This document shows positions 1-64,000 of a DNA stretch of 64,000 bases, in pieces. The notes below the pieces were generated by a model that searched no databases, had not been told where the DNA came from, and saw nothing but the letters and a program-made list of their open reading frames with translations. The first letter of the stretch is position 1, and each line of letters begins with the position of its first letter. Both the position numbers and the translations under genes were made by a program. The DNA lies in contig JABIZD010000041.1 in assembly GCA_018666555.1 (NCBI GenBank), positions 1-64,000 of the forward strand, in the 5' to 3' direction. This DNA comes from Gammaproteobacteria bacterium. Lineage in GTDB: Bacteria > Pseudomonadota > Gammaproteobacteria > Pseudomonadales > Azotimanducaceae.

Positions 1-289
1 ATATCCGCGGTTCAACCACCAAGTCATAAAGCCTTTGGCAGACTACATGGTAATTATTAATTGAGTACGAATTACGACGATCCTCAGCTGAAACCACCTG
101 GGTTACTAATTGGTCAATATATCGCTGCAGGTCAATCGCCTCAGCCTCTGTGAAAACATTGATGCCGGTCAAATAACCCTGCTGATTGAACTGTTTTATC
201 TGTTCCGCGCTCAAGGTACTGCAATTTTGCGTGGAAACCGGGAAGAATTTAAACACTCGTCCCACCTCTCCGGTTGGTTCACGACTCAT
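1..289 (-). CDS. Phytanoyl-CoA dioxygenase (PhyH) family protein, N-terminal part, cut by window edge
   Basis: The first 96 residues of a minus-strand protein are visible and the rest lies beyond base 1. The ATG at 287-289 is preceded on the minus strand by AGAGGAT about six bases upstream, a good ribosome binding site. The visible text has an LSAEQIKQFNQQGYL stretch at about residues 26-40, followed by a helical segment and RNSYSINNYH at about residues 73-82. This is the N-terminal pattern of PhyH-type Fe(II)/2-oxoglutarate dioxygenases, in which a Gly-Tyr-Leu precedes the first helices. The catalytic HxD...H motif would lie in the missing part, so activity cannot be judged. The family hydroxylates lipids or secondary metabolites; the substrate is unknown. 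It is transcribed in the same direction as the shortened flavoenzyme gene upstream at 476-1201, so the two may be co-transcribed. Confidence 0.72.
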   Translation of the reverse strand, partial: MSREPTGEVGRVFKFFPVSTQNCSTLSAEQIKQFNQQGYLTGINVFTEAEAIDLQRYIDQLVTQVVSAEDRRNSYSINNYHVVCQRLYDLVVEPRI

Positions 290-455
290 ATTATCCTCTC
301 AACTCTATGAAACTAATCTATACACAGGTTGCGGTATAAACAAGGCTGGTACCTATTCCGGATTCATATGAGATGAAACCTTTATGTATGCCACTGTTAT
401 CGCACCGTTGCCGCCTACACCGCCTTTTTTTCTACTTCTTTAACCAGGTCTTTAA

Positions 456-487
456 ATACTTTTCTAGATACTTTCCTAGATACTTCG
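456..487. repeat. 12-bp tandem repeat across a gene end
   Basis: Two copies of the unit ATACTTTYCTAG (456-467 and 468-479) and a partial third copy cover the 3' end of the flavoenzyme relic. The relic's TAG stop lies inside the second unit, because each unit contains CTAG. Seen directly. No function can be assigned. Confidence 0.6.
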
Positions 488-1201
488 CCCTAACTCTGCA
501 CCGGCGTGAATGGCACTCATAATACTATTGCGGCCGCGAACATCTCCGATCATATGTACCTTCGGGCCATTTCCCTGCAACGATCTCCATAATAGCCGAT
601 TGGGCTCGTTGTAACCCACAAAGACAACCGTCTGAGCAGCAATACTTCGCTTGCGACTAGTAAACAGCACACTGATCTGTACCTCTTCAGCATTGATATG
701 CTGCAGATAGTGACCGCCGATAAAGTCAAAATCGCCTTCATACAGGCATTCACGAGCGGCACCGACCGTCACTGGAGGGTATGGAAGACTTTCACCGATT
801 ATGTTGTGTCGGGAAATCAGCGTAACCTTCAATCCCTGCGCCAGCAACAAGTCGCAAGCTGATATGGCTTCAAAAGAGCCGGTATCGTCAAAAACAACAG
901 CCGGTCCGTTCAATTCCACTCGCTTACCGAATCCCAGCAGGTCCCGGGACGAATAAACATGCAGTCTGTCAAAGCCGGGTAGGGCTAAACCTGGCATAGA
1001 CAGTTGCATGCCATCTGCTCTCGGCATTGTCCCTGTCGCCTGAATGGTTGACATGGCAACTCCACCTCTGGCCCTTGCCTCGTGATAGGCAATCAGGCCC
1101 TCGCCAAATAAACCAATTCCATGGGGGGAGCGAACGATGCGGTTTTTAAGGACACAGGGTCCCACCTCCAACGGCTGGAATAGATTCTCATAGTTCGGCA
1201 T
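476..1201 (-). pseudogene. Old-yellow-enzyme/FadH-type oxidoreductase with a large internal in-frame deletion
   Basis: This 241-residue frame joins the two ends of an enzyme that is normally about 650-690 residues. Residues 1-50 match the start of the OYE/2,4-dienoyl-CoA reductase barrel (PNYENLFQPLEVG, LKNRIVRSPHG, AYHEARARGGVA). From about residue 54 the text jumps to the C-terminal NAD(P)-binding part (PRADGMQLSMPGL, YSSRDLLGFG, VVFDDTG) and runs to the usual end (MIGDVRG...SAIHAGAE). About 400 residues are missing. They include nearly the whole FMN barrel, the 4Fe-4S cysteine cluster and the FAD GxGxxG motif. The join falls near base 1040 and the frame stays open. The ATG at 1201 was chosen because GAGG lies eight bases upstream; a longer open frame runs into the divergent SDR gene and does not look like coding text. 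It is probably a non-functional relic, but a truncated folded product cannot be excluded. Confidence 0.7.
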
Positions 1202-1294
1202 CGATATTGCCTCAGCTAACATAAAGTCTTTATAACACGTTCCCTTTTCAGAATAATTTTGTTTTGATTGATCTAGGCAAAGTAAGGATGTGAC

Positions 1295-2113
1295 ATGGAT
1301 ATTAAAGGCAAAGTTGTCATCATAACTGGCGCTGCATCGGGGATTGGCCAGGCTACCGCATTTGCTCTGGCAAATGCCGGCGCCAAAGCGATCGGTCTCG
1401 CGGATATAGATAGTGCCGGCCTGCTCGAAACGGCGAGCGGCGTCCAGCAAAGGGGAGCAGAATGCCTCACAGATGTGGTCGATGTCGGTAGCAGTGGTCA
1501 GCTAAGTCTTTTTTTCAAGCGTGTCGAAGCTGAGTTTGGCGGTATCAGTATTGTTCATAATAATGCGGGCACTATCTGTGGTGAACCGATCTGGCCAGAT
1601 ACCTCTCTGGACCGGATCGAGGCCGTTATCAACGTCAACCTCAAGGGCGTCGCCTTTGGCAATAGACTTGCCATCGAACTACTGAGCCGACATGCAGGTG
1701 GTGTCATTATTAATACAGCATCTACTGCCGCACTCGGACCCATGCCAGCAGACCCCATCTATTCATCTACAAAAGCAGCAGTGGTCGGCCTTACCCAGGC
1801 TTCTGCTGGCCTGGCAGCAAGCCATAACATCCGCGTCAATGCGATCCTGCCTGGCATGGTTGACACCGCTTTCATTAATCGCACCGGTGATGGCAGCACA
1901 CCTGCAGCCTGGCTAAACCCGGTTCTCGAAAACACCATCCTATTAACACCAGAGCAGATCGCCGACACTGTTCTGGAACTGATTGAAGATGACCAGCGCC
2001 AAGGTGAATGCGTGGTCATCAACAATCCCAAGGACAGCCGGCACGTAGCCGAGGTGCTACGCTTGCGAAACCCGGCTGAGTATTACCAGCACATCGCCAA
2101 CAGCCTAAATTAA
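1295..2113 (+). CDS. Short-chain dehydrogenase/reductase (classical SDR)
   Basis: A 272-residue cytosolic NAD(P)-dependent oxidoreductase of classical SDR length. The cofactor motif TGAASGIG is at residues 11-18, NNAG at 89-92, the structural Asn near 115, Ser143, and the catalytic pair Tyr156 and Lys160 in YSSTK. An acidic residue after the second strand (ADIDS, 36-40) suggests NAD over NADP, by family rules. AAGGA lies 5 to 10 bases before the ATG. The gene is divergent from the FadH relic and is followed after 24 bases by a glycosyltransferase-like gene on the same strand, so the two may form an operon. The substrate is unknown; family members oxidise or reduce alcohols, sterols or acyl intermediates. 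Confidence 0.9.
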   Translation: MDIKGKVVIITGAASGIGQATAFALANAGAKAIGLADIDSAGLLETASGVQQRGAECLTDVVDVGSSGQLSLFFKRVEAEFGGISIVHNNAGTICGEPIWPDTSLDRIEAVINVNLKGVAFGNRLAIELLSRHAGGVIINTASTAALGPMPADPIYSSTKAAVVGLTQASAGLAASHNIRVNAILPGMVDTAFINRTGDGSTPAAWLNPVLENTILLTPEQIADTVLELIEDDQRQGECVVINNPKDSRHVAEVLRLRNPAEYYQHIANSLN

Positions 2114-2137
2114 ACAAGGCTCTAGGACCTAGCATTT

Positions 2138-3340
2138 ATGGCAAACATACTATTCACCTGGGAAATAGGCCGAGGCGATGGCCACATCGCGCCCTACATT
2201 AAGCTCATCAACCAGCTAGAAAAAAACAACCATTCAGTCTATTTCGCAGCTCGAGAACTTGACAGCGCTAGTCGACTTTTCGCCTCCACCCAAGTGAACT
2301 GGCTGCAGGCACCCCTGCCGGTCAGCCATCGAACCACGCAAAAGGCTCGGTATAGCTATGTCGAGGTATTACAAGGCCTGGGCTACGAGCGGCTCGAGGA
2401 GCTATCTTCTCTTATCAAAGCCTGGCTTAATCTATTTACCCTGGTTGACCCGGACCTGATTATTTTTGATTACAGTCCCACAGCAATCCTGGCATCAAGA
2501 GGCTACCGACGTGAAAACGCTTCCAGGCCAAAAACCCTTCGAATCGGCACCGGATTTCATTCACCTCCTTTTACCAATCCGATACCGAGTTACCGGTCCA
2601 TGCTGGGGATGAACCATGACCCAGCAGACTTAATCGCCAATGAGGCCAAAATGCTCAGTCTAATCAATAAGGCACTGACCGCTAATGGCATCACGGAGAT
2701 TGACCAAGTCGCCGATATGCAGCGAACGCAAGCCCATATTCTCAGGACTTTCAGAGAGCTGGATCATTACCAAAGCAGGGAAAACGCTGTCTATTCAGGT
2801 ATTTTTAAATCACCCGGGGGCATACAGCCGGAATGGCCAGATTATCCAGGCCCGAAGATATTTATCTATACCAAGCCCTTTCCTGCCCTGCATGACTTTC
2901 TGCTTAGTCTGCGCAGTAGAAAATACCCCACCTTGGTATATGGTGATGGTCTTGGCAAACAGCTGATGGACCAATGCGGCTCAGAAATGCTCAAATTTAG
3001 TCAGTCACCCCTGGATATGAACGCGATTGGCGATACCGCTGATATTGCTATCTGCAATGCTAATCATGGCACTAGCAGCGAGCTACTACTAAAGGGCTTG
3101 CCTATCCTGATGCTGCCCCGAAACGCCGAACAGCATCTAGTTGCGCAAAACGTCATAAAGCTGGGTGCGGGTATACTGGCCCCCCTGGATAACGCTGGAA
3201 CCGCCATGGCGAAACTAGACCAACTCCTCGAACAGGACCACTATCGCCGGTCTGCGCTCCAATTCGCATTACAATATCGAGACTTCAACAGCGCTTCATT
3301 ACTGAACCGAGTGCTAGAAACAATTAATAAAATGCTCTAG
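2138..3340 (+). CDS. Glycosyltransferase-like protein (GT-B fold, UGT/MurG-like)
   Basis: A 400-residue protein starting MANILFTWEIGRGDGHIAPY, the N-terminal strand and glycine-rich loop seen in GT1/GT28 glycosyltransferases. Around residues 300-345 there is a clear C-terminal donor-site segment: a His-Gly (NANHGTSSE), LLLKGLPILMLP, then EQHLVAQNVIKLGAG. These correspond to the HGG..T..E..GxPxxxxPxxxEQ..NA signature of nucleotide-sugar transferases. There is no signal peptide or membrane helix, so it probably acts in the cytosol. It follows the SDR gene closely (24 bases). The acceptor and donor cannot be told from sequence. The overall match is fold-level and the N-terminal half is not familiar, so the function is likely but not certain. 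Confidence 0.7.
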   Translation: MANILFTWEIGRGDGHIAPYIKLINQLEKNNHSVYFAARELDSASRLFASTQVNWLQAPLPVSHRTTQKARYSYVEVLQGLGYERLEELSSLIKAWLNLFTLVDPDLIIFDYSPTAILASRGYRRENASRPKTLRIGTGFHSPPFTNPIPSYRSMLGMNHDPADLIANEAKMLSLINKALTANGITEIDQVADMQRTQAHILRTFRELDHYQSRENAVYSGIFKSPGGIQPEWPDYPGPKIFIYTKPFPALHDFLLSLRSRKYPTLVYGDGLGKQLMDQCGSEMLKFSQSPLDMNAIGDTADIAICNANHGTSSELLLKGLPILMLPRNAEQHLVAQNVIKLGAGILAPLDNAGTAMAKLDQLLEQDHYRRSALQFALQYRDFNSASLLNRVLETINKML

Positions 3341-3546
3341 TTTGCGACCGAGTCCCCCTCCTCCCGGGCCAGAAAGTTTGCTACTGACCCTGGCTATTGG
3401 GCTAGAGCACGAGGCGGATATTAATCTACAATATGATTATTTTTATAAGATAGAATAAAAATCCAGATTATCAGTTAAGTTATGAAAATTACTTGGACTG
3501 AAGGCTACCTCTAGTCGACCATAGCAACTTCTAATATGAACCCGCA

Positions 3547-4344
3547 CTAATTTCCGGTAAAAATCGGCTTTTGCTTTTCAAGAAAAGAGGCGCGCTGTTC
3601 TTTCTGGTCCTGGGGTGATTTGCGAGCGAAAGACAGACCAAAAATTTCATTGCGCAGCGCGTGCTCAAATTCTATGTCCTGGTTAAGCTGGAGTACGCGT
3701 TTGCCTGAGCGTATCGCCATGGGAGGCAGGCTGGCCATCTGCTGTGCCAGCTGCAGAGCACTTTCCAGCAGATCCTTACTATCAACTAACCTATCCAGCA
3801 GAGCCAATCGATAAGACTCATCCGCATCTACATTTCGACTGGTAAAAACCAGATCAGCGGCTCGGCTGTAGCAAACAATACGCGGCAGGAAAAAAGACAT
3901 GCCACTATCCGGCGACAATCCCCGTTCTGCGAATACGGTCTTGAAGCGGCTGGCCTCACAACCTACCCGTAAATCGCAGGCCAGTGCCAGGCTCATACCC
4001 GCCCCTGCTGCGACGCCATTAACAGCGGCAATAGTAGGAATCCCTATTTTATAGATATCCGTTGCCAGGCGGCCAACCCAGCCAATATCATCCAATCGAT
4101 CATTCTGGCCAACCGGAGCTGCCGAACCGGTTGAGGCTGGGGTTAGATCAGCGCCGGAACAGAACCCCCTACCGGCACCCGTAAACACGGCTGCCCGAAT
4201 TTCGTCATTAGCCTGGATTGCACAACAGACTTCATGTAGCTCGTCACGTAACACATCATTTAACGCGTTAAGCTTTTCGGGGCGATTCAAGGTTACCAGT
4301 GCGATATGATCACTATCCGTATAATCCAGTGTTTCATATCTCAT
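3547..4344 (-). CDS. Enoyl-CoA hydratase/isomerase family protein (crotonase fold, PaaG-like)
   Basis: A 265-residue crotonase-fold protein. LNRPEKLNALN at 19-29 and the oxyanion-hole segment GRGFCSGADL at 58-67 bind the CoA thioester. GVAAGAGMSLALACDLR (110-126) is the second conserved stretch. The catalytic region reads GLSPDSGMSFFLPR at about 142-155. This Asp-containing pattern is the one seen in PaaG-type isomerases, where the classical second glutamate is replaced by aspartate and glycine. That makes isomerase activity on an enoyl-CoA somewhat more likely than simple hydration. The enzyme acts in the cytosol in fatty-acid or aromatic CoA breakdown. It ends convergently against the glycosyltransferase-like gene and has an alpha/beta hydrolase gene 91 bases upstream on the same strand. 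Confidence 0.9.
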   Translation of the reverse strand: MRYETLDYTDSDHIALVTLNRPEKLNALNDVLRDELHEVCCAIQANDEIRAAVFTGAGRGFCSGADLTPASTGSAAPVGQNDRLDDIGWVGRLATDIYKIGIPTIAAVNGVAAGAGMSLALACDLRVGCEASRFKTVFAERGLSPDSGMSFFLPRIVCYSRAADLVFTSRNVDADESYRLALLDRLVDSKDLLESALQLAQQMASLPPMAIRSGKRVLQLNQDIEFEHALRNEIFGLSFARKSPQDQKEQRASFLEKQKPIFTGN

Positions 4345-4435
4345 TACTTGTCTCCGTTGTCAGCATCATCGTTGCCCTCGAGTTTACCTGGCATGGTCCA
4401 TTATAATCACGCTGAAGGGGTCGATAACCACTCCA

Positions 4436-5167
4436 TCAAGCCGAGCCGGGGGGGTATTTATCTAATCTTTCATGCAGGTAGGCGATCGATGCAGCCATTT
4501 CAAAACGGGGCACAGCAGCATGACGCCCGGGATTGGCGTGCAGTGTCTTAGTTTTAGACCCTAATCGGTTAAACAGCGCCAGACAGGCCTCCCTGGGAAC
4601 CACTTCGTCATCCCACTGGACTAAAAACCGCACCGGGCAAGTCACCGCTGGTGCCAGCCTGACAAGATCTTCCTGATTGGGGCCCCATTCACCCATCAGA
4701 CCAAACAGCGCCAGCTTGATACGCTCATCGGAGGCGGTAACTGGTAACCCCATCATGGTTCCCATGGACAATCCCCACCAGGCTGTTCCTCTGGCACCCT
4801 GTTCGGCTTCAACAAAGTCCAAGGCAGCCTTCCAGTCATTTATCACTGCTTCGGTTCCACCTGCTTGGTGCCAAACCTGAGCAAAATCACTGATCTTCTG
4901 CGAACGACTTTGCTGGACTCGTTCACCGTGGCCTGGACCATCAATAGATAGGGCCGCTATACCCCGCTGGGCAAGCAGTTCAACCATTGCTAAAAGATAA
5001 CCAACCTTCTTATGGGTGCCACCACCATGCCCCAAAAGCACCAGATAATCGCCGGTACCTTGTTTGGGCTGCCAGTAAACACCGGGAACAGCGTGGCCAT
5101 CAACTTCAATTGTAAACCCGCGTTCAAGAGCATGTTCTGTCTCGCCGTCTTTACCATTCCACGCCAT
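4436..5167 (-). CDS. Alpha/beta hydrolase, dienelactone-hydrolase-like
   Basis: A 243-residue cytosolic hydrolase with a full serine triad. LLGHGGG at 44-50 forms the oxyanion loop, SIDGPGHGER at 74-83 is the strand-4 segment, the nucleophile is Ser134 in GLSMG, the acid is Asp186 or Asp187 in VQWDDEVVP, and the base is His216 in NPGRHAAVP. There is no signal peptide. A run of seven C residues on the coding strand (window 4448-4454) lies four codons before the stop and could be prone to slippage, but the frame is intact. It lies upstream of the enoyl-CoA hydratase gene on the same strand. The substrate is unknown; esters, lactones or thioesters are all possible for this fold. Confidence 0.82.
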   Translation of the reverse strand: MAWNGKDGETEHALERGFTIEVDGHAVPGVYWQPKQGTGDYLVLLGHGGGTHKKVGYLLAMVELLAQRGIAALSIDGPGHGERVQQSRSQKISDFAQVWHQAGGTEAVINDWKAALDFVEAEQGARGTAWWGLSMGTMMGLPVTASDERIKLALFGLMGEWGPNQEDLVRLAPAVTCPVRFLVQWDDEVVPREACLALFNRLGSKTKTLHANPGRHAAVPRFEMAASIAYLHERLDKYPPGSA

Positions 5168-5314
5168 GTTGACTGCCCCGATTTTAGTAATAGTCCAACG
5201 CTAACACAGATATCCGGCGTCCGTACAATAGCGCTATTCACCGGCAACGCCATTATACGGCAAACATAGATGAGCCTCCTGAAGACACCGATGACCTGGT
5301 CACGACTTTCGGGG

Positions 5315-5401
5315 TACTATGATCTAAGGACTTTCAATCCCTATATTATGATCTCAAGGCTTTCAATTTTTGTATTATGATCTCAGGACCTTCGAATTTG
5401 C
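5315..5401. repeat. Three tandem 29-bp imperfect repeats upstream of the haloalkane-dehalogenase-like gene
   Basis: Copies start at 5315, 5344 and 5373 with an exact 29-base period. The shared core is TAYTATGATCT followed by AAGGAC/AAGGCT/AGGACC and TTCAAT/TTCGAA. The array ends 27 bases before the GTG start at 5429. Seen directly. Equal spacing in a leader suggests repeated regulator sites or a slippage-derived duplication; there is no evidence to choose between them. Confidence 0.75.
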
Positions 5402-5428
5402 AGCAAATCAGCCCAAGGGAGCGCTTCA

Positions 5429-6394
5429 GTGACCGAATTCATCCGAACACCCGAACAAAACTTTCAATCCATCTCTGATTATCCCTTCGGCGAGAACTTT
5501 CATCACTGGCAGGACCTGAGGATGCATTATCTTGATGAGGGGCCCAAGGATGGCCCGGTCATGCTGTTATTACATGGTATGCCCACCTGGAGTTACCTGT
5601 ATCGCGAAATAATTCCGATACTGGTGAAGGCTGGGTATCGCTGCGTTGCCCCAGATCATATGGGTTTCGGTAAATCCGATAAACCAACCGACATACACTG
5701 GTATACCATCGCCAGGCATACCGAAATCCTGACCTCCCTGATCACCCATCTTGATCTAAACGATATAACACTGGTATGCCAGGATTGGGGCGGGCCGACT
5801 GGACTCGCCCAGGCGACAGTCATGCCGGAACGGTTTTCGCGACTGGTCATCATGAATACCTGGTTACACCATGATGAATACGAGTACTCCAATGCTATAC
5901 GCAGTTGGGTGAGAAACTGGCAGGATGGCGGTTTGTTTGCCAGGGAACGACCAGATATAGGCTTATTAATGATCATGTCAGCTGGGCTGGCTGACCGGGA
6001 AATAGTTATTCCCGCACTGGTTAGTGGTAACCTGCCAACCTTAAGCGCTGCAGCACAGTCCATGCATGACGACTACCTGGCGCCCTTCCTAGATTTACCG
6101 GATGAGGCCTACAATGGCCTGCGCCGGTTTCCTTTATCCATCCCCATTAACAGTTATGACAATGGCAACGCAGCGGCTCAGGCGCATCATTATGAGACTC
6201 TGCTCAAATGGGATAAACCAGTGAACTTTATCTGGGGATGCGCTGACGATGTCTTCGATGAAAATTGGGGCAGGAAGTGGGCAGAGCAAATGCAGGCGAG
6301 CTTTGATCCCATCTCTACAGCCGGGCATTTCCTGCAGAACACCCACGGACCGGAGGTGGCAGCGTTGATCCTGGGCAGAGCAGGCCAGGCCTAG
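5429..6394 (+). CDS. Haloalkane-dehalogenase-like alpha/beta hydrolase
   Basis: A 321-residue protein of haloalkane dehalogenase (HLD-I) layout. The oxyanion segment is LLHGMPTWSYLYR at 47-59, PDHMGFGKSDKP lies at 75-86, and the nucleophile is Asp119 with the adjacent halide-stabilising Trp120 in VCQDWGG. An acidic residue follows WGCADD near 268, and the base is His in STAGHFLQ near 302. An Asp nucleophile separates this group from serine esterases. One oddity is HGMP where DhlA-like enzymes usually have HGEP or HGNP. The start is GTG at 5429 with AAGGGAG eight bases upstream. The substrate could be a halogenated alkane, but epoxide hydrolases share the Asp nucleophile, so the true reaction is open. 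There is no signal peptide. Confidence 0.82.
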   Translation: MTEFIRTPEQNFQSISDYPFGENFHHWQDLRMHYLDEGPKDGPVMLLLHGMPTWSYLYREIIPILVKAGYRCVAPDHMGFGKSDKPTDIHWYTIARHTEILTSLITHLDLNDITLVCQDWGGPTGLAQATVMPERFSRLVIMNTWLHHDEYEYSNAIRSWVRNWQDGGLFARERPDIGLLMIMSAGLADREIVIPALVSGNLPTLSAAAQSMHDDYLAPFLDLPDEAYNGLRRFPLSIPINSYDNGNAAAQAHHYETLLKWDKPVNFIWGCADDVFDENWGRKWAEQMQASFDPISTAGHFLQNTHGPEVAALILGRAGQA

Positions 6395-6526
6395 TCAGGT
6401 AGCGGCGGTCTGCAAGGCTGCAGCTGGCTCAGGCAAACCAACCATCTCTACCTATACCCTACAGCATTGGACAGCTCTACTCAGCCTATATAGACTTGCC
6501 GCCAGCCACACAGATGCCGACACCCT

Positions 6527-8374
6527 ATGTCAGATACAACAGCGGAAGAAACAAATAAACGCAAATCGCTAAAACCCCTGGCGATGCTGATTCCGTTTAT
6601 TCTTCCCTATAAAGGAACCCTGGCGTTAGCACTGATCGCGCTGCTCATTGCTTCAGCTACTGTATTGGCCCTGCCTGTCGCAGTCAGAGAAGTGATTGAT
6701 CACGGCTTTTCCACAAATGATGCGACCCAAATAGACCGATACTTCCTTGCCCTGATGCTATTTGCGTTGTTGATCGGGTTCTTTGGCGCCGCCAGAGCTT
6801 ATTTCGTCAACTGGCTGGGTGAACGGGTCGTGGCCGACTTAAGAGACCGTATATTCCGACATGTAGTCGCCATGGATCCAACCTTTTTTGAGACAAATAA
6901 AATCGGCGAAGTCCTTTCCCGGCTGACCGCCGACACAACGCTGATCCAATCTATTTCTGGTGCAGGTTTATCTATTGTGCTGAGATCATCGATACAGTTC
7001 GTCGGCGCCCTGGCACTCATGGCTTATACGAACCTCAAGCTAACTGCTTTCCTGGTAGTTTTGCTACCCCTGGTGATCACACCCATTCTCATGATAGGGC
7101 AATGGGTGAGACGCTTATCCAGGTCATCGCAGGATAGAATTGCAGATGCTAGTGGTTACGCTGCTGAGATTTTAAACGCGGTAGAAACGGTGCAGGTATT
7201 CACTGCCGAAAAACGCGAAAGCCAGCGCTTCGGAGATGCCATTGAATCCAGCTTTGATACGGCTGTATTACGTATAAGAGTACGAGCGTTGATGACAATG
7301 GCAGCCACTTCAATGCTATTTGGCGCCTTCATATTTGTTTTATGGATGGGAGCCAAGGAAGTCCTGGCCGCCAGTATTAGCGGTGGTGAGCTTGGTCAGT
7401 TCGTCATCTATGCGGTGCTAGTGGGCGCCTCAGGAGCCGCACTGAGTGAATTCTGGGGGGAGCTGCAAAGAGCCGCTGGGGCAATGGAAAGAATCACCGA
7501 ATTGCTGCTAATGCGACCCGCAATCCAAACCCCACTGCAACCCTTGTTAATTCCTCCAGCAAACACCCGGCAGGTCCAATTTGATTCAGTCAACTTCAGC
7601 TACCCTTCCAGACCAGACAAGCCTGCGATCAGCCAATTTAGTCTACAGATTAACCCAGGAGAGCACATTGCCCTGGTCGGAGCCTCCGGTGCCGGTAAAA
7701 GCACCGTCTTTCAACTGCTACTGCGGTTTTATGATCCTGCCAGCGGCAGAATTCTAATTGATGGTGTCGATATTGCTAAGGTGGACCCTGCAGAGGTTCG
7801 AAGCCTCATTGGCATCGTGCCCCAGGAAACCACCATTTTTGGATTAAGCGCAGCCGAGAATATACGCTTCGGCAGACCCAACGCCAGTGATGCCGAAATT
7901 GTCGATGCTGCTCAGGCCGCCCATGCCGACGGTTTCATCAAACTACTCCATGATGGCTATGATACCTATCTAGGCGAGAAAGGCGCGCGTCTATCGGGTG
8001 GCCAGAAACAAAGAATAGCCATTGCCCGGGCTGTGCTCAAAGACCCCCCTATTCTCCTACTTGATGAGGCTACCAGCTCCCTTGACGCCGATAGCGAACG
8101 CCTGGTCCAATTCGCGCTGGAGAAATTGCAACAGAACCGGACCACAATGGTGATCGCTCATCGTCTCTCTACCGTCTTAAAAGCCGATCATATTGTGCTA
8201 ATGGAAGACGGTAAAATACGGAATATCGGCACACACCAGGAACTAATGAACCGTGAACCTCATTATGTACGCATGGTGGAATTGCAGTTCGATTCAAGCG
8301 TACTGAACCAAACTGGATTTTCTGTCCCAACAGGCGAGAATTTGTCTCCCGGACCACTAGCCAACGACCCATAA
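6527..8374 (+). CDS. ABC exporter, fused membrane and ATPase domains (MsbA-like)
   Basis: A 615-residue half-transporter that would work as a homodimer in the inner membrane. The first 310 residues hold six predicted helices of a type IV exporter (helices start near residues 20, 65, 140, 165, 245 and 280). The ATPase domain follows, with Walker A GASGAGKS near 384-391, a Q-loop (VPQETTIFG), the LSGGQ signature near 490, Walker B ILLLDEATSSLD near 508-519, and the H-loop AHRLST. By architecture it could export lipids, peptides or drugs. No substrate-specific motif is visible and no accessory protein gene is adjacent. No strong ribosome binding site precedes the ATG. The preceding dehalogenase-like gene ends 132 bases upstream on the same strand. 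Confidence 0.92.
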   Translation: MSDTTAEETNKRKSLKPLAMLIPFILPYKGTLALALIALLIASATVLALPVAVREVIDHGFSTNDATQIDRYFLALMLFALLIGFFGAARAYFVNWLGERVVADLRDRIFRHVVAMDPTFFETNKIGEVLSRLTADTTLIQSISGAGLSIVLRSSIQFVGALALMAYTNLKLTAFLVVLLPLVITPILMIGQWVRRLSRSSQDRIADASGYAAEILNAVETVQVFTAEKRESQRFGDAIESSFDTAVLRIRVRALMTMAATSMLFGAFIFVLWMGAKEVLAASISGGELGQFVIYAVLVGASGAALSEFWGELQRAAGAMERITELLLMRPAIQTPLQPLLIPPANTRQVQFDSVNFSYPSRPDKPAISQFSLQINPGEHIALVGASGAGKSTVFQLLLRFYDPASGRILIDGVDIAKVDPAEVRSLIGIVPQETTIFGLSAAENIRFGRPNASDAEIVDAAQAAHADGFIKLLHDGYDTYLGEKGARLSGGQKQRIAIARAVLKDPPILLLDEATSSLDADSERLVQFALEKLQQNRTTMVIAHRLSTVLKADHIVLMEDGKIRNIGTHQELMNREPHYVRMVELQFDSSVLNQTGFSVPTGENLSPGPLANDP

Positions 8375-8422
8375 ATCAGCCTCTGGAAACTATTCTGCCA
8401 CCTCAGTATTTGCTGGCCTGCT

Positions 8423-9172
8423 CTATTCCCACAGGCCCCGCTGAATCAGTATTGTCCTGAGCAGAGAAGCCCGATCAGTCATAATTCCCTCCACACCAAT
8501 ATCCAATAAGCTATTGATTTCTTTAGATGTGTTGACCGTCCAAACGTGTGTTTGGATATTCCTGGCCTGCATCTTTTGGATAAACCTCTGGTCTACTATA
8601 GAAATGCGTTTATGTCGCACCGGTACCTGCGCGCAGCCTGCTTGTATGGCGCCTACAGGCAAATTGAAACTGGCTAATCGAGCCCGGAGTACCTCCCTGG
8701 GACCCATGGCCGTGCAAACCTTAGGGAATTCGCGCCTGAAGGCTGCTAACCGAGCATCATTAAAAGAACCGACACAGATTCGGTCCTGACAATTTAAGCT
8801 GCGAACCAGCCGTATAAACGGCAGCAGACTATTGTCTGCCTTCAGATCAATATTAAAACGCGTGTCTGGAAACGCCGAAAACAGTTCGGCAAGCTGGGGA
8901 ATAGGCTCTGATCCCGCCACTCGGGCTTTACGGATATCAGCGTAGTGTTTGGCTTCAATCAGGCCCGACATATCGGTCACCCGGTCCAACCGGGCATCAT
9001 GAAAGGCTAATAAAACACCGTCCTTTGTGCAATGAACGTCTGTTTCTAGATAGTCAAAGCCTTTGTTAACCGCACCAGCGAAAGCCGGCATGGTGTTTTC
9101 CGGGCCAGATTCATGGTCGCCACGATGGGCGAATGCTAAAACCCCTACATGGTCGAGAAACGCATACGCCAT
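8423..9172 (-). CDS. Glycerophosphodiester phosphodiesterase
   Basis: A 249-residue GDPD-fold enzyme that hydrolyses glycerophosphodiesters to glycerol 3-phosphate and an alcohol. The diagnostic residues are all present: His-Arg-Gly at 16-18, Glu-Asn-Thr at 25-27, the metal ligands Glu43 and Asp45 in YLETDVH, and the catalytic His58 in AFHDARLDR. There is no signal peptide, so it resembles the cytosolic UgpQ type more than periplasmic GlpQ. It starts 14 bases after the zinc-type dehydrogenase gene on the same strand, so the pair is probably one transcript. No glycerophosphodiester uptake genes are adjacent. Its end is convergent with the ABC exporter gene. Confidence 0.9.
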   Translation of the reverse strand: MAYAFLDHVGVLAFAHRGDHESGPENTMPAFAGAVNKGFDYLETDVHCTKDGVLLAFHDARLDRVTDMSGLIEAKHYADIRKARVAGSEPIPQLAELFSAFPDTRFNIDLKADNSLLPFIRLVRSLNCQDRICVGSFNDARLAAFRREFPKVCTAMGPREVLRARLASFNLPVGAIQAGCAQVPVRHKRISIVDQRFIQKMQARNIQTHVWTVNTSKEINSLLDIGVEGIMTDRASLLRTILIQRGLWE

Positions 9173-9186
9173 AGACTTATTTCACT

Positions 9187-10284
9187 TTAATCAAAAACCA
9201 GTATCGCCCGTCCGGAAATTCTACCCTGCTCTAAGGCATCAGTTGCCGTATTGATCTCATCCAGGGAATAACGCTCTGTCACCATGACATCAAGATTCAA
9301 AAGGCCCTGATCGTACCAGTCCAGGTATTTTGGAAAATCCCGATCAGGTGAACACGAACCGCCAATGCTACCGATAAATTTCTTCTCGTTCATTAGAATA
9401 TCGCCAGCGTTAAGCTCCACCGTGGTTGTCGGCACACCAACCAGAACCGCAGTACCGCCATCCTGGCTACCAAAAAATCCGCTTCGGGCTGCTGGTACTA
9501 TCTGCTCCATAGTCGATTTAACGCCGATACAATCAAAAACAAAATCAGCCCCGGACACAGGTTCACCCGTTATGGTATGGCCATTCTGCCGCTGGGTCAG
9601 CGACTTTATTGCAGCGACCGCATCAGTCTCAGCCGCATTTATCACGTGAGTGGCGCCAAACTGCTGTGCAAACCGTAATTTCTCGGTGTCAAGATCGACT
9701 GCGATAATCGGATAGGCTTGGCGAGTCTTCGCGGCAACAACAGCAGATAGACCGACTCCACCTACCCCAAATATAGCAACACTGTCTCCTTTACTGACAC
9801 CCGCTGTATTTTCAACCGCGCCAGCGCCAGTCATTACCGCGCAACCTATAATTGCAGTCACTTGCGTATCGATATCCGAGGCTACTTTTACTACATACTG
9901 TTCATCCGCTATGGTGTGATCAGCCCAGGTGAAGACGTTATTGGAAGAGGCTTTTGAGCCGTCGGGCAATTCAATAACGGCCGGGACGGCTAAACGGTTA
10001 GCATGGGCTGAGTCTCTGGGAACCCAGGTCACCAGCACAGTATCTCCCTCAACTACATGTTCTACCTGCTTGCCAGTTTTTAATACCACACCGGTTGACT
10101 CGTGACCCAATACCACTGCCGCTGGCCGCTTACGATGCATCTGGTGCAACTGACTATGACAGACTCCACTGGCAAACTGCTTGATGACAACCTGGTGCGG
10201 TCCTGGATCCGGGAGTTGAAGGTCCATGATTTGCAACGGCCCTGGTTCTGGTGGCAATACAGCAACTCTTGCGGGTGTAGGCAT
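9187..10284 (-). CDS. Zinc-dependent alcohol dehydrogenase (MDR family, class III-like)
   Basis: A 365-residue medium-chain dehydrogenase. The catalytic zinc ligands are visible as Cys42 (GVCHSQLH), His61 with Glu62 (LGHEST) and Cys148 (IIGCAV), and the NAD-binding motif GVGGVG is at 173-178. The lobe that normally carries four structural-zinc cysteines, around residues 88-112, has none (TWVPRDSAHANRL). The structural zinc site has therefore been lost, as in some MDR branches. The family resembles NDMA- or mycothiol-type alcohol and aldehyde dehydrogenases. It oxidises a primary alcohol or reduces an aldehyde in the cytosol; the substrate is not known. It is upstream of the GDPD gene, probably in the same transcript. 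Confidence 0.88.
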   Translation of the reverse strand: MPTPARVAVLPPEPGPLQIMDLQLPDPGPHQVVIKQFASGVCHSQLHQMHRKRPAAVVLGHESTGVVLKTGKQVEHVVEGDTVLVTWVPRDSAHANRLAVPAVIELPDGSKASSNNVFTWADHTIADEQYVVKVASDIDTQVTAIIGCAVMTGAGAVENTAGVSKGDSVAIFGVGGVGLSAVVAAKTRQAYPIIAVDLDTEKLRFAQQFGATHVINAAETDAVAAIKSLTQRQNGHTITGEPVSGADFVFDCIGVKSTMEQIVPAARSGFFGSQDGGTAVLVGVPTTTVELNAGDILMNEKKFIGSIGGSCSPDRDFPKYLDWYDQGLLNLDVMVTERYSLDEINTATDALEQGRISGRAILVFD

Positions 10285-10697
10285 GTCTATTCCTTAGGCA
10301 ATATTAATCTCACCCTACCAGAACCCGTCCCGGTTGGCATCGTCTGCGGTTATTTGGTTCAGTTGAATACTGTGTCAGGGTCATCATCAACCGGCAAAGG
10401 CTGTTAATCGATCCGGCTAACATCATAAAACCCAGGCTTAAGTCATCTATCAATCAGGTCTGGAGCAAGGCCCCTAACAGGCCTACCTTTTTGACGGTGC
10501 CTAGCCAGCGAAACCAATCCTGTCGCCCTGATCTACTGTTAACCGAGGTAGATTTTCCATGCCGCCGTGGTCCAGACCCTCTTCTTTCAGAATCGTTATT
10601 CCCCCACAAACGGCTTTAAAAAGCTGCCTCCTGCCGGATCCTGTTGTACCGTTTCGTATCCAGCGCTCTATGACTTAGAAGCCCAGGATTGACTCCC
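10285..10697. other. 413-base region without a supported gene
   Basis: This lies between the amidase stop and the dehydrogenase start, both on the minus strand. A minus-strand frame is open from 10674 to 10501 (58 codons) and ends in coding-like text (GLDHGGMENLPRLTVDQGD), but it has no start codon and no recognised family. It could be the tail of a decayed gene. A weak hairpin, AGGCC/GGCCT at 10468-10484 followed by five T, faces the plus strand, where no gene would use it. Nothing else was seen. Confidence 0.4.
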
Positions 10698-12092
10698 TCA
10701 AATAGGGGCTTTTTCATCAAAGCCCAGCAGGTCTTCCAATCCAGCCATCGCCTTTAACACCGTCAGGTCTGCCAGCTGGCGACCCAGCACCTGCATACCG
10801 ATGGGCATGCCATCTTCACTGGTACCGATGGGAACGATACCAGCGGGATTACGGGTCATGTTTATGCCCATGGTAAATGCGACCCAATCCGGTGTTTCCT
10901 CACCATCTACCCAACCGTCACCTTCTATTTTGGGTGCATGACCGCGAGTCGCCGGCGTTAATATCAGCGGCGCTGCTTCGAACGCCGTCTCCAACTCCAG
11001 GTTCAGAATATGGCACATATCAATCGCGCTGGCATAATCGGCCGCATTAAAGCGGTCTAATCCCATCTCTATCTGTGGACGCAGGTCTGCGTCGATCTGT
11101 TCCCATTCAGGCGTACCGCGAAGATGACCCTGCGCGCGTCCTCTGGCAGCAGTCCAGAACACCAACCAGGGCAAAAACGGATTGGTATTCCAGATATGTT
11201 CATTTTCAATGATTTCCACGCCAGCATCTGCAAGCTGTCCAACCACCTTTTCACAGGCTTTGAGTATTTGTTTGTCAACGCTGGTAATACCCATGGTTGA
11301 GGACCAGATGACCTTTTCCGGCAGGCTGCCATCAAGTTGTGGATACCAGGCTTGAGTTGGCTTCGGCAAAGAAAATATATCCGAGGGCTCCTCGCCCATG
11401 CAATGGTCGAGAACATAAGCTGCATCACGAATTCGATTCGTCATAGGACCCTTGACTGTTAACAAGCCGCTACCAGGGGGCTTGGCTCCTCCATTAGGGA
11501 CCCTTCCCTGGGATGTTTTAATCCCACTGAGACCACACAGGGCGGCGGGTATTCTGATTGAACCGCCACCGTCACTGCCTGTTGCCAGAGGAACCATTCC
11601 TGAGGCAAGCGCAGCTGAGGTGCCCCCAGAAGATCCTCCAGGGGTGCGTTGAATGTTCCAGGGGTTACAACTGGCCCCAAAAGGTATATTGTCTGTTTTG
11701 CCTTTAAACCCAAATTCTGGCGTATTGGTCTTTCCCAACACCACACACCCGGCTTGCCTGAGCCGACTTACCAACACAGAGTCAGCCGCTGCAGGGGCAT
11801 CGTTTACGTGCATCTGCGAACCAAAAGTGGTGACAAACCCCTTTGCATCCTCAAGGTCCTTTACGCCAATAGGAATACCCGCAAGCGGCAAGCTCGCCCC
11901 ATTGGCTATTTTCTCATCGATCATAGCGGCTTCAGCCAACGCAGAAGAAGAATCATAAGAACAGAATGCATTGATCGTTGGGTTTAATCTGTCAATATTT
12001 GCCAGCGCTGCCTTAGTTAATTCAACGGCCGACTTTTTCTGCTGATTAACGTCTTCAGCCAATGATACAACGGTATAATCTCTAAAATCCAC
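10698..12092 (-). CDS. Amidase (amidase signature family)
   Basis: A 464-residue amidase using the Ser-cisSer-Lys triad. Lys78 is in GIPIGVKDL, the glycine/serine-rich block PGGSSGGTSAAL is at 151-162, and the nucleophile Ser178 is in GSDGGGSIRIPA. GTG at 12092 was taken as the start because GGGGAG lies about six bases upstream; the open frame extends further but with non-family text. There is no signal peptide. The enzyme hydrolyses carboxamides to acid and ammonia. It is a stand-alone amidase and not GatA by context, since no gatB or gatC is nearby. A second amidase occurs at 41056-42501 but the two are not close copies. The gene is divergent from the DEAD-box helicase. Confidence 0.88.
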   Translation of the reverse strand: MDFRDYTVVSLAEDVNQQKKSAVELTKAALANIDRLNPTINAFCSYDSSSALAEAAMIDEKIANGASLPLAGIPIGVKDLEDAKGFVTTFGSQMHVNDAPAAADSVLVSRLRQAGCVVLGKTNTPEFGFKGKTDNIPFGASCNPWNIQRTPGGSSGGTSAALASGMVPLATGSDGGGSIRIPAALCGLSGIKTSQGRVPNGGAKPPGSGLLTVKGPMTNRIRDAAYVLDHCMGEEPSDIFSLPKPTQAWYPQLDGSLPEKVIWSSTMGITSVDKQILKACEKVVGQLADAGVEIIENEHIWNTNPFLPWLVFWTAARGRAQGHLRGTPEWEQIDADLRPQIEMGLDRFNAADYASAIDMCHILNLELETAFEAAPLILTPATRGHAPKIEGDGWVDGEETPDWVAFTMGINMTRNPAGIVPIGTSEDGMPIGMQVLGRQLADLTVLKAMAGLEDLLGFDEKAPI

Positions 12093-12302
12093 GCTTCTCC
12101 CCTTTTGATAACTTAGAACCTCCAGCCTATAACAGGGCCGATCGCGCTGGCAAGGCCTGGATAAAGGTGAGCAACTCGACATGCACTTACCCGCTTGACC
12201 GTGTCTATTCGCAAATATCAAGGCATTTTCCCGTAGTTTAAAAAGCGACCGCTATGGCAATTGCGAAATATTCCTTCTTAATCAAGGAGTCAGGGGTTAT
12301 AC

Positions 12303-14177
12303 TTGCCGCCGCTCAACGTCCTCATCTCAGTAAAACCGGATTACTCCTTGCTAGAAGAAACCAATATCAGCCACTTTCGTGATCTGAACCTGCCTGTTAA
12401 CCTCACCAAGTCCATAGAAGATGTTGGCTATGAGGTTCCCACGCCGATTCAGGCGGAAGCGATTCCATTCCTGCTGGAAGGCCGTGATTTACTTGGTCAT
12501 GCACCCACTGGTACCGGTAAAACTGCAGCATTTGCCTTGCCTCTACTATCCAGAATTGATCTCAGCAAACGCCAGGTTCAACTCATGGTGCTCACGCCAA
12601 CACGGGAGTTGGCTATCCAGGTGGCCGAGGCTCTTGCTAAATATGCGCGCCATCTACCTGGATTTAAAGTACTTCCAATCTATGGTGGCCAGGAATACGG
12701 CGGGCAGATACGCGGCCTAAGAGGTGGTGTTCATGCCGTCGTCGGCACCCCTGGCCGAGTAATGGATCATATGCGCAAAGGCACTTTGAAACTGGCTACC
12801 CTGGACGCGCTGGTTCTTGATGAGGCTGATGAAATGCTACGCATGGGCTTCATTGATGATGTCGAATGGATTCTGGAACAAATGCCGGAAAAGCGCCAAA
12901 TGGCCCTGTTCTCAGCGACTATGCCCAAGGAAGTACAGAGAATTGCACGTAAATTTCTGTCTGACCCAAAAGAAATTGCGATCAAGAATAAAACCGCTAC
13001 TGCCTCGCTCATTAGACAGCGATTCTGGTCGGTCAGCCACGGCCACAAACTCGATGCGTTAACACGAATACTGGAAATTGAAGAATTCGACGCCATGTTA
13101 ATTTTTGTGAGAACGAAAATAGCGACTGTTGAATTGTCTGAAAAGCTGGCCGCCAGAGGTTATTCTGTGGCTCCGATCAATGGTGACATAGCGCAGAACC
13201 TGAGAGAAAAAGTGATCCAGCGATTCACCAAAGGATCGCTGGATATTCTTATCGCAACCGATGTTGCTGCCAGAGGCCTGGATGTCAGTCGTATCAGTCA
13301 TGTCGTAAATTACGATATTCCCTACGACACTGAGGCTTATATCCACCGTATCGGTAGAACAGGCCGCGCTGGCCGCCAGGGTGATGCTATTTTGTTTGTC
13401 ACCCCACGCGAGCAACGTATGCTGGCGGCTATTGAGAAAGCCACCCGCCAGAAAATCGAAAAACTCGAGCTGCCCACCACCGAAATGGTGAATAATAAGC
13501 GCATTGCTGCTTTCAAGCAGAAAATCAGTGATGTCCTGGCTGAGGGCAAACTCGAGTTTTTAAAGGGCATGCTTGAGCAGTATCAGCTAGAACATGACAC
13601 TGCAGCTATTGATATCGCAGCTGCACTAGCTAAATTGCATATGGGTGAACAATTTCTGCTTTCGAAAGACAAGGCTAAGAATACCTTGCGAAGTGACAGT
13701 ACGGGTTTGTCGCGAAATTCTAACCAACGCCCTGAGCGCAACCGCGGCAAGCAAAAATCCCGAGCCGGTAAAAAGACTGACACGCGAGTACCTGATGGCA
13801 TGGAACGCTACAGAATCGAAGTCGGTCATCAGCATGAGGTCAAACCCAGCAATATAGTCGGCGCACTGGCTAATGAATCAGGACTGGATGGAGATCACAT
13901 CGGCCACATTGATATTCACGATGATCACTGTTACGTCGACCTCCCCGAAGGGATGTCCAGACAGATGTTTTTTGACCTGAAAAAAGTGTGGGTCTGCGGC
14001 CAGAAACTCAATATTACCCGGGCTGAAACAGATCAGGATAAACACTTGCCTGCCTTTGCCAGAGCAAAGCCCGGTCGTTCCAAAAAAGCAAACCGCGGCA
14101 AATCCCAGACCAGCAAAGCGGGAAAGCGAAAAGCAGGCAAGCCTGCTGGACGTAAAAAGAATAGCGATAAAGCCTAG
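12303..14177 (+). CDS. deaD: DEAD-box RNA helicase with DbpA-type RNA-binding domain (DeaD/CsdA-like)
   Basis: A 624-residue ATP-dependent RNA helicase, probably used in ribosome assembly and cold adaptation. The Q motif is at about 45-50 (VPTPIQ), Walker A APTGTGKT at 67-74, LTPTRELA near 99-106, DEAD near 172-175, SAT near 203, and the helicase C motifs RGLD and HRIGRTGRAG near 327-356. Residues 497-578 form a DbpA RNA-binding domain, and the last 40 residues are a lysine/glycine-rich basic tail. The start is uncertain. TTG at 12303 follows GGGG at six bases, and a second TTG at 12347 would remove the first 15 residues, which are not part of the fold. It is flanked by the divergent amidase gene and, 144 bases downstream, CYP153 on the same strand. 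Confidence 0.9.
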   Translation: MPPLNVLISVKPDYSLLEETNISHFRDLNLPVNLTKSIEDVGYEVPTPIQAEAIPFLLEGRDLLGHAPTGTGKTAAFALPLLSRIDLSKRQVQLMVLTPTRELAIQVAEALAKYARHLPGFKVLPIYGGQEYGGQIRGLRGGVHAVVGTPGRVMDHMRKGTLKLATLDALVLDEADEMLRMGFIDDVEWILEQMPEKRQMALFSATMPKEVQRIARKFLSDPKEIAIKNKTATASLIRQRFWSVSHGHKLDALTRILEIEEFDAMLIFVRTKIATVELSEKLAARGYSVAPINGDIAQNLREKVIQRFTKGSLDILIATDVAARGLDVSRISHVVNYDIPYDTEAYIHRIGRTGRAGRQGDAILFVTPREQRMLAAIEKATRQKIEKLELPTTEMVNNKRIAAFKQKISDVLAEGKLEFLKGMLEQYQLEHDTAAIDIAAALAKLHMGEQFLLSKDKAKNTLRSDSTGLSRNSNQRPERNRGKQKSRAGKKTDTRVPDGMERYRIEVGHQHEVKPSNIVGALANESGLDGDHIGHIDIHDDHCYVDLPEGMSRQMFFDLKKVWVCGQKLNITRAETDQDKHLPAFARAKPGRSKKANRGKSQTSKAGKRKAGKPAGRKKNSDKA

Positions 14178-14321
14178 AGAACCACAGTACCCGGCCTGAA
14201 TACCTGTTATTGGCTTGCCGAGAATGCTGTTAGTCCGCTATTACTGACCATGATAAAAGTGTATTCGTTACAACATTTTTGATATAAAACAAATCATTGA
14301 CTCAGCTGTAAAGGAAAAATA

Positions 14322-15647
14322 ATGAGTGAAGCAATTTCTGTAACAAATTCTAGTGATGAAGCGATTAGTTCCTTTAAAAGACCGGGTGATAGCGAGGAGC
14401 TCCTCCAGGGAGATATCCCTGATCCCAAAGACATGGCGATCGAGGATATCAATCCGGTCAGCGCTCGCCTTTTCAGCGAAGATAAACACTGGGATTTTTT
14501 CAAACGGCTACGCCAGGAAGACCCGGTACATTTTAACCAGACCGAGTTAGCCGGGCGTTACTGGTCATTGACCCGCTACGAAGAGATTAAAAAGGTAGAT
14601 GCTGATCACACTCGGTTCTCATCAGCCAATGGCATTACCCTCGGTTTTCCTATCGATGCCGAATTACCTGAGGGTGCCCTGAATGTAAGCATGTTCATCG
14701 CTATGGACCCACCCACTCACGATGTCCAGCGCATGACCGTCTCTCCTGTAGTCGCGCCCAGAAACCTGGCTAATATGGAGCCTCTCATACGCGAACGGAC
14801 TGGCAAGGTGCTCGACTCACTGCCGCTGGATCAGCCATTTGACTGGGTAGAGAAGGTTTCCATCGAACTGACCACGCAGATGCTGGCAACCCTTTTTGAC
14901 TTTCCCTTTGAACAAAGACGCAAATTAACCCGGTGGTCCGATGTAGCCACTGCAGTTCCTGGCGCCGGTATTGTCGATAGCGAAGAACAGCGCAGGGCAG
15001 AACTGATTGAGTGCCTGGAATTCTTTACCCAGCTCTGGCGCGAACGAAAAAGTAACCCAGGTGATGACCTGATCTCGATGCTAGCGCATGGAGAGGATAC
15101 CAAGAATATGGAACCGCTTGAATTTCTTGGCAATCTAATTCTTCTTATCGTCGGAGGAAATGATACAACCCGAAACTCCATGACTGGCAGTGTTTATGCC
15201 TTGAATAAATTTCCGCAGGAATACAATAAACTGATTGCCACACCTGATCTCATACCCAAAATGGTGGCGGAAGTTATTCGCTGGCAGACACCCCTGGCTT
15301 ATATGCGCAGAACGGCTATTCAGGACTGTGTGATTAAGGACAAAAAAATCCTAGCCGGAGACCAGGTTCTCATGTGGTATGTATCGGGTAATCGCGATGA
15401 CAGCGTATTTGAACGCCCTGATGAACTTATCATTGACCGGGAAAACTCGCGAGCTCACCTTTCTTTCGGCTTTGGCATCCATCGATGCATGGGTAATCGC
15501 CTGGCTGAAATGCAACTACGCGTGCTGTGGGAGGAAATTCTTGCCCGATTCGACAAAATAGAAGTCCTCGAGGAGCCGACACGAACCTACTCCTCTTTTG
15601 TCAAAGGTTATACTGGACTGCCGGTACGACTCAGTCGAAAGGCCTGA
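14322..15647 (+). CDS. Cytochrome P450, CYP153-type alkane/fatty-acid terminal hydroxylase
   Basis: A 441-residue soluble bacterial P450. The I-helix motif GGNDTTRNS is near 279-287, the K-helix ExxR near 315 (EVIRWQTPLAYMRR), and the heme-binding loop FGFGIHRCMGN carries Cys389. Several stretches are typical of CYP153A: FIAMDPPTHD, MLATLFDFPFEQRRKLTRWSD, NLILLIVGGNDTTRNSMTG and YVSGNRD. CYP153 enzymes hydroxylate medium-chain n-alkanes or fatty acids at the terminal carbon, taking electrons from a 2Fe-2S ferredoxin and its reductase. Neither partner gene is beside it or recognised in the window. AAAGGAAA precedes the ATG by about eight bases. Assignment to CYP153 is from remembered family text, and the exact subfamily was not tested. 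Confidence 0.9.
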   Translation: MSEAISVTNSSDEAISSFKRPGDSEELLQGDIPDPKDMAIEDINPVSARLFSEDKHWDFFKRLRQEDPVHFNQTELAGRYWSLTRYEEIKKVDADHTRFSSANGITLGFPIDAELPEGALNVSMFIAMDPPTHDVQRMTVSPVVAPRNLANMEPLIRERTGKVLDSLPLDQPFDWVEKVSIELTTQMLATLFDFPFEQRRKLTRWSDVATAVPGAGIVDSEEQRRAELIECLEFFTQLWRERKSNPGDDLISMLAHGEDTKNMEPLEFLGNLILLIVGGNDTTRNSMTGSVYALNKFPQEYNKLIATPDLIPKMVAEVIRWQTPLAYMRRTAIQDCVIKDKKILAGDQVLMWYVSGNRDDSVFERPDELIIDRENSRAHLSFGFGIHRCMGNRLAEMQLRVLWEEILARFDKIEVLEEPTRTYSSFVKGYTGLPVRLSRKA

Positions 15648-15715
15648 GCGCATCCAGATGTGAACCCGATGGGGGAGATAATCTGGTCTTGGAGAACACA
15701 ACCTGAGTGTAAAAC

Positions 15716-17992
15716 CTACCTCAATCCAGGTTGATAGGTTTCTACTGCTCTGGCGCGGACTTCATCAGGATAATAGGCGATCGTTTTAAATTCTCGCTGA
15801 ATATAGCGCTCGGCCTGATCATAGAAATGCGGTGATAGCGGATCACCACTCTGACCACCGGCTAACAGCGTTTTTGCCTTAACTTTATCGGCAAATTCGA
15901 CAATCGCCACAAAACTGTTCCCAGAGGTTCCATAGATTTTCTTGGTTCCTGGATAGCGTTTGGCACCAAACGACGCCAGCGCTCCCCATCTACCAGATGC
16001 CATACCAACGGGCAAACTGGCGGCGGTGTCATCATGGGGTTGGTTTATATCGCCGGTAATCCGCTGTAGTCGATTCACTTCACCCCAGGGTATCTGCCAA
16101 CCGCCAAAGTCTGCCGTTAAATTCGCCAGGACCTCAGAGAACATAGCCAACCGCTCATCCAAGGGTGAGGTAGTACCAAAATAGTCTATGAGTGCTGAGC
16201 GACTCAAGGCCAGCGGGTTCTGACCCCAGCGACCATAATGAAGCCCATAGAAATGCGCCAGCGTCAGGGCTGTTGAATCAAGTCCAGATTTCAGGTCCCA
16301 GTTCCGTAGAATTTCAATTGCCGCTTTCAGGTCCGGATCTGTGCTCCCCTCTTGATCAAAGGCAAAAATTAATCCGGGTACCAGTTTTTCAAAGCCAACC
16401 AGGTAAGGGTCGTAAGCCAGATCAAGTAATTTTTCCATATCCCAGTTTTTACCGGCCGTTAATAACCTCACCGCCTGGATTCCACGGAAATTTTTTGGAT
16501 CAGGCGCCATATAGTAAGGAAAATCTTCGCGCCTGGGACTGAACTCTCCGGCTGCGGTGAATGGGGTCGAATTACAGTTCTGAAGCCAACCATTTTCTGG
16601 GTTCAGGATTGTCAGACTCTCTTCCACTTCATGAATACCCTGCCAGTCAGTCCTCGGGTCACTGCCATCAACGGGTTGCGAGTAATCAAACTGCTCGTCT
16701 CTGCGCGGTATAAAATTGCCGTGATAATAGGCAATATTCCCATCTGTATCTGCAAAAACCGTATTGTTAGACGAGTTCGTACGGATGTCCATCATCTCCC
16801 GAAACTCGGCGTGATTGGCCAGTTTGGTTCTGATAAATGACTGCCGCAAGGCATTGACCGGATCCCAGTTAATTTTAGTGGCAACCCAGCGGTCATTCAG
16901 TTTATGGGTAACAGGGCCATGGTGGGTATGATACAAAGGGAAACGTTTTTCTAATGTCTCATCGCCGGCTTTATACTTCAGCAGTACATCAGAAACCTGA
17001 ACCGGTCTCAACTCCTCTCCGTATCGGTAGACCAGTTGACCATCGATTTCGGTTACATCTTCAATAAACTCATCCATAAAATCCAGCCGGGTCGAAGTAT
17101 GCATCCAGCCTGTGTCCTCGTTAAAACCCTGGTAGACGAAGAATTGCCCCCAGGTAACCGCACCATAGGCATTGAGACCTTCCTCACTGACAACGTGAAC
17201 TTCACCTCGAAAGTAGAATGAGGTATGGGGGTTAATCAGCAACAGCGCATGACCTGACTCGGTCAGGTCTCCGGATATGGCGATGCCATTTGAACCTTTG
17301 GGCTCTACCAAAAGACCGTTATTGGCTACTGCCGAGGATTCGACCGCCACATTCTGATCCTCGCCGTAGAAAGCAGCGATGCCACCCAGAGGTATCTGCT
17401 CTATGTCGCCTCCAATGGAACCTTCACTGAAAAACATTGGCATCCAGGGCTCAAAATGAGTCAACAACCTGGGTTTGACTTGTGGATGAGTCGCCAGATA
17501 GAAATTCAGGCCATCTGCAAAAGCATCACACAGATCCTGTAGCCACGGCGGCGCCTGCTCATAGGCCTGCTGGGCTTGTTCAAGTGACATGAATAATCGC
17601 GCTCTGACATCACTGTAAAGAGCAGCCTCTCCTTCTATCTCTGCCAGACGGCCCATTGCCCAAATGTAGTTTCGTTCAATTCGATTAAAATCATCTTCTG
17701 CCTGGGCATACAATAAGCCAAATACGGCATCGGCGTCCGTTTTCCCATAGATGTGAGGCACACCAAAATCATCACGGGTAATTGATACTTGCTGGGCCCT
17801 GCTGGTCAATCGCTCGAACTCGACGTCCCTTTCTGAGCCGGGCGGCTGCATTTCACACCCTGCCAGCGCAAAACAGAAAAGCACTACCAGCCATAATCTG
17901 CTGAATAGAGCAGACCACGAAGTGCTTGCGCTGATTCGACCCAGCCTGACCCAGCCGACAATATCAACAAAGTCCTGATTGCATGTCTTCAT
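15716..17992 (-). CDS. Penicillin acylase family N-terminal-nucleophile hydrolase, predicted lipoprotein
   Basis: A 758-residue precursor of the Ntn-hydrolase superfamily that should cleave itself into alpha and beta chains. A hydrophobic stretch ends in LAGC with Cys46, a lipobox, so it is probably a lipid-anchored periplasmic protein. The alpha chain holds ITRDDFGVPHIYG (71-83) and YAQAEDDFNRIE (95-106). The new N-terminus of the beta chain would be Ser234 in KGSNGIAI, the family's catalytic serine. ATG at 17992 was chosen because GGGA lies just upstream; an ATG at 18034 would add 14 residues. Known relatives hydrolyse penicillins, acyl-homoserine lactones or other N-acyl amides. The substrate here is unknown. 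It follows the phosphotransferase gene by about 50 bases on the same strand. Confidence 0.88.
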   Translation of the reverse strand: MKTCNQDFVDIVGWVRLGRISASTSWSALFSRLWLVVLFCFALAGCEMQPPGSERDVEFERLTSRAQQVSITRDDFGVPHIYGKTDADAVFGLLYAQAEDDFNRIERNYIWAMGRLAEIEGEAALYSDVRARLFMSLEQAQQAYEQAPPWLQDLCDAFADGLNFYLATHPQVKPRLLTHFEPWMPMFFSEGSIGGDIEQIPLGGIAAFYGEDQNVAVESSAVANNGLLVEPKGSNGIAISGDLTESGHALLLINPHTSFYFRGEVHVVSEEGLNAYGAVTWGQFFVYQGFNEDTGWMHTSTRLDFMDEFIEDVTEIDGQLVYRYGEELRPVQVSDVLLKYKAGDETLEKRFPLYHTHHGPVTHKLNDRWVATKINWDPVNALRQSFIRTKLANHAEFREMMDIRTNSSNNTVFADTDGNIAYYHGNFIPRRDEQFDYSQPVDGSDPRTDWQGIHEVEESLTILNPENGWLQNCNSTPFTAAGEFSPRREDFPYYMAPDPKNFRGIQAVRLLTAGKNWDMEKLLDLAYDPYLVGFEKLVPGLIFAFDQEGSTDPDLKAAIEILRNWDLKSGLDSTALTLAHFYGLHYGRWGQNPLALSRSALIDYFGTTSPLDERLAMFSEVLANLTADFGGWQIPWGEVNRLQRITGDINQPHDDTAASLPVGMASGRWGALASFGAKRYPGTKKIYGTSGNSFVAIVEFADKVKAKTLLAGGQSGDPLSPHFYDQAERYIQREFKTIAYYPDEVRARAVETYQPGLR

Positions 17993-18045
17993 AAAAATCC
18001 CACTTTTAATGCTGCCTAAACAAGAACCTTGCATAAACAGGCCTG

Positions 18046-19371
18046 TTAACCACCCTGTAAATGTTCTGGTAACTCAACCCATTGTCCCATTTCACCGACG
18101 TTATCGGGTAACTGGGCCATCTTCTCTGCCAGGTCATAACTTTGAAAATTCGCGAGAAAATTAGCGATGGCTTTCCCCCACCACATTCTCTTGCGCAACT
18201 CTTCGGCATCAAGGTCTTGTTCAGTTGCGCCTTCACTACCAAGCTCAACCCGTCCTGCACCCTCATTTTCAAATGCTGCAGACCGCCAGATTGCGCCACC
18301 CATACCGATGTAATAGACATAGAGCACCGTCGTCATAATCGCGTATTCCTGCTCGAACTGAGCATAGCTATAATCGGGATAACGCTGGGTTTTTGATTTG
18401 AAAAGGTCATAGAAGGTTCGCATTATCAGCTGCCTGTTGGGGCTGCTATATACCTCTGGCAACACTGTGCCACTACTCATCAAATAGGCAAGATCAGATG
18501 GCACAGGTCCCTGAAACATCAACTGGAAATCAATGGTAAGCCAGCCATCTGGGTAGGCCTGACTCTTATCGCAGATAAACAGATTATCGCCGCGTAAATC
18601 ACCATGAGAAAGTGTGCAGGTGCCGCCATTTTCAGGTTTGATTGGGTCGAAGAACGCTTCCAGTTTACGGGTAAAAAGCTCAGCTACATTCATACCCAGA
18701 AGCTGGTCCCAGGGTCGACCATTTGTGAGCGGAGAGTCAGCCAGGCTGACGACCTTGTCAAATAATTTAGCTCCTCCCGGCATTACCTCACGGTAGACAG
18801 CCAAATTTTCATCAGAGCACCAATGTTCAACACCTGCTGTCTTCAGCTCGGCCAAACGGCTTCCCTCGTGACAGCCCTCCCACGCAATGGCGGTATCAAC
18901 CAAAGCCGGTATCAGATTCATAACCTCATCAAGGCCCATTTCATTTTCATGAATCTTCTGTTCTGCAAAGCCGCTGACATCCTCCATGATCAGGCCCCAA
19001 CGATTCTGACTGGCATCATAATCCGCCAGAAACACCTTTGGACGAGGAAAGAAACCCGCCTCTTTCATCATATAGCCTTTGATATCCTTTATGAACATAT
19101 CACTGATAGCTTCACTTGGAAGCATTTCAAAATCAGGCCACGCTTTGGCAACAAAAGCATCACAACAGGTCGTTGGCTCGGCAAACTCTACTTTTATTTT
19201 CTTAATATCTGAAAAATAGCCCGCGGTCATACCAACACCACTTTCACGTACAGATGTAATGGAATTACTCGACTCAATCAGCCCCTGGCTCCTGAGAATA
19301 TCAGTCAAATATTGGGCATCAATTTCAGCGAGGTTTTGGGGTAATGTCATTCCTGCTGGCACCGTCTTCAA
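18046..19371 (-). CDS. Phosphotransferase, ecdysteroid-kinase-like (APH/CHK fold)
   Basis: A 441-residue kinase-like protein. The catalytic loop LSHGDLRGDN carries His256, Asp258 and Asn263, followed by the metal-binding aspartate in LTIDFQLMFQGP near 280 and DLAYLMSS. The DFQ and SDLAYL pattern is closest to the EcKL/CHK branch of small-molecule kinases, not to aminoglycoside resistance enzymes. There is no signal peptide. TTG at 19371 was chosen because GGGAG lies seven bases upstream; a TTG at 19389 and an ATG at 19350 are alternatives. The substrate is probably a hydroxylated small lipid or sterol-like molecule by family analogy, which is inference. It is followed by the acylase gene on the same strand and is divergent from an LLM oxidoreductase. 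Confidence 0.8.
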   Translation of the reverse strand: MKTVPAGMTLPQNLAEIDAQYLTDILRSQGLIESSNSITSVRESGVGMTAGYFSDIKKIKVEFAEPTTCCDAFVAKAWPDFEMLPSEAISDMFIKDIKGYMMKEAGFFPRPKVFLADYDASQNRWGLIMEDVSGFAEQKIHENEMGLDEVMNLIPALVDTAIAWEGCHEGSRLAELKTAGVEHWCSDENLAVYREVMPGGAKLFDKVVSLADSPLTNGRPWDQLLGMNVAELFTRKLEAFFDPIKPENGGTCTLSHGDLRGDNLFICDKSQAYPDGWLTIDFQLMFQGPVPSDLAYLMSSGTVLPEVYSSPNRQLIMRTFYDLFKSKTQRYPDYSYAQFEQEYAIMTTVLYVYYIGMGGAIWRSAAFENEGAGRVELGSEGATEQDLDAEELRKRMWWGKAIANFLANFQSYDLAEKMAQLPDNVGEMGQWVELPEHLQGG

Positions 19372-19690
19372 ATAAGCTCTCCCTCTCAAACCTAATCTGA
19401 CACTGTATAATTTATTAAAGCCTATTAACAGACCTGGATTCTAATCCCGATAGTCTTTCGCAGCGATGTCAGGTGGCGTTTGCTTTACACAAACCAAACC
19501 AGTTCCTTCCAACCCACGAGATTACATGAAGATTGCCACCTCAATGATTTAAATCGTCATCAAATTGACCTGTTCGGTGCTATCAGCATCACTTGATTGC
19601 TTTTACCAATGCAGGCATTACGATAGGATTAGGGCTCTCTGCAGTGATCAAGGTCATCTGAGAACCCGGTATCTAAATAAAGGAAATACC
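19372..19690. other. 319-base divergent intergenic region
   Basis: Separates the minus-strand phosphotransferase from the plus-strand LLM oxidoreductase, so it must hold two outward promoters. A TATAAT-like element occurs at 19406-19411, but no convincing -35 partner was found on either strand. An open frame upstream of 19691 is a non-coding extension of the LLM gene. Nothing else was recognised. Confidence 0.4.
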
Positions 19691-20530
19691 ATGAAAATCG
19701 GTCTATTTGGGATAAATATGAATTTTCTGGCCTATCCGGCCTGGACTAAAACCGTCGCCCAGCATGCTGAAAAAAATGGTTTCGAATCGCTGTGGACAGG
19801 AGAACATGTGGTGCTACCTGACCCGCAACAGGCTCCATCACCTGCGCCGCCAGACACGCCCATGACCCATCCATCAACGTCGCTGGCGTATCTGGCGGCA
19901 GTGACAGAAACCATCAAACTCGGCACCGGTATCACTCTGATCGCACAACGAAACCCAGTTGTACTGGCCAAGGAAATGGGTTCTCTTGATCTGCTCAGTG
20001 GTGGGCGTCTACTACTGGGTATCGGCGCTGGCTATCTTCACCAGGAGTTTTCAGCGCTCGGCATTGAGTTTGCCACCAGGGGTGCCCGGACCGATGAATA
20101 CATCGATGCCATGAGAGCGCTTTGGAACCAACCTAACCCCAGCTTCCAGGGCAAATACGTTAATTTTAACGGCATTCAGGCGCAACCCAGACCAGCACAA
20201 CCCGGCGGACCTCCGATTATCGTCGGCGGAGCAAGCCCCGCAGCCCTGCGCCGAGCCGTTACTAAAGGTCAGGGTTGGTATGGTTTTGCCATGTCTGTTG
20301 ATGTTGCCAAGAAAACCTGCGCAACAATTAGGCAAGCCAGTGATAAGTTTGAGAGACCCGCTGACCTAGGCCCTCTGGAACTCAGCATTACGCCACCTAA
20401 ACCACCGACTAAAATGATGGCAGAAGATTATGCTGCCATTGGCATCACTCGGCTCATACCGATGCTCGGTTTCTACAAACAAAGCAACATTCTAGAGTCC
20501 CTCGATGGCCTTGCCACCGAGCTTCTCTAG
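19691..20530 (+). CDS. LLM-class (luciferase-like) F420-dependent oxidoreductase
   Basis: A 279-residue TIM-barrel flavin/F420 oxidoreductase. It starts MKIGLFGINMNFLAYP and shows the family's ESLWTGEHVVLP near 35-46, an IKLGTGI strand, NPVVLAKEMGSLDLLSGGRLLLGIGAGYL around 90-120, and the GGPPIIVGGASPAALRRA block near 175-195. ATG at 19691 is supported by AAAGGAAA about seven bases upstream; text before it is not coding. The family transfers hydride to or from small substrates using F420 or FMN, and the cofactor cannot be decided from the sequence alone. A second, different LLM protein is at 56128-56997. No F420 biosynthesis gene is in the window. Confidence 0.88.
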   Translation: MKIGLFGINMNFLAYPAWTKTVAQHAEKNGFESLWTGEHVVLPDPQQAPSPAPPDTPMTHPSTSLAYLAAVTETIKLGTGITLIAQRNPVVLAKEMGSLDLLSGGRLLLGIGAGYLHQEFSALGIEFATRGARTDEYIDAMRALWNQPNPSFQGKYVNFNGIQAQPRPAQPGGPPIIVGGASPAALRRAVTKGQGWYGFAMSVDVAKKTCATIRQASDKFERPADLGPLELSITPPKPPTKMMAEDYAAIGITRLIPMLGFYKQSNILESLDGLATELL

Positions 20531-20666
20531 GACTTGCAAGAATGCAAATCAGATACCGGCCAACGCATTTCAATACACTGCGAGCAGGCTATCGAACCGG
20601 GCATTACGAAGTCTTGCCGCTCATCCTTAGCTGCTCAACTAAAGCCAATGCTTAATGCGACCCATT

Positions 20667-21686
20667 TTAGCCAGCCAACTGGTCAAACTGTTGCAGAATT
20701 TTCTCGCCTTGTTCATGCTCAAGAATCATAGATTTAAGGCTTTTGTATTGGTTCTCGGCTGCGATCAAAGGCTGTTCCTGGGTTGCCCAGATGACTAACC
20801 CCTGCCAGAAACGATCAATTAATTCAGATCCTGGCAGGCTACCACCGTCAATCGTTTGCACTGTCAGCTCTCGGAACTCTCCCAAATACAGACGTAACGA
20901 TTCAACATGGATCTCTTCATCAAGCCTTATCCTGCCAATCAGTGCTGCTGCTGTCTCGGCAACTTCACGCCGATCAAGAAATAAGGCCTGATCACGGAAA
21001 GTCTTCTGGGTTGCTTCAAAACCAATCTCCGCCCGAAATTCAATCATCAGTAAATTCATGAGAAAACTCAGCATGCCTTCGTACTGGGGCTCTATCTCTG
21101 GCATCAATCGACGTCCAGCCTCTGGCCTTGCAATCGCCTCCGGCGGTTCTACATCAGGATGCGCCTGATCACCAAATACGATATCCCTAGCCACAAACCA
21201 CATCACATCATGCCCACCAATCCCCTTATCAGGTTCGCCACCTTCGTCGATGCCGTGAATGGCGAGCAAACCATTGTTCAGGTGCCCCAATGCCATCTCA
21301 CTGATATCTTCTTCAATAATTTCCTGTAAATCAGGAAACGCCATCTCAGCCAGCACCCTACCTCGGCCTTCAATTTTTCCAGTGATAGTCAAGCTGTTCC
21401 AAAAAGGCTGATCCACCCCCTGTGCAATCAAAAATACTGCCTGCCGATGATTAGGCATGCGGGCACCGCTTAATAATGAAGCGTTAGCATCAAAAAGATC
21501 CCCTCCGCGTGACTTCAGCGCTTTAGTCCAGGCCTCAATGGCCGCGCGTCTGCCCTTTGATCGCGGAGGAATATAGGTCCCCTGTGCGTCAAAGCCGCCA
21601 TGCATGCGTACACTCTCGATCTGATGTAAGCAATCATAGGTATGCTCTGAATAAAGCTCTGACTCAGCATAAATCAACTTATCCAA
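20667..21686 (-). CDS. Unrecognised 339-residue protein, possibly ferritin-like
   Basis: No family was recognised with confidence. The protein has no signal peptide or membrane segment and is rich in helix-forming residues. Residues near 205-280 form long helices with acidic and histidine residues spaced as in di-iron ferritin-like proteins: MIEFRAEIGFEATQ, then RIRLDEEIHVESLRLYLGE with an ExxH. The middle contains GIGGHDVMWFVARDIVFG and an alanine/proline linker. The frame is long, free of rare text, and has good family-like composition, so it is very probably a real gene. It ends convergently with the LLM oxidoreductase. A metal-dependent oxygenase or a ferritin-like storage fold are possibilities only. 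Confidence 0.75.
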   Translation of the reverse strand: MDKLIYAESELYSEHTYDCLHQIESVRMHGGFDAQGTYIPPRSKGRRAAIEAWTKALKSRGGDLFDANASLLSGARMPNHRQAVFLIAQGVDQPFWNSLTITGKIEGRGRVLAEMAFPDLQEIIEEDISEMALGHLNNGLLAIHGIDEGGEPDKGIGGHDVMWFVARDIVFGDQAHPDVEPPEAIARPEAGRRLMPEIEPQYEGMLSFLMNLLMIEFRAEIGFEATQKTFRDQALFLDRREVAETAAALIGRIRLDEEIHVESLRLYLGEFRELTVQTIDGGSLPGSELIDRFWQGLVIWATQEQPLIAAENQYKSLKSMILEHEQGEKILQQFDQLAG

Positions 21687-21995
21687 TTGGTTTTCCTTTC
21701 CTGCTTGACGGTTTAATCGCTACTGTACTATCTCGTCTGGAATTTTCATAGACGATTGTAACCAATCGAATTGGCTTATTAATGATCATCATTTGACAGC
21801 TTTCTGACAAATGAAGACAATGTTGTCTGCTCTCAGGTTAGCCAATATGAACTGCAACCCCTCCGACGCTGTGAGCAGCCTTTTCTGTGTAGTCAGTTCA
21901 GCACTTCAGAGCCTATACGGCAGACTAACAGCACTAACCAACTCAGCGATCCATCAACTGGTGAAACTATCCGCAAACCCAGACAGGAAAATTCA
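21687..21995. other. 309-base divergent intergenic region with a palindrome
   Basis: Lies between the divergent ferritin-like and SDR genes. It contains an inverted repeat with seven-base arms, TCATTTG at 21789-21795 and CAAATGA at 21808-21814, spaced by 12 bases, a plausible dimeric-regulator site for either gene. No clear promoter hexamers were seen. Small open frames in this stretch have no family-like text. Confidence 0.45.
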
Positions 21996-22793
21996 ATGAT
22001 TGACTTAACAGGCAAGGTAGCCGTCGTTACCGGCGCTAGCAAAGGTATCGGCAAAGGCATTGCAGAGGGCTTGGGTGAAGCCGGTTGCACCGTCTACTTC
22101 ACTGGCAGAAGTACCAGCGAGGACTCACCAGCGCCACCGATGACCATTGAGGCGACAGCGGCATCAGTCACTGCTTTTGGCGGAACTGCTATTCCAGTGG
22201 CCCTGGATCACAATAATGATGACGAAGTCAGGCAACTGTTCCAACGTATCGAGCGGGAACAAGGCCGGCTTGATATCCTGGTTAACAATGTCTACCAGAT
22301 CCCCAACCCACCCGCTATGGGCAAAGGCTTCTGGGAGCATCCGATTTCGGTATGGGATGACCAGTGCGGAGTCGGTCTAAGAGGTTATTACACAGCCTCA
22401 GTATTAGGCGCGCCAATGATGGTAAAGCAAAAAAGTGGCTTGATCGTTAATATTTCCTCAAGGGGGGGGCAAGGTTACGTTTTCAGTGCCAGCTATGGCG
22501 TCGGCAAGGCCGGTGTCGACCGTATGGCCCAGGACTTCGCCGTTGAATTAATGGACCACAACGTCACCGCAATCTCGCTGTCACCTTCAAAGGTTAAAAC
22601 TGAATTCATACTGGACATGATCGCCCAAGGCAAAATGGAAATGGACCCGAACCTGGCTCAATCAGTTCGCCTGTCCGGCCGCGTGATAGCAGCATTAGCC
22701 GTTGATGCCAACCTATTCTCAAAAACAGGCGGCATCTACACAGTCAGCGAAATAGCTGAAGAATACGATGTCATTGATCCAGACCACGAATAA
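21996..22793 (+). CDS. Short-chain dehydrogenase/reductase (DHRS1-like)
   Basis: A 265-residue SDR. TGASKGIG lies at 12-19 and an arginine in TGRST (about 36-40) suggests NADP preference. The usual NNAG is replaced by NNVY, a feature of DHRS1-like SDRs, and the catalytic pair is Tyr167 and Lys171 in SYGVGK. AGGAAA precedes the ATG by about eight bases. A run of eight G at 22462-22469 encodes Gly-Gly in the segment just before the active-site tyrosine. It keeps the frame here but is a possible slippage site. Relatives reduce carbonyl compounds and steroids. It converges on the DUF5690 gene. Confidence 0.9.
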   Translation: MIDLTGKVAVVTGASKGIGKGIAEGLGEAGCTVYFTGRSTSEDSPAPPMTIEATAASVTAFGGTAIPVALDHNNDDEVRQLFQRIEREQGRLDILVNNVYQIPNPPAMGKGFWEHPISVWDDQCGVGLRGYYTASVLGAPMMVKQKSGLIVNISSRGGQGYVFSASYGVGKAGVDRMAQDFAVELMDHNVTAISLSPSKVKTEFILDMIAQGKMEMDPNLAQSVRLSGRVIAALAVDANLFSKTGGIYTVSEIAEEYDVIDPDHE

Positions 22794-22848
22794 GGCAACT
22801 AAAACACCCGAACCCAAAGCAACCCAATTTTGACTAGCTGTGCTGCGT

Positions 22849-24123
22849 TTATTTGGGGATAAGCCGGGTAAAATAGAAATAAGCAAAGCCCAGACCGACA
22901 AAACCGATTATTGCGGTCAGGTAACTGAACTGGATGAAGAACTCCAGGATGCTATCCCCCTGGTAAAAAAAAGTCTGGTACAGCATGACTAGAATACTGC
23001 CTACATAGCCCATGGCATCGGCAATATAAATCAGGAATCCTGCGTTGCTTTTGTATTGCAGGCTGGCGACTAGCCTTTCAAACAACATACTACCAACGGG
23101 AATGTAGGCGATATAGGCTCCCAGACCCACCAAAACGATCCACCAAAATGGATCCGTAAGGATAGCTGCGCGATAAAAGTAAGTGCTACCGGCAAGTAAA
23201 AGCATCGCTAAAGCCATAATGCCTATGACAGTCTGCACAGCCCTGAGATTGTTCCTGATCAAGATGAACGAGGCCATTATGAACAAAGATATCACTGCCA
23301 CCCAAAACTCGGTTTCAGCAAATATCCGGAAATTTCCTGACAGGCCGATTTCATTAAAGATATCCGCAGCAAAGTTATCTCGGTAATCCCGGAAAGCCGT
23401 CAGAAAGAAATACATGACAACAATCGCCAGTAACCCAGGCCAGGTACCATACAAGAGGCGACGTCGGTCTGCCGATGTCATGGGTTCCCTGACATGACGA
23501 GCACGAATATCCTCGGCCGTTGGCAATGCCACTTGATTCAACCACCAGACAGAAAAAAACAGTGGCACAAGGAACAAGGCACCTGTTAAGAACGGCATCC
23601 AGTATTGCGATACCGCAAACTCCAGCATAATGAATTTGCCTATGGCCTTTGTCACCCCAGACGCCAGAATAAAACTTGCACTTAGAATAGCCGCCAGTAA
23701 TTCAGTGGTCCTGCGTCCCTCGAGATAGGAGAATACCAGTCCCCATATCATGCCGAGTGGCAAACCATTAAAAAAAAGCAGCACAAAATTATAGGGCGGC
23801 GGAACCAAGGCAAAGCCTAGCAGTGCTAATTCGGCAAACAGCACTAATGCGATAATCATCCAGGGCCGGTGTGCTGCAGTCAGCTCAGAAATAACTTTGA
23901 TACCGATAAACTTAGAAGACGCATAACCCAATAATTGCGCCAAAACCAAAACAACTTTATAGCTGATAGCAAAATCCTGCACATCATCAAAAATACCCAC
24001 TGCAAATGGCTTCCTGAACGCATACATACAGAAATAAACAAGAAACGCAGGTACCGACGCGGATAGTATGAAGCCCAGCCCCTGACCAGAATTAACTCTC
24101 ATTTTCCAATCAGCCAGGGCCAT
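22849..24123 (-). CDS. DUF5690 family membrane protein (MFS-like transporter)
   Basis: A 424-residue polytopic inner-membrane protein with about 12 predicted helices, MFS-like in arrangement. The text YAFRKPF near 35-41, LAQLLGYASSKFIGIKVISE near 61-80 and GLPLGMIWGLVFSYLEGR near 118-135 is characteristic of the DUF5690 group, whose substrates are unknown. The ATG at 24123 lies inside the end of the upstream hydrolase gene (14-base overlap) and is preceded by GAAGG, so translation of the two is probably coupled. This linkage suggests it moves a compound made or consumed by the PAF-acetylhydrolase-like enzyme. That role is inference. Confidence 0.85.
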   Translation of the reverse strand: MALADWKMRVNSGQGLGFILSASVPAFLVYFCMYAFRKPFAVGIFDDVQDFAISYKVVLVLAQLLGYASSKFIGIKVISELTAAHRPWMIIALVLFAELALLGFALVPPPYNFVLLFFNGLPLGMIWGLVFSYLEGRRTTELLAAILSASFILASGVTKAIGKFIMLEFAVSQYWMPFLTGALFLVPLFFSVWWLNQVALPTAEDIRARHVREPMTSADRRRLLYGTWPGLLAIVVMYFFLTAFRDYRDNFAADIFNEIGLSGNFRIFAETEFWVAVISLFIMASFILIRNNLRAVQTVIGIMALAMLLLAGSTYFYRAAILTDPFWWIVLVGLGAYIAYIPVGSMLFERLVASLQYKSNAGFLIYIADAMGYVGSILVMLYQTFFYQGDSILEFFIQFSYLTAIIGFVGLGFAYFYFTRLIPK

Positions 24124-25321
24124 GCTTACCTTCCATTAAATCAGCCTCCGGTACAGCATTGAGGACTGTCAGGTTAGCCTCAGACACTGTCAACTGGCAC
24201 GCTGTCGGCATCTCATCTGCAGGAGGATAAAAGTGAGCCCTGAAGAAGCTAAGCAGATTAGTGTTTAAGTAGGTGCGAATTTTATGTCGGCAAACGGATC
24301 CAGACAAACCAAGCCATTGAGACAGTCGGCTAAACTGAGGTGCATCCGAAAAATCAAAATGACGGGTACCTGGAAGTAATCGAACGGACCCAGCCTCAGA
24401 GTGTTTCACGAGCTTGTCCAGCAATCGGTAATTCAGCGGCTCTCCTTTCCACTTTCCTTGGCCAATATAAAGAAACGGTGTCTTTAAACCGGTATTGAAG
24501 AAATCTTTTGACAGCGGCAGCATCCAGCCATCAAGCGCTACTGATGCCACTACCCGCGGATCTGTGGCAGCCAACAGGAAACTGCTAGCCCCGCCATAAG
24601 AATGCCCAAAGACGCCCGTCCTCTGAGTATCCACGTTTACCCACAGAGGTTCATCCCGTCCAGCTCGCCTGGTTATCTCATTCAGCACGAAAGAAAGATC
24701 AGCCGTTCTTGTCGCCAGCTGAGGTGTTCTGAAGGCCCGAAACTCTGCTGGCGTTAACTCACCCTGGGCTGCCGATCGATAGTCAGCGACGGTTCCATCA
24801 CTGAAAATAGTCATATAGGCATCGTAGGCGTGATCAACGGCCACCACCATATAACCATGACTGGCCAATTCTTCTGCCTGTATGGAGTTCTGGTTCTTCA
24901 TGCCGCCCAGGCCATGGGAGAACAAGATTAACGGCGGCGATTCCGGTTGCTGCAATCTCGGCGCATCAAGAAATGCATTACTGCTGATCTTTTTTACATG
25001 ATCTATTACCCAAGCTGGCAATCCAACCTGGTAGGCGACCATAGCAAGACGTTGCTCGCCATGATCAAGATACTTTGCCGGCTCTGAATTTTCCGGTGCC
25101 GCGGCTGGGTACCAAACCTGGACCACCAACCTCCTCTTCTGCCCGGCCTGCTCGGTAAACCATTCATCTCTACTGGCATCGATCCAATCCAGCACAGAAA
25201 AACCAACGGCGTACGGACCCGTCGGTTGTGGTAGATCATCCAGGGGTAGCACTTTAGAGGTAAGCAGCGAGATGGCTGATCCGCACAGCCTGGTCAGCGA
25301 GGAGATTATCGAGTTAAGCAT
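24110..25321 (-). CDS. Platelet-activating-factor acetylhydrolase-like alpha/beta hydrolase
   Basis: A 403-residue serine hydrolase. FSHGLGG at 134-140 is the oxyanion loop, the nucleophile is Ser241 in GHSYGG, the acid Asp264 in ALDGW, and the base His321 in TRHFDFS. The 23- and 57-residue spacings are close to those of plasma PAF acetylhydrolase (group VII phospholipase A2), which supports the family call. The N-terminal 25 residues are weakly hydrophobic without a clear cleavage site, so location is uncertain. Members remove short or oxidised acyl chains from phospholipids. The gene overlaps the start of the DUF5690 transporter gene by 14 bases, so the two are probably translated together. 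Confidence 0.85.
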   Translation of the reverse strand: MLNSIISSLTRLCGSAISLLTSKVLPLDDLPQPTGPYAVGFSVLDWIDASRDEWFTEQAGQKRRLVVQVWYPAAAPENSEPAKYLDHGEQRLAMVAYQVGLPAWVIDHVKKISSNAFLDAPRLQQPESPPLILFSHGLGGMKNQNSIQAEELASHGYMVVAVDHAYDAYMTIFSDGTVADYRSAAQGELTPAEFRAFRTPQLATRTADLSFVLNEITRRAGRDEPLWVNVDTQRTGVFGHSYGGASSFLLAATDPRVVASVALDGWMLPLSKDFFNTGLKTPFLYIGQGKWKGEPLNYRLLDKLVKHSEAGSVRLLPGTRHFDFSDAPQFSRLSQWLGLSGSVCRHKIRTYLNTNLLSFFRAHFYPPADEMPTACQLTVSEANLTVLNAVPEADLMEGKHGPG

Positions 25322-25390
25322 GATGTTACTATTTCATTACTCTTGCATTAACCCATGGGCAGGGATAGGCCAGTTAAACCTTTAACGAGG

Positions 25391-25774
25391 TTAGCTTAAT
25401 CTTCGGTAACGCATCCTTGTACCGTGTTGTACCGATAGCAGGATTTCTTGAGCATTAAGTTCCTCTGGAAAATAAGCACCCGATATATGTGCCTGCGCTA
25501 GAGAAGCTCCATGCAGGTCGCTCTGTCTTAGGTCCAGGCCTCGCAGGTCTGCTCCCCGAAAATAAGCATTACTGAAATCTATCCCCAGAGCATCGATTTC
25601 ACGTAAGTCGGCACCCCTGAAGTCAGCGTTGCGAAGATCAGCATTTTGTCCTGCTGCCTTCCTGCGGTTAAATTCAGCTATGTCGCCATCCTTGACCAAT
25701 AAATACATACTATTATCAGAAGCGGTCGTTCCTGTATCAGTCACCGGTACTCTCCTTCGTCTAGCCTCCAGCAT
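25391..25774 (-). CDS. Small pentapeptide-repeat protein
   Basis: A 127-residue protein in which residues 44-105 follow the pentapeptide A(D/N)LxX pattern: NADLR NADFR GADLR, then NAYFR GADLR GLDLR QSDLH GASLA. Such repeats fold into a right-handed square helix. Before them is MYLLVKDGDIAEFNRRKAAG, a common N-terminal cap; an alternative ATG at 25708 would start there. The C-terminal 20 residues (about 106-127) are polar and basic. Function is unknown; some larger family members mimic DNA, but this one is too short and unspecific to say. It lies 69 bases upstream of the PAF-acetylhydrolase-like gene on the same strand. Confidence 0.8.
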   Translation of the reverse strand: MLEARRRRVPVTDTGTTASDNSMYLLVKDGDIAEFNRRKAAGQNADLRNADFRGADLREIDALGIDFSNAYFRGADLRGLDLRQSDLHGASLAQAHISGAYFPEELNAQEILLSVQHGTRMRYRRLS

Positions 25775-25996
25775 CTCAAGTAAGCCTACTTTTATATTGC
25801 CACATTAACAGATTTACGATTGTCCTGTGAATGCTTTAAATTTCGATAATTTTCTGCCGACATGCATCCTCATCCTGGGTTACTCATCGGCAGGTACTGG
25901 TATTTCTGGCCAAGCAGTGTCCGCTCTGTAATCGAGGTATTATATTCCTGTGGTTTAAGGATGCAGCAACCATGTCATACAAAAGGAAATATAACG

Positions 25997-26491
25997 ATGA
26001 CCATCGAAATCAATGGTATTGCCCACATTCAGTTGACGGTGGCCGAACCGGAAACCAGCCTGCCTTTCTGGGAAAGACTATGCCACTTTTTTAACATGCA
26101 AACGCTAATCAGCGGGGAAGATGTTGTTTACTGCATTGGCGCCCGCACCGGAATTCTGGTCAGAGGGGCCCCCGCGCGCACCGCGGAGGAAACCTTCGAC
26201 CAGGACCATCCTGGCTTGCACCACCTGTGTTTCAGGGCCAAAAGCCAGCACGACGTCGATGATATTTTTCTGTTTGTTCGCGACCAATTACAGGCAAACA
26301 TAGTACATGGGCCGGAACAGGGTACACGCTTTGCTCCAGGCTATTACTCGATCTTGTTTGAGGACCCTGGAGGAATCAGAATCGAAGTAAATTACGTCCC
26401 AGGGAAAGGTCATTTTGACGGCGAAGGCAGACTAGCCAATGGTGGTATCGGTCCCGCCAGCGCCTACGGCGAAGATGGTTTAACTGATTGA
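25997..26491 (+). CDS. VOC-superfamily (glyoxalase/dioxygenase-fold) protein
   Basis: A 164-residue vicinal-oxygen-chelate protein. The first metal-ligand position is His10 in GIAHIQLTVAE, a second His lies in GLHHLCFR near 74, and a Glu ends the last strand in GIRIEVNYVPG near 133-136. This is the H/H/E pattern of the fold. ATG at 25997 is backed by AAGGA ten bases upstream; the longer open frame has non-coding text. Possible roles include lactoylglutathione-lyase-like chemistry, extradiol cleavage or a binding protein; the exact reaction is unknown. It is divergent from the pentapeptide gene and convergent with a phosphotransferase gene. Confidence 0.85.
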   Translation: MTIEINGIAHIQLTVAEPETSLPFWERLCHFFNMQTLISGEDVVYCIGARTGILVRGAPARTAEETFDQDHPGLHHLCFRAKSQHDVDDIFLFVRDQLQANIVHGPEQGTRFAPGYYSILFEDPGGIRIEVNYVPGKGHFDGEGRLANGGIGPASAYGEDGLTD

Positions 26492-26574
26492 CTCCTTACT
26501 CTAGTGGCCCGATTTAAATGTCCGCCTCAGGGTTAAGGAAACGTTACTAAAAAAGCCCATTATAGAAGGCCAGC

Positions 26575-27678
26575 TTAACTACGACCGAGACGCTGACCTA
26601 GTTCTGGGACAATATCGGCAATATTAAACAAGTCCATCATGGCCAGATACCTTGGAAATGTTGCCTCTACCACTGCTTTTTCGGCCTCCCCGGGGTCCGC
26701 CATAAGATTACCTACCATGCTACTGAAGCCAAACAGTAGACAAACGCTCAATTCGATATCCCGTTTCAGGTCTGCGAGGTTATAGTTATCAACACCGTGT
26801 GAGACCAGCATCTGATGATAATGCTGTATTAGCTCTTCACCTCGACTCAGGATCATATCCGGCTCTAAACCACTAGCGATAAAATACATAACATCGTGAG
26901 CCGCCGGACCAGACGAAACCAATTGCCAGTCGTAGTATCTGGCATGCCCAGTTACTGGATCAAAGCAGAGGTTTTCCATCCGAGCATCACCATGTATCAA
27001 GGTCACGGGTTGTTGTGATGATAAATGGGTGAATAATTTACCGGCAAGGCCATTGGCGATGGGGAACACGGACTTTAAATGTTCTGGTATCAGATAACCA
27101 AAATCACGCAGAAAAAGTGGCCAACCTGATTCTATGGTCGCTGGATAGATCTGTGCCCACTGACTGAAGTCATACAACCAACTGACATCCTTAATTTTAG
27201 CAGACTCCCAGTAGTGAGCATGCATCCCCGCCAGGGCCTGCATGGCGGTACAGGCATCTGCAAAACTCAATCCATCGACCTGTTTGACGAATCTTCCCCC
27301 CTCCAGGTCCTCCATGAATATCAGGTAATCACCGGGATTATCAGATTCGATGGAAAAATAGTGCTCGGGAGGTTCAGCAGGACACTGGTTAGCGGCATGA
27401 CGGTAAAACAAAGCCTCGCGCTCATAGGCCAGCAGATGCCGGCCAGTTTCCAGATTACCGGGCCTCAGGGTTGGGAATTTGGCTATAATTGATCTGGGCC
27501 AGGGTCCGCTATCATCAGTATAGCCAGGGATGACTCGGCAAATGTCTCCCAGGAAACCGACATCTGAGCCGACCGTTTGTATCTCTACGCTGCTAATGCT
27601 GGCACCAGCAAAAACCCCTTCTGTTAGATGTGCCGACAACCACTCTGTTGTCAGGTCTTGTGGCTGCTTCGGTATCAT
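26575..27678 (-). CDS. Phosphotransferase (APH/choline-kinase fold)
   Basis: A 367-residue kinase-like protein. The catalytic loop LIHGDARMEN carries His229, Asp231 and Asn236, with YYDWQLVSSGP and HDVMYFIASG downstream, the CHK/EcKL-like pattern. N-terminal text has a nucleotide-loop-like segment (SIIAKFP) and a lysine expected to bind ATP. AGGGAG lies five bases before the ATG. There is no signal peptide. It is distinct in sequence from the phosphotransferases at 18046 and 60605. A small hydroxylated metabolite is the likely substrate, which is inference; antibiotic resistance is unlikely given the family branch and context. Confidence 0.82.
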   Translation of the reverse strand: MIPKQPQDLTTEWLSAHLTEGVFAGASISSVEIQTVGSDVGFLGDICRVIPGYTDDSGPWPRSIIAKFPTLRPGNLETGRHLLAYEREALFYRHAANQCPAEPPEHYFSIESDNPGDYLIFMEDLEGGRFVKQVDGLSFADACTAMQALAGMHAHYWESAKIKDVSWLYDFSQWAQIYPATIESGWPLFLRDFGYLIPEHLKSVFPIANGLAGKLFTHLSSQQPVTLIHGDARMENLCFDPVTGHARYYDWQLVSSGPAAHDVMYFIASGLEPDMILSRGEELIQHYHQMLVSHGVDNYNLADLKRDIELSVCLLFGFSSMVGNLMADPGEAEKAVVEATFPRYLAMMDLFNIADIVPELGQRLGRS

Positions 27679-27893
27679 CTAAACTCCCTAGTTATTGGTA
27701 GTGTAGTTCGTATACTCCCGACTTTCGTTAGAAACATCAACCGCCTTGTCAAAAAGCCCACCTGCCGAACCGCCACGGTATTGAAATTTACCTCGATCAT
27801 GAGCAAGCAATTAAAAGAAATCTAGAGGCTATAAAGAGTTTCCTGAATAACGCAATTAAGCACCAAACCAGGATTCAGAAATTGCAACACCAG

Positions 27894-28880
27894 TTAATCG
27901 AGCACTCCGCGTATAGACAAACCCGCTGCCTGATAGACCCGGTCGATCAAGGTCATCTGTGATACTGCATCACGACCATCGGTCAGCACCGGCTCATTGC
28001 TTATCACAGCGGCAGTAAAAGCATCAAGCTGATAATCATAACTACTCCGCAGAGCAAAGGTTTCGGAGGTCTTTTTATCGCCTAGCTGAAGATCCAGGCT
28101 ATGCCCAATCTGCGGGACCAGGGGATTGCTAACCCGCATGGAACCGTTTGCACCGATAACCAGTAATTCTGCCTTGAATTGACCACCGGCGCGCATATCA
28201 CCCGATGTCCTGGCACGAATCCCACCCGGGAAAAGCAATCTGGTTTCGAGATAGAGATCGACTTGTTCCGGCCCCGTTTCTGCAACTGCAGTTACTTCCA
28301 GGGGATCTGACCCAAGCAAATGGCGTACCCAACTCAGAGGATAACATCCTATGTCCATGGTTACGCCGCCGCCAGTATGATACATCATACGAATATCATC
28401 TTCAGCGACAGGCCCCTTGACATGAAAATCTGCTTCGATCGAAGCAAGTTTACCCAGTACTCCGGAACGAACAATCTCAACGGCCCGCACAAACAAAGGA
28501 TGATAACGATAGTGAAAAGCATCCATCAAAACCAAGCCAGACCGTGCAGCGACTGCCTGCATTTCTATCGCCTCGGCCGCATTCAAGGCCAGGGACTTTT
28601 CACAAAGAACATGTTTACCCGCCTCCAGAGCCTTGATGGTCCATTCATGGTGAGCCGAAATGGGTAGCGGAATATAAACTGCAGTGACCGCCGGGTCCGC
28701 TATCACATCGGCATAATGTTCATGCACCGTGGAGATACCATGCGTATCGGCAAAAATTTTCGCTCTGGAAACATCCCTGGCTGCGACACACTGCACTTCG
28801 ACCTGCAGGTTGTCTTGCACTGGTTTGATAATCGCCTGGGGGGCTATTTTTGCCGCCCCTAGAATTCCTAATCTAATCAT
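27894..28880 (-). CDS. Gfo/Idh/MocA family oxidoreductase
   Basis: A 328-residue NAD(P)-dependent sugar or polyol dehydrogenase-type protein. The Rossmann start is LGILGAAKIAP at 4-14. The usual EKP motif appears as Glu94-Lys95-Ser96 in VLCEKSLALN, and the substrate segment GGVTMDIGCYPLSWVRHLLG is near 170-190. Lys95 is the expected catalytic lysine; the Pro-to-Ser change is unusual but tolerated in some members. Family reactions are oxidation or reduction of sugars, inositol or trans-dihydrodiols. No sugar genes are adjacent. It lies between the phosphotransferase and NIPSNAP genes on the same strand, with gaps of 215 and 83 bases. Confidence 0.88.
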   Translation of the reverse strand: MIRLGILGAAKIAPQAIIKPVQDNLQVEVQCVAARDVSRAKIFADTHGISTVHEHYADVIADPAVTAVYIPLPISAHHEWTIKALEAGKHVLCEKSLALNAAEAIEMQAVAARSGLVLMDAFHYRYHPLFVRAVEIVRSGVLGKLASIEADFHVKGPVAEDDIRMMYHTGGGVTMDIGCYPLSWVRHLLGSDPLEVTAVAETGPEQVDLYLETRLLFPGGIRARTSGDMRAGGQFKAELLVIGANGSMRVSNPLVPQIGHSLDLQLGDKKTSETFALRSSYDYQLDAFTAAVISNEPVLTDGRDAVSQMTLIDRVYQAAGLSIRGVLD

Positions 28881-28963
28881 GTCGATAAGCCTGCGAAATT
28901 ACCCTTAAAGTCGTTCGGTAGCGGTTACCCAGTATCAGTCACATCAACCATAACCGCATGAGT

Positions 28964-29317
28964 CTAACCCAACGATTCCATGAAACGAGCGTTCATATGC
29001 AGATAAGCCTTCGCATTAGGATGCTTCGACCAAATTTCCTGCCATTCGCTACCTGCCATCGTCTTTCTGAAAACCGCTTCCCGATGCGCTTTATCCCGCC
29101 AACGAATTATCCAGCAGACATTTGCCTGACCATTGCTCGACACAATCGGGTTTGATCCACTCACTTCTGCTTCCAGACCAGTATCTACCCAGAAATCTAT
29201 TACATCCAGGTTCCGCTTCAGCCATGGCGCTGCCAGATCCTCAGCCCATACCTTATATTCCTTGAGCCACGCAGTTTCTATCGTATAGTCTCTTATCTCA
29301 ACAATACCGGTACCCAT
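28964..29317 (-). CDS. NIPSNAP family protein
   Basis: A 117-residue dimeric alpha/beta barrel protein. It opens VEIRDYTI, followed by a WLKEYKVWAEDLAAPWLKR helix, and later NVCWIIRWRDKAHREAVF and a WQEIWSKHPN segment, the usual order in NIPSNAP proteins. ATG at 29317 was chosen because AAGGAGAAGGAGC runs directly up to it. The biochemical role of the family is poorly known; related dimeric barrels bind heme or small molecules. It may be co-transcribed with the Gfo/Idh/MocA gene 83 bases downstream. Confidence 0.85.
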   Translation of the reverse strand: MGTGIVEIRDYTIETAWLKEYKVWAEDLAAPWLKRNLDVIDFWVDTGLEAEVSGSNPIVSSNGQANVCWIIRWRDKAHREAVFRKTMAGSEWQEIWSKHPNAKAYLHMNARFMESLG

Positions 29318-29362
29318 GCTCCTTCTCCTTGCTGCAAACATTGATTAAAAGGTAACTAAATT

Positions 29363-29386
29363 GGACTCGGAAGACGAGCCTTTTTT
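29363..29386 (+). terminator. Possible orphan intrinsic terminator
   Basis: CTCG and CGAG arms with flanking G-C/G-T pairs around a GAAGA loop (29363-29380) are followed by six T (29381-29386). It faces the plus strand, where no gene precedes it, so it could end an antisense or small RNA running over the NIPSNAP gene. The stem is short and interrupted. Confidence 0.3.
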
Positions 29387-29589
29387 ATAAACTGACGCTA
29401 CGATTACAGCCCTGGGGTCTACCCAAAAAGATTCCGAATAGCCATAATGGCAAGTGATATGAAATAGCCGCATCAATTAACCAGCCTCAACCCATGTACT
29501 TTCGCTTTGAGGATCTAACAAGGCCTGTGCTTAACACACTCAATATGAACTCGATCTAACGGATCACTGGTATAACAACAAGGACAACC

Positions 29590-30249
29590 GTGCAACAGTT
29601 ACAAGAATTCAAACTCCTGCAGCACGCGCTTATACTTCTGGGCTGTATTGCCTTTGCGCTGTTCATGCTAATCGATAAAGGCCTGTTACAACTTGCGCTG
29701 TTATCAGATAGCAGTCGGCTTTCGGGAGTAATAATAATTATATATGGAGCAGCCACACTGCACTGGTTGTGGTTATGCTATCAACTGTCTCTTGAGCAGC
29801 AGTATATTAATCGTTGGCTGAATAAAGCAGAGACTCAGGGTAATAACCAGACCTCTATTCATCGCTTGCGTGAATCCATGTCTAGTTCAACCTCAACAGA
29901 CTGGGATAGTGATATCAACCTGCTAGCCGATGAATTAACCAATCGGCATGCTTTGGGCCATTTTGCTGCAGATACGCTGATCAAATTAGGCTTAATTGGC
30001 ACTGTAATCGGCTTCATACTGATGCTGCAACCCATTGGCGATATCAAACAGTTTGATCCATCACTCATGCAGCAGTTACTGACTGCGATGAGCTCTGGAA
30101 TGGCGGTTGCGCTTTACACCACGCTAACGGGACTCATTACCAGCATATTACTAAAAATTCAGTACTATCTTGCGGATGAAACGCTAACCCAGATTGTCAA
30201 CACGATGATGCAAATGAATCGAGAAGTAGATCATAGTCATGCGCCATAG
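29590..30249 (+). CDS. MotA/TolQ/ExbB-like proton channel subunit (first gene of stator-like operon)
   Basis: A 219-residue inner-membrane protein with four predicted helices at about 12-28, 43-65, 127-147 and 164-190 and a 60-residue cytosolic loop between helices 2 and 3. Helices 3 and 4 carry the family signature: IKLGLIGTVIGFILML and SSGMAVALYTTLTGLITSILLK. In MotA, TolQ and ExbB these helices form the pentameric ring around the proton-carrying partner. Four helices with this spacing is MotA-like, but it lacks MotA's large loop and FliG-contact region. GTG at 29590 has AAGGACA eight bases upstream. The stop overlaps the next gene by 11 bases, so the three genes are almost certainly one transcript. 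The energised process is unknown. Confidence 0.82.
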   Translation: MQQLQEFKLLQHALILLGCIAFALFMLIDKGLLQLALLSDSSRLSGVIIIIYGAATLHWLWLCYQLSLEQQYINRWLNKAETQGNNQTSIHRLRESMSSSTSTDWDSDINLLADELTNRHALGHFAADTLIKLGLIGTVIGFILMLQPIGDIKQFDPSLMQQLLTAMSSGMAVALYTTLTGLITSILLKIQYYLADETLTQIVNTMMQMNREVDHSHAP

Positions 30250-30856
30250 AGTACTTTCGAATCAGCATGGCCAGGATGCCTTTACGGACCTGCTATTTAA
30301 TGCCCTGCTCGGCTTCGTATTCATGTTTGCAATGGCATTTATGATGATTAGCAATCCGGAGAAGTCAGGAAATATTGATTCCAAGGCTGAAATGCTGATT
30401 ACCATACGCTGGCCAGACAATCATCCCGATGACGTCGATGCCGTCATCGAGGACCCTCGCGGTGAACTAGTCTGGTACTACAATCGAGACTCAGGGTTGA
30501 TGCACCTCGACCGCGATGACAGAGGCCTGTTCGCAGATCAAATTGAAATAGCCGGTGCTACCGTGCGCAACCCCCTGAACCAGGAAACCGTCACAGTGCG
30601 AGGCATACAAGCAGGCGAATATGTAGTCAATCTGTTGCATTTTAAGGCCAACTACAATGAGCCTCTAGATGTGAGTGTAAAAGTCGAGAAGCTAAACCCT
30701 TCCGTATCGGTTATTTATTACGGCGAACACCAACTCAACGGCAGTGGTGATGAGAAAACTGCTATTCGCTTCACCCTTGATGCCGAGGGCAACCTGCTTA
30801 ATACCAACCAGATTCCCAAAGAACTGCTCACCCGGGCGACGAGCAAACCGGCTTGA
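30239..30856 (+). CDS. MotB/ExbD-like single-span protein with DUF2135-like periplasmic domain
   Basis: A 205-residue protein. A short cytosolic tail leads into one membrane helix (about 15-37) that begins Asp-Ala-Phe-Thr-Asp, with Asp17 where MotB and ExbD/TolR carry the proton-transfer aspartate. The periplasmic part is not a peptidoglycan-binding OmpA domain. Residues 60-150 show DDVDAVIEDPRG (64-75), MHLDRDDRG (88-96) and a GEYVVNLLHF strand (126-135), resembling the Asp-rich, possibly calcium-binding DUF2135 beta-sandwich. This resemblance is from memory and was not searched. It overlaps the upstream channel gene by 11 bases and the downstream gene by 4 (TTGA). It probably pairs with the channel subunit to form a stator. 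Confidence 0.78.
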   Translation: MRHRVLSNQHGQDAFTDLLFNALLGFVFMFAMAFMMISNPEKSGNIDSKAEMLITIRWPDNHPDDVDAVIEDPRGELVWYYNRDSGLMHLDRDDRGLFADQIEIAGATVRNPLNQETVTVRGIQAGEYVVNLLHFKANYNEPLDVSVKVEKLNPSVSVIYYGEHQLNGSGDEKTAIRFTLDAEGNLLNTNQIPKELLTRATSKPA

Positions 30857-31425
30857 ACGCTTCCATCCCGTTAATCACAGGTTACATCCTCATAGCAGTA
30901 TTGCTGCTAATGTCTTTAATCTGGGCTGGCTATAGAACCCGTTATAAAATTGCCTCAATTATCCTCGTCAGTTGCTTCTATATAGCGACTTTCAAGGGTA
31001 TCGAAGATCTGATGGGCTGGCCGACGACAGCAATAACACCGGAGGAATTCAGAACCGTCTGGATCAGTATTGAAGAACCAGACAAACAAAGCCAAACACC
31101 CGGCGCCATCTATTATTGGCTACGCGAACTTGATAACGCGGGAATCCCCAGGCAGGCTCCTCGAGCATACCGGGTTGATTGGAGCGTCCAAACGGCGATG
31201 ATTGCGCAGGCGGCCTTAACTCGGCTCGAACAAGGTGAGATACTAAACGGCCGACAAAGTCGGAATATCCTTAAAAATGAGGAAGCCAATAATAAGAACC
31301 AGCAATCGATAGGTGCTAGCGCTAGAGCCGGCAATCAACAGGGCCGGCCTACTTTTGAATTTACCGCGGTATCCTCACCAACGCTGCCGTTAAAACCCAG
31401 CCCTGAAAGCCAGCTCAGAGACTAA
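30853..31425 (+). CDS. Unknown two-helix membrane protein, third gene of stator-like operon
   Basis: A 190-residue protein with two predicted helices (about 8-27 and 32-50) followed by a soluble domain. No family was recognised. The soluble part has conserved-looking text, ITPEEFRTVWISIEEPDK (61-78), TPGAIYYWLREL (82-93) and PRAYRVDW (103-110), then a low-complexity Asn/Gln/Ala/Ser region and a proline-rich tail. The start is TTG at 30853, sharing bases with the upstream TGA stop in the overlap TTGA, which indicates coupled translation with the stator subunits. By position it may be an assembly or force-coupling partner; that is inference. After the stop is a palindrome at 31460-31480. Confidence 0.72.
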   Translation: MNASIPLITGYILIAVLLLMSLIWAGYRTRYKIASIILVSCFYIATFKGIEDLMGWPTTAITPEEFRTVWISIEEPDKQSQTPGAIYYWLRELDNAGIPRQAPRAYRVDWSVQTAMIAQAALTRLEQGEILNGRQSRNILKNEEANNKNQQSIGASARAGNQQGRPTFEFTAVSSPTLPLKPSPESQLRD

Positions 31426-31459
31426 GCATCTGACTCGCCTGTTAGTACGATTTCATTAC

Positions 31460-31480
31460 AATTTGAGATTGTCTCAAATT
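31460..31480. terminator. Perfect 9-bp inverted repeat, candidate bidirectional terminator
   Basis: AATTTGAGA (31460-31468) and TCTCAAATT (31472-31480) pair perfectly around TTG. It lies between the convergent ends of the stator operon (31425) and the PQQ dehydrogenase gene (31547). The stem is AT-rich and no long T run follows, so it is a weak terminator candidate or a protein-binding site. Confidence 0.45.
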
Positions 31481-31546
31481 ACAATTTCAGATTAACCCAA
31501 AACCGCTCCAAGCCTGGATTACCCTGCTCAACGATGCCTTTGCCCT

Positions 31547-33760
31547 TTACTGCCAGGTTAATTGCGCCAATTCAGGTTTTTTATTGCCGAGTGACACTTC
31601 TCTATCCTCATGTGCCCTTGCCCTGACAAACTGATGAATATCCGCTGCCTGCGGGGCTGTTAGCACGTCGCTAAAGCCTGCCATGCCCTTAGAACCGTAG
31701 ATACCGTCAATCACGATCTCATTAAACACCTGATGGGTGGCATCATTCATACGCCTTAAATCGGCGATAGCACCGCCTGAACGAACCACAATGCCATGAC
31801 AAACCGCACAATACTCATTGTAGTGCAGCTCCCCTCTGGCGATGACAGCATCATCCAATTCGGCAACTTCCTGCTCTGGAATCGACCTATCCCGGCGATT
31901 CGGCGCGGCCAGTTCGACCTGTCCGCCCAGTTTGAACACAAGCATGCGTCCAGAGTTATTATAGGTTAAGGAAGCATGTTCCGAGACTGGGGGTAGCGGT
32001 TCGCCACCAAACAGATCACCGCCTCCAGTCCCCGTCAGGATCGAAACGTATTGGACCCCTTGTGACTCAAAGGTAATGGGCGGTGCCAGCATGGAAGTAT
32101 AGGTATTGTATTGCCACAGGATCTCACCATTTTCTTTGTCGTAAGCAGTAAACATACCTAAAGCGTCGCCATGGAAGACCAAGCCCCCTTGTGTTCCTAA
32201 AACGCCACCATTCCAATAATGGGGGATTTCAATGACCCACCTGTCTTCTCCGGTTAGCGGGTCGAACGCTTTCAGGTAGCCTTTCGGTGTGGGCTGCTCA
32301 GCGATGTTTTCAAGTAATGTCTGCGTAATACGCCCAAACTCAATACCGGTATTCCAGCCGCCTGGATTTCGCTTATAAATCCCGGTTTCCTTCCAAGTTT
32401 CCACCATGTCAAAGATAAGGGGGTTATCCTGGGCGGGCAGGTAAACCAATCCCGCAGCAACATCCACAGACATGGCCTGCCAGTTATGCGCACCCAAGGG
32501 CCCGGGTAATACCCATTTAGCATTTTCAGTGTAATCAAGATCAGGGTTTTCAACCGGCCGGCCTGTGGCCAGATCAACACCCGTTGCCCAAGTCACTGTG
32601 GCAAAGGGATTGGCGCGCAGTAATTCTCCATCACTACGGTCAAGCACATAAAAAAAGCCATTTTTAGGCGCTTGTAGAAGCACTTTACGAGCGACCCCAT
32701 CCACTTCCATATCGGCGAGAGCCATATCCTGCACTGCCGTGTAATCCCAGTTATCACCCGGCGTTGTCTGATAGTGCCACTTATACACGCCCGTATCGGC
32801 ATCCAGAGCAACAATAGAAGACAAAAACAGATTATCACCACCCCCGGGTGAACGAATCACCCGAGTCCACGGTGAGCCGTTACCTACACCCAGATACAGT
32901 TGGTTAAAGTCCGGATCATAGACAATAGAGTTCCAGACCGTACCGCCTCCGCCGACTTTCCACCATTCTCCGCCTTTCCAGGTCTTGGCAGCCATTTCCA
33001 TCTGTGGATTTTCAAACGGCAATGCTGGATCGCCTGGGACCGTAAAGAACCTCCAGATCTCATCACCATTTTCGGCATCATAGGCCGTAACATATCCGCG
33101 CACACCGAATTCAGCGCCACCGTTACCAATAAAGACCTTACCATTTGCAACCCGGGGAGCTCCGGTAATCGTATAAAACCGACTCCGATCTGTAATCGTA
33201 TCGACTTCCCAGACTTCTTCGCCAGTGCCTGCATCCAAGGCGATCAAACGTCCATCCAGGCTAGCGACGTAGACCTTGCCTTTGTAAACAGCCACACCAC
33301 GATTGACTACATCACAACAGGCCCGCCGACCCCATTCTCGCGGAACCTGGGGGTCATAAAACCAGATTTCCTCGCCATTAACCGCAGAAACCGCATAAAC
33401 CCGACTCCATGAAGTCGTAAAAAACATGACATCATCAACCACTATGGGGGTAGACTCCAGCGCCCGATTGGTCCCCATATCCTTGTACCAGGCCAGACCG
33501 AGGTCTGAAACGTTGCTTTTATTGATCTGCGTCAATGGTGAAAAACGCTGTTCCTCATAGGTCCGGCCATGCGCAAGCCAGTTTCCTGGCTCAGATTCTG
33601 CACTTATAATTCTCTCATCATCAATTAGGCCAATCGATACTTCTGGGATGTCGGTATCCTGCGGCGCCACTGGAGCCTGGGCCGACTCATCCTGGGATGA
33701 TGAAAAATAAAGCAATGCAGAAATTGCAATAAGGCCGACTATCAAACTTGTTCTATTCAA
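31547..33760 (-). CDS. PQQ-dependent quinohemoprotein alcohol dehydrogenase
   Basis: A 737-residue periplasmic enzyme with an eight-bladed PQQ propeller and a C-terminal cytochrome c domain. Residues 8-20 are a hydrophobic export or anchor segment. The rare vicinal disulfide of PQQ alcohol dehydrogenases is Cys148-Cys149 in RRACCDVV. Tryptophan-docking repeats are seen (GEEIW, GEEVW, GDEIW, GEILW). The heme site is CAVCH at 651-655, with Met in GMAGF as likely sixth ligand. The start is TTG at 33760 with AAAGGGG about seven bases upstream. It oxidises alcohols to aldehydes and passes electrons to a cytochrome. No PQQ biosynthesis genes are in the window. It may oxidise the alcohols formed by CYP153, which is inference. 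Confidence 0.93.
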   Translation of the reverse strand: MNRTSLIVGLIAISALLYFSSSQDESAQAPVAPQDTDIPEVSIGLIDDERIISAESEPGNWLAHGRTYEEQRFSPLTQINKSNVSDLGLAWYKDMGTNRALESTPIVVDDVMFFTTSWSRVYAVSAVNGEEIWFYDPQVPREWGRRACCDVVNRGVAVYKGKVYVASLDGRLIALDAGTGEEVWEVDTITDRSRFYTITGAPRVANGKVFIGNGGAEFGVRGYVTAYDAENGDEIWRFFTVPGDPALPFENPQMEMAAKTWKGGEWWKVGGGGTVWNSIVYDPDFNQLYLGVGNGSPWTRVIRSPGGGDNLFLSSIVALDADTGVYKWHYQTTPGDNWDYTAVQDMALADMEVDGVARKVLLQAPKNGFFYVLDRSDGELLRANPFATVTWATGVDLATGRPVENPDLDYTENAKWVLPGPLGAHNWQAMSVDVAAGLVYLPAQDNPLIFDMVETWKETGIYKRNPGGWNTGIEFGRITQTLLENIAEQPTPKGYLKAFDPLTGEDRWVIEIPHYWNGGVLGTQGGLVFHGDALGMFTAYDKENGEILWQYNTYTSMLAPPITFESQGVQYVSILTGTGGGDLFGGEPLPPVSEHASLTYNNSGRMLVFKLGGQVELAAPNRRDRSIPEQEVAELDDAVIARGELHYNEYCAVCHGIVVRSGGAIADLRRMNDATHQVFNEIVIDGIYGSKGMAGFSDVLTAPQAADIHQFVRARAHEDREVSLGNKKPELAQLTWQ

Positions 33761-34051
33761 TGTTTCACCCCTTTTCTTTACATGTGCGATGCTGCTGTAC
33801 GGTCAAAACCTCGCTGACAGCTTAACGCTCGTGACCTGTGCTGACAAACCTTCTGGCAAGAAAGTCATGAGGTTAGCCTAGCTTTGAGATAATGACGTCT
33901 TAAAACACCGCTAGTTCGAGCACCGGGCTATGGCGGCCAGGCCGCTATCCCAGTAAGAACTTGGATCTACTATTATTCCGGTGTTGCAATTGACGCCTTC
34001 TACGGACCGTGATTGACTCCCCCTTATCAACAAATCATCCAGGTTACTGCT

Positions 34052-35245
34052 ATGCAAGAACAACCCTTATCAGATATTACCGTACTCGACTTCGGCCAGG
34101 TCTACAACGGCCCCTACTGTGGTTTTTTACTGGCACAAGCAGGAGCCCGGGTGATCAAGGTTGAATCTCTTATCGGTGAAACGCTGAGGAGCCGTGGTGT
34201 AAAGTCTACGGCGAGTTACCCGTTTGCTGTTTTGAACGTCAATAAGGAAAGCATCACTTTAAATATCAAATCAACGCAGGGCCAGGCGCTACTGAAAAAG
34301 CTGGTCAGTCAAGTAGACGTTGTCCTGGAAAATTTTGCGCCAGGCACCATGGCCAGATACGGTATAGGGGCAAAACAACTCAGAGCCTGTAATCCGCAAC
34401 TAATCTACGCATCAAGTACAGGTTACGGCAATGCTCCGGGGCCTTACCGCGACTTCCTGGGCATGGATATCACCCTCCAGGCTATGACCGGCGTGATGAG
34501 CATTACCGGCGAGGAAAATAGTACACCGCTTAAAACCGCGGCTGCGTTTGCGGACTTTATAGCGGGTACGCATCTATATGCAGGTATCGTCAGTGCATTA
34601 TATGCACGAAAGAATTCATCAGAAGGTGCCAGCGTCGATATCTCCATGCAGGACTGCGTTTTACCTACCCTGGCTACAGCGCTTGGCTCGTATTACCTAC
34701 ACGGAGAACCTCCCAAAAGAGCCGGTAATCGACATCCAGGACGCTCTCTTGCGCCTTACAATGTCTACGTTGCTGCCGATGGGCATATCGCCATTATCGC
34801 CATCAGAGAAGGCCACTGGCGAAAGCTTTGTACCGCCATGGAAAAAACCGATCTGATCAACGATCCCCGTTTTAAGGATTTCCCTGCACGCTGTAAAAAC
34901 ATGCAGGAACTCGATGCAGAAATTACCCGTTGGACGGCCACTCGAACCAGGGCAGAAATACTGGCCCAGACCCAGGCACACGGTGTAATCTGTGCCCCGG
35001 TGCAGGACCTTATTGATGTGGTTAATGATCCGCACCTGGCAGCTAGGGGTACCTTAAAGACATCAAGCCATAAACATCTAGGCAACATTGCCCAAATGCA
35101 GACAGCGATTCGATTCACCGATATTGAACCACCGGAATTAACCCAACCTCCTGAGCTGGGAGCAAACACCCGGCTGGTTCTAACTGAGTTAGCCGGCTTA
35201 TCTAATGAAGATATTGACAGGCTGTACCAGCAGGAAGCCATCTAA
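34052..35245 (+). CDS. CaiB/BaiF (class III) CoA transferase
   Basis: A 397-residue family III CoA transferase of typical length. DFGQVYNGPYCGFLLAQAGARVIKVE (13-38) is the first CoA-binding segment, VVLENFAPGTMARYG is at 90-104, and YRDFLGMDITLQAMTG (132-147) carries Asp139, the expected acyl-anhydride-forming aspartate. NRHPG and a GVICAPVQDL segment follow in the C-terminal half. ATG at 34052 is chosen because the 13 residues before it, from a TTG at 34013, are not family-like. The enzyme moves CoA between carboxylic acids without ATP. The acids concerned are unknown. It is a single gene, divergent from the PQQ dehydrogenase. Confidence 0.9.
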   Translation: MQEQPLSDITVLDFGQVYNGPYCGFLLAQAGARVIKVESLIGETLRSRGVKSTASYPFAVLNVNKESITLNIKSTQGQALLKKLVSQVDVVLENFAPGTMARYGIGAKQLRACNPQLIYASSTGYGNAPGPYRDFLGMDITLQAMTGVMSITGEENSTPLKTAAAFADFIAGTHLYAGIVSALYARKNSSEGASVDISMQDCVLPTLATALGSYYLHGEPPKRAGNRHPGRSLAPYNVYVAADGHIAIIAIREGHWRKLCTAMEKTDLINDPRFKDFPARCKNMQELDAEITRWTATRTRAEILAQTQAHGVICAPVQDLIDVVNDPHLAARGTLKTSSHKHLGNIAQMQTAIRFTDIEPPELTQPPELGANTRLVLTELAGLSNEDIDRLYQQEAI

Positions 35246-35251
35246 ATAAAA

Positions 35252-35277
35252 TTGATTTATTAATTGTTGTAAATCAA
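35252..35277. terminator. AT-rich 8-bp inverted repeat between convergent genes
   Basis: TTGATTTA (35252-35259) and TAAATCAA (35270-35277) pair perfectly around a ten-base loop, between the convergent ends of the CoA transferase and exonuclease genes. It could act as a weak terminator in both directions. The stem has few G-C pairs and no T run. Confidence 0.4.
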
Positions 35278-35321
35278 CATATTAAGCTCATTTGTGAAAT
35301 TTTAATCGACGAATTCTATCA

Positions 35322-36062
35322 TTATTGATCCGCTGCCGACTCTGATTCTGAGCCCTTATCCGTGATATTATCTTTGCTCTGCCTCAAAGCATGCGCTAAC
35401 AACGCTCGGTATAGTCTGACATTGAACTCCGCTCCGGTAATTCCAGTATGCTCGAGAGGATTATCGGTTTCCGTTTCTAATTCCAGCTCAATTGCCAGTT
35501 GCCCTCCAGCCAACCCCTTGAGACCGTGGGACCAGGCCATAGAGGGTAGATCCAGAATAAAATAATGGAACAGACGACGCCAGGTCAAGCCTTGTTTTCT
35601 AAACAAATGATCGACGAAACTGATATCAAACCAGGCATTGTAGGCGACGAAGAGAACACTTTTACTGCCAACGACTCGATCATGAAAATCAAGCCAATGA
35701 TCGATTGCTGCTGCCTCGCTGACATAGCCTCTGGTCGTCCATCGATCTATGGAAAAACCGTTAACTGCCACTGCACCTGCCTCGGCTCTGTCAGGATGAG
35801 CAGGCATGATTCTCAAAAACAATCGATCCAGCTCTTCCCCATTTAGATCGGTGATGATTACGCCAACATCAATAATTTCATGATAACCCGGCGTCAATCC
35901 TGTGGTTTCGACATCAACATGGGCAAGCAACCATTCCTGCGGCTCTGCCTGCGGGTTAGAACGGCTGATGGGTGCTCCTGCCATGTCTTTGACAAAGTCC
36001 GGTATAACATCTGCCTGGACTGTAAACGGCAGCAGCAGACAGCAGATCAAAATAACGCGCAT
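35322..36062 (-). CDS. Exported DEDD-family 3'-5' exonuclease-like protein
   Basis: A 246-residue protein with a DnaQ-type fold behind a signal peptide. Residues 1-17 (MRVILICCLLLPFTVQA) are a clear export signal with a cleavage site after Ala17. Exo I is HVDVETTGL with Asp50 and Glu52, and Exo II is AYNAWFDISFVDH with Asp146. Exo III has His205 (EHTGITGAEF), but the acid normally five residues later is Gly210; Glu212 is nearby. The ATG at 36062 has AGGAAAGGAAG four bases upstream. The family removes nucleotides from DNA or RNA ends, usually in the cytosol, so an exported copy with an altered last acid is odd. It could scavenge extracellular nucleic acid or be a non-catalytic binder. Confidence 0.8.
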   Translation of the reverse strand: MRVILICCLLLPFTVQADVIPDFVKDMAGAPISRSNPQAEPQEWLLAHVDVETTGLTPGYHEIIDVGVIITDLNGEELDRLFLRIMPAHPDRAEAGAVAVNGFSIDRWTTRGYVSEAAAIDHWLDFHDRVVGSKSVLFVAYNAWFDISFVDHLFRKQGLTWRRLFHYFILDLPSMAWSHGLKGLAGGQLAIELELETETDNPLEHTGITGAEFNVRLYRALLAHALRQSKDNITDKGSESESAADQ

Positions 36063-36240
36063 AATACTTCCTTTCCTGAACAACAGAGCCGCTAACCGAC
36101 ACTGGCAAGGCACGCCGGCAATGCCAGCACGGCTCACATCCCAGCCAATTGGCGCTTCCTCAATCACTAACACCGTTATTAGCGCATGGCCAAAAGCAAA
36201 CCCTAGTAGAACAGCCAGTGCTGATTTTAATGGGGCCTAC

Positions 36241-36900
36241 TCACGCTTTAGGCAACCGACCATCAACCTGTGCCTGGCGGATAGCGGTATCGCCGATGCT
36301 TTCAGGAACCTGCCAGGCGGCATCATTAGCGTAGGATTCAGCTATGATCTTATCTATTGCCGTAAACGAGGTTTCATCCAATTTCATGCCGGGAGCATCG
36401 GGCAAGCCACCGCCTGCTCGAAATTCCAGTAGTTCCACACCAGCTGGACCTGCTTTGTATTTGTAAGGCTGGCCATTAGGTACAAAAAAAGTGGACCCTG
36501 CCTTCAAGGTCTGGTTTCCCATAATGATTTCGCCCGCAACCACGTAGTACAGGCAATCACCAAATTTTGGATGACTATGCCTGAACAGCGGGAAATTAGC
36601 CCCAAACCAGACATGGACAAGACTCATGCCCGAGGGGTTTTTCTGAACTAGCAATGGCGTTGTCGTAGTTCCAGGTATGAACGCCTTTACCATTTCGCCA
36701 ATCTTTGTTCTAGCTTCGGCAGCGCCATACTTTTCCGCTAATGGTTCATGGGCGAAGCCATCAGCCGATTTATCAGCCCTAACTCGGGTTCTTTGCACTG
36801 GTGGCACGATTGCAGGGTTTGCATTAAGTTCAAATCCACCCCGCGGCGAGACAAATTTCTTTGCTTCCTCTGACACATCCTCATTTGATTGCACGCTCAT
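36241..36900 (-). CDS. Cupin-domain protein
   Basis: A 219-residue protein with a single cupin beta-barrel at about 105-190. Motif 1 reads FPLFRHSHPKFGDCLYYVVAGEI with two histidines and a Gly-Glu; motif 2 is STFFVPNGQPYKYKAGPAG. The third histidine expected in motif 2 is not evident, so metal binding may be altered. The 100 N-terminal residues are a polar leader without a signal peptide. ATG at 36900 is supported by AGAGGAGGG just upstream. Its substrate is unknown. The PhyH dioxygenase gene lies 48 bases upstream on the same strand, so the two probably form an operon in which the cupin may handle a related substrate, by inference. Confidence 0.82.
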   Translation of the reverse strand: MSVQSNEDVSEEAKKFVSPRGGFELNANPAIVPPVQRTRVRADKSADGFAHEPLAEKYGAAEARTKIGEMVKAFIPGTTTTPLLVQKNPSGMSLVHVWFGANFPLFRHSHPKFGDCLYYVVAGEIIMGNQTLKAGSTFFVPNGQPYKYKAGPAGVELLEFRAGGGLPDAPGMKLDETSFTAIDKIIAESYANDAAWQVPESIGDTAIRQAQVDGRLPKA

Positions 36901-36948
36901 GTACCCTCCTCTAGAAAATGTTGACAATCTACCTTCTACCGACTGGCC

Positions 36949-37839
36949 CTACATCATTTTTTGCTGTTGCGAGCCAAAGATTGTTGGCGCTTTTCCGCCT
37001 TTTACAGACCAATCTGGTGCACATCGCAAATCCCTACCCTGAATGCTGATACGCTGCGCTGAAGGTCCTTGAATAACTGTACCCGAAGCCCCTCCGAGGA
37101 CACTGTTAGCACCCAGGTTACTGATCGGATAAGAATCTATCGCCGAATAGGTTTGCAACAGTAACGGCCTACCCCTGTCTGAATCATTCGGCATGGACCC
37201 ATGAATCATACAGGCGTTATGGACCGTCACAGAACCCGCTGCACCTTTTAGCCAGACAGCTTTATCCAGTTCAAGTCGGTTTATATCCTTGTCCTGAATT
37301 GCCCCTGCCCATTGGTCCTGACTGTCGTATAAATCATAGATCCTGCCGTGATGACTACCTGGCACCACCCCCATCGGACCCATTTCGTCGTCAACTGCCG
37401 CAAGGTATACGCCGATGGTAAGTGGGGAAAAATCAGTATGCGGCCAGAACTGAATATCCTGATGCCACTTCACTTCTTCACCGCCTTCAGACCACTTATA
37501 GTTCAATTTACTATGGTGGAACCGAGCACTGCCACCCAATAGCGAACAGGCCAATTGAGCTATTGGCCCCTTCAATGCAAACTCCCAGAAGGTCGGGTGC
37601 TGGTCAACAGGCGAAACCAGTCGCCTTAGCTTGGGCTGCTCTGAGGTATGCCCTGGCGCAATATCAATGGCTTTACTGGACTGACTCAATGACCGACTGG
37701 CTTCTACAAATTCAGCGGCTGCTGTTTTCAGGCGTTCCAGCCAGGCTGGCTCAATCAAGCCTTCAATCAGCAAATAACCTTCTTTTTCATAACTTTCCAG
37801 TAAAGCGGTATCCGGCTGCATAACTTCATCCAACTGCAT
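36949..37839 (-). CDS. Phytanoyl-CoA dioxygenase (PhyH) family protein
   Basis: A 296-residue Fe(II)/2-oxoglutarate dioxygenase. The iron triad is complete: His126 and Asp128 in KWHQDIQFWPH, and His213 in ACMIHGSMPN, with Arg223 in DRGRPLLLQ as the likely 2-oxoglutarate ligand. The GPMGVVPGSHHG stretch (154-165) is typical of the family. AAAGGAA lies eight bases before the ATG. Known members hydroxylate phytanoyl-CoA, ectoine, phosphonates or other small molecules; nothing here fixes the substrate. It is upstream of the cupin gene, 48 bases away. A second PhyH gene is cut by the left window edge, and the two are not adjacent. Confidence 0.92.
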   Translation of the reverse strand: MQLDEVMQPDTALLESYEKEGYLLIEGLIEPAWLERLKTAAAEFVEASRSLSQSSKAIDIAPGHTSEQPKLRRLVSPVDQHPTFWEFALKGPIAQLACSLLGGSARFHHSKLNYKWSEGGEEVKWHQDIQFWPHTDFSPLTIGVYLAAVDDEMGPMGVVPGSHHGRIYDLYDSQDQWAGAIQDKDINRLELDKAVWLKGAAGSVTVHNACMIHGSMPNDSDRGRPLLLQTYSAIDSYPISNLGANSVLGGASGTVIQGPSAQRISIQGRDLRCAPDWSVKGGKAPTIFGSQQQKMM

Positions 37840-38522
37840 AATTAATGTTCCTTTCTATCAGACCTGCTGATTCCAGCATTACTTTGCTTCGCTGACCTTA
37901 ACCTATTACCTGTCTTTCGATATCCTAGCGCTAATTTAAGAGCCAGCCCAGATTTCCGGGCCCGATTCTATAGCAGCCAATCCGTAAAATTGACTACCAT
38001 AGCTTTCCAACAATGAGCAAACAATAAGGCTTTCCAACAATGAGCAAACAATAATCTGTCCTGAGGAACCAGTGTCATTACATTTTCTAGGCGCTAAAGC
38101 ATCCTATTGTTACCCTATTCTGGCATAAATTGATGAAATAGGTGATCCGGACCCCGTCCAAGCAACAGGAAACCAGAACAGGTCTATAAAAACCATTATT
38201 TAAAGTGGCATATAGCTGCCTTGAGCCGCGTTCTGGGATAGCAATAAAGTCACCAGAGGCAGGGAAGAACTACTCAAACCCTTAGTGTTGCTAGCGATTG
38301 CCATGTCTTTAATGCAGCACCAGGTGACCCCGCTAAAACAGCAGAGAGCAAAAACAGCAAAGACGCTGACCCTCAGCCAGCATCCAGATGAGAATTAAAC
38401 TCACCTTGGCTGGTTACTGACGGCTGTAATGCGAAGCTGACACAGTGGCTGCCTTCAGACCGTGAAGCTGATGTTTCTGATGCCTTTTGTCATCCTTTGC
38501 GTACTTTAAACAGGATTAATGA
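37840..38522. other. 683-base gene-poor region
   Basis: This is the longest stretch without a supported gene. It holds a 27-bp tandem duplication (38002-38055), annotated separately. A plus-strand frame is open for 44 codons at 38392-38526 but has no start codon or recognised family. The minus strand between the nucleotidase stop and the PhyH start has frequent stops. It may carry the PhyH promoter, or the remnants of a decayed gene. No tRNA, small RNA or mobile element was recognised. Confidence 0.5.
38002..38055. repeat. 27-bp perfect tandem duplication
   Basis: The unit GCTTTCCAACAATGAGCAAA followed by CAATAAG is present at 38002-38028 and repeated at 38029-38055 with only the last base changed. 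It is in a non-coding region about 160 bases upstream of the PhyH start. Two near-identical copies suggest a recent duplication. Confidence 0.8.
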
Positions 38523-40100
38523 CTAGTGGGTGCTGCTGACCTCGCCGTTTGAGACCACAACAAAGGCCCTCTGGCGACCCACCTGGGGGAGTCTGACCTG
38601 TTCTTTTTGCTGAAAATACCTGACAAACGCCGTTGACACCAGTTCATCACTGACGAACTCAATATGCTCTGGAAACATATCATAACCCTCCCCGCCAGTG
38701 GCGGTAAAAGATCCTGTTGCCAAGCGATAGGTCTTGTCCAAGGCGATTGCCTGCCCGGCAATCATTAGCTCAACAACTCTTTGTCCCGGTGGTCGCGACA
38801 GGTCATACCGCAAGGACAGGCCAGCATACTGGGGCAGGCCATATTCCCGGCGCAGACCATTTTCAATTGCAGCCAGTAGCACTGAACCCGGCAAAGCCAA
38901 TACGGTCACCTGATCCAGGAACGGGAAGGTATTGAGGATCATCTCGCGGGTCACCTCGCCTGCCGGGAGGTCGGCTCTGATCGCACCGGGGGTAATCATG
39001 CCGATATCTGTGTCATGGCGCTGTTTGAGAATATCTGCGAGTAAATTACCAATAGACGACTCTCTGTAATAGCGCCTGATCGCGACGGCATCGAGATTTC
39101 CAACCACCTCCATCAAAGACGGGTGCGCTGCTCTGGCTTCAGCAATCAATTCAGCTACACCAGCATGATCCTCCAGCGATTCTGCTATCACGGGTATCAA
39201 TTCCGCAGAAATCAATTTAGGTCTTGCCGCCTTGGCAAGAGCGAATTTAGCCACACCCAGGTGCTTTCCCTGACCGAATGTCTGCACTATCACAGTGCCA
39301 GTCTGCGGATGAATAACAGGCTGCCAGAGCCCATTATCTGAATGTCCGGAGACAATGAGGTCTACGCCTCGCACGGCTCCAGCCAGCTCATAATCATCGG
39401 CTATGCCCCTTTGCACTTCCGGGTCGGCTTCCTTATCAGTCTGCATGGGAGCGGTTTTACCTTGATGGGTCAACAAAATGACCATATCTACCTGGGGGGA
39501 TAATTCATCTACCCAATACTGGGCGCTAGCCAGTGGTTCCCTTATCTCCAGCCCGTCACGATTGACCTTCATCATCGTATTAATAAAAGCGTCTTCTCCC
39601 ATCAGGCCTATCACACCAATACTGACCCCTCCGCGCTTAAGAATACTGAACTGCCGGGCAAAGGGAATCTGCGATCCTGCATAAAAAATATTGGCATTAA
39701 GGACCGGGAACCGAGCTCGTTGCATAACCTTGTGCAGTAACTGCCAGCCATACTCAAACTCATGATTACCCAGATTCACTGCATCAAAGCCAATTTCACT
39801 ATAGAGGTCAAAAACAAGCCGGCCCTGGGTAGCCTTGGATAACGATCCCGTAAACATATCGCCAGCATCAAGCAGAAAACTCAACGGTACCTTACTGCGT
39901 TTGTGGTCAATGAGCGCCGCTAATTTAGCCAGCCCGCCTATTTCCTGCACGTCAGCTAACCAAAAAGCGTCCACGGGATCATAGACACTTTCAATATCGT
40001 TGGTATAGAAAATAGTCACTTCCTGCGACGCTGCTACGTTTAACAATGGCAAAGCCAAAGCAGTCAGCAGCAAACGCCGCGCGAGGCTGAATAGACGCAT
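38523..40100 (-). CDS. Exported bifunctional metallophosphatase/5'-nucleotidase (UshA family)
   Basis: A 525-residue periplasmic enzyme: a signal peptide at about 1-25, a metallophosphoesterase domain to about 340, and a 5'-nucleotidase C-terminal domain with GNLLADILKQRHDTDIGMI around 355-373 that binds the nucleoside. Metal motifs are NDIES (34-38), LLDAGDMFTG (77-86) and GNHEFEYG (111-118). In the first motif the usual Asp-x-His reads Asp35-Ile-Glu37, an altered metal ligand that I believe recurs in one subgroup. It should release phosphate from nucleotides or sugar nucleotides. Its ATG overlaps the upstream SDR stop by one base (TAATG), so translation is probably coupled. Confidence 0.87.
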   Translation of the reverse strand: MRLFSLARRLLLTALALPLLNVAASQEVTIFYTNDIESVYDPVDAFWLADVQEIGGLAKLAALIDHKRSKVPLSFLLDAGDMFTGSLSKATQGRLVFDLYSEIGFDAVNLGNHEFEYGWQLLHKVMQRARFPVLNANIFYAGSQIPFARQFSILKRGGVSIGVIGLMGEDAFINTMMKVNRDGLEIREPLASAQYWVDELSPQVDMVILLTHQGKTAPMQTDKEADPEVQRGIADDYELAGAVRGVDLIVSGHSDNGLWQPVIHPQTGTVIVQTFGQGKHLGVAKFALAKAARPKLISAELIPVIAESLEDHAGVAELIAEARAAHPSLMEVVGNLDAVAIRRYYRESSIGNLLADILKQRHDTDIGMITPGAIRADLPAGEVTREMILNTFPFLDQVTVLALPGSVLLAAIENGLRREYGLPQYAGLSLRYDLSRPPGQRVVELMIAGQAIALDKTYRLATGSFTATGGEGYDMFPEHIEFVSDELVSTAFVRYFQQKEQVRLPQVGRQRAFVVVSNGEVSSTH

Positions 40101-40897
40101 TACGCCTTCCTATCCTCATGGGCATTCAAAGTCGCTGCCTGAATTCGGCCAAAATAACCACCATCAACTGTTATCTCGACGCCGTTGAGCCATTCGGTCT
40201 CCATCAATGTGAACATTTCAACCACAGCAGCAACGTCATCGGGTTTGCCCGACCGACCGGTCTGATCGACTATCGAATCATATCGCTCTTGTCCCAATAA
40301 CTCTCGGAAACTATCTGACAGCGGCGTCTCGGTGATCCCCGGGTTAATACAATTCACTCGTATTTGCTTTTCTTTACCGGCAAGACAAGCCAGGTAGGTG
40401 TAGGCTGCAGCACACTGTTTTGATATTTTGTACGGGTCCTGCTGCCAATCTAACTGATGTTCCAACAACCAGGCTTCTTCCTGCTCTAACGTTGTCAACG
40501 CCAACATCCCTGCCACCACGTCGCTGTTATCCCGCCAGTCGCGTCCAGCACTGGAGGCGACAATCAACACCTGGCCACCGACCACCATCTTTTCATTTAA
40601 CTGTTCATTAAGAAATCGCAGTCCAAAGAAATTTACCCTGATCACCTGGCTTGGATCAGGGCGACATAGAGCTATACCAGCCACGTGGATAACCGCCCGA
40701 AGAGTATCGGGCAACAACACAATAGCCTGCTCAACACTGTTTCTATCTGAAATATCGCAGACTAGATTGCTTACTCCGGGCAAGCTGCTTGCTTCAAGGT
40801 CGAGATTCCAGATCGTAAAATCCCTGTCTACCAAACGGGCCACTACCGCTGCGCCGATCCCTGAGGCGCCGCCAGTCACTACAATATTTTCTGTCAT
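40100..40897 (-). CDS. Short-chain dehydrogenase/reductase (3-alpha-hydroxysteroid-dehydrogenase-like)
   Basis: A 265-residue SDR. TGGASGIG is at 8-15, an aspartate pair follows the second strand (NLDLE, 31-35) favouring NAD, VASSAGRDWR is at 113-122, and Tyr156 with Lys160 forms the active site in PYKISK. The insertion before the tyrosine and the overall layout are like Comamonas-type 3-alpha-hydroxysteroid dehydrogenase/carbonyl reductases. ATG at 40897 was preferred to an upstream TTG at 40924, though its ribosome binding site is weak. The stop codon shares one base with the start of the nucleotidase gene. The pairing of an SDR with a nucleotidase has no obvious metabolic explanation. It is divergent from the amidase gene. 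Confidence 0.88.
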   Translation of the reverse strand: MTENIVVTGGASGIGAAVVARLVDRDFTIWNLDLEASSLPGVSNLVCDISDRNSVEQAIVLLPDTLRAVIHVAGIALCRPDPSQVIRVNFFGLRFLNEQLNEKMVVGGQVLIVASSAGRDWRDNSDVVAGMLALTTLEQEEAWLLEHQLDWQQDPYKISKQCAAAYTYLACLAGKEKQIRVNCINPGITETPLSDSFRELLGQERYDSIVDQTGRSGKPDDVAAVVEMFTLMETEWLNGVEITVDGGYFGRIQAATLNAHEDRKA

Positions 40898-40958
40898 ACT
40901 CGCAGCATAAAGGGCTAAAACCAATCAAGTCAATGCATGCTATATTGCCTGCTGAATC

Positions 40959-40970
40959 AACTATATAGTT
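40959..40970. promoter_or_regulatory. 12-bp perfect palindrome in a divergent promoter region
   Basis: AACTATATAGTT reads the same on both strands and sits 62 bases from the minus-strand SDR start and 86 from the plus-strand amidase start. It may be a dimeric-repressor site or an AT-rich promoter element. Seen directly; the regulatory role is inference. Confidence 0.35.
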
Positions 40971-41055
40971 AAGGCAACCGAATTGGTTGGGCACCTGGCC
41001 AATACCCTACCTCAAAGGCAGGAGCCTAGTCCGCACCACCACCGACAGAAAATTT

Positions 41056-42501
41056 ATGAACCAACACCAGCAAGCACTAATTAAATTAACCGCCGTACAA
41101 GCCACCACTGCACTAAGGCTGCGAAACATCTCCGCTGAAGAATACCTGGAAGCCTATATCGCCCAGATTGAGACCGTCAACCCAACCATCAATGCTGTGG
41201 TTACCAAGAATTTTGAGCGTGCCAGGCAGGAAGCCAGCGCAGCACAGAAGCAGCTTGATAGGGCCAGGGATCACGGCGCACTGTTGGGCCTGCCCATTCT
41301 AATTAAGGATAATCAGTTAACGGCGGGCATCCGCACTACGCTGGGAAGCAAGATGTATGCTGGGCAAATACCGGCAAGAGATGCCGGAATCGTCAATCGC
41401 ATTAGGCACGCAGGCGGCATCATTATCGGTAAGACAAATATCCCTGAACTGAGTATCGGTGCAAACACAGTAAACACGCTGTTTGGGGCCACCTGTAATC
41501 CCTTTGCTGAGTCACTCACCTGCGGTGGAAGCTCCGGTGGCTCTGCTGCCGCTATTGCATCGAATATGGCTGCACTTGCAACCGGCTCAGACCACGGCGG
41601 TAGTCTCAGGATTCCAGCCAGTTTCTGTGGTGTAGTCGGATTTCGTGCCACGCCAGGCATCGTCCCCAACGAAGAAAGGACCATCACCCAGACTAATTAC
41701 AGTTTGCAGGGGCCGATCTCCCGCAACATAGGAGATGCCGGGTTATTAATGTCTGTAATCGCTCAAAGAGACCGAAGTGCTTTAAATGATCCCATGGCCT
41801 TCCCATTTGATAGCAGCCAATTTAGTCCGTTACCAGACATTGATCCCGGCCAGTTACGCGTTGCTTACAGCGAAGATTTAGGCGGCTTAACCGTATCAGC
41901 GCAAATTCGCCATCTTTTCCGTGCAAAGACCGCACAGATGAGCCATCTTTTTAAGCTCAGTGAAGACCACCCAATCGACCTTACAGAAGCGCCTGCAGCC
42001 GACTGGGCATTACGACAGGATGTATTCGCTACCCAATATTATGACCAACGGGATCAGTGGGGAAAGGATATGAACCCAAATGTCCTGTCCACTTATGATG
42101 CAGCGCTGAAAACACCATTACTTGATGTCGCTAAGGCACGACGAAAGCAGATCGAATTGTACAGGGAGTTTTCCCGCATATTCGACCACTTTGACCTGCT
42201 GATAATTCCCGGGGTAAGCGTTATGCCCTTCCCGTGGAGCGAGATGTATCCGGAACAAATAGATGGCGAGGTGGTAACCAATTATATGGCCTGGCTTGGC
42301 CTATCTTCTTCCCTGACGGTAATTGGTCATCCCGTGGCAGCAATCCCCTGCGGGTTAGATGCCCAGGGCACCCCATTTGGCTTACAGCTAATCGGCAAAC
42401 CTTTTGAAGATGCTAAATTGCTGACCATGGCCCAGGCGATTGAAACGGCACTCAACGGTATCCCCGCTTTAAGCAGGCCCGTGAGTCCATACAGCTATTG
42501 A
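41056..42501 (+). CDS. Amidase (amidase signature family)
   Basis: A 481-residue amidase. Lys84 is in LPILIKDN, the serine-rich block CGGSSGGSAAAI is at 157-168, and the nucleophile Ser183 is in GSDHGGSLRIPA. The usual Thr-Gly-Gly-Ser context here has His180 before the glycines. ATG at 41056 was chosen; the preceding 23 codons from a TTG are open but not family-like, and no strong ribosome binding site is adjacent, so the start is not certain. There is no signal peptide. No ring-opening or nitrile genes are nearby to suggest the amide. It is different in sequence from the amidase at 10698-12092. It ends convergently 19 bases from the BVMO gene. Confidence 0.88.
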   Translation: MNQHQQALIKLTAVQATTALRLRNISAEEYLEAYIAQIETVNPTINAVVTKNFERARQEASAAQKQLDRARDHGALLGLPILIKDNQLTAGIRTTLGSKMYAGQIPARDAGIVNRIRHAGGIIIGKTNIPELSIGANTVNTLFGATCNPFAESLTCGGSSGGSAAAIASNMAALATGSDHGGSLRIPASFCGVVGFRATPGIVPNEERTITQTNYSLQGPISRNIGDAGLLMSVIAQRDRSALNDPMAFPFDSSQFSPLPDIDPGQLRVAYSEDLGGLTVSAQIRHLFRAKTAQMSHLFKLSEDHPIDLTEAPAADWALRQDVFATQYYDQRDQWGKDMNPNVLSTYDAALKTPLLDVAKARRKQIELYREFSRIFDHFDLLIIPGVSVMPFPWSEMYPEQIDGEVVTNYMAWLGLSSSLTVIGHPVAAIPCGLDAQGTPFGLQLIGKPFEDAKLLTMAQAIETALNGIPALSRPVSPYSY

Positions 42502-42520
42502 GTATTGGAAGCACAATGCC

Positions 42521-44155
42521 TCAAGCTGAAAACCGGAATCCCCTGTAACCCGCTTCGGCGATTTGATCGCAGATTTCCCGATAGGGCCCCACGCCTGCAG
42601 CATAAGGCATGAAAACCCGGGGTTTTCCCTTAACATTAGCGCCGAGATACCAGGATCCTCCCTTGGGGAAAAGAGTCCCATTAGCCACATCGTTTACATG
42701 ACCGACCCACTGTTCCTGCGCCGACTGATCAGCGCAGATGCTGGTAAAGCCATTGTCACCCATGTAAGTGATACAGCCTGTTATCCAATCGACATGCTGT
42801 TCAATTGAAACAAGCATATTAGACAATACCGATGGACTCCCAGGGCCAGTTATCGTGAACAGGTTGGGGAACCCGTTAACGGACAGGCCAAGATAGCTTT
42901 TCGGGCCTTCTGCCCAGGCATCTCGAAGCTGCACTCCGTCCTGGCCAATAATGTCCATACCCAGTAACGCGCCCGTCATGGCATCAAAGCCAGTCGCGAG
43001 CACCAGCGTGTCCAATTCAACAAATTCAGAAGCCGTCTCGACCCCGGTCGCTGTGATTTTACTGATAGGTGATTTTCGCAGGTCCAGTAACCTTACATTA
43101 GCCCGGTTATACGTTTCGAAGTAATCAATATCAACACAGATTCGACGCGTTCCTATGGGGTGATTGCCTGGACACAGTGAAGTCGCCGTTTCCGGGTCGT
43201 TTACTATAGTTCTGATTTTATCGTGAACAAATTTCTGCACAAACTGATTAGTAGATTCATTCATCATGGTATCGCCGATTGCTCCCAAAAAAATGGCCCC
43301 ACCACGGGTCCAGGCAGCTTGCAATAACTGCTCAGCCTGCCCCGAATCAATGGAATCCATCAAAATTGGTTCCCGTGCCTCGGCTAACGGTTCAATATCA
43401 AGGTCACCAAACCCTGAACCGATACCCTTTTGATGGTTCTCCCGGTGAGCCCGATAATTCGATTTAAACTGGTTTACCCAATCCCGGTTCAGCAGGTTAT
43501 TTTTAGCTGGCACGCTGAAATTAGGGGTACGCTGGAATACCGTCAGCTTTCCTGCAGACTCGGCTATCACCGGTATCGCCTGTATCGCCGAGGAGCCTGT
43601 GCCGATAATACCAACGCGCTGACTACTAAAAGTCACTTCCTGGTGTGGCCATTGACTGGCCTGATAACGGTTTCCTGCAAATGAATCCAGCCCTTCTATA
43701 GCCGGTAATTGTGGAACTGAAAGACAGCCAGTAGCCATAATACAATACTGCCCTGTGACTCGATCCCCTTGCTCAGTGGTTACGCTCCAGCGTCGCCGTT
43801 GCTCGTTCCACTCAACCGAATTGACCCGACAGCCAAAGTGGATATCGCGTAGCAGGTCAAAGCGTTCAGCCACGTGTTTTGCATATTGAAGTATTTCAGG
43901 TTGCCGGGAATACCGCTCTGACCACTGCCATTCCTGTTCCAACTCCTCGGAGAAACCAAACGAATAAGCCAGGCTTTCGGCATCACAGCGAGCGCCGGGA
44001 TAGCGATTCCAATACCAGGTGCCGCCCACATCATCACCCTGCTCATAGATTCGCGCTGTCAGGCCGAGCCCCCTAAGACGATGCAGCATGTAAAGCCCGG
44101 CAAATCCAGCACCGACGATAACCACATCAAAACACTCTTCACTATTTATGGACAT
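42521..44155 (-). CDS. Flavin-containing monooxygenase of the Baeyer-Villiger (BVMO) type, altered fingerprint
   Basis: A 544-residue FAD/NADPH monooxygenase-type protein. The FAD motif GAGFAG is at 15-20, and DVGGTWYWNRYPGARCDAES follows near 41-60, strongly typical of cyclohexanone-monooxygenase-like enzymes. A second Rossmann motif GIIGTGSSA is near 183-191. The BVMO fingerprint FxGxxxHxxxWP reads F159-A-G-N-R-Y-Gln165-A-S-Q-W169-P170, so the fingerprint histidine is glutamine. This residue is important in the NADPH cycle of studied BVMOs, so activity may be changed. ATG at 44155 is preferred over a TTG at 44170. Family reactions turn ketones into esters or lactones. It is a single gene convergent with the amidase gene. 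Confidence 0.88.
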   Translation of the reverse strand: MSINSEECFDVVIVGAGFAGLYMLHRLRGLGLTARIYEQGDDVGGTWYWNRYPGARCDAESLAYSFGFSEELEQEWQWSERYSRQPEILQYAKHVAERFDLLRDIHFGCRVNSVEWNEQRRRWSVTTEQGDRVTGQYCIMATGCLSVPQLPAIEGLDSFAGNRYQASQWPHQEVTFSSQRVGIIGTGSSAIQAIPVIAESAGKLTVFQRTPNFSVPAKNNLLNRDWVNQFKSNYRAHRENHQKGIGSGFGDLDIEPLAEAREPILMDSIDSGQAEQLLQAAWTRGGAIFLGAIGDTMMNESTNQFVQKFVHDKIRTIVNDPETATSLCPGNHPIGTRRICVDIDYFETYNRANVRLLDLRKSPISKITATGVETASEFVELDTLVLATGFDAMTGALLGMDIIGQDGVQLRDAWAEGPKSYLGLSVNGFPNLFTITGPGSPSVLSNMLVSIEQHVDWITGCITYMGDNGFTSICADQSAQEQWVGHVNDVANGTLFPKGGSWYLGANVKGKPRVFMPYAAGVGPYREICDQIAEAGYRGFRFSA

Positions 44156-44505
44156 ATCCAGCTCTGTCAAAACGATGGTTCAAGGCAACCACTACCCTAA
44201 CGAAGATAAAAGAAGCCGCGATTGATATCAACCCATAGTGACACAATTAAGACTGCGAAGTCACAGCAGCTACAATAATCATAATGAGACCAGTCAATGC
44301 AGATAAAGACACCTCGTCTTACCAAACCCAAAGTGCATTCTTACAAATCAGTAGCGTCATGGATGACCACTATTTATACTGTCACGATGAAAACCTGTAG
44401 ATTGTATAGAGAATTCAAAATCAGGAGAGTCTACCACCGTCAAAAAGGGCTAAAACAAGTTGCCGAGCAAGCATTACCATCCCTGAAGACTATCAGGCTA
44501 ATGCC
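44156..44505. other. 350-base region without a supported gene
   Basis: Upstream of both the minus-strand BVMO gene and the plus-strand small exported protein. A 71-codon plus frame at 44297-44512 lacks a ribosome binding site and any recognisable text, and it runs into the next gene; it was not accepted. Nothing else was recognised. Confidence 0.4.
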
Positions 44506-44907
44506 ATGCTGAGCGCTACTTACCGGCTTAAACTTATGTTGATCTGTTTCTTGATGGGAACAGCTATTGAACCGTCCCTGGCCGAGCCAGCAGAAGGAGT
44601 GGCCAGGCTCAGTATCTCAACACAGACCCGACAACGGATGGCGGAGCTACCGGAAAAATATCAGGATTTTCTGCGCAGTGATCGCATTTTCTTCGCCAGT
44701 TTACCCCGCGCTGAGCTCATCAAACGACTGGAAGGAAAATCTGTACAGCAGCTCGAAGAAATCATACAAGAGTTGATCTGGCTGGACAGTAAACTCTCCA
44801 TAAGAACCACTGCTGATACCATAAGAACACCCGCTGATACGGATCAAGTCGATCAGAAAAACCTCGAACAGATCCATGATTCGCTAGACAGTTTTATAGC
44901 CGACTAA
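44506..44907 (+). CDS. Small exported hypothetical protein
   Basis: A 133-residue protein of unknown family. Residues 1-26 look like a signal peptide (basic start, LMLICFLMGTA core, cleavage after SLA). The mature part is highly charged and helical, with SDRIFFASLPRAELIKRLEG and QQLEEIIQELIWLDSKL suggesting a coiled or helical periplasmic protein, then a small duplication (TADTIRT, TPADTDQ). Its stop interlocks with the convergent stop of the RND permease (TAA at 44905-44907 against TAG at 44904-44906). It could be related to envelope function, but nothing confirms this. The ribosome binding site is weak, so confidence is moderate. Confidence 0.5.
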   Translation: MLSATYRLKLMLICFLMGTAIEPSLAEPAEGVARLSISTQTRQRMAELPEKYQDFLRSDRIFFASLPRAELIKRLEGKSVQQLEEIIQELIWLDSKLSIRTTADTIRTPADTDQVDQKNLEQIHDSLDSFIAD

Positions 44908-47900
44908 ACCGTCTCTCCCTTAACTGGGCGACCCATTCTGGCCAGGCAATAACCAACTACTTCGTGCTTTAGCGCCCTTAATCGCTGTGGCAGAATCAAC
45001 ATCAGGGGCGTCATTAACAAGGTCAACACAGTGGCGAAGGTTAAGCCATATACAATACTGCTTGCCAGCTTGACCCAGTAGGCTGAAACGTGTCCCCCAT
45101 AGACTACGGTACGATTAATCAGATCAATACTGACGTTGCTAGCCAGCGGAAGTAAACCCAGGACAGTCGTTGCGGTGGTCAAAAAGACGGGCCGCAACCT
45201 TTGTGCTCCGGTCCTGACAATCACTTCTCTAAGAGGCATGCGCGGATTATCCCTACGCAGCACGTTATAGGTATCGATCAACACGATATTATTATTAACC
45301 ACAATTCCTGCGAGAGCGACAATACCAATGCCGGTTAAAATAGTACTGAAAGTCTGATCAAAAGCGAGCAGTCCTAGCAATACCCCGGCGGTGGACATAA
45401 CAACCGCAGAGAGAATCATAAAAGCCTGATAAAAACTATTGAACTGGGTGACTAAGAGCACAAACATTAAAAGCAGTGCCATCATAAATGCGAAGCCTAC
45501 AAACTGCATCGATTCGTCCTGTTCTTCCGCCGCACCACGAAAGCTGACCCGCACACCGCTGAAATTCTGCCTATCAATCCACGCCTGGATTTCAGTCACC
45601 TTGTTATCCGCTATAATGCCAGGAAGTACGTTTGCCCTGATAGTCATCACATAGTTACCATCAACCCTAACGATAGTATCCAGTTTCGCTTTAGCTCGCC
45701 TCTCAACAAAATGACTGATAGGTACCGCCCCCAAGGGAGACGACACCCTGAGCTGATCGAGCATCTGCAGGTTTCGTTCTGCTTTAGGGTACCTGAGCCT
45801 GATTTCGACTTCTTCAATGGCATCATCAGGCCTGTATTCACCTAAATACAGGCCGTTTGTGATCAGTTGCACGGCACTACCTACTTCACTTACATTGACA
45901 TTGAATTCAGCTGCTTTGGCACGGTCAACTACCAGCTCCCACTCAATGCCTGGCAGCACTCGGGTATCCTCGACATCGCGCAGGTCTTGCTGCTGGTCCA
46001 GGTAAGTCCTGATCTGTTCCACTACCGGCTCGAGGTTATTTCTGAATTTAGATGCGATCTGAATCTGGATATCCTTACCAACACTGGGGCCATATTCCTG
46101 TTCGGCTATCTCAGTATTAATACCCACCAGGTTGCGCAACCGCAGGCGCGCCTCCTCAAGGATTTCAGTGCTGTTAGTACCGTAGCTGCGGGCATTTTCA
46201 AAATCCAGGAACACCGTGCCAATCAAGTCAACTGGTGCACTACCACGACCAAATATACTGGCACCGCCTCCGGTTCTGGTGCTGGTAAAATAAGTATCGA
46301 CACCCTTCAAAGGCATGAGGGCCTGCTCCGCCTCCAAGACATAATCACGAATTTCAACTTTGGAAAAATTACCCCTGGCACTGACATTAACCCGGCCGTA
46401 AGAAGGCTCAGTGTCGGTAAAAAATATATAGCCTGCGCCATGTTCGCCATAAACTCTGAATATCAACATCAGAACCACCAAAGTCCCGAGAATCACGGCA
46501 ATCGGATATTTCAGTAACCAATCCAGTAAACCAATGTATCGCCCCGTCAAACCAGGTACCTCATTAAGATTACCGTGTTCGAGTCTTGCCAGGTGATCGC
46601 GTTGAGATGAGTCCAGAGAACCGGCTTTACCAAACAGAGAACCTAGCGTCGGACCGAATACCAGCGCGTAAAGGAGAGAACCACTGAGCACCGCAAAGAC
46701 CGTGACAGGAAGATACATCATGAACTGACCTGACACACCCGGCCAGAAAAACAGCGGCAGGAACGCTGCCAGTGTGGTCGCTGTGCTGGCCAGAACCGGC
46801 CATAACATGCGCTGGGCTGATACCAGATATGCCTGGCCACGGTTCATGCCTTCAACCATTTTCCGGTCAGCAAACTCAACTACGACGATCGCACCATCGA
46901 TCAGCATACCAAGCCCAAGCAACATGCCAAACATCACCATAAAGTTAAACGACAGGCCCATTAGCTGCAGAACCATCAAACCAAACAGAAAAGACGCAGG
47001 GACCGCCAGACCAACCAAGATACCAGAACGCAACCCAAGTGTTGCAACCACCAAGGTCATTACCAGAGCCATTGCAGTGACGATATTCCCTTGCAGTTCT
47101 GTAACCTGCTGCTCGGCAAAAGGGGCTTGATCCTGACTGTAGATAATATCAATCTCAGGTGGGTAATCCGCGGTCAAGTCTTCAACTAATTTCCTGACTT
47201 TTTCGTTCATATTGATGATATTCATGCCAGGTCGACGCAATACTTCTACTGTGATCGCCGGCGTACCATTTACTCGCGTATAAGTTTGACGGTCCTTAAA
47301 GGTACGCCTGATCTCAGCTACTTTATCAAGGGTAACAACCGTATCACCGCTGGCTTTTATGGGGAGTCCAAATACATCACTACGGGTTTCGATTAATCCC
47401 GGCACCTTAACGGAGAATCGACCTTGGCCAGTATCCATCGCACCGGCAGCAATCAAACGATTATTGTTTCTCACCGCACTGAACATCTCCTGCTGGGAGA
47501 TCTGATAATATTCCAATTGAATCGGATCTATCACCGCTTCCAGCAGTTCCTCTCGATGACCCGAGAGCCGAGCCTCAAGTACTTCAGTCAGACTTTCCAG
47601 GTCATACTTTAATTCAACTGCGCGGGCATACAGCACCCGCTCAGGGACTAAATTCGATGCCAGACTAATCGCCAAAACCGGTTGCTCGGACATAGTAATT
47701 GCTTTGATAATAGGCTCTTCAGCGGTAGCAGGGATTTCAGCCTGGGCACGATCTACAGCAGCCCTAACCTCGGCTATGGCCGCATCTGAGTCAAAGTCAA
47801 TATCGAACTCTAAAATCAGATTAGCGGCACCTTCCTGGGAGGTCGCAGTCACTTCCTCTATGCCTTCCAGCGCCCGCACCTCAGATTCAATGGGCCTGAC

Positions 47901-48092
47901 TATCAATCGATCCGCATCTTCTGGCGATATGCCAGGATGGGGTATTAGAATCATGACAATCGGTATCCTAATATCAGGATCAGCTTCGATCGTAATAGTT
48001 GACCTGGCAACCACGCCAGCGATAATAATCATTATCAGAATACACAAGGTCGTCTTATAGTTGTGCAGTGCGACTGCCGGAAGCTGTTTCAC
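44904..48092 (-). CDS. RND efflux pump permease (HAE1/AcrB-like)
   Basis: A 1062-residue inner-membrane pump with 12 predicted helices and two large periplasmic loops. The RND layout is clear: a helix at 12-30, repeated TM2-6 and TM8-12 blocks, and GxxxD motifs. In AcrB the proton relay is Asp407-Asp408 on TM4 and Lys940 on TM10. Here TM4 has Asp399 followed by Gly400 (LIDGAIVVVE), and TM10 has asparagines (VVNNNIVLIDTYN) where lysine is expected, so the relay differs from AcrB. It is translated after the fusion-protein gene with a 4-base overlap (ATGA). It exports hydrophobic compounds with a periplasmic adaptor; no outer-membrane channel gene is adjacent, so a TolC-type channel encoded elsewhere is expected. 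Confidence 0.93.
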   Translation of the reverse strand: MKQLPAVALHNYKTTLCILIMIIIAGVVARSTITIEADPDIRIPIVMILIPHPGISPEDADRLIVRPIESEVRALEGIEEVTATSQEGAANLILEFDIDFDSDAAIAEVRAAVDRAQAEIPATAEEPIIKAITMSEQPVLAISLASNLVPERVLYARAVELKYDLESLTEVLEARLSGHREELLEAVIDPIQLEYYQISQQEMFSAVRNNNRLIAAGAMDTGQGRFSVKVPGLIETRSDVFGLPIKASGDTVVTLDKVAEIRRTFKDRQTYTRVNGTPAITVEVLRRPGMNIINMNEKVRKLVEDLTADYPPEIDIIYSQDQAPFAEQQVTELQGNIVTAMALVMTLVVATLGLRSGILVGLAVPASFLFGLMVLQLMGLSFNFMVMFGMLLGLGMLIDGAIVVVEFADRKMVEGMNRGQAYLVSAQRMLWPVLASTATTLAAFLPLFFWPGVSGQFMMYLPVTVFAVLSGSLLYALVFGPTLGSLFGKAGSLDSSQRDHLARLEHGNLNEVPGLTGRYIGLLDWLLKYPIAVILGTLVVLMLIFRVYGEHGAGYIFFTDTEPSYGRVNVSARGNFSKVEIRDYVLEAEQALMPLKGVDTYFTSTRTGGGASIFGRGSAPVDLIGTVFLDFENARSYGTNSTEILEEARLRLRNLVGINTEIAEQEYGPSVGKDIQIQIASKFRNNLEPVVEQIRTYLDQQQDLRDVEDTRVLPGIEWELVVDRAKAAEFNVNVSEVGSAVQLITNGLYLGEYRPDDAIEEVEIRLRYPKAERNLQMLDQLRVSSPLGAVPISHFVERRAKAKLDTIVRVDGNYVMTIRANVLPGIIADNKVTEIQAWIDRQNFSGVRVSFRGAAEEQDESMQFVGFAFMMALLLMFVLLVTQFNSFYQAFMILSAVVMSTAGVLLGLLAFDQTFSTILTGIGIVALAGIVVNNNIVLIDTYNVLRRDNPRMPLREVIVRTGAQRLRPVFLTTATTVLGLLPLASNVSIDLINRTVVYGGHVSAYWVKLASSIVYGLTFATVLTLLMTPLMLILPQRLRALKHEVVGYCLARMGRPVKGETV

Positions 48093-49183
48093 TCGGCGCC
48101 ACCCAGTAAACCGCCAGCGGCTTCAGAATCATCAAACACCGCGACGACTTGCTGGCCCGGAAAAACCATTTCCTGGCCGAGAGTAATCAGATTAATCGAA
48201 TTGGGAAGACCGGACAGCCAGACCCCATCCTGGGTATCTTTTGCTATTTCAACGGCGAGAAACGCGACGATACTTTCCTTGTTGACTATCTTTACACCGA
48301 CCACACCGCCATCATCCAGGGACAGTAACGCTGGCGATGTTTTATGAGCCATTAACCTAGGTCCAGGCAAAGACAACTGAGCTGACAGGCCATCGCGTAG
48401 TTTGAACTCAGGATTATCGATCTGAACTTCTATGCGATAGGTGCGGGTACTTGAATCTGAAGCATGACTGATATAGCTGATCATGCCTGAATGCACCTCT
48501 CCATTGGCAAAAACGGCACTGGCAGCGCCACCTAATTCCAATCCGGATAGTTCGTTCTGGGTCACAGAGGCTACTACCAGCATCGGATCCGGGTCGAGGA
48601 TTTCAGCACAGACATCGCCGCGCTGCAGAAAATCACCGATATCCACTGGTCTCGCCTGAACGATACCATCAAAAGGCGCTAGAATTCCTAAATCAGCCAG
48701 CGCCAACTGTCGTCGTTTATACTCAGACTGCGCTTTCATCAGGTTTGCTTTTGCCGAAGCAATCTCCACCTTGCCTTGAAAACCCTGTTTGGATAGTTTT
48801 AGGATACCTTCATAATTAAGCCGCCGGTACTCCACGGTTGCCTTGGCTTCTGCCAATTGTTCCTGCCGATCCTCGCTGGAAATCTTACACAGCAAATCTC
48901 CTGTGCTAATCAGCTCGCCTTTGTCACGCGGCAGTGCAATGACCTTGCCACTGACCTCTGCCCTGACCTTGACACTACGTTTAGCCTGGCTCTTGCCACT
49001 GGCTACAATTTGTATCTCTGTCGCCTGGGCACGTGATCTAACCGCTCTAACTCGAATCATCGCAGAATTTATTTTCTCCGCGTCGATAACAGATTCAGAC
49101 TCTGATCGCAGGAATTGCCCGGATATTAACCAGCCCAGCAAAACGAAGCCGATTACAGCCGCTAAAAGCTTCGATGCATTCAT
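48089..49183 (-). CDS. RND efflux periplasmic adaptor (membrane fusion protein)
   Basis: A 364-residue adaptor of the HlyD/AcrA family. A membrane anchor lies at about 8-25 (AAVIGFVLLGWLISG), then the lipoyl/barrel-sandwich segment KVRAEVSGKVIALPRDKGELISTGDLL around 72-98, a helical hairpin (EQLAEAKATVEYRRLNYEGIL, then LMKAQSEYKRRQLALADLGIL), and a second barrel half with APFDGIVQARPVDIGDFLQRGD near 165-190. It links the inner-membrane pump to an outer-membrane channel. The gene stop overlaps the permease start by four bases, so both are one operon. No transcriptional regulator gene is adjacent. Confidence 0.93.
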   Translation of the reverse strand: MNASKLLAAVIGFVLLGWLISGQFLRSESESVIDAEKINSAMIRVRAVRSRAQATEIQIVASGKSQAKRSVKVRAEVSGKVIALPRDKGELISTGDLLCKISSEDRQEQLAEAKATVEYRRLNYEGILKLSKQGFQGKVEIASAKANLMKAQSEYKRRQLALADLGILAPFDGIVQARPVDIGDFLQRGDVCAEILDPDPMLVVASVTQNELSGLELGGAASAVFANGEVHSGMISYISHASDSSTRTYRIEVQIDNPEFKLRDGLSAQLSLPGPRLMAHKTSPALLSLDDGGVVGVKIVNKESIVAFLAVEIAKDTQDGVWLSGLPNSINLITLGQEMVFPGQQVVAVFDDSEAAGGLLGGAE

Positions 49184-49361
49184 TATTTACCATCCCTTAA
49201 AAGTCGCGCGGATTATAGCCTAATCAACGGCGGTTTTAAGTTATGGTTAACAATCACCGGGGTTCATAATACCCTCCATAAGTTTAATCTACCTACAGAC
49301 AGGTACCGCCCCTGTAAACATTGCCATCAAATGGTCTGTAGCCGAGATTCAGGCAGCACCA

Positions 49362-50345
49362 GTGGCTGAATTTGCGCGGCGCCGAAACCAGGCCATTAGC
49401 AAGCCGCTATACGATGATGCTTGTAACTGCGGTTCACTTCTAGTTAGGATTAAGGTTGCTACGGCCTACCCGAATGAGGAAACAATAATCAGTAACCCTA
49501 TCGATAGATTTGAATCTGTTTTTCGTAGTGCCGACAAGCCACAATTCCGCTATCAGCCTCCCAATGTTGGCCGTATTTTAGTGCTCACCGACAGCGAAAA
49601 TAAAAGCAGCACCTTCCATGACAGGGTGTCGAGGTTTTTGTCCAGTGGCGACCTTGGCCAGACACCTGAATTCAGACTATCAAATACCCCACCTCCAGCC
49701 ACGAAATCTGATTTTCTGAAGCGAGTAGAAGCTGATCAGGCTGATATTGTGGTCACCCACAGGCATCTATACGAGACATTTACAGACCCGAATCTAGGCC
49801 TGGGGACCTATCCTGAAGCCCTGCTGCAATGTTCAACTCGGCCTCTGCTGATCCTGCCCCACTACCTCGATCCAGGGCTTTTACCGACAACCGAAAAGCT
49901 GGAGGACGTACTGGTCATCTCTGATCATTTTTCAAACAGCGATGAATTAATCAACTGGTCTGCCAAGTTTGTCTCAAATTCTGGCTCGCTCTGGTTAACT
50001 CACGTTGAATCTGAGGCGGATTTTGATCGTTATATGAAAGCAATAGAACGGATACCTGAATTAGATACAGACATAGCTCGCACTACCCTTCGTCGGGAAC
50101 TGCTGCATGAATCCAACAGTTATATTCACAACTGCAAGCAACAACTATCGAGAAACAATCCCCAACTCACGGTTGAAATCCTGGCTTGCATGGGCCACCC
50201 GCTGGATAGCTACAGACAATGGCTCAACGAGGAAAAGCATGAAATGCTGGTCATCCCGGCTTTAGGAGATGATGCCTTCCGGCAACGAGCTCTGGCTAAT
50301 CACCTTGCTGAGGAATTTCCGCAGATTGCCCTACTTTTAGTGTGA
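49362..50345 (+). CDS. Universal-stress-protein-like protein paired with an ion transporter
   Basis: A 327-residue cytosolic protein with two alpha/beta halves. The first holds GRILVLTDSENKSSTFHDRVSRFL and ADIVVTHRHLYE; the second holds LEDVLVISDHFSNSDELINWSAKFV, GSLWLTHVE and HEMLVIPALGDD. These strand-helix units are like the two domains of tandem universal stress proteins, although the ATP-binding G-2x-G-9x-G signature was not clearly seen. GTG at 49362 has an AGGCAG upstream; the first 30 residues are not USP-like, so a later start is possible. It ends 18 bases before the transporter start and is very probably co-transcribed. A regulatory role on the transporter is inference. Confidence 0.65.
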   Translation: MAEFARRRNQAISKPLYDDACNCGSLLVRIKVATAYPNEETIISNPIDRFESVFRSADKPQFRYQPPNVGRILVLTDSENKSSTFHDRVSRFLSSGDLGQTPEFRLSNTPPPATKSDFLKRVEADQADIVVTHRHLYETFTDPNLGLGTYPEALLQCSTRPLLILPHYLDPGLLPTTEKLEDVLVISDHFSNSDELINWSAKFVSNSGSLWLTHVESEADFDRYMKAIERIPELDTDIARTTLRRELLHESNSYIHNCKQQLSRNNPQLTVEILACMGHPLDSYRQWLNEEKHEMLVIPALGDDAFRQRALANHLAEEFPQIALLLV

Positions 50346-50363
50346 GCATGGATAGGTATTAAC

Positions 50364-51800
50364 ATGAAACGAAAACCGCTAATTCTGTTCACTTGTCTCT
50401 GTCTTCAAGCGCCCGCATTGCAGGCCTCCGAGGTCAATCATACAGCCAACTCTTCAATCACTTTTATCTTTATGGGTATTCTTGCAGCAATGATTCTATG
50501 CCTGGCCCTGGAAGAAAAATTACACGCCAAAAAATCCTTGATAACCGGGTGTTTCGCCATGATTTCACTACTGGTAGCTACCGGCTTCGACCTGCTGCCA
50601 TTCGGACCGGTAGTTAACGTTTTCGGTGAAGCCATGCAATTACCTGTCTATATTCCAGCCGTTGACTGGGAAGTCATTGCTATCATCGTCGGCGCCAGCA
50701 TATTTGTTGATGTCACCTCTAAATCAGGACTTTTTTCCTGGATAGCTATCAAACTCACCAAAGCATCCACAGGGGACCCGTTTAAATTACTCATGTTCTA
50801 TGGCGCCATGACCGTGCTGTTCTCAGCGGTCCTTAACAACGTAACAGCTATGATCATCATAGGTTCTCTGACCGGAGTATCACTTAATAAACTGGGCCAT
50901 AACGACAAACTATTAGGCTTCCTCCTGATAGAAGGCTTACTCACTAACATTGGCGGACTGCTAACATTAATCAGTTCAGTTCCCAATATTATTGTCGGCA
51001 ACCTGGCTGGTATCGCATTCATTGATTTTTTCCTGTATTCCGCTCCTTATGTGCTCATTGCCAGTGCCTTGACGCTGTGGCTGGGCGCAACCCTGTTCGG
51101 CATTAAGCGCTTAAGCAATGAAACTGAACGCAATGAAGCTGCTGAACAAGTCAGTAGTTTTGATGAAAATGATGGCATCGCAGCCAAGCCAGTCTTTATC
51201 TATAGCATCGTCCTGTTTGTATTGCTGATACTGGCTTTTTCACTGCAATCAGTAATACCCCTTCTAGATCAGCTAGGCATGGGTTTTGTTGCGCTCCTAT
51301 TTGCTTTTATTGCCCTGCTTAGATTTCGACACAATGTCAACGAGTTCTATGCCAACATCGACTGGGATCTGATTTTCTTTTTTGTCACCCTGTTTATGGT
51401 GATCAACGTAATGGAACATGCCGGGGTACTCAGTGCCATCGGGGGTGGTATCGTCCTGCTGACAGAGCTTGGCCCTCGCGCCGGCCCACTTGCTCTACTC
51501 TGGTCCTCGGCCATTGCCAGCTCAATTACTGACAACATCCCGCTGGCCGCCATGCTAGGCAAGATCCTTTTTCAACTCGGTGAACAGACTACTAACGCCC
51601 ACTGGTGGAGTGTTATATTCGGATCGAATCTTGGTGGTAATATAACGCCAATAGGGTCGGCCTCAACCGTCGTCGCCGTCACGGTTCTGCATAAATTCGG
51701 CATTCCTCTGTCCTTCCTTGGCTTTGTCACTAAAGCATTCGTTTTCGCCCTGGCTCAACTCATATTAGCCACCGGATATATCATCCTGATGTCAACTTAA
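50364..51800 (+). CDS. ArsB/NhaD-type ion transporter (ion transporter superfamily)
   Basis: A 478-residue inner-membrane transporter. It starts with a signal-like segment (1-21, ending LQA) and then about 11-12 helices. Conserved text includes VGASIFVDVTSKSGLFSWIAIKLTK near 110-134, LFSAVLNNVTAMIIIGSLTG near 152-171, LLTNIGGLLTLISSVPNIIVGN near 191-212, and SSAIASSITDNIPLAAMLG near 388-406. The paired NN and DN helix-break motifs are typical of the IT superfamily (NhaD Na+/H+ antiporters, ArsB, SLC13). An N-terminal signal peptide is more NhaD-like. The ion is uncertain; Na+/H+ exchange would fit a marine organism. It follows the USP-like gene by 18 bases. Confidence 0.85.
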   Translation: MKRKPLILFTCLCLQAPALQASEVNHTANSSITFIFMGILAAMILCLALEEKLHAKKSLITGCFAMISLLVATGFDLLPFGPVVNVFGEAMQLPVYIPAVDWEVIAIIVGASIFVDVTSKSGLFSWIAIKLTKASTGDPFKLLMFYGAMTVLFSAVLNNVTAMIIIGSLTGVSLNKLGHNDKLLGFLLIEGLLTNIGGLLTLISSVPNIIVGNLAGIAFIDFFLYSAPYVLIASALTLWLGATLFGIKRLSNETERNEAAEQVSSFDENDGIAAKPVFIYSIVLFVLLILAFSLQSVIPLLDQLGMGFVALLFAFIALLRFRHNVNEFYANIDWDLIFFFVTLFMVINVMEHAGVLSAIGGGIVLLTELGPRAGPLALLWSSAIASSITDNIPLAAMLGKILFQLGEQTTNAHWWSVIFGSNLGGNITPIGSASTVVAVTVLHKFGIPLSFLGFVTKAFVFALAQLILATGYIILMST

Positions 51801-51982
51801 CCAGACAGGGCCGCCCACCTATTAGCGGTTGTTAGTGCACATACAGCCCAGCTGGGCACCAGCTACTAATCTGTCCTGCATCCTGATAGGGTATCTCAAC
51901 GCAGGGCAATCAATCTAAGCAGTACCTTGTTTACGCTATCCTGACATCAGTTAAAACAACCATTAACTTGAGAGGTCTTGAC

Positions 51983-54346
51983 TTGTTTACCTATGCCCGC
52001 CTACCCATCTACCTGGTTATTACCGCACTGCTAATGTCGGCCGCTAAAGCGGAGCCAGAGCCAGTCACTGCCTTAACGACCGCGGAAGGATTTTTTCATG
52101 TGGTAACAGACCAGGCCAATGGCCGCATATTGCTCGACATACCCAAGTCATCACAGCCCTTTATCTTGCAGTTAAGCCTGCCAAGGGGGCTTGGTTCCAA
52201 TGATATTGGCCTGGATCGGGGCCGACTCGGAGACACCAAACTGGTCTATTTCAAACGCCTCGGGAAGAAAGTACTACTGACCCAGAAGAATACCGATTTC
52301 AGAGCCAACTCTGCATTCCAGGCCGAGAAAAATGCAGTCACTGAAGCCTTTGCAAGCTCTGTAATATGGGGTTTCCAGGTCGAATCTGAAACAGAGGAAT
52401 CCTATCGCATCGACTATACTGAATATCTGTTATCCGATAGCTATGGCATAAGTCGTATCCTGGAAGATGCCGAACAAGGCAAATATTCCATCAATTCTGA
52501 GCGTTCCGCAGCATTGCTCGCTCGCCTTGGTAACTTCCCAGACAACACCGAACTCGAGGCAATCATCACCCTCACAGGCAATGCCCAGGCCAGGGAAATT
52601 CGGCAGGTTGCGCCAGATAGCTCTGCGATCAGTATACAGGTCCATCACTCCCTGATTCGATTACCCGATAATGGCTACCAAAACCGGTTATTTCATCCCA
52701 GAAGCGGCTATTCCCCGTTTTCCTACCTGGATTACGCTGCACCACTGTCGGAACCTTTAAAAAAACAGTTCATCTCGACGCACCGGCTATCGCCCGGTAT
52801 ACCACTGACTTACTACCTGGATCCTGGCGTGCCTGAACCCATCAGGTCTGCGCTCATGGAAGGTGCAAGCTGGTGGGATAGCGCTTTCAAGGCAGCAGGC
52901 CATGCTGCGGGGTTCGCTATTAAGCAGCTACCCCCTGATGCGGATCCCATGGACATTCGTTACAACATTATTCAATGGGTACATCGTCGTACCCGAGGCT
53001 GGAGTTACGGCATGTCTGTTCGTGACCCTCGGACTGGAGAAATTCTCAAAGGTCAAGTCACCCTGGGCTCGCTGAGAATCCGCCAGGACATGCTTATAGC
53101 CGAGGGTTTACTGTCTCCCTATACCGAATCAGAAACTGAACAGGCAGCGCGCGTACCGGTACAGCAAATGGCCCTGGCGAGAATTCGTCAACTATCTGCT
53201 CACGAAATCGGCCATACCCTGGGATTAGCCCATAATTACAGCGCCAGCCGCCAGGAAAGATCCTCTGTCATGGACTATCCACACCCGTTACTGAAAATCC
53301 AGGCTAACAAAATTGACCTTGCCGACGCTTATGCCACAGGCATTGGCAAATGGGATAAACAGGCGATCCTTTACGGTTATGGAGATTTATCAGGATTTAG
53401 CCAAACCGATTATTTAAACCAGCATCTAGCATCCAGCAAGGCTCAAAAACTAAGTTTCATCACCGACCGCGACGCCAGGGCCATGGCGGGTGCTCACAGT
53501 GATGCTCATCTCTGGGATTCAGGTAATGATATTGTCTTGGAACTACATAATACCCTGGATGTAAGACAAATCGCCCTACAAAACCTCGGCGAAAATTCGA
53601 TCACAAACAATACCCCTCATTCAGAATTAGAAAATGTCCTGGTGCCTGTCTATTACCTGCATCGCTATCAAACAGAAGCAGTAACCAAGTTGATTGGCGG
53701 TAGCCATTACCAGTATACGACCAAAGGCGACGCAACAATTGCGCCTCTTGCTGCTGTCGAGGGTGCCAGGCAAAGCGCCGCCCTGGCTGCATTGTATCGG
53801 AGCATATCAGTGGAGGCGCTGCTGATACCTGCGCACCTGGTCAAACAAATACCGCCAAAAGCCTTTGGCTACCACCGTAACCGGGAGAGCGCACCCAGCC
53901 TGCAACTGCCTCTGCTTGACCCCTTGACTATGGCGGAAGCGGCTGTCAGCACAACATTAAGGTTACTATTACGCCCGGAAAGACTGGCCAGGGTGATCCA
54001 GCAGTCAACCAATGACTCAGACGTTCCTGATATCAACTATATTCTCGATGGCCTGATCAAGGCCAGCCTGCTTCTTCCAGCCCTGGACGGGCAGCCTGAA
54101 CTGGTTCGACAAAGACTCTCCCTGATCGTGCTCGAACACCTGCTGAGTCTCGCTTACAGCCAACAGCAGACACCTGAAGTCGCGGCAGTAGCGCGGGCCA
54201 TCATTAAATCACTTGAACGTCAATTGGCGCGAAGAAAATCATCCCACAACCGTTTCCTGCTTGACCTAGTCAGAAGTACGATTTCCCGAGGAAACTACGA
54301 AACCAAACCCCGATTTACACCGATGCCGCCCGGCAGCCCAATCTAG
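51983..54346 (+). CDS. Exported zinc-dependent metalloprotease (metzincin, DUF5117/DUF4953-like)
   Basis: A 787-residue secreted or periplasmic protease. A signal peptide covers about residues 1-23 (YLVITALLMSAAKA). The zinc site is HEIGHTLGLAHN at 407-418 with His407, Glu408, His411 and His417, and the downstream Met in SVMDYPHP is a likely Met-turn, giving the metzincin layout. The N-terminal half has the beta-rich text of the DUF5117/DUF5118 group (RLPDNGYQNRLFHPRSGY), and the C-terminal half is helical. TTG at 51983 was taken as the start because AGAGGT precedes it; an earlier TTG at 51968 adds five residues. The substrate is unknown. It is transcribed alone, 182 bases after the transporter gene. 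Confidence 0.85.
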   Translation: MFTYARLPIYLVITALLMSAAKAEPEPVTALTTAEGFFHVVTDQANGRILLDIPKSSQPFILQLSLPRGLGSNDIGLDRGRLGDTKLVYFKRLGKKVLLTQKNTDFRANSAFQAEKNAVTEAFASSVIWGFQVESETEESYRIDYTEYLLSDSYGISRILEDAEQGKYSINSERSAALLARLGNFPDNTELEAIITLTGNAQAREIRQVAPDSSAISIQVHHSLIRLPDNGYQNRLFHPRSGYSPFSYLDYAAPLSEPLKKQFISTHRLSPGIPLTYYLDPGVPEPIRSALMEGASWWDSAFKAAGHAAGFAIKQLPPDADPMDIRYNIIQWVHRRTRGWSYGMSVRDPRTGEILKGQVTLGSLRIRQDMLIAEGLLSPYTESETEQAARVPVQQMALARIRQLSAHEIGHTLGLAHNYSASRQERSSVMDYPHPLLKIQANKIDLADAYATGIGKWDKQAILYGYGDLSGFSQTDYLNQHLASSKAQKLSFITDRDARAMAGAHSDAHLWDSGNDIVLELHNTLDVRQIALQNLGENSITNNTPHSELENVLVPVYYLHRYQTEAVTKLIGGSHYQYTTKGDATIAPLAAVEGARQSAALAALYRSISVEALLIPAHLVKQIPPKAFGYHRNRESAPSLQLPLLDPLTMAEAAVSTTLRLLLRPERLARVIQQSTNDSDVPDINYILDGLIKASLLLPALDGQPELVRQRLSLIVLEHLLSLAYSQQQTPEVAAVARAIIKSLERQLARRKSSHNRFLLDLVRSTISRGNYETKPRFTPMPPGSPI

Positions 54347-54499
54347 CCTTAAGCACAACCATCCCGCTTAAACGACTGATCCAGAAACGACAACCAATAA
54401 ACTAAATTTACAATGGAGTTTGACTATAACCAGGTTAGCGCGTAAACCTTATAATCGAGAATTCTAAAACGTAAAATTGCTACCCTCTAAGGATCAAAT

Positions 54500-56101
54500 A
54501 TGGACTGGATTTGGGGACGCTACTCACCCTTGCTTTACTCTCTTCTGGGGGCACTGTGCTTATTGCCATTTATTGAAGAATATCCTCTAAGCGGACCATT
54601 AGCCTTTCTACTGCTGACCCTGGGCCTAATTGGTCTCATGGACTTCTTCCAGAAAGACAGCACGCTCAGGGCAAACTTCCCCATTTTAGGTCATTTCCGC
54701 TACTTCTTTGAAACCGTCCGACCCGAACTTCGCCAGTATTTCTGGGAAGACGATAATGATGAATTACCTTACTCTAGAAATCAGCGTTCGATGGTATACA
54801 AACGTGCCAGGTCCGAGTTGGCAGCCCGTCCCCTTGGTTCCATCGAGGATATGTATAAAGAAGATTTCACCTGGTTAAATCATTCCCTGAGCCCGGTAGC
54901 CGTGACCAGCAGCGATTTTCGCAGTCATGTCGGCGACGGCGAAAAGGGCTATGCTATGTCATTGCTGAATATATCGGGAACTTCATTTGGCTCACTTTCA
55001 CCCCCTGCTATAGAAGCGCTTAATACCGGCGCTTACCTTGGTAAATTTGCTCACAATACCGGCGAAGGCTCACTTTCTAACCATCACCTGGCTGGACAAG
55101 GCGATCTCATCTGGCAAATATCCACCGGCTATTTTGGTTGTCGAACGGCGCAAGGCCGGCTCGACCGAGCCCTGTTTGCAGAAAAAGCCATCCTCGATCA
55201 GGTAAAAATGATCGAAATTAAACTCAGCCAGGGAGCTAAACCCGGACACGGCGGAATGTTAATGGGTAGTAAGGTTACGCGCGAAATTGCTGAAGCACGA
55301 GGCATACCCGAAGGGCAGGACTGTATTTCCCCAGCAAGTCACAAGGAATTTTCCACCCCACGCGAATTAATCACTTTTGCAGAAGAATTACGGCAATTAT
55401 CCGGCGGTAAGCCAGTCGGAATAAAATTATGCATTGGTCATCCCTGGGAATTTATTTCTATCGTCAAGGCCATGCTGGAACTTAATATCGTGCTTGATTT
55501 TATCACCGTTGATGGCGCTGAAGGTGGTACCGGGGCTGCTCCAGCAGAATTCACCGATCACCTGGGATGTCCGCTACGCGATGCGCTTATCTTCGTTGAT
55601 AATACGCTGATAGGTGCCGGTTTAAGAGAAAAAGTGAAGGTTGCAGCTTCTGGCAAGCTAGTCAGCGCCTACGATATAGTTAAGCACTGTGCGCTTGGCG
55701 CTGACTGGGTCAATATGGCAAGACCCTTCATGTTTGCGCTTGGATGCATCCAGGCGCGCAATTGCGCTTCCGGCCATTGCCCAACCGGAATTGCTACCAT
55801 GGACCCGAAGCGCTATCGGGTCATCGATGTTGCCAGGAAAGCAGCCCGGGTCAAGAATTTTCATGAACATACATTACGAGCCGTTGCCGAGATGATCGGA
55901 GCCGCAGGGGTAACACATCCTGAGGCCCTGAATCGTCGTCATATAGTCAGGCGGTTATCGGGTAGCGAGATTCTACTAGCCGACCAGATTTACCCTAAAG
56001 TCGAGCCTTCCGCACTCATCAAAGGAGAGGCTGTGGCTGATCCTCGGTTGGATGTCTACTGGCCCAAGATGAGTGGGCACAGCTTTCACCCACCCACCTG
56101 A
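54500..56101 (+). CDS. FMN-binding glutamate-synthase-family protein
   Basis: A 533-residue protein with two N-terminal membrane helices (about 12-28 and 32-46) and a glutamate synthase alpha-type FMN barrel. The barrel carries GEGSLSNHHLAG, IEIKLSQGAKPGHGGML near 240-256, CISPASHKEFSTP, and ITVDGAEGGTGAAPAEF near 336-352. The Fe-S cysteine region is CIQARNCASGHCPTGIATMD near 417-436. It lacks the glutaminase domain of the large glutamate synthase subunit, so it is the GltB-like single-domain type often found in bacteria, whose reaction is not well defined. A membrane anchor is usual for this subgroup. No gltD-like partner is adjacent. Confidence 0.9.
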   Translation: MDWIWGRYSPLLYSLLGALCLLPFIEEYPLSGPLAFLLLTLGLIGLMDFFQKDSTLRANFPILGHFRYFFETVRPELRQYFWEDDNDELPYSRNQRSMVYKRARSELAARPLGSIEDMYKEDFTWLNHSLSPVAVTSSDFRSHVGDGEKGYAMSLLNISGTSFGSLSPPAIEALNTGAYLGKFAHNTGEGSLSNHHLAGQGDLIWQISTGYFGCRTAQGRLDRALFAEKAILDQVKMIEIKLSQGAKPGHGGMLMGSKVTREIAEARGIPEGQDCISPASHKEFSTPRELITFAEELRQLSGGKPVGIKLCIGHPWEFISIVKAMLELNIVLDFITVDGAEGGTGAAPAEFTDHLGCPLRDALIFVDNTLIGAGLREKVKVAASGKLVSAYDIVKHCALGADWVNMARPFMFALGCIQARNCASGHCPTGIATMDPKRYRVIDVARKAARVKNFHEHTLRAVAEMIGAAGVTHPEALNRRHIVRRLSGSEILLADQIYPKVEPSALIKGEAVADPRLDVYWPKMSGHSFHPPT

Positions 56102-56127
56102 ACTGAGCCTGTTGCTACGCCAGAAAA

Positions 56128-56997
56128 TCAGCTTGCCAGCGCTTCGAGCGTTTCCCAATGCAGATCCCCAAACTGTCCGCTGGGATTGACTGGCTGGATG
56201 CAAACGTGATCAGCACCGGCATCCAGATGCGCCTGAATACGTTCCTGGATAGCCGCAATGTCACCCCAGGCGAAAGTTGTATCAATAAAACGATCGGACA
56301 AGTCATCGATATCCACCTCGCTCAGCCCCATTCTCAACCAATTATTACGATAATTGGGTAGTCGATGGTAGATCCGGCTGACTGGTCTGGCTAACTCTCT
56401 CGCCGCTGCCGGGTTACTTTCCAAGATAACTTTCTGTTCAACGCACAACAAGGCTTCAGCGCCCATCACCTCTCGTGCCATACGGGTATGCTCAGGGGAA
56501 CTGAAATAAGGATGGGCTCCAGCGCACTTTTCTGCAGCCAATGCCAACATTTTGGGACCCAGCGCCGCGATTAAAGTCGTTGCTGGCTCCGCTGGTGCGA
56601 CGGCAGTATAAGGAGACGCAGCCATCTTATCTAAATACTGGCGCATGGTTGCCACCGGTGGACCATAGTCCAATCCTCGAACCCCTTCTACCAACGGTTT
56701 ATGGGAAACACCAATGCCCAGCACGAAACGACCACCCGATTGCTCCGCCAGGGTATTCTGTGCAGCCAGCGTCACACCCGGCTCGCGGTGGTAAATATTC
56801 ATTATGCCGGTAGCGACATTCAATTGCTGCGTATTCGCCAACAGCCAGGATGAAAGCGCCACCGGATTTTTACCCACCGTCTCGGGTATCCAAAGCGTCC
56901 CGTAGCCCAACGCTTCTATTTTTTTTGCCATCACTGCACTGTGTTCTGATGAGAAACCATCAAAAAAATACCAAACTCCTAATTTTCCCAAATCCAT
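56128..56997 (-). CDS. LLM-class F420-dependent oxidoreductase, TIGR03620-like
   Basis: A 289-residue luciferase-like barrel enzyme. It begins LGKLGVWYFFDGFS, and GYGTLWIPETVG (about 32-43), NVATGIMNIYHREPGVTLAAQNTLAEQSGGRFVLGIGVSHKPLVE (about 59-103) and CVEQKVILE follow. This order and the serine-rich loop match the TIGR03620 group of F420-dependent oxidoreductases. Whether the organism makes F420 cannot be told here; FMN use is also possible. It is not a close copy of the LLM protein at 19691-20530. It is convergent with the glutamate-synthase-like gene and has no co-directional neighbour within 300 bases. Confidence 0.88.
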   Translation of the reverse strand: MDLGKLGVWYFFDGFSSEHSAVMAKKIEALGYGTLWIPETVGKNPVALSSWLLANTQQLNVATGIMNIYHREPGVTLAAQNTLAEQSGGRFVLGIGVSHKPLVEGVRGLDYGPPVATMRQYLDKMAASPYTAVAPAEPATTLIAALGPKMLALAAEKCAGAHPYFSSPEHTRMAREVMGAEALLCVEQKVILESNPAAARELARPVSRIYHRLPNYRNNWLRMGLSEVDIDDLSDRFIDTTFAWGDIAAIQERIQAHLDAGADHVCIQPVNPSGQFGDLHWETLEALAS

Positions 56998-57333
56998 TTT
57001 CTCGACACTCCCTGTTTCTTTATTGGTTCACCTAACACCGGCCTGCTGCCGATCTTCTAGTTGTTCTAGTTGTTCTAGTTGTTCTAATACCAAACCGGCT
57101 ATAGGAAAACAGATAATGACTCACCAGGTCAAACTGATCCAAAGACTATTGGTTACAACATGAAAGGACGCTGGCTCGATGCAACTCCTCAGCGACAAAC
57201 AAAACCGCAACCAGGGATCAGTTCATATCCAAGGGACTCTGAATAGATTCTGCTCACGTCTGCAAGCATGATTTGCAGCAATACGGCGCGCGTGGCAGAC
57301 TCAGCAAACTAACAGGATCGAGCCAAATTTGCT
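56998..57333. other. 336-base divergent intergenic region
   Basis: Lies between the minus-strand LLM gene and the plus-strand phosphatase-like gene. It includes a short tandem array (57055-57087). No clear promoter hexamers were seen for either gene, and no other feature was recognised. Confidence 0.4.
57055..57087. repeat. 9-bp tandem repeat (TTGTTCTAG)
   Basis: Two full copies (57061-57069 and 57070-57078), a third with a changed last base (57079-57087), and a partial copy at 57055-57060. It lies 58 bases upstream of the LLM gene start. The exact short period looks like replication slippage. Copy number could vary between strains. Confidence 0.8.
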
Positions 57334-57873
57334 ATGAAACACCTATCTTTATTCCTTGTACTCACCTGCTGCACTTATACGGGACACAGTGCAGGTGATG
57401 ATAGCCAGCTAGCCCAGATTTATAATTTCCTGCGAATCAACGATAACCTGATCTCGTCAGGCCAGGTCACAGCCGAGCAGACGCAGTTGCTTAAACCAGC
57501 GGGGGTAAAACTGGTTGTAAACCTGGCAACACCCGATAAAGCAAACGATTATGCTGATGAGGCTTACCTGGTCACGCAACAAGGTATCAGTTATCTACAG
57601 ATACCGGTTGCCTGGGAGTCGCCGACATTCAATGACCTGGATCTATTCTTTACTGTGATGGATGCCAGCCAGGATCATACCGTCCTGGTTCATTGCATGG
57701 CGAACTATCGTGCTGCGGTATTTATTTACCTTTACAGAACGATCCGGGGGCATAGCGAGGAAGCCACGGCTCGTGCTGCACTCGAGCAAATCTGGCCTGC
57801 TGAAGCCTGGACTCAATACCCGCAATGGTCAGCTTTCCTGGAATCAGCAAAGAAACGCCCGCATAGCCCATGA
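57334..57873 (+). CDS. Exported phosphatase-like protein (DUF442/PTP-like)
   Basis: A 179-residue protein with a signal peptide at about 1-19 (LFLVLTCCTYTGHS) and a mature dual-specificity-phosphatase-like domain. DNLISSGQVTAEQTQLLKPAGVKLVVNLATP (38-67) is the N-terminal part, and VHCMANYRAAVFIYLY (119-134) contains the catalytic-loop region. The canonical loop is His-Cys-x5-Arg; here His120-Cys121 is followed by only four residues before Arg126. The shortened loop suggests altered or lost phosphatase activity, though this form seems usual in the bacterial subgroup. The protein should act in the periplasm. It is 78 bases upstream of the MDR reductase gene on the same strand. Confidence 0.75.
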   Translation: MKHLSLFLVLTCCTYTGHSAGDDSQLAQIYNFLRINDNLISSGQVTAEQTQLLKPAGVKLVVNLATPDKANDYADEAYLVTQQGISYLQIPVAWESPTFNDLDLFFTVMDASQDHTVLVHCMANYRAAVFIYLYRTIRGHSEEATARAALEQIWPAEAWTQYPQWSAFLESAKKRPHSP

Positions 57874-57951
57874 CAGTGATACCCAAGCCACCCGAAAAAT
57901 CCATAAACAAAGCCAGAACAGAACCAGGCTTACCCATAACAGGAGAACCCG

Positions 57952-58944
57952 ATGCCCATTGAAAGCAAAGCAATTTTTCTAAAACAACCGCCTCTAGGGA
58001 CACCCACAACCTCTGATTTTGAAATAAAACCCGAGCAGCTAGATGACCCAGCTCAAGGCCAGGTCTTAGTCGAAAATATTTACATGTCTGTCGACCCTTA
58101 TATGCGGGGGCGAATGCGCTTCATGAAGTCTGGAGACCGCTTATTCGGTGGTGCAGTAGGTCGCATTATCGCATCGCGCAACGCTGCCTTCAACGAAGGC
58201 AGCCTGGTTCTTAACCAGAATAGCTGGCGCGAGCATTTCCTCTCAGACGGGTCAGGCTTACAACTAATTGAGCCAGACCTCGCACCGCTAAGTACCTACC
58301 TTGGCATCATGGGCATGCCTGGCCTGACTGCCTGGGGAGGACTACTCAAAACCGGAGAGTACAAACCAGGTGAAACACTGTTTGTTTCTGCGGCTTCGGG
58401 CGCAGTTGGCAGCGTTGTCGGACAAATCGCGCGCATCAAGGGAGGGATTGCAATTGGCAGCGCTGGCAGTGATGAAAAGGTCAGCCAGCTCATTAATGAA
58501 TTTGGCTTCAGCCATGCTTTTAATTACAAAACTCAAGAACCTTTGAGCGAACTAAGGCAGGCAGCGCCTGAGGGTATCGACGTCTATTTTGAAAATGTAG
58601 GCGGCAAGCAATTGGAGGCGGCATTAACGCATATGCGGGCCTTTGGTCGTATTCCAATTTGCGGCATGATTGCCCACTACAATGATCATGATACAGCGAC
58701 CCCTGGCCCGAGGAACTTGTCCGAGACGATTTACAAATTTATTACACTGCGAGGGTTTGTGGTGTCTGCCTTTGAAGAACACAAACACCAATTTCAGGAA
58801 GAAATGGGAGACTGGATCCGCTCGGGGGAAATGAAATATCAGGAAACGATCTTCGAAGGGATCGACAAGGCCCCTGAAGCCTTCATCGGCCTATTTAACG
58901 GTACTAACCAAGGTAAAATGCTGGTCAAACTGGCTAACGAGTAG
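57952..58944 (+). CDS. NADP-dependent oxidoreductase, CurA/leukotriene-dehydrogenase-like (MDR)
   Basis: A 330-residue zinc-free medium-chain reductase. VDPYMRGRMR (about 45-54) is the family's strongest marker, GMPGLTAWGGLLKTGEYKPGETLFVSAASGAVGSVVGQIARIKG (about 121-164) carries the NADP-binding AxxGxxxG motif, and YFENVGGKQLEAAL near 209-222 and IPICGMIAHYND follow. This is the CurA/YncB/PTGR branch that reduces alpha,beta-unsaturated carbonyls with NADPH. No zinc ligands are present, as expected. It is cytosolic. The start ATG has AGGAG eight bases upstream. It may deal with enals or enones formed in lipid breakdown, which is inference. Confidence 0.9.
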   Translation: MPIESKAIFLKQPPLGTPTTSDFEIKPEQLDDPAQGQVLVENIYMSVDPYMRGRMRFMKSGDRLFGGAVGRIIASRNAAFNEGSLVLNQNSWREHFLSDGSGLQLIEPDLAPLSTYLGIMGMPGLTAWGGLLKTGEYKPGETLFVSAASGAVGSVVGQIARIKGGIAIGSAGSDEKVSQLINEFGFSHAFNYKTQEPLSELRQAAPEGIDVYFENVGGKQLEAALTHMRAFGRIPICGMIAHYNDHDTATPGPRNLSETIYKFITLRGFVVSAFEEHKHQFQEEMGDWIRSGEMKYQETIFEGIDKAPEAFIGLFNGTNQGKMLVKLANE

Positions 58945-59001
58945 TATCAGGCTAGCCGGCCCGGGTTGCGCCCACCTTAAAACCACCAACAGGAGTGGCA
59001 A

Positions 59002-60180
59002 TTGGACAGATCGGCAAGAATAAGGCAGGCAGCGCAACGTTATACGGACAGCAATCAACTAGCCGGAATTGAATGGCGGATTCAAGTTGCAGGAGAAACT
59101 TTATCTGAAGGCCAGGTAGGCCTGGCCTCACCTCATACGGGCGCTGCGATCCCGGATCAGGCGATCTACCGTATCTATTCCATGACCAAACCCGTCGTCT
59201 CGGTGATGGCGTTGATCGCAATAGAACAAGGGCTGATCAGCTTGTTCGACCCGTTAGCCCGGTTTAACCCGGAATTCGCGAATATGCAGGTGTTATCACC
59301 TCAGGGTAAGCTCGAGCCCGCCGCCAGGCTGATCACCATCGAAGATCTGTTAACGCATCGCAGCGGCTTCAGTTACGAATTCCTCAATAATTGTCACATT
59401 GCAGCTGGCTATTCAGACATAAGGCTATGTTCTGATGGAGCCTGCTCACTCGACCAGGTAATGACCAAACTCGCCTCTCAGCCTCTGGCATTCCATCCCG
59501 GCAACGAGTTCAAGTACAGCGTCTCCACCGATGCACTGGCGCATATCTTAGAAAAGGTCACAGGCAGGACCCTACAGACTCTTCTCAAAGAAACCATTTT
59601 TGAGCCTCTGGGAATGCCCGATACTGGTTTCAGTGTTGCCAAAGCTAAACGACATCGCATTATGCCTATGTTCGGAGAACAGGATTTTTCAAAAATAATG
59701 ACGCCTCGGCCAGCAGCTCAGCAGGAATTGAATCCCATCGAGGTAGATGAGATGTACCCTAGCAATGACGCCAACTTTCGTCGCGGTGGCCATGGCCTTT
59801 TCTCTACCCTGAGCGATTACTGCCAATTTGCAGAAATGCTGTTGTCGGGCGCCAGCCGTCACGGCCAGGTAATTATTTCGAGGAAAACACATGAAATGAT
59901 GCTGCAAAACCGTATTCCTGTGGAACAGTTACCGATCAGGATTGGCTCGTTACCCCTGGCAGGGTATGGTTGGGGACTGGGCGTACGGCTTATGCTCGAT
60001 ACCGGTCAAGCAATGAGCTTAACCGGGCAAGGCGAATTCGGTTGGGCAGGAGCGGCCAGTACCAATTTCTGGGTTGACCCAATAGAGAACATGACCGGCG
60101 TAATATTGACCCAATATCTGGGCTCCACACTACCCTTAATCGATACAATGAGAACAGCCTCCTATCAAATGCTCAAATAA
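59002..60180 (+). CDS. Beta-lactamase-fold serine hydrolase (class C/EstB-like)
   Basis: A 392-residue penicillin-binding-protein/esterase-like hydrolase. The nucleophile is Ser60 with Lys63 in YSMTKPVVS, and YSVSTDALAHILE near 172-184 supplies the Tyr of the second motif. GHGLFSTLSDYCQFAEMLL near 256-274 and GYGWGLGVRLML are standard family text. The start is TTG at 59002 with AGGAG six bases upstream. There is no signal peptide, so an intracellular esterase is likelier than an antibiotic-resistance enzyme, which would be exported. The substrate is unknown. It follows the MDR gene by 57 bases and may be co-transcribed. Confidence 0.88.
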   Translation: MDRSARIRQAAQRYTDSNQLAGIEWRIQVAGETLSEGQVGLASPHTGAAIPDQAIYRIYSMTKPVVSVMALIAIEQGLISLFDPLARFNPEFANMQVLSPQGKLEPAARLITIEDLLTHRSGFSYEFLNNCHIAAGYSDIRLCSDGACSLDQVMTKLASQPLAFHPGNEFKYSVSTDALAHILEKVTGRTLQTLLKETIFEPLGMPDTGFSVAKAKRHRIMPMFGEQDFSKIMTPRPAAQQELNPIEVDEMYPSNDANFRRGGHGLFSTLSDYCQFAEMLLSGASRHGQVIISRKTHEMMLQNRIPVEQLPIRIGSLPLAGYGWGLGVRLMLDTGQAMSLTGQGEFGWAGAASTNFWVDPIENMTGVILTQYLGSTLPLIDTMRTASYQMLK

Positions 60181-60604
60181 AAACAATGGGGTGGTGGTTA
60201 AGAGCAGTCCAGCGAGCAGGTATAATAACGCAGGCACCGGAAAAGTAGCTTCACGGTCAAATCTCAGCTGCGCATACGGCCTTGATCAGCAATTAAGAAT
60301 ATAGCTGTTTTAAGTTATTTTATTAGGTAAATACAATGAGTTATACGCATATAATTACTCTTAATTTAGATAAGGGCTAAATTTTCGCTAAAGCAAAACA
60401 GCTGACGTAGACTTGATATAATCCTCAGGGCAATAGACAAACAGCCGTTGCTTAAATAGGATAACCAATCAGAGGTTAACTTAATCTTATATTAAGCCTT
60501 ATGTATAACGGTTGATGCTTTTTCACTGGCCTGGCCACTGACAGCCAGATAAAAAAGCAACCGATAGGCCAATCGAACACAGAGCAAAGGACACGAAACC
60601 GAAT
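60181..60604. other. 424-base AT-rich intergenic region
   Basis: Between two co-directional genes. It contains a perfect TATAAT at 60417-60422 without a good -35 partner, and an inverted repeat CTTAA/TTAAG around 60479-60495. No gene was accepted on either strand. The length suggests the phosphotransferase gene has its own promoter here. Confidence 0.4.
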
Positions 60605-61648
60605 ATGAGCAATGAAACAGCGGAGGGTTACGACATCGCAGCAGTCGAGACATGGGTTAAACACAATGTCAGCCGGCTGAATCCACCATTCACCTGGACT
60701 CGTCTGGAAGGTGGACACTCCAATCTCACTTATCGGATAGACGATAGTAACAACCAATCAGCCGTCATCCGCAGGCCACCACAAGGTCAGCTATTGCCCA
60801 AGGCCCATGATATGGGCCGAGAATGGTCACTCATCTCCGCTTTGCAGGAAACGCCGGTGCCGGTGCCCGCTGCCTATGGGTTCTGTGAAGACCCTGAAGT
60901 AATTGGAGCCTGGTTTTATATCATGGGTTTGGTTGATGGCAGGCCGCTATACAATTCCGACGAAACCTCGGCTTGGGTGCCCGAGGAACGCAGAACCATC
61001 CTTGCCCACTCTTATATTGACGTTCTCGCTGATCTGCACCGTGTCGACCCGGACGAAGCCGGCTTGGGATCTCTCGGCAAGCGGGATAGTTATGTGGCCA
61101 GGCAATTAAAAACCTGGTATCGATCCTGGACCTCATCAGTGGAAGCTGCCCAGCTAGACGATCCACGAGCCCACGATCTGCAAAAATTCTTTCTGGATAA
61201 CCTTCCGGACCAGGGACCCATCAGGGTCGTTCACGGTGACTATGGCTTTCACAATTGCCTGATCGCGGAGAATTCGACCGTTGCGGCAGTCGTGGACTGG
61301 GAAATTTCAACGCTGGGGGACCCGCTGGCTGATCTCGCGTATGCTTTAAATCAATGGTCTGATCCCACGGATAGCACGCCACCAGCGCCCGAATCTGCGA
61401 CTAACCTGCCGGGTTTTCCATCAAGAACGGAGCTCGCTGAACGCTACGCAAATCGCACCGGACGGGATCTATCCAATATAGATTACTATATCGGCTTTAA
61501 CCGCTGGAAGAGCGCCTGCATCGTCCACGGCGTCTATGCCCGCTATCTTGAAGGCAAAAAGAGTACCGAAGGCATCGACTTGCCCGGTTTAAAAAATCGC
61601 ATTGAACTGTCTTTAAACTCTGCCGAACAGGCGGTTAACCGTCTATAG
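60605..61648 (+). CDS. Phosphotransferase family protein (ACAD10/11-like APH domain)
   Basis: A 347-residue kinase-like protein. A nucleotide-loop-like segment, LEGGHSNLTYRI (34-45), and RRPPQGQLLPKAHDMGREW follow the N-terminal helix. The catalytic loop VVHGDYGFHN near 208-217 and the metal motif AVVDWEISTLGDPLADLAYAL near 227-247 are textbook for the group whose relatives form the N-terminal domain of mammalian ACAD10/11. Those proteins phosphorylate 4-hydroxy-acyl-CoAs on the way to beta-oxidation, which makes a hydroxy-acyl-CoA kinase role plausible here. This is inference by family. The 3' end overlaps the convergent esterase gene by 14 bases. No acyl-CoA dehydrogenase gene was recognised in the window. 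Confidence 0.87.
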   Translation: MSNETAEGYDIAAVETWVKHNVSRLNPPFTWTRLEGGHSNLTYRIDDSNNQSAVIRRPPQGQLLPKAHDMGREWSLISALQETPVPVPAAYGFCEDPEVIGAWFYIMGLVDGRPLYNSDETSAWVPEERRTILAHSYIDVLADLHRVDPDEAGLGSLGKRDSYVARQLKTWYRSWTSSVEAAQLDDPRAHDLQKFFLDNLPDQGPIRVVHGDYGFHNCLIAENSTVAAVVDWEISTLGDPLADLAYALNQWSDPTDSTPPAPESATNLPGFPSRTELAERYANRTGRDLSNIDYYIGFNRWKSACIVHGVYARYLEGKKSTEGIDLPGLKNRIELSLNSAEQAVNRL

Positions 61649-62579
61649 ACCAAATCCAGCGGAGCGCTTCGGAAAAACAGGCGCCTGCATGCTTTAGAGT
61701 GTGACCACCGGTTCCAAATTCGAACCGCATCTCATAGCCGGCATATTGCAAAGCCGATGCCATGGCCTTATTTGCCAACCCCCAGTCCCCAAAAAGGGTC
61801 TGGGCATCATTCTCACCACTCTGCAGGAATACCCTGATCGGCTTACGCGGGCTACTACGAACCAGATAGGGAAAGTGATGGCCTCCCCAGATATTGGTAA
61901 ACGAGCCACAATGTGAAATAACGTTGCCGAAGGCCTTAGGGAAATGCCAAGCCGCGTTAAACGCGGCAATACCGCCACTGCTGATGCCGCAGATGATTCG
62001 GTCAGCTGCTTCAGGCGATATTCTGCAATCCAGACTGGTTTCTGCTAGCGGTAGTATATCTTCGACCAGGAAGCGCCCATAGTCCGCTGTAAGCCGGTCG
62101 TATTCCCAGCTACGCTGAGCCTCCCGTGGACCATATGATTCAATTGGAGCCGGTGGAATATGCGGCTCAGCTGGGTTACCCGGATTAACGAACACGGCAA
62201 TGGTATTTTGCAATAGGCCAGCACTGTGTAACCAATCAAGTACAAGGGTTGCTCTAACTGCGCCTTGACGGGCCAGATAAGCACCACCATCATTAAATAT
62301 AATAGCCTTCAAGCATTCGTCCGAACTGACCTTGACCGGCCGATAAAGCCAGATATCTCGGCTTGTATGGGGATAAATACGACTTGCGGACCAGTCTGGT
62401 AGCTTAATAACCTGGCCCTGAAGATCAGCAGGGAGTGCCTGTGCTTCAATGCAGGGCTGATAATCATCCTCAGGAAGATTAACTGCATGCCTGACATCAT
62501 CATTACTACAGCCGTTGACACTCCCTGGCGCAGCCTGATCCAGGTTTAGCGCTAAATAATCCTCGATCATCATGGGCAT
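61635..62579 (-). CDS. Esterase, enterochelin-esterase-like (Fes family fold)
   Basis: A 314-residue alpha/beta hydrolase. The nucleophile is Ser200 in CGISSGGIAAF, with SCGSFTN-like text (SHCGSFTNIWGGH) after it, and the base is a histidine in GTGGHTLKHAG near 290. The RDIWLYRP strand (about 75-81) and the FNDGGAYL segment (about 95-102) match the putative-esterase/Fes family. There is no signal peptide. AGGAGAG lies seven bases before the ATG. Enterochelin is unlikely as a substrate because no siderophore genes are near, so a general esterase is likelier. It sits 46 bases downstream of the M20 amidohydrolase gene on the same strand and overlaps the convergent phosphotransferase gene by 14 bases. 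Confidence 0.85.
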   Translation of the reverse strand: MPMMIEDYLALNLDQAAPGSVNGCSNDDVRHAVNLPEDDYQPCIEAQALPADLQGQVIKLPDWSASRIYPHTSRDIWLYRPVKVSSDECLKAIIFNDGGAYLARQGAVRATLVLDWLHSAGLLQNTIAVFVNPGNPAEPHIPPAPIESYGPREAQRSWEYDRLTADYGRFLVEDILPLAETSLDCRISPEAADRIICGISSGGIAAFNAAWHFPKAFGNVISHCGSFTNIWGGHHFPYLVRSSPRKPIRVFLQSGENDAQTLFGDWGLANKAMASALQYAGYEMRFEFGTGGHTLKHAGACFSEALRWIWSIDG

Positions 62580-62625
62580 ATCGTTTCTCTCCTGTCAGTC
62601 GCCTGACTGGGCAACTGAGCGAGCC

Positions 62626-63936
62626 TTAGTGCGCAGCATGAAGCCATTCCATGGCCAGATTGCTCAGTGCCTTTATCCCTATCGGCAAGGCCCTGTCATT
62701 GACATAAAAATAAGGCGAATGATTGGTCGCTACGGGTACTGAAGGATCATCATGGGCCACCCCAAGCGCGAAGAACAAACCTGGTATTTCGTTAGCGTAA
62801 AAAGAAAAATCCTCCGCCCCCATATAGGGTTTGACTACTAAAGCAGCGCCATCCAAAGCGGTCCGTTGCAACACCGGACTCATAACCTGGGTCAGTTCGG
62901 CATCATTAAAAGTCACGGGATAGCCAAGATCAATGGAGACCAGGGCTTTTGCTCCCATACTCTTAGCGGCCTGCTCTACAGTCTGCTTTATCATCACCTG
63001 GACCTGTTTTCGCATTTCCGGGTCTAGGGTACGAATCGTGCCGGTCAATTTAACTTTTTCCGGGATAATATTGCCTCTGTTTCCACCCTGGATAGAACCG
63101 ATGGTAACGACCGCGGGAGCCTGACTAATATCCAGTTGCCTGCTGACCACCGTTTGCAGGGCGTTGATTACCTGCGCCGCTGCGGTTATCGGGTCCACTC
63201 CGCCCCAGGGCATAGAACCATGGGCCTGCTTCCCGATAACTTCTATTTCGAGGAAGTCAGCTGCCGCCATAAAACCATCTGACTTATACATGATTGCCCC
63301 GGTGGGGCCAGGAAACACGTGCAGGCCGAAGATGGCTCCCGGCGCATATTGCCCGCTAAGCACACCCTCTTTGATCATTAGCTGAGCCCCACCTTCCTCG
63401 CCGGGAGGTGGTCCCTCCTCTGCTGGCTGGAAAATAAATTTGACGTTCCCGGGAATGCGCGCTTTCATCGCCGACAATACTTCGGCAACACCCAGCAGTA
63501 TGGCCATGTGAGCATCATGACCACAGGCATGCATAACACCCGTTTCAGTACCCTGCCATAAAGTCGTTACCTTGGAGGCAAATGGCAGACCGGTCTTTTC
63601 CGAGACAGGCAAACCATCCATATCTGCGCGCAGAGCGACTGTTGGCCCCTTCATCCCACCTTTTAGGACCGCAACCACTCCCGTATGGGCAACTCCTTGC
63701 TGTATATCATCGAACCCTAGACGATTCAGCTCGTTAACAATTTTCCTGGCGGTATTAAATTCCCGGTTACCCAGCTCTGGATGGGCATGGAACCAGTGCC
63801 GGTTATCAATTACCTGAGGTAAAGCATCCTCTGTCAGCTGTTCTATTTGTTCCTGCCAATCAGCACCGATTGCCGGCCTGACCACCAGCGCCAAGGCCAA
63901 CAACCCGGCTATAACGGTAAATTTGATACTGTGCAT
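62626..63936 (-). CDS. Exported M20-family amidohydrolase
   Basis: A 436-residue metal-dependent amidohydrolase with a signal peptide (about 1-24, core GLLALALVVRPAIG). The metal-ligand motifs are VALRADMDGLPV near 94-105, HACGHDAHMAILLG near 135-148, FQPAEEGPPPGEEGGAQ near 170-186, and YMGAEDFSFYANEIPG near 384-399. The order and spacing are those of M20D enzymes such as hippurate and N-acyl-amino-acid hydrolases. It should act in the periplasm on N-acyl amides or amino-acid conjugates. The start has AGAGGGG five bases upstream. The esterase gene follows 46 bases downstream and is probably co-transcribed. Confidence 0.92.
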   Translation of the reverse strand: MHSIKFTVIAGLLALALVVRPAIGADWQEQIEQLTEDALPQVIDNRHWFHAHPELGNREFNTARKIVNELNRLGFDDIQQGVAHTGVVAVLKGGMKGPTVALRADMDGLPVSEKTGLPFASKVTTLWQGTETGVMHACGHDAHMAILLGVAEVLSAMKARIPGNVKFIFQPAEEGPPPGEEGGAQLMIKEGVLSGQYAPGAIFGLHVFPGPTGAIMYKSDGFMAAADFLEIEVIGKQAHGSMPWGGVDPITAAAQVINALQTVVSRQLDISQAPAVVTIGSIQGGNRGNIIPEKVKLTGTIRTLDPEMRKQVQVMIKQTVEQAAKSMGAKALVSIDLGYPVTFNDAELTQVMSPVLQRTALDGAALVVKPYMGAEDFSFYANEIPGLFFALGVAHDDPSVPVATNHSPYFYVNDRALPIGIKALSNLAMEWLHAAH

Positions 63937-64000
63937 ACAACCCCTCTTTACATTTTCGAACCTAATTTGCAGCCCGGTTTGACACGTTCAGTCACTTAGC

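Follow-up and report, generated by a model that had tools for sequence, protein, structure and literature searches.

Three overlapping genes of a gammaproteobacterial contig, here called A, B and C, belong to a family that would form proton-driven stator-type machines in the inner membrane, probably serving periplasmic PQQ enzymes in the lineage of this bacterium; we give this reading a probability of about 55%. The operon occupies positions 29590-31425 of the window, the whole stretch of 64,000 nucleotides that was analysed. Gene A (29590..30249, plus strand, GTG start) encodes 219 aa, gene B (30239..30856, plus strand, ATG start) 205 aa and gene C (30853..31425, plus strand, TTG start) 190 aa. 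The ORF coordinates bear out the initial annotation, which had described three overlapping plus-strand genes with overlaps of 11 bases (A/B) and 4 bases (B/C). Hydropathy supports four membrane segments for A, a single one for B (13-41) and two for C. Upstream lie a divergent ORF of 125 aa (28964-29341), which has no match in Pfam and looks NIPSNAP-like by eye, and a gene for a GFO/IDH/MocA oxidoreductase (27894-28880); synteny of the two with the operon is limited to close relatives.

The product of gene A matches MotA_ExbB (PF01618; E=6.8e-11, 42.5 bits against a cut-off of 22.9). A second and weaker Pfam match, to AWPM-19 (E 0.018), falls below its cut-off, and no NCBIfam model is matched over its cut-off. 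The PF01618 match and the four hydrophobic segments agree with the earlier description of A as a four-helix MotA/TolQ-like channel. Two threonines, Thr138 in the GT motif of TM3 (30001..30003, plus strand) and Thr178 in TM4 (30121..30123, plus strand; invariant in family alignment A2), align with conserved threonines of the other MotA_ExbB proteins of the same genome, Thr178 with their TT/AT motif. Ser169 (30094..30096, plus strand) sits at the start of TM4 and is replaced by Asp or Glu in some of the relatives considered below. The genome holds seven MotA_ExbB matches, six of them besides A, and four ExbD matches, so the A-B-C set is extra to the Ton/Tol-type genes. Is A, then, a copy of one of the known channel proteins? 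A flagellar MotA/PomA was rejected, the best match of this kind, PRK08990 (PomA), reaching 20.6 bits against a cut-off of 341, and TolQ/ExbB was rejected as well (TolQ 19.7 bits against 221; exbB2 13.5 against 135.35). A does resemble ZorA of ZorAB in giving weak matches (PADLOC best E=9.7e-6), but its 219 aa fall well short of the ZorA models (383-699 positions where listed), and Zorya was rejected with ZorA at 16.2 bits against a cut-off of 100 and no ZorB match in B or C. A search for plasmid copies of A at E<=1e-5 gave none. In one family (f12: L097, L098, L099) Thr138 of A is a Lys and Asp17 of B is kept.

That Asp17 (GAC; 30287..30289, plus strand) is the candidate proton carrier of B. 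It lies in the only helix of the protein and aligns with the Asp of three ExbD/TolR-type proteins from the same genome, which upholds its earlier placement as in ExbD. In a recent review, ExbD Asp25 and ExbB Thr148/Thr181 are termed essential (PMC12905483). As a whole, B has no match in Pfam, NCBIfam or PADLOC at E<=1; ExbBD/TolQR was rejected on this side too, with no PF02472 in B at that Pfam threshold though four other ExbD genes were found. The AlphaFold model of B (pLDDT 81.7) has a helix at 14-37 followed by a beta-rich domain, and residues 41-202 (30359..30844, plus strand) are predicted to form a TerD-like beta sandwich with many invariant Asp. Foldseek found no match to the model at E<0.001. 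VIA-align placed 3ibz, labelled TerD, at Z 10.6 (138 residues, rmsd 4.2 Å), and its top five also hold 2qz7 (labelled TerD, Z 8.9), the unlabelled protein SAV2460 (2qng, Z 9.0), a radial spoke chain (7jtk_A, Z 9.0) and 9a6r_B (Z 8.6), the last two not labelled TerD; from rank six on, Z is at most 5.9. MotB, ExbD and TolR structures do not figure among the listed fold matches, an absence that is no proof. The predicted fold of the periplasmic domain and its Asp-rich loops thus resemble TerD, whereas none of 34 B members matches PF02342 (TerD), and the profile-profile comparison with hhalign, collinear as it is, is not significant (best E 0.11, probability 0.5%). Weak matches to other families were seen for DUF2135 in one of the 34 members (best E 0.13) and for PPC in eight (best E 0.038). 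Residues invariant in these 34 sequences (alignment A1) include W58, D60, H62, P63, D64, D65, D67, D93, D94 and E116; not all of them are kept in the wider B set, H62 for example being changed in L098 and L099. TerD is reported to bind Ca2+ (PMC8123226), and by analogy the periplasmic domain of B may possibly do so. The same domain gives weak matches to phrog_1735, a phage protein family of unassigned function (E 8e-4), and to a virion structural protein (PDB 11pb_C, E 0.46).

C had been called a two-helix protein of no recognised family, and so it appears: two hydrophobic segments, a periplasmic domain with a near-invariant C-terminal PxK (family alignment A3), no match in Pfam, NCBIfam or PADLOC at E<=1 and, for the model (pLDDT 84.5), no Foldseek match at E<0.001. 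In its best fold match (Z 7.3) the two helices align with part of a transcription complex, and further rows, OB-like and eIF5A, cover the remainder; neither is informative. In L099 (10172-10882) C is followed by a fourth gene, about 235 aa long, and relatives of this gene come after C in L097, L098, L149, L151, L154, L158, L162 and L167; the copies in G231 and G246 have no Pfam match, and that in G231 no NCBIfam match.

How widely do the three genes travel together? A search of genome_contigs with the B pattern matched 251 stretches, of which 202 encode a relative, a number that sets chance aside as the source of the triad. Among the best 80 of these 202 loci, A and C are each present in 68 and the full set of three in 65, and so the three-gene order proposed for checking in other genomes was recovered. 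The genes overlap or almost touch in most relatives; L019 has an additional gene between A and B. Where A (L022, L038, L080) or C (L030, L062, L079) is missing, the locus is at the end of a contig or stretch. Nine loci from alphaproteobacterial MAGs (L039-L044, L047, L055, L066) have neither A nor C in the fetched stretch, and in L055 a second B-like domain follows directly after B, with an apparent signal peptide in place of the helix. The genome samples have B in 16 of 398 genomes at phylum level (14 strong and two weak, G103 and G194), in four of 194 at order level and, at E<=0.01, in 40 of 369 at class level (Gammaproteobacteria). All 29 class-sample regions with a strong B also match the A and C profiles; this count excludes the weak-B regions L169-L172, where A is found in L169, L170 and L172 only and C in L170 only. 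On sequence evidence, A-B-C is strongly supported as a distinct stator family.

Variation within the family also concerns membrane charge. The B alignment has 132 rows, many of them close relatives, and 131 show residue 17 (L022 is incomplete). Asp17 stands in 82 of the 131, none of which has Lys at position 21, one helical turn away (Asn21 in the window; 30299..30301, plus strand). The other 49 have Val (43), Ile (1) or Ala (5) at position 17, and every one of the 49 has Lys21. Among rows that could be paired with an A, position 169 of A is Asp or Glu in 34 of 34 with Val/Ile17-Lys21, in none of five with Ala17-Lys21 and in four of 66 with Asp17-Asn21; L170 has an acid there too, and a strict partnership between A169 and Lys21 is in this light only partly true. 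When 73 thinned A+B pairs were placed on a midpoint-rooted tree, those in the Lys state fell into two clades apart from each other, an alphaproteobacterial one of 20 tips (support 0.945) and another of 4 tips in the class of the window (support 1.0), the acid in A accompanying the Asp-to-Lys change in the larger of the two lineages. Such natural switches offer a ready experiment on how these motors use charge. They also bear on whether A-B-C is a motor at all. The TerD-like fold of B would suit a channel, signalling or gated, with periplasmic Ca2+ as its stimulus, and a histidine kinase gene is divergent from the operon in 24 of the best 80 of the 202 loci, with kinase genes also near the operon in L099 and L143. 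Against such a sensor, which we consider very improbable, a kinase of this kind was seen neither beside the operon of the window nor in most close relatives, and the stator residues are either kept or altered in a coupled way.

Within the known stators, where does the family fall? In MotAB, the A and B genes are adjacent and encode a four-helix A and a single-helix B with an Asp near the helix start. A-B-C shares these features with MotAB/PomAB but differs in that B has no recognised OmpA-like domain, the cytoplasmic loop of A is short, there is a third gene and, in the neighbourhoods inspected, the genes lie outside flagellar loci. With ExbBD-TonB and TolQR-TolA it shares Asp17, which corresponds to the Asp of ExbD/TolR, and Thr138/Thr178, which correspond to the ExbB/TolQ-type threonines; unlike those systems, A has four helices instead of three, B lacks an ExbD domain and no TonB or TolA partner was recognised. 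In GldLM, an Arg of GldM is the partner of Glu49 of GldL. The Val/Ile17-Lys21 lineage, with its membrane acid in A, resembles this arrangement, as judged by published charge positions only, whereas A differs in bearing a MotA_ExbB domain. Glu49 of GldL, the ring subunit, is the essential acid of that system (PMC8986121, PMC9389320). The generic ion transporters (GIT) are comparable too, being described as non-flagellar A/B pairs whose cytoplasmic domains are condensed and which in many cases have no known function (PMC12505986); A-B-C likewise has a non-flagellar pair and a condensed cytoplasmic domain, while the GIT description, in the available part of that source, includes no TerD-like B, gene C, PQQ link or phage copies (PMC12505986).

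By comparison with these systems, A would form a pentamer round a B dimer and protons would pass via Asp17. What would such a machine act on? Its motion may be exerted on the TerD-like, possibly Ca2+-binding, periplasmic domain of B and on C, and not on peptidoglycan or TonB. The gene neighbourhood points to a customer. The stator-like A and B with their conserved third gene partly sustain the earlier proposal of a compact stator for a new envelope process, which had overlooked the adjoining gene: convergent with A-B-C on the minus strand (31547..33760) is a PQQ-dependent alcohol dehydrogenase with a C-terminal cytochrome c domain (Pfam PQQ and Cytochrome_CBB3) that matches TIGR03075 over cut-off at 608.8 bits. 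A relative of this dehydrogenase lies in the fetched stretch of 24 of the best 80 of the 202 loci, mostly convergent and about 2 kb off; these 24 belong to Gamma- and Alphaproteobacteria and include Pseudomonadales, SAR86, PS1-clade bacteria, Chelativorans and Beijerinckiaceae. Six of the 29 regions of the class sample have a PQQ alcohol dehydrogenase within about 8.5 kb (one of the six, L153, being under the family cut-off), where gene counts and rounded genome sizes predict 0.28; two million random draws never gave as many as six. Co-occurrence in whole genomes agrees, with a dehydrogenase over cut-off in 25 of 36 B-bearing genomes of the class sample and in five of 44 B-lacking ones (Fisher p=1e-7), counts that related genomes inflate. 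The 36 are the 40 B-bearing genomes minus four weak or partial cases (G636, G719, G883, G913), and the 44 were rechecked and have no B. At phylum level, the dehydrogenase is present in all 14 strong B genomes and in 81 of 384 others, two weak B genomes being counted among the latter; ten of the 14 belong to one family, so these counts are not independent.

Other genes of quinoprotein systems are found near the operon as well. In G019 the triad comes after pqqB, pqqC and pqqE, in that order, and an in-frame ATG of A lies two bases past the pqqE stop; pqqD, between pqqC and pqqE, was recognised by eye only. Over their cut-offs are TIGR04558 in G231, TIGR04557 and TIGR04559 in G287, TIGR03866 in L046, and TIGR03864 and TIGR03861 in L058, where TIGR03863 stays below its cut-off. 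Does the family then belong to PQQ synthesis? All ten f49 genomes, G019 and G246 have pqqC; the window clade (G000, G429, G510, G552) and G231 do not. A tie of B to PQQ synthesis was rejected for the lack of pqqC in the window clade, and this clade together with G231 indicates that the family is not, in general, a part of PQQ synthesis or export. The dehydrogenase of the window has a WDYT motif, which we take to mark a Ca-type rather than a lanthanide-type enzyme. Among neighbouring dehydrogenases the motif is WDYT or WDFT in the window clade and in PS1 relatives, WD[YF]D in L099, L143, L149, L158, L162 and L167 and WDLD in L153, and a pattern search gave no motif in L030, L032, L046 and some fragments; a lanthanide link, or a link to any single metal type, was rejected because the motifs vary among loci. 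In Methylomicrobium alcaliphilum, MEALZ_3990/3991, named MotA/TolQ/ExbB, go down when La replaces Ca, as do 13 genes of the MxaFI set (PMC6277846). These two genes may belong to the A-B-C family.

A clade with PQQ dehydrogenases and no pqqC could also be taken to import the cofactor, with A-B-C replacing ExbBD-TonB as an energy source devoted to bringing PQQ or its metal through the outer membrane. In the neighbourhoods inspected no Tol-Pal, ExbBD-TonB or flagellar operon surrounds the triad, as the initial annotation would have it; TonB-receptor-like genes do occur near the operon in L046 (below curated cut-offs) and L099 (putative). We find this uptake role unlikely: B and C have no recognised TonB-like domain, the ten f49 genomes with pqqC carry the operon too, the genome has other ExbB- and ExbD-type genes, and no receptor was recognised among the 20 scanned window proteins besides A, B and C.

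Statistically the PQQ link is strong, but it does not hold throughout the family. Eleven of the 36 B-bearing genomes have no PQQ alcohol dehydrogenase over cut-off, and in four families (f165, f213, f245, f260) B is present and none of the nine genomes tested has the enzyme. Neighbours also differ by lineage. In a second type of neighbourhood, genes for a DUF302 protein, a VWA-FHA protein and an L,D-transpeptidase take the place of the dehydrogenase, as judged by family tests in L150 and by eye in the other loci, and small genomes have housekeeping-like genes around the triad (by eye). This variety, along with the protease and lysozyme genes beside the phage copies described below, would be expected of a general envelope-maintenance stator whose B and C have the cell wall or outer membrane as their target, the PQQ neighbours being local history. 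Such a general role is a real but lesser possibility, since history alone hardly accounts for the excess of dehydrogenases within 8.5 kb in several families or for A-B-C directly behind pqq genes, and B has no recognised cell-wall-binding domain. A service to PQQ enzymes in the window's lineage is, by comparison, moderately supported. In that lineage and several others, the likeliest customer, judging from gene neighbourhood, would be periplasmic PQQ-dependent alcohol oxidation, for example through supply or insertion of PQQ and a metal ion into the dehydrogenase. We infer that a supply of cofactor or metal to the enzyme suits both makers and users of PQQ.

Copies of the triad are not confined to cells. 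A tblastn search turned up relatives of B in 27 phage records, each of them under the name of a Rhizobium or Sinorhizobium phage; the P0002 search of viral_contigs gave no match, though tblastn does give these phage relatives. Across 22 viral or prophage stretches, A and B are present in all 22 and C in 19 (absent in L208-L210), counts to be read knowing that the phage profiles were seeded partly from the same stretches and that L199/L201 and L192/L206 are apparently the same phages. Profile-profile comparison of phage with cellular families gives probabilities of 97-99% for A, 94-97% for C and 99.7% for B (one phage group), and none of the 14 sequences of alignment A4 has lost the helix Asp of B. 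Carriers of the triad include phage 16-3 and phages of 150-170 kb, some classed as Pootjesviridae. Shortened or compact triads were seen in rhizobial phages at L192, L194, L196, L198, L199 and L200, and also at L101, L190 and L191; L101 is a weak match amid phage-like genes (by eye). The triad of the 60-kb phage group has a gene for a trypsin-like protease next to it, and that of L194 and L195 lies downstream of a lysozyme gene. The phage stretches inspected have no PQQ gene annotation. No description of phage-borne stators or of such an operon was found in the literature searched (open-licence PMC papers), and the phage copies would be, as far as these searches show, an unreported case of viruses that carry such a motor.

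A bolder account, which we hold to be doubtful, would join all these strands: a stator family serving quinoproteins, with a Ca2+-binding TerD-type axle that loads PQQ and metal into alcohol dehydrogenases, would have swapped its Asp for a membrane Lys twice, once with gain of an acid in the ring and a passage from a MotB-type to a GldLM-type layout, and rhizobial phages would have taken up the motor in compact form. The delivery of cofactor and metal to periplasmic dehydrogenases is a poorly understood step of PQQ biology. If the main reading, a stator probably serving periplasmic PQQ enzymes, is right, A-B-C would be a branch of the stators with a load other than the flagellum, TonB or Tol, and a candidate machine for how cofactor and metal reach these enzymes.
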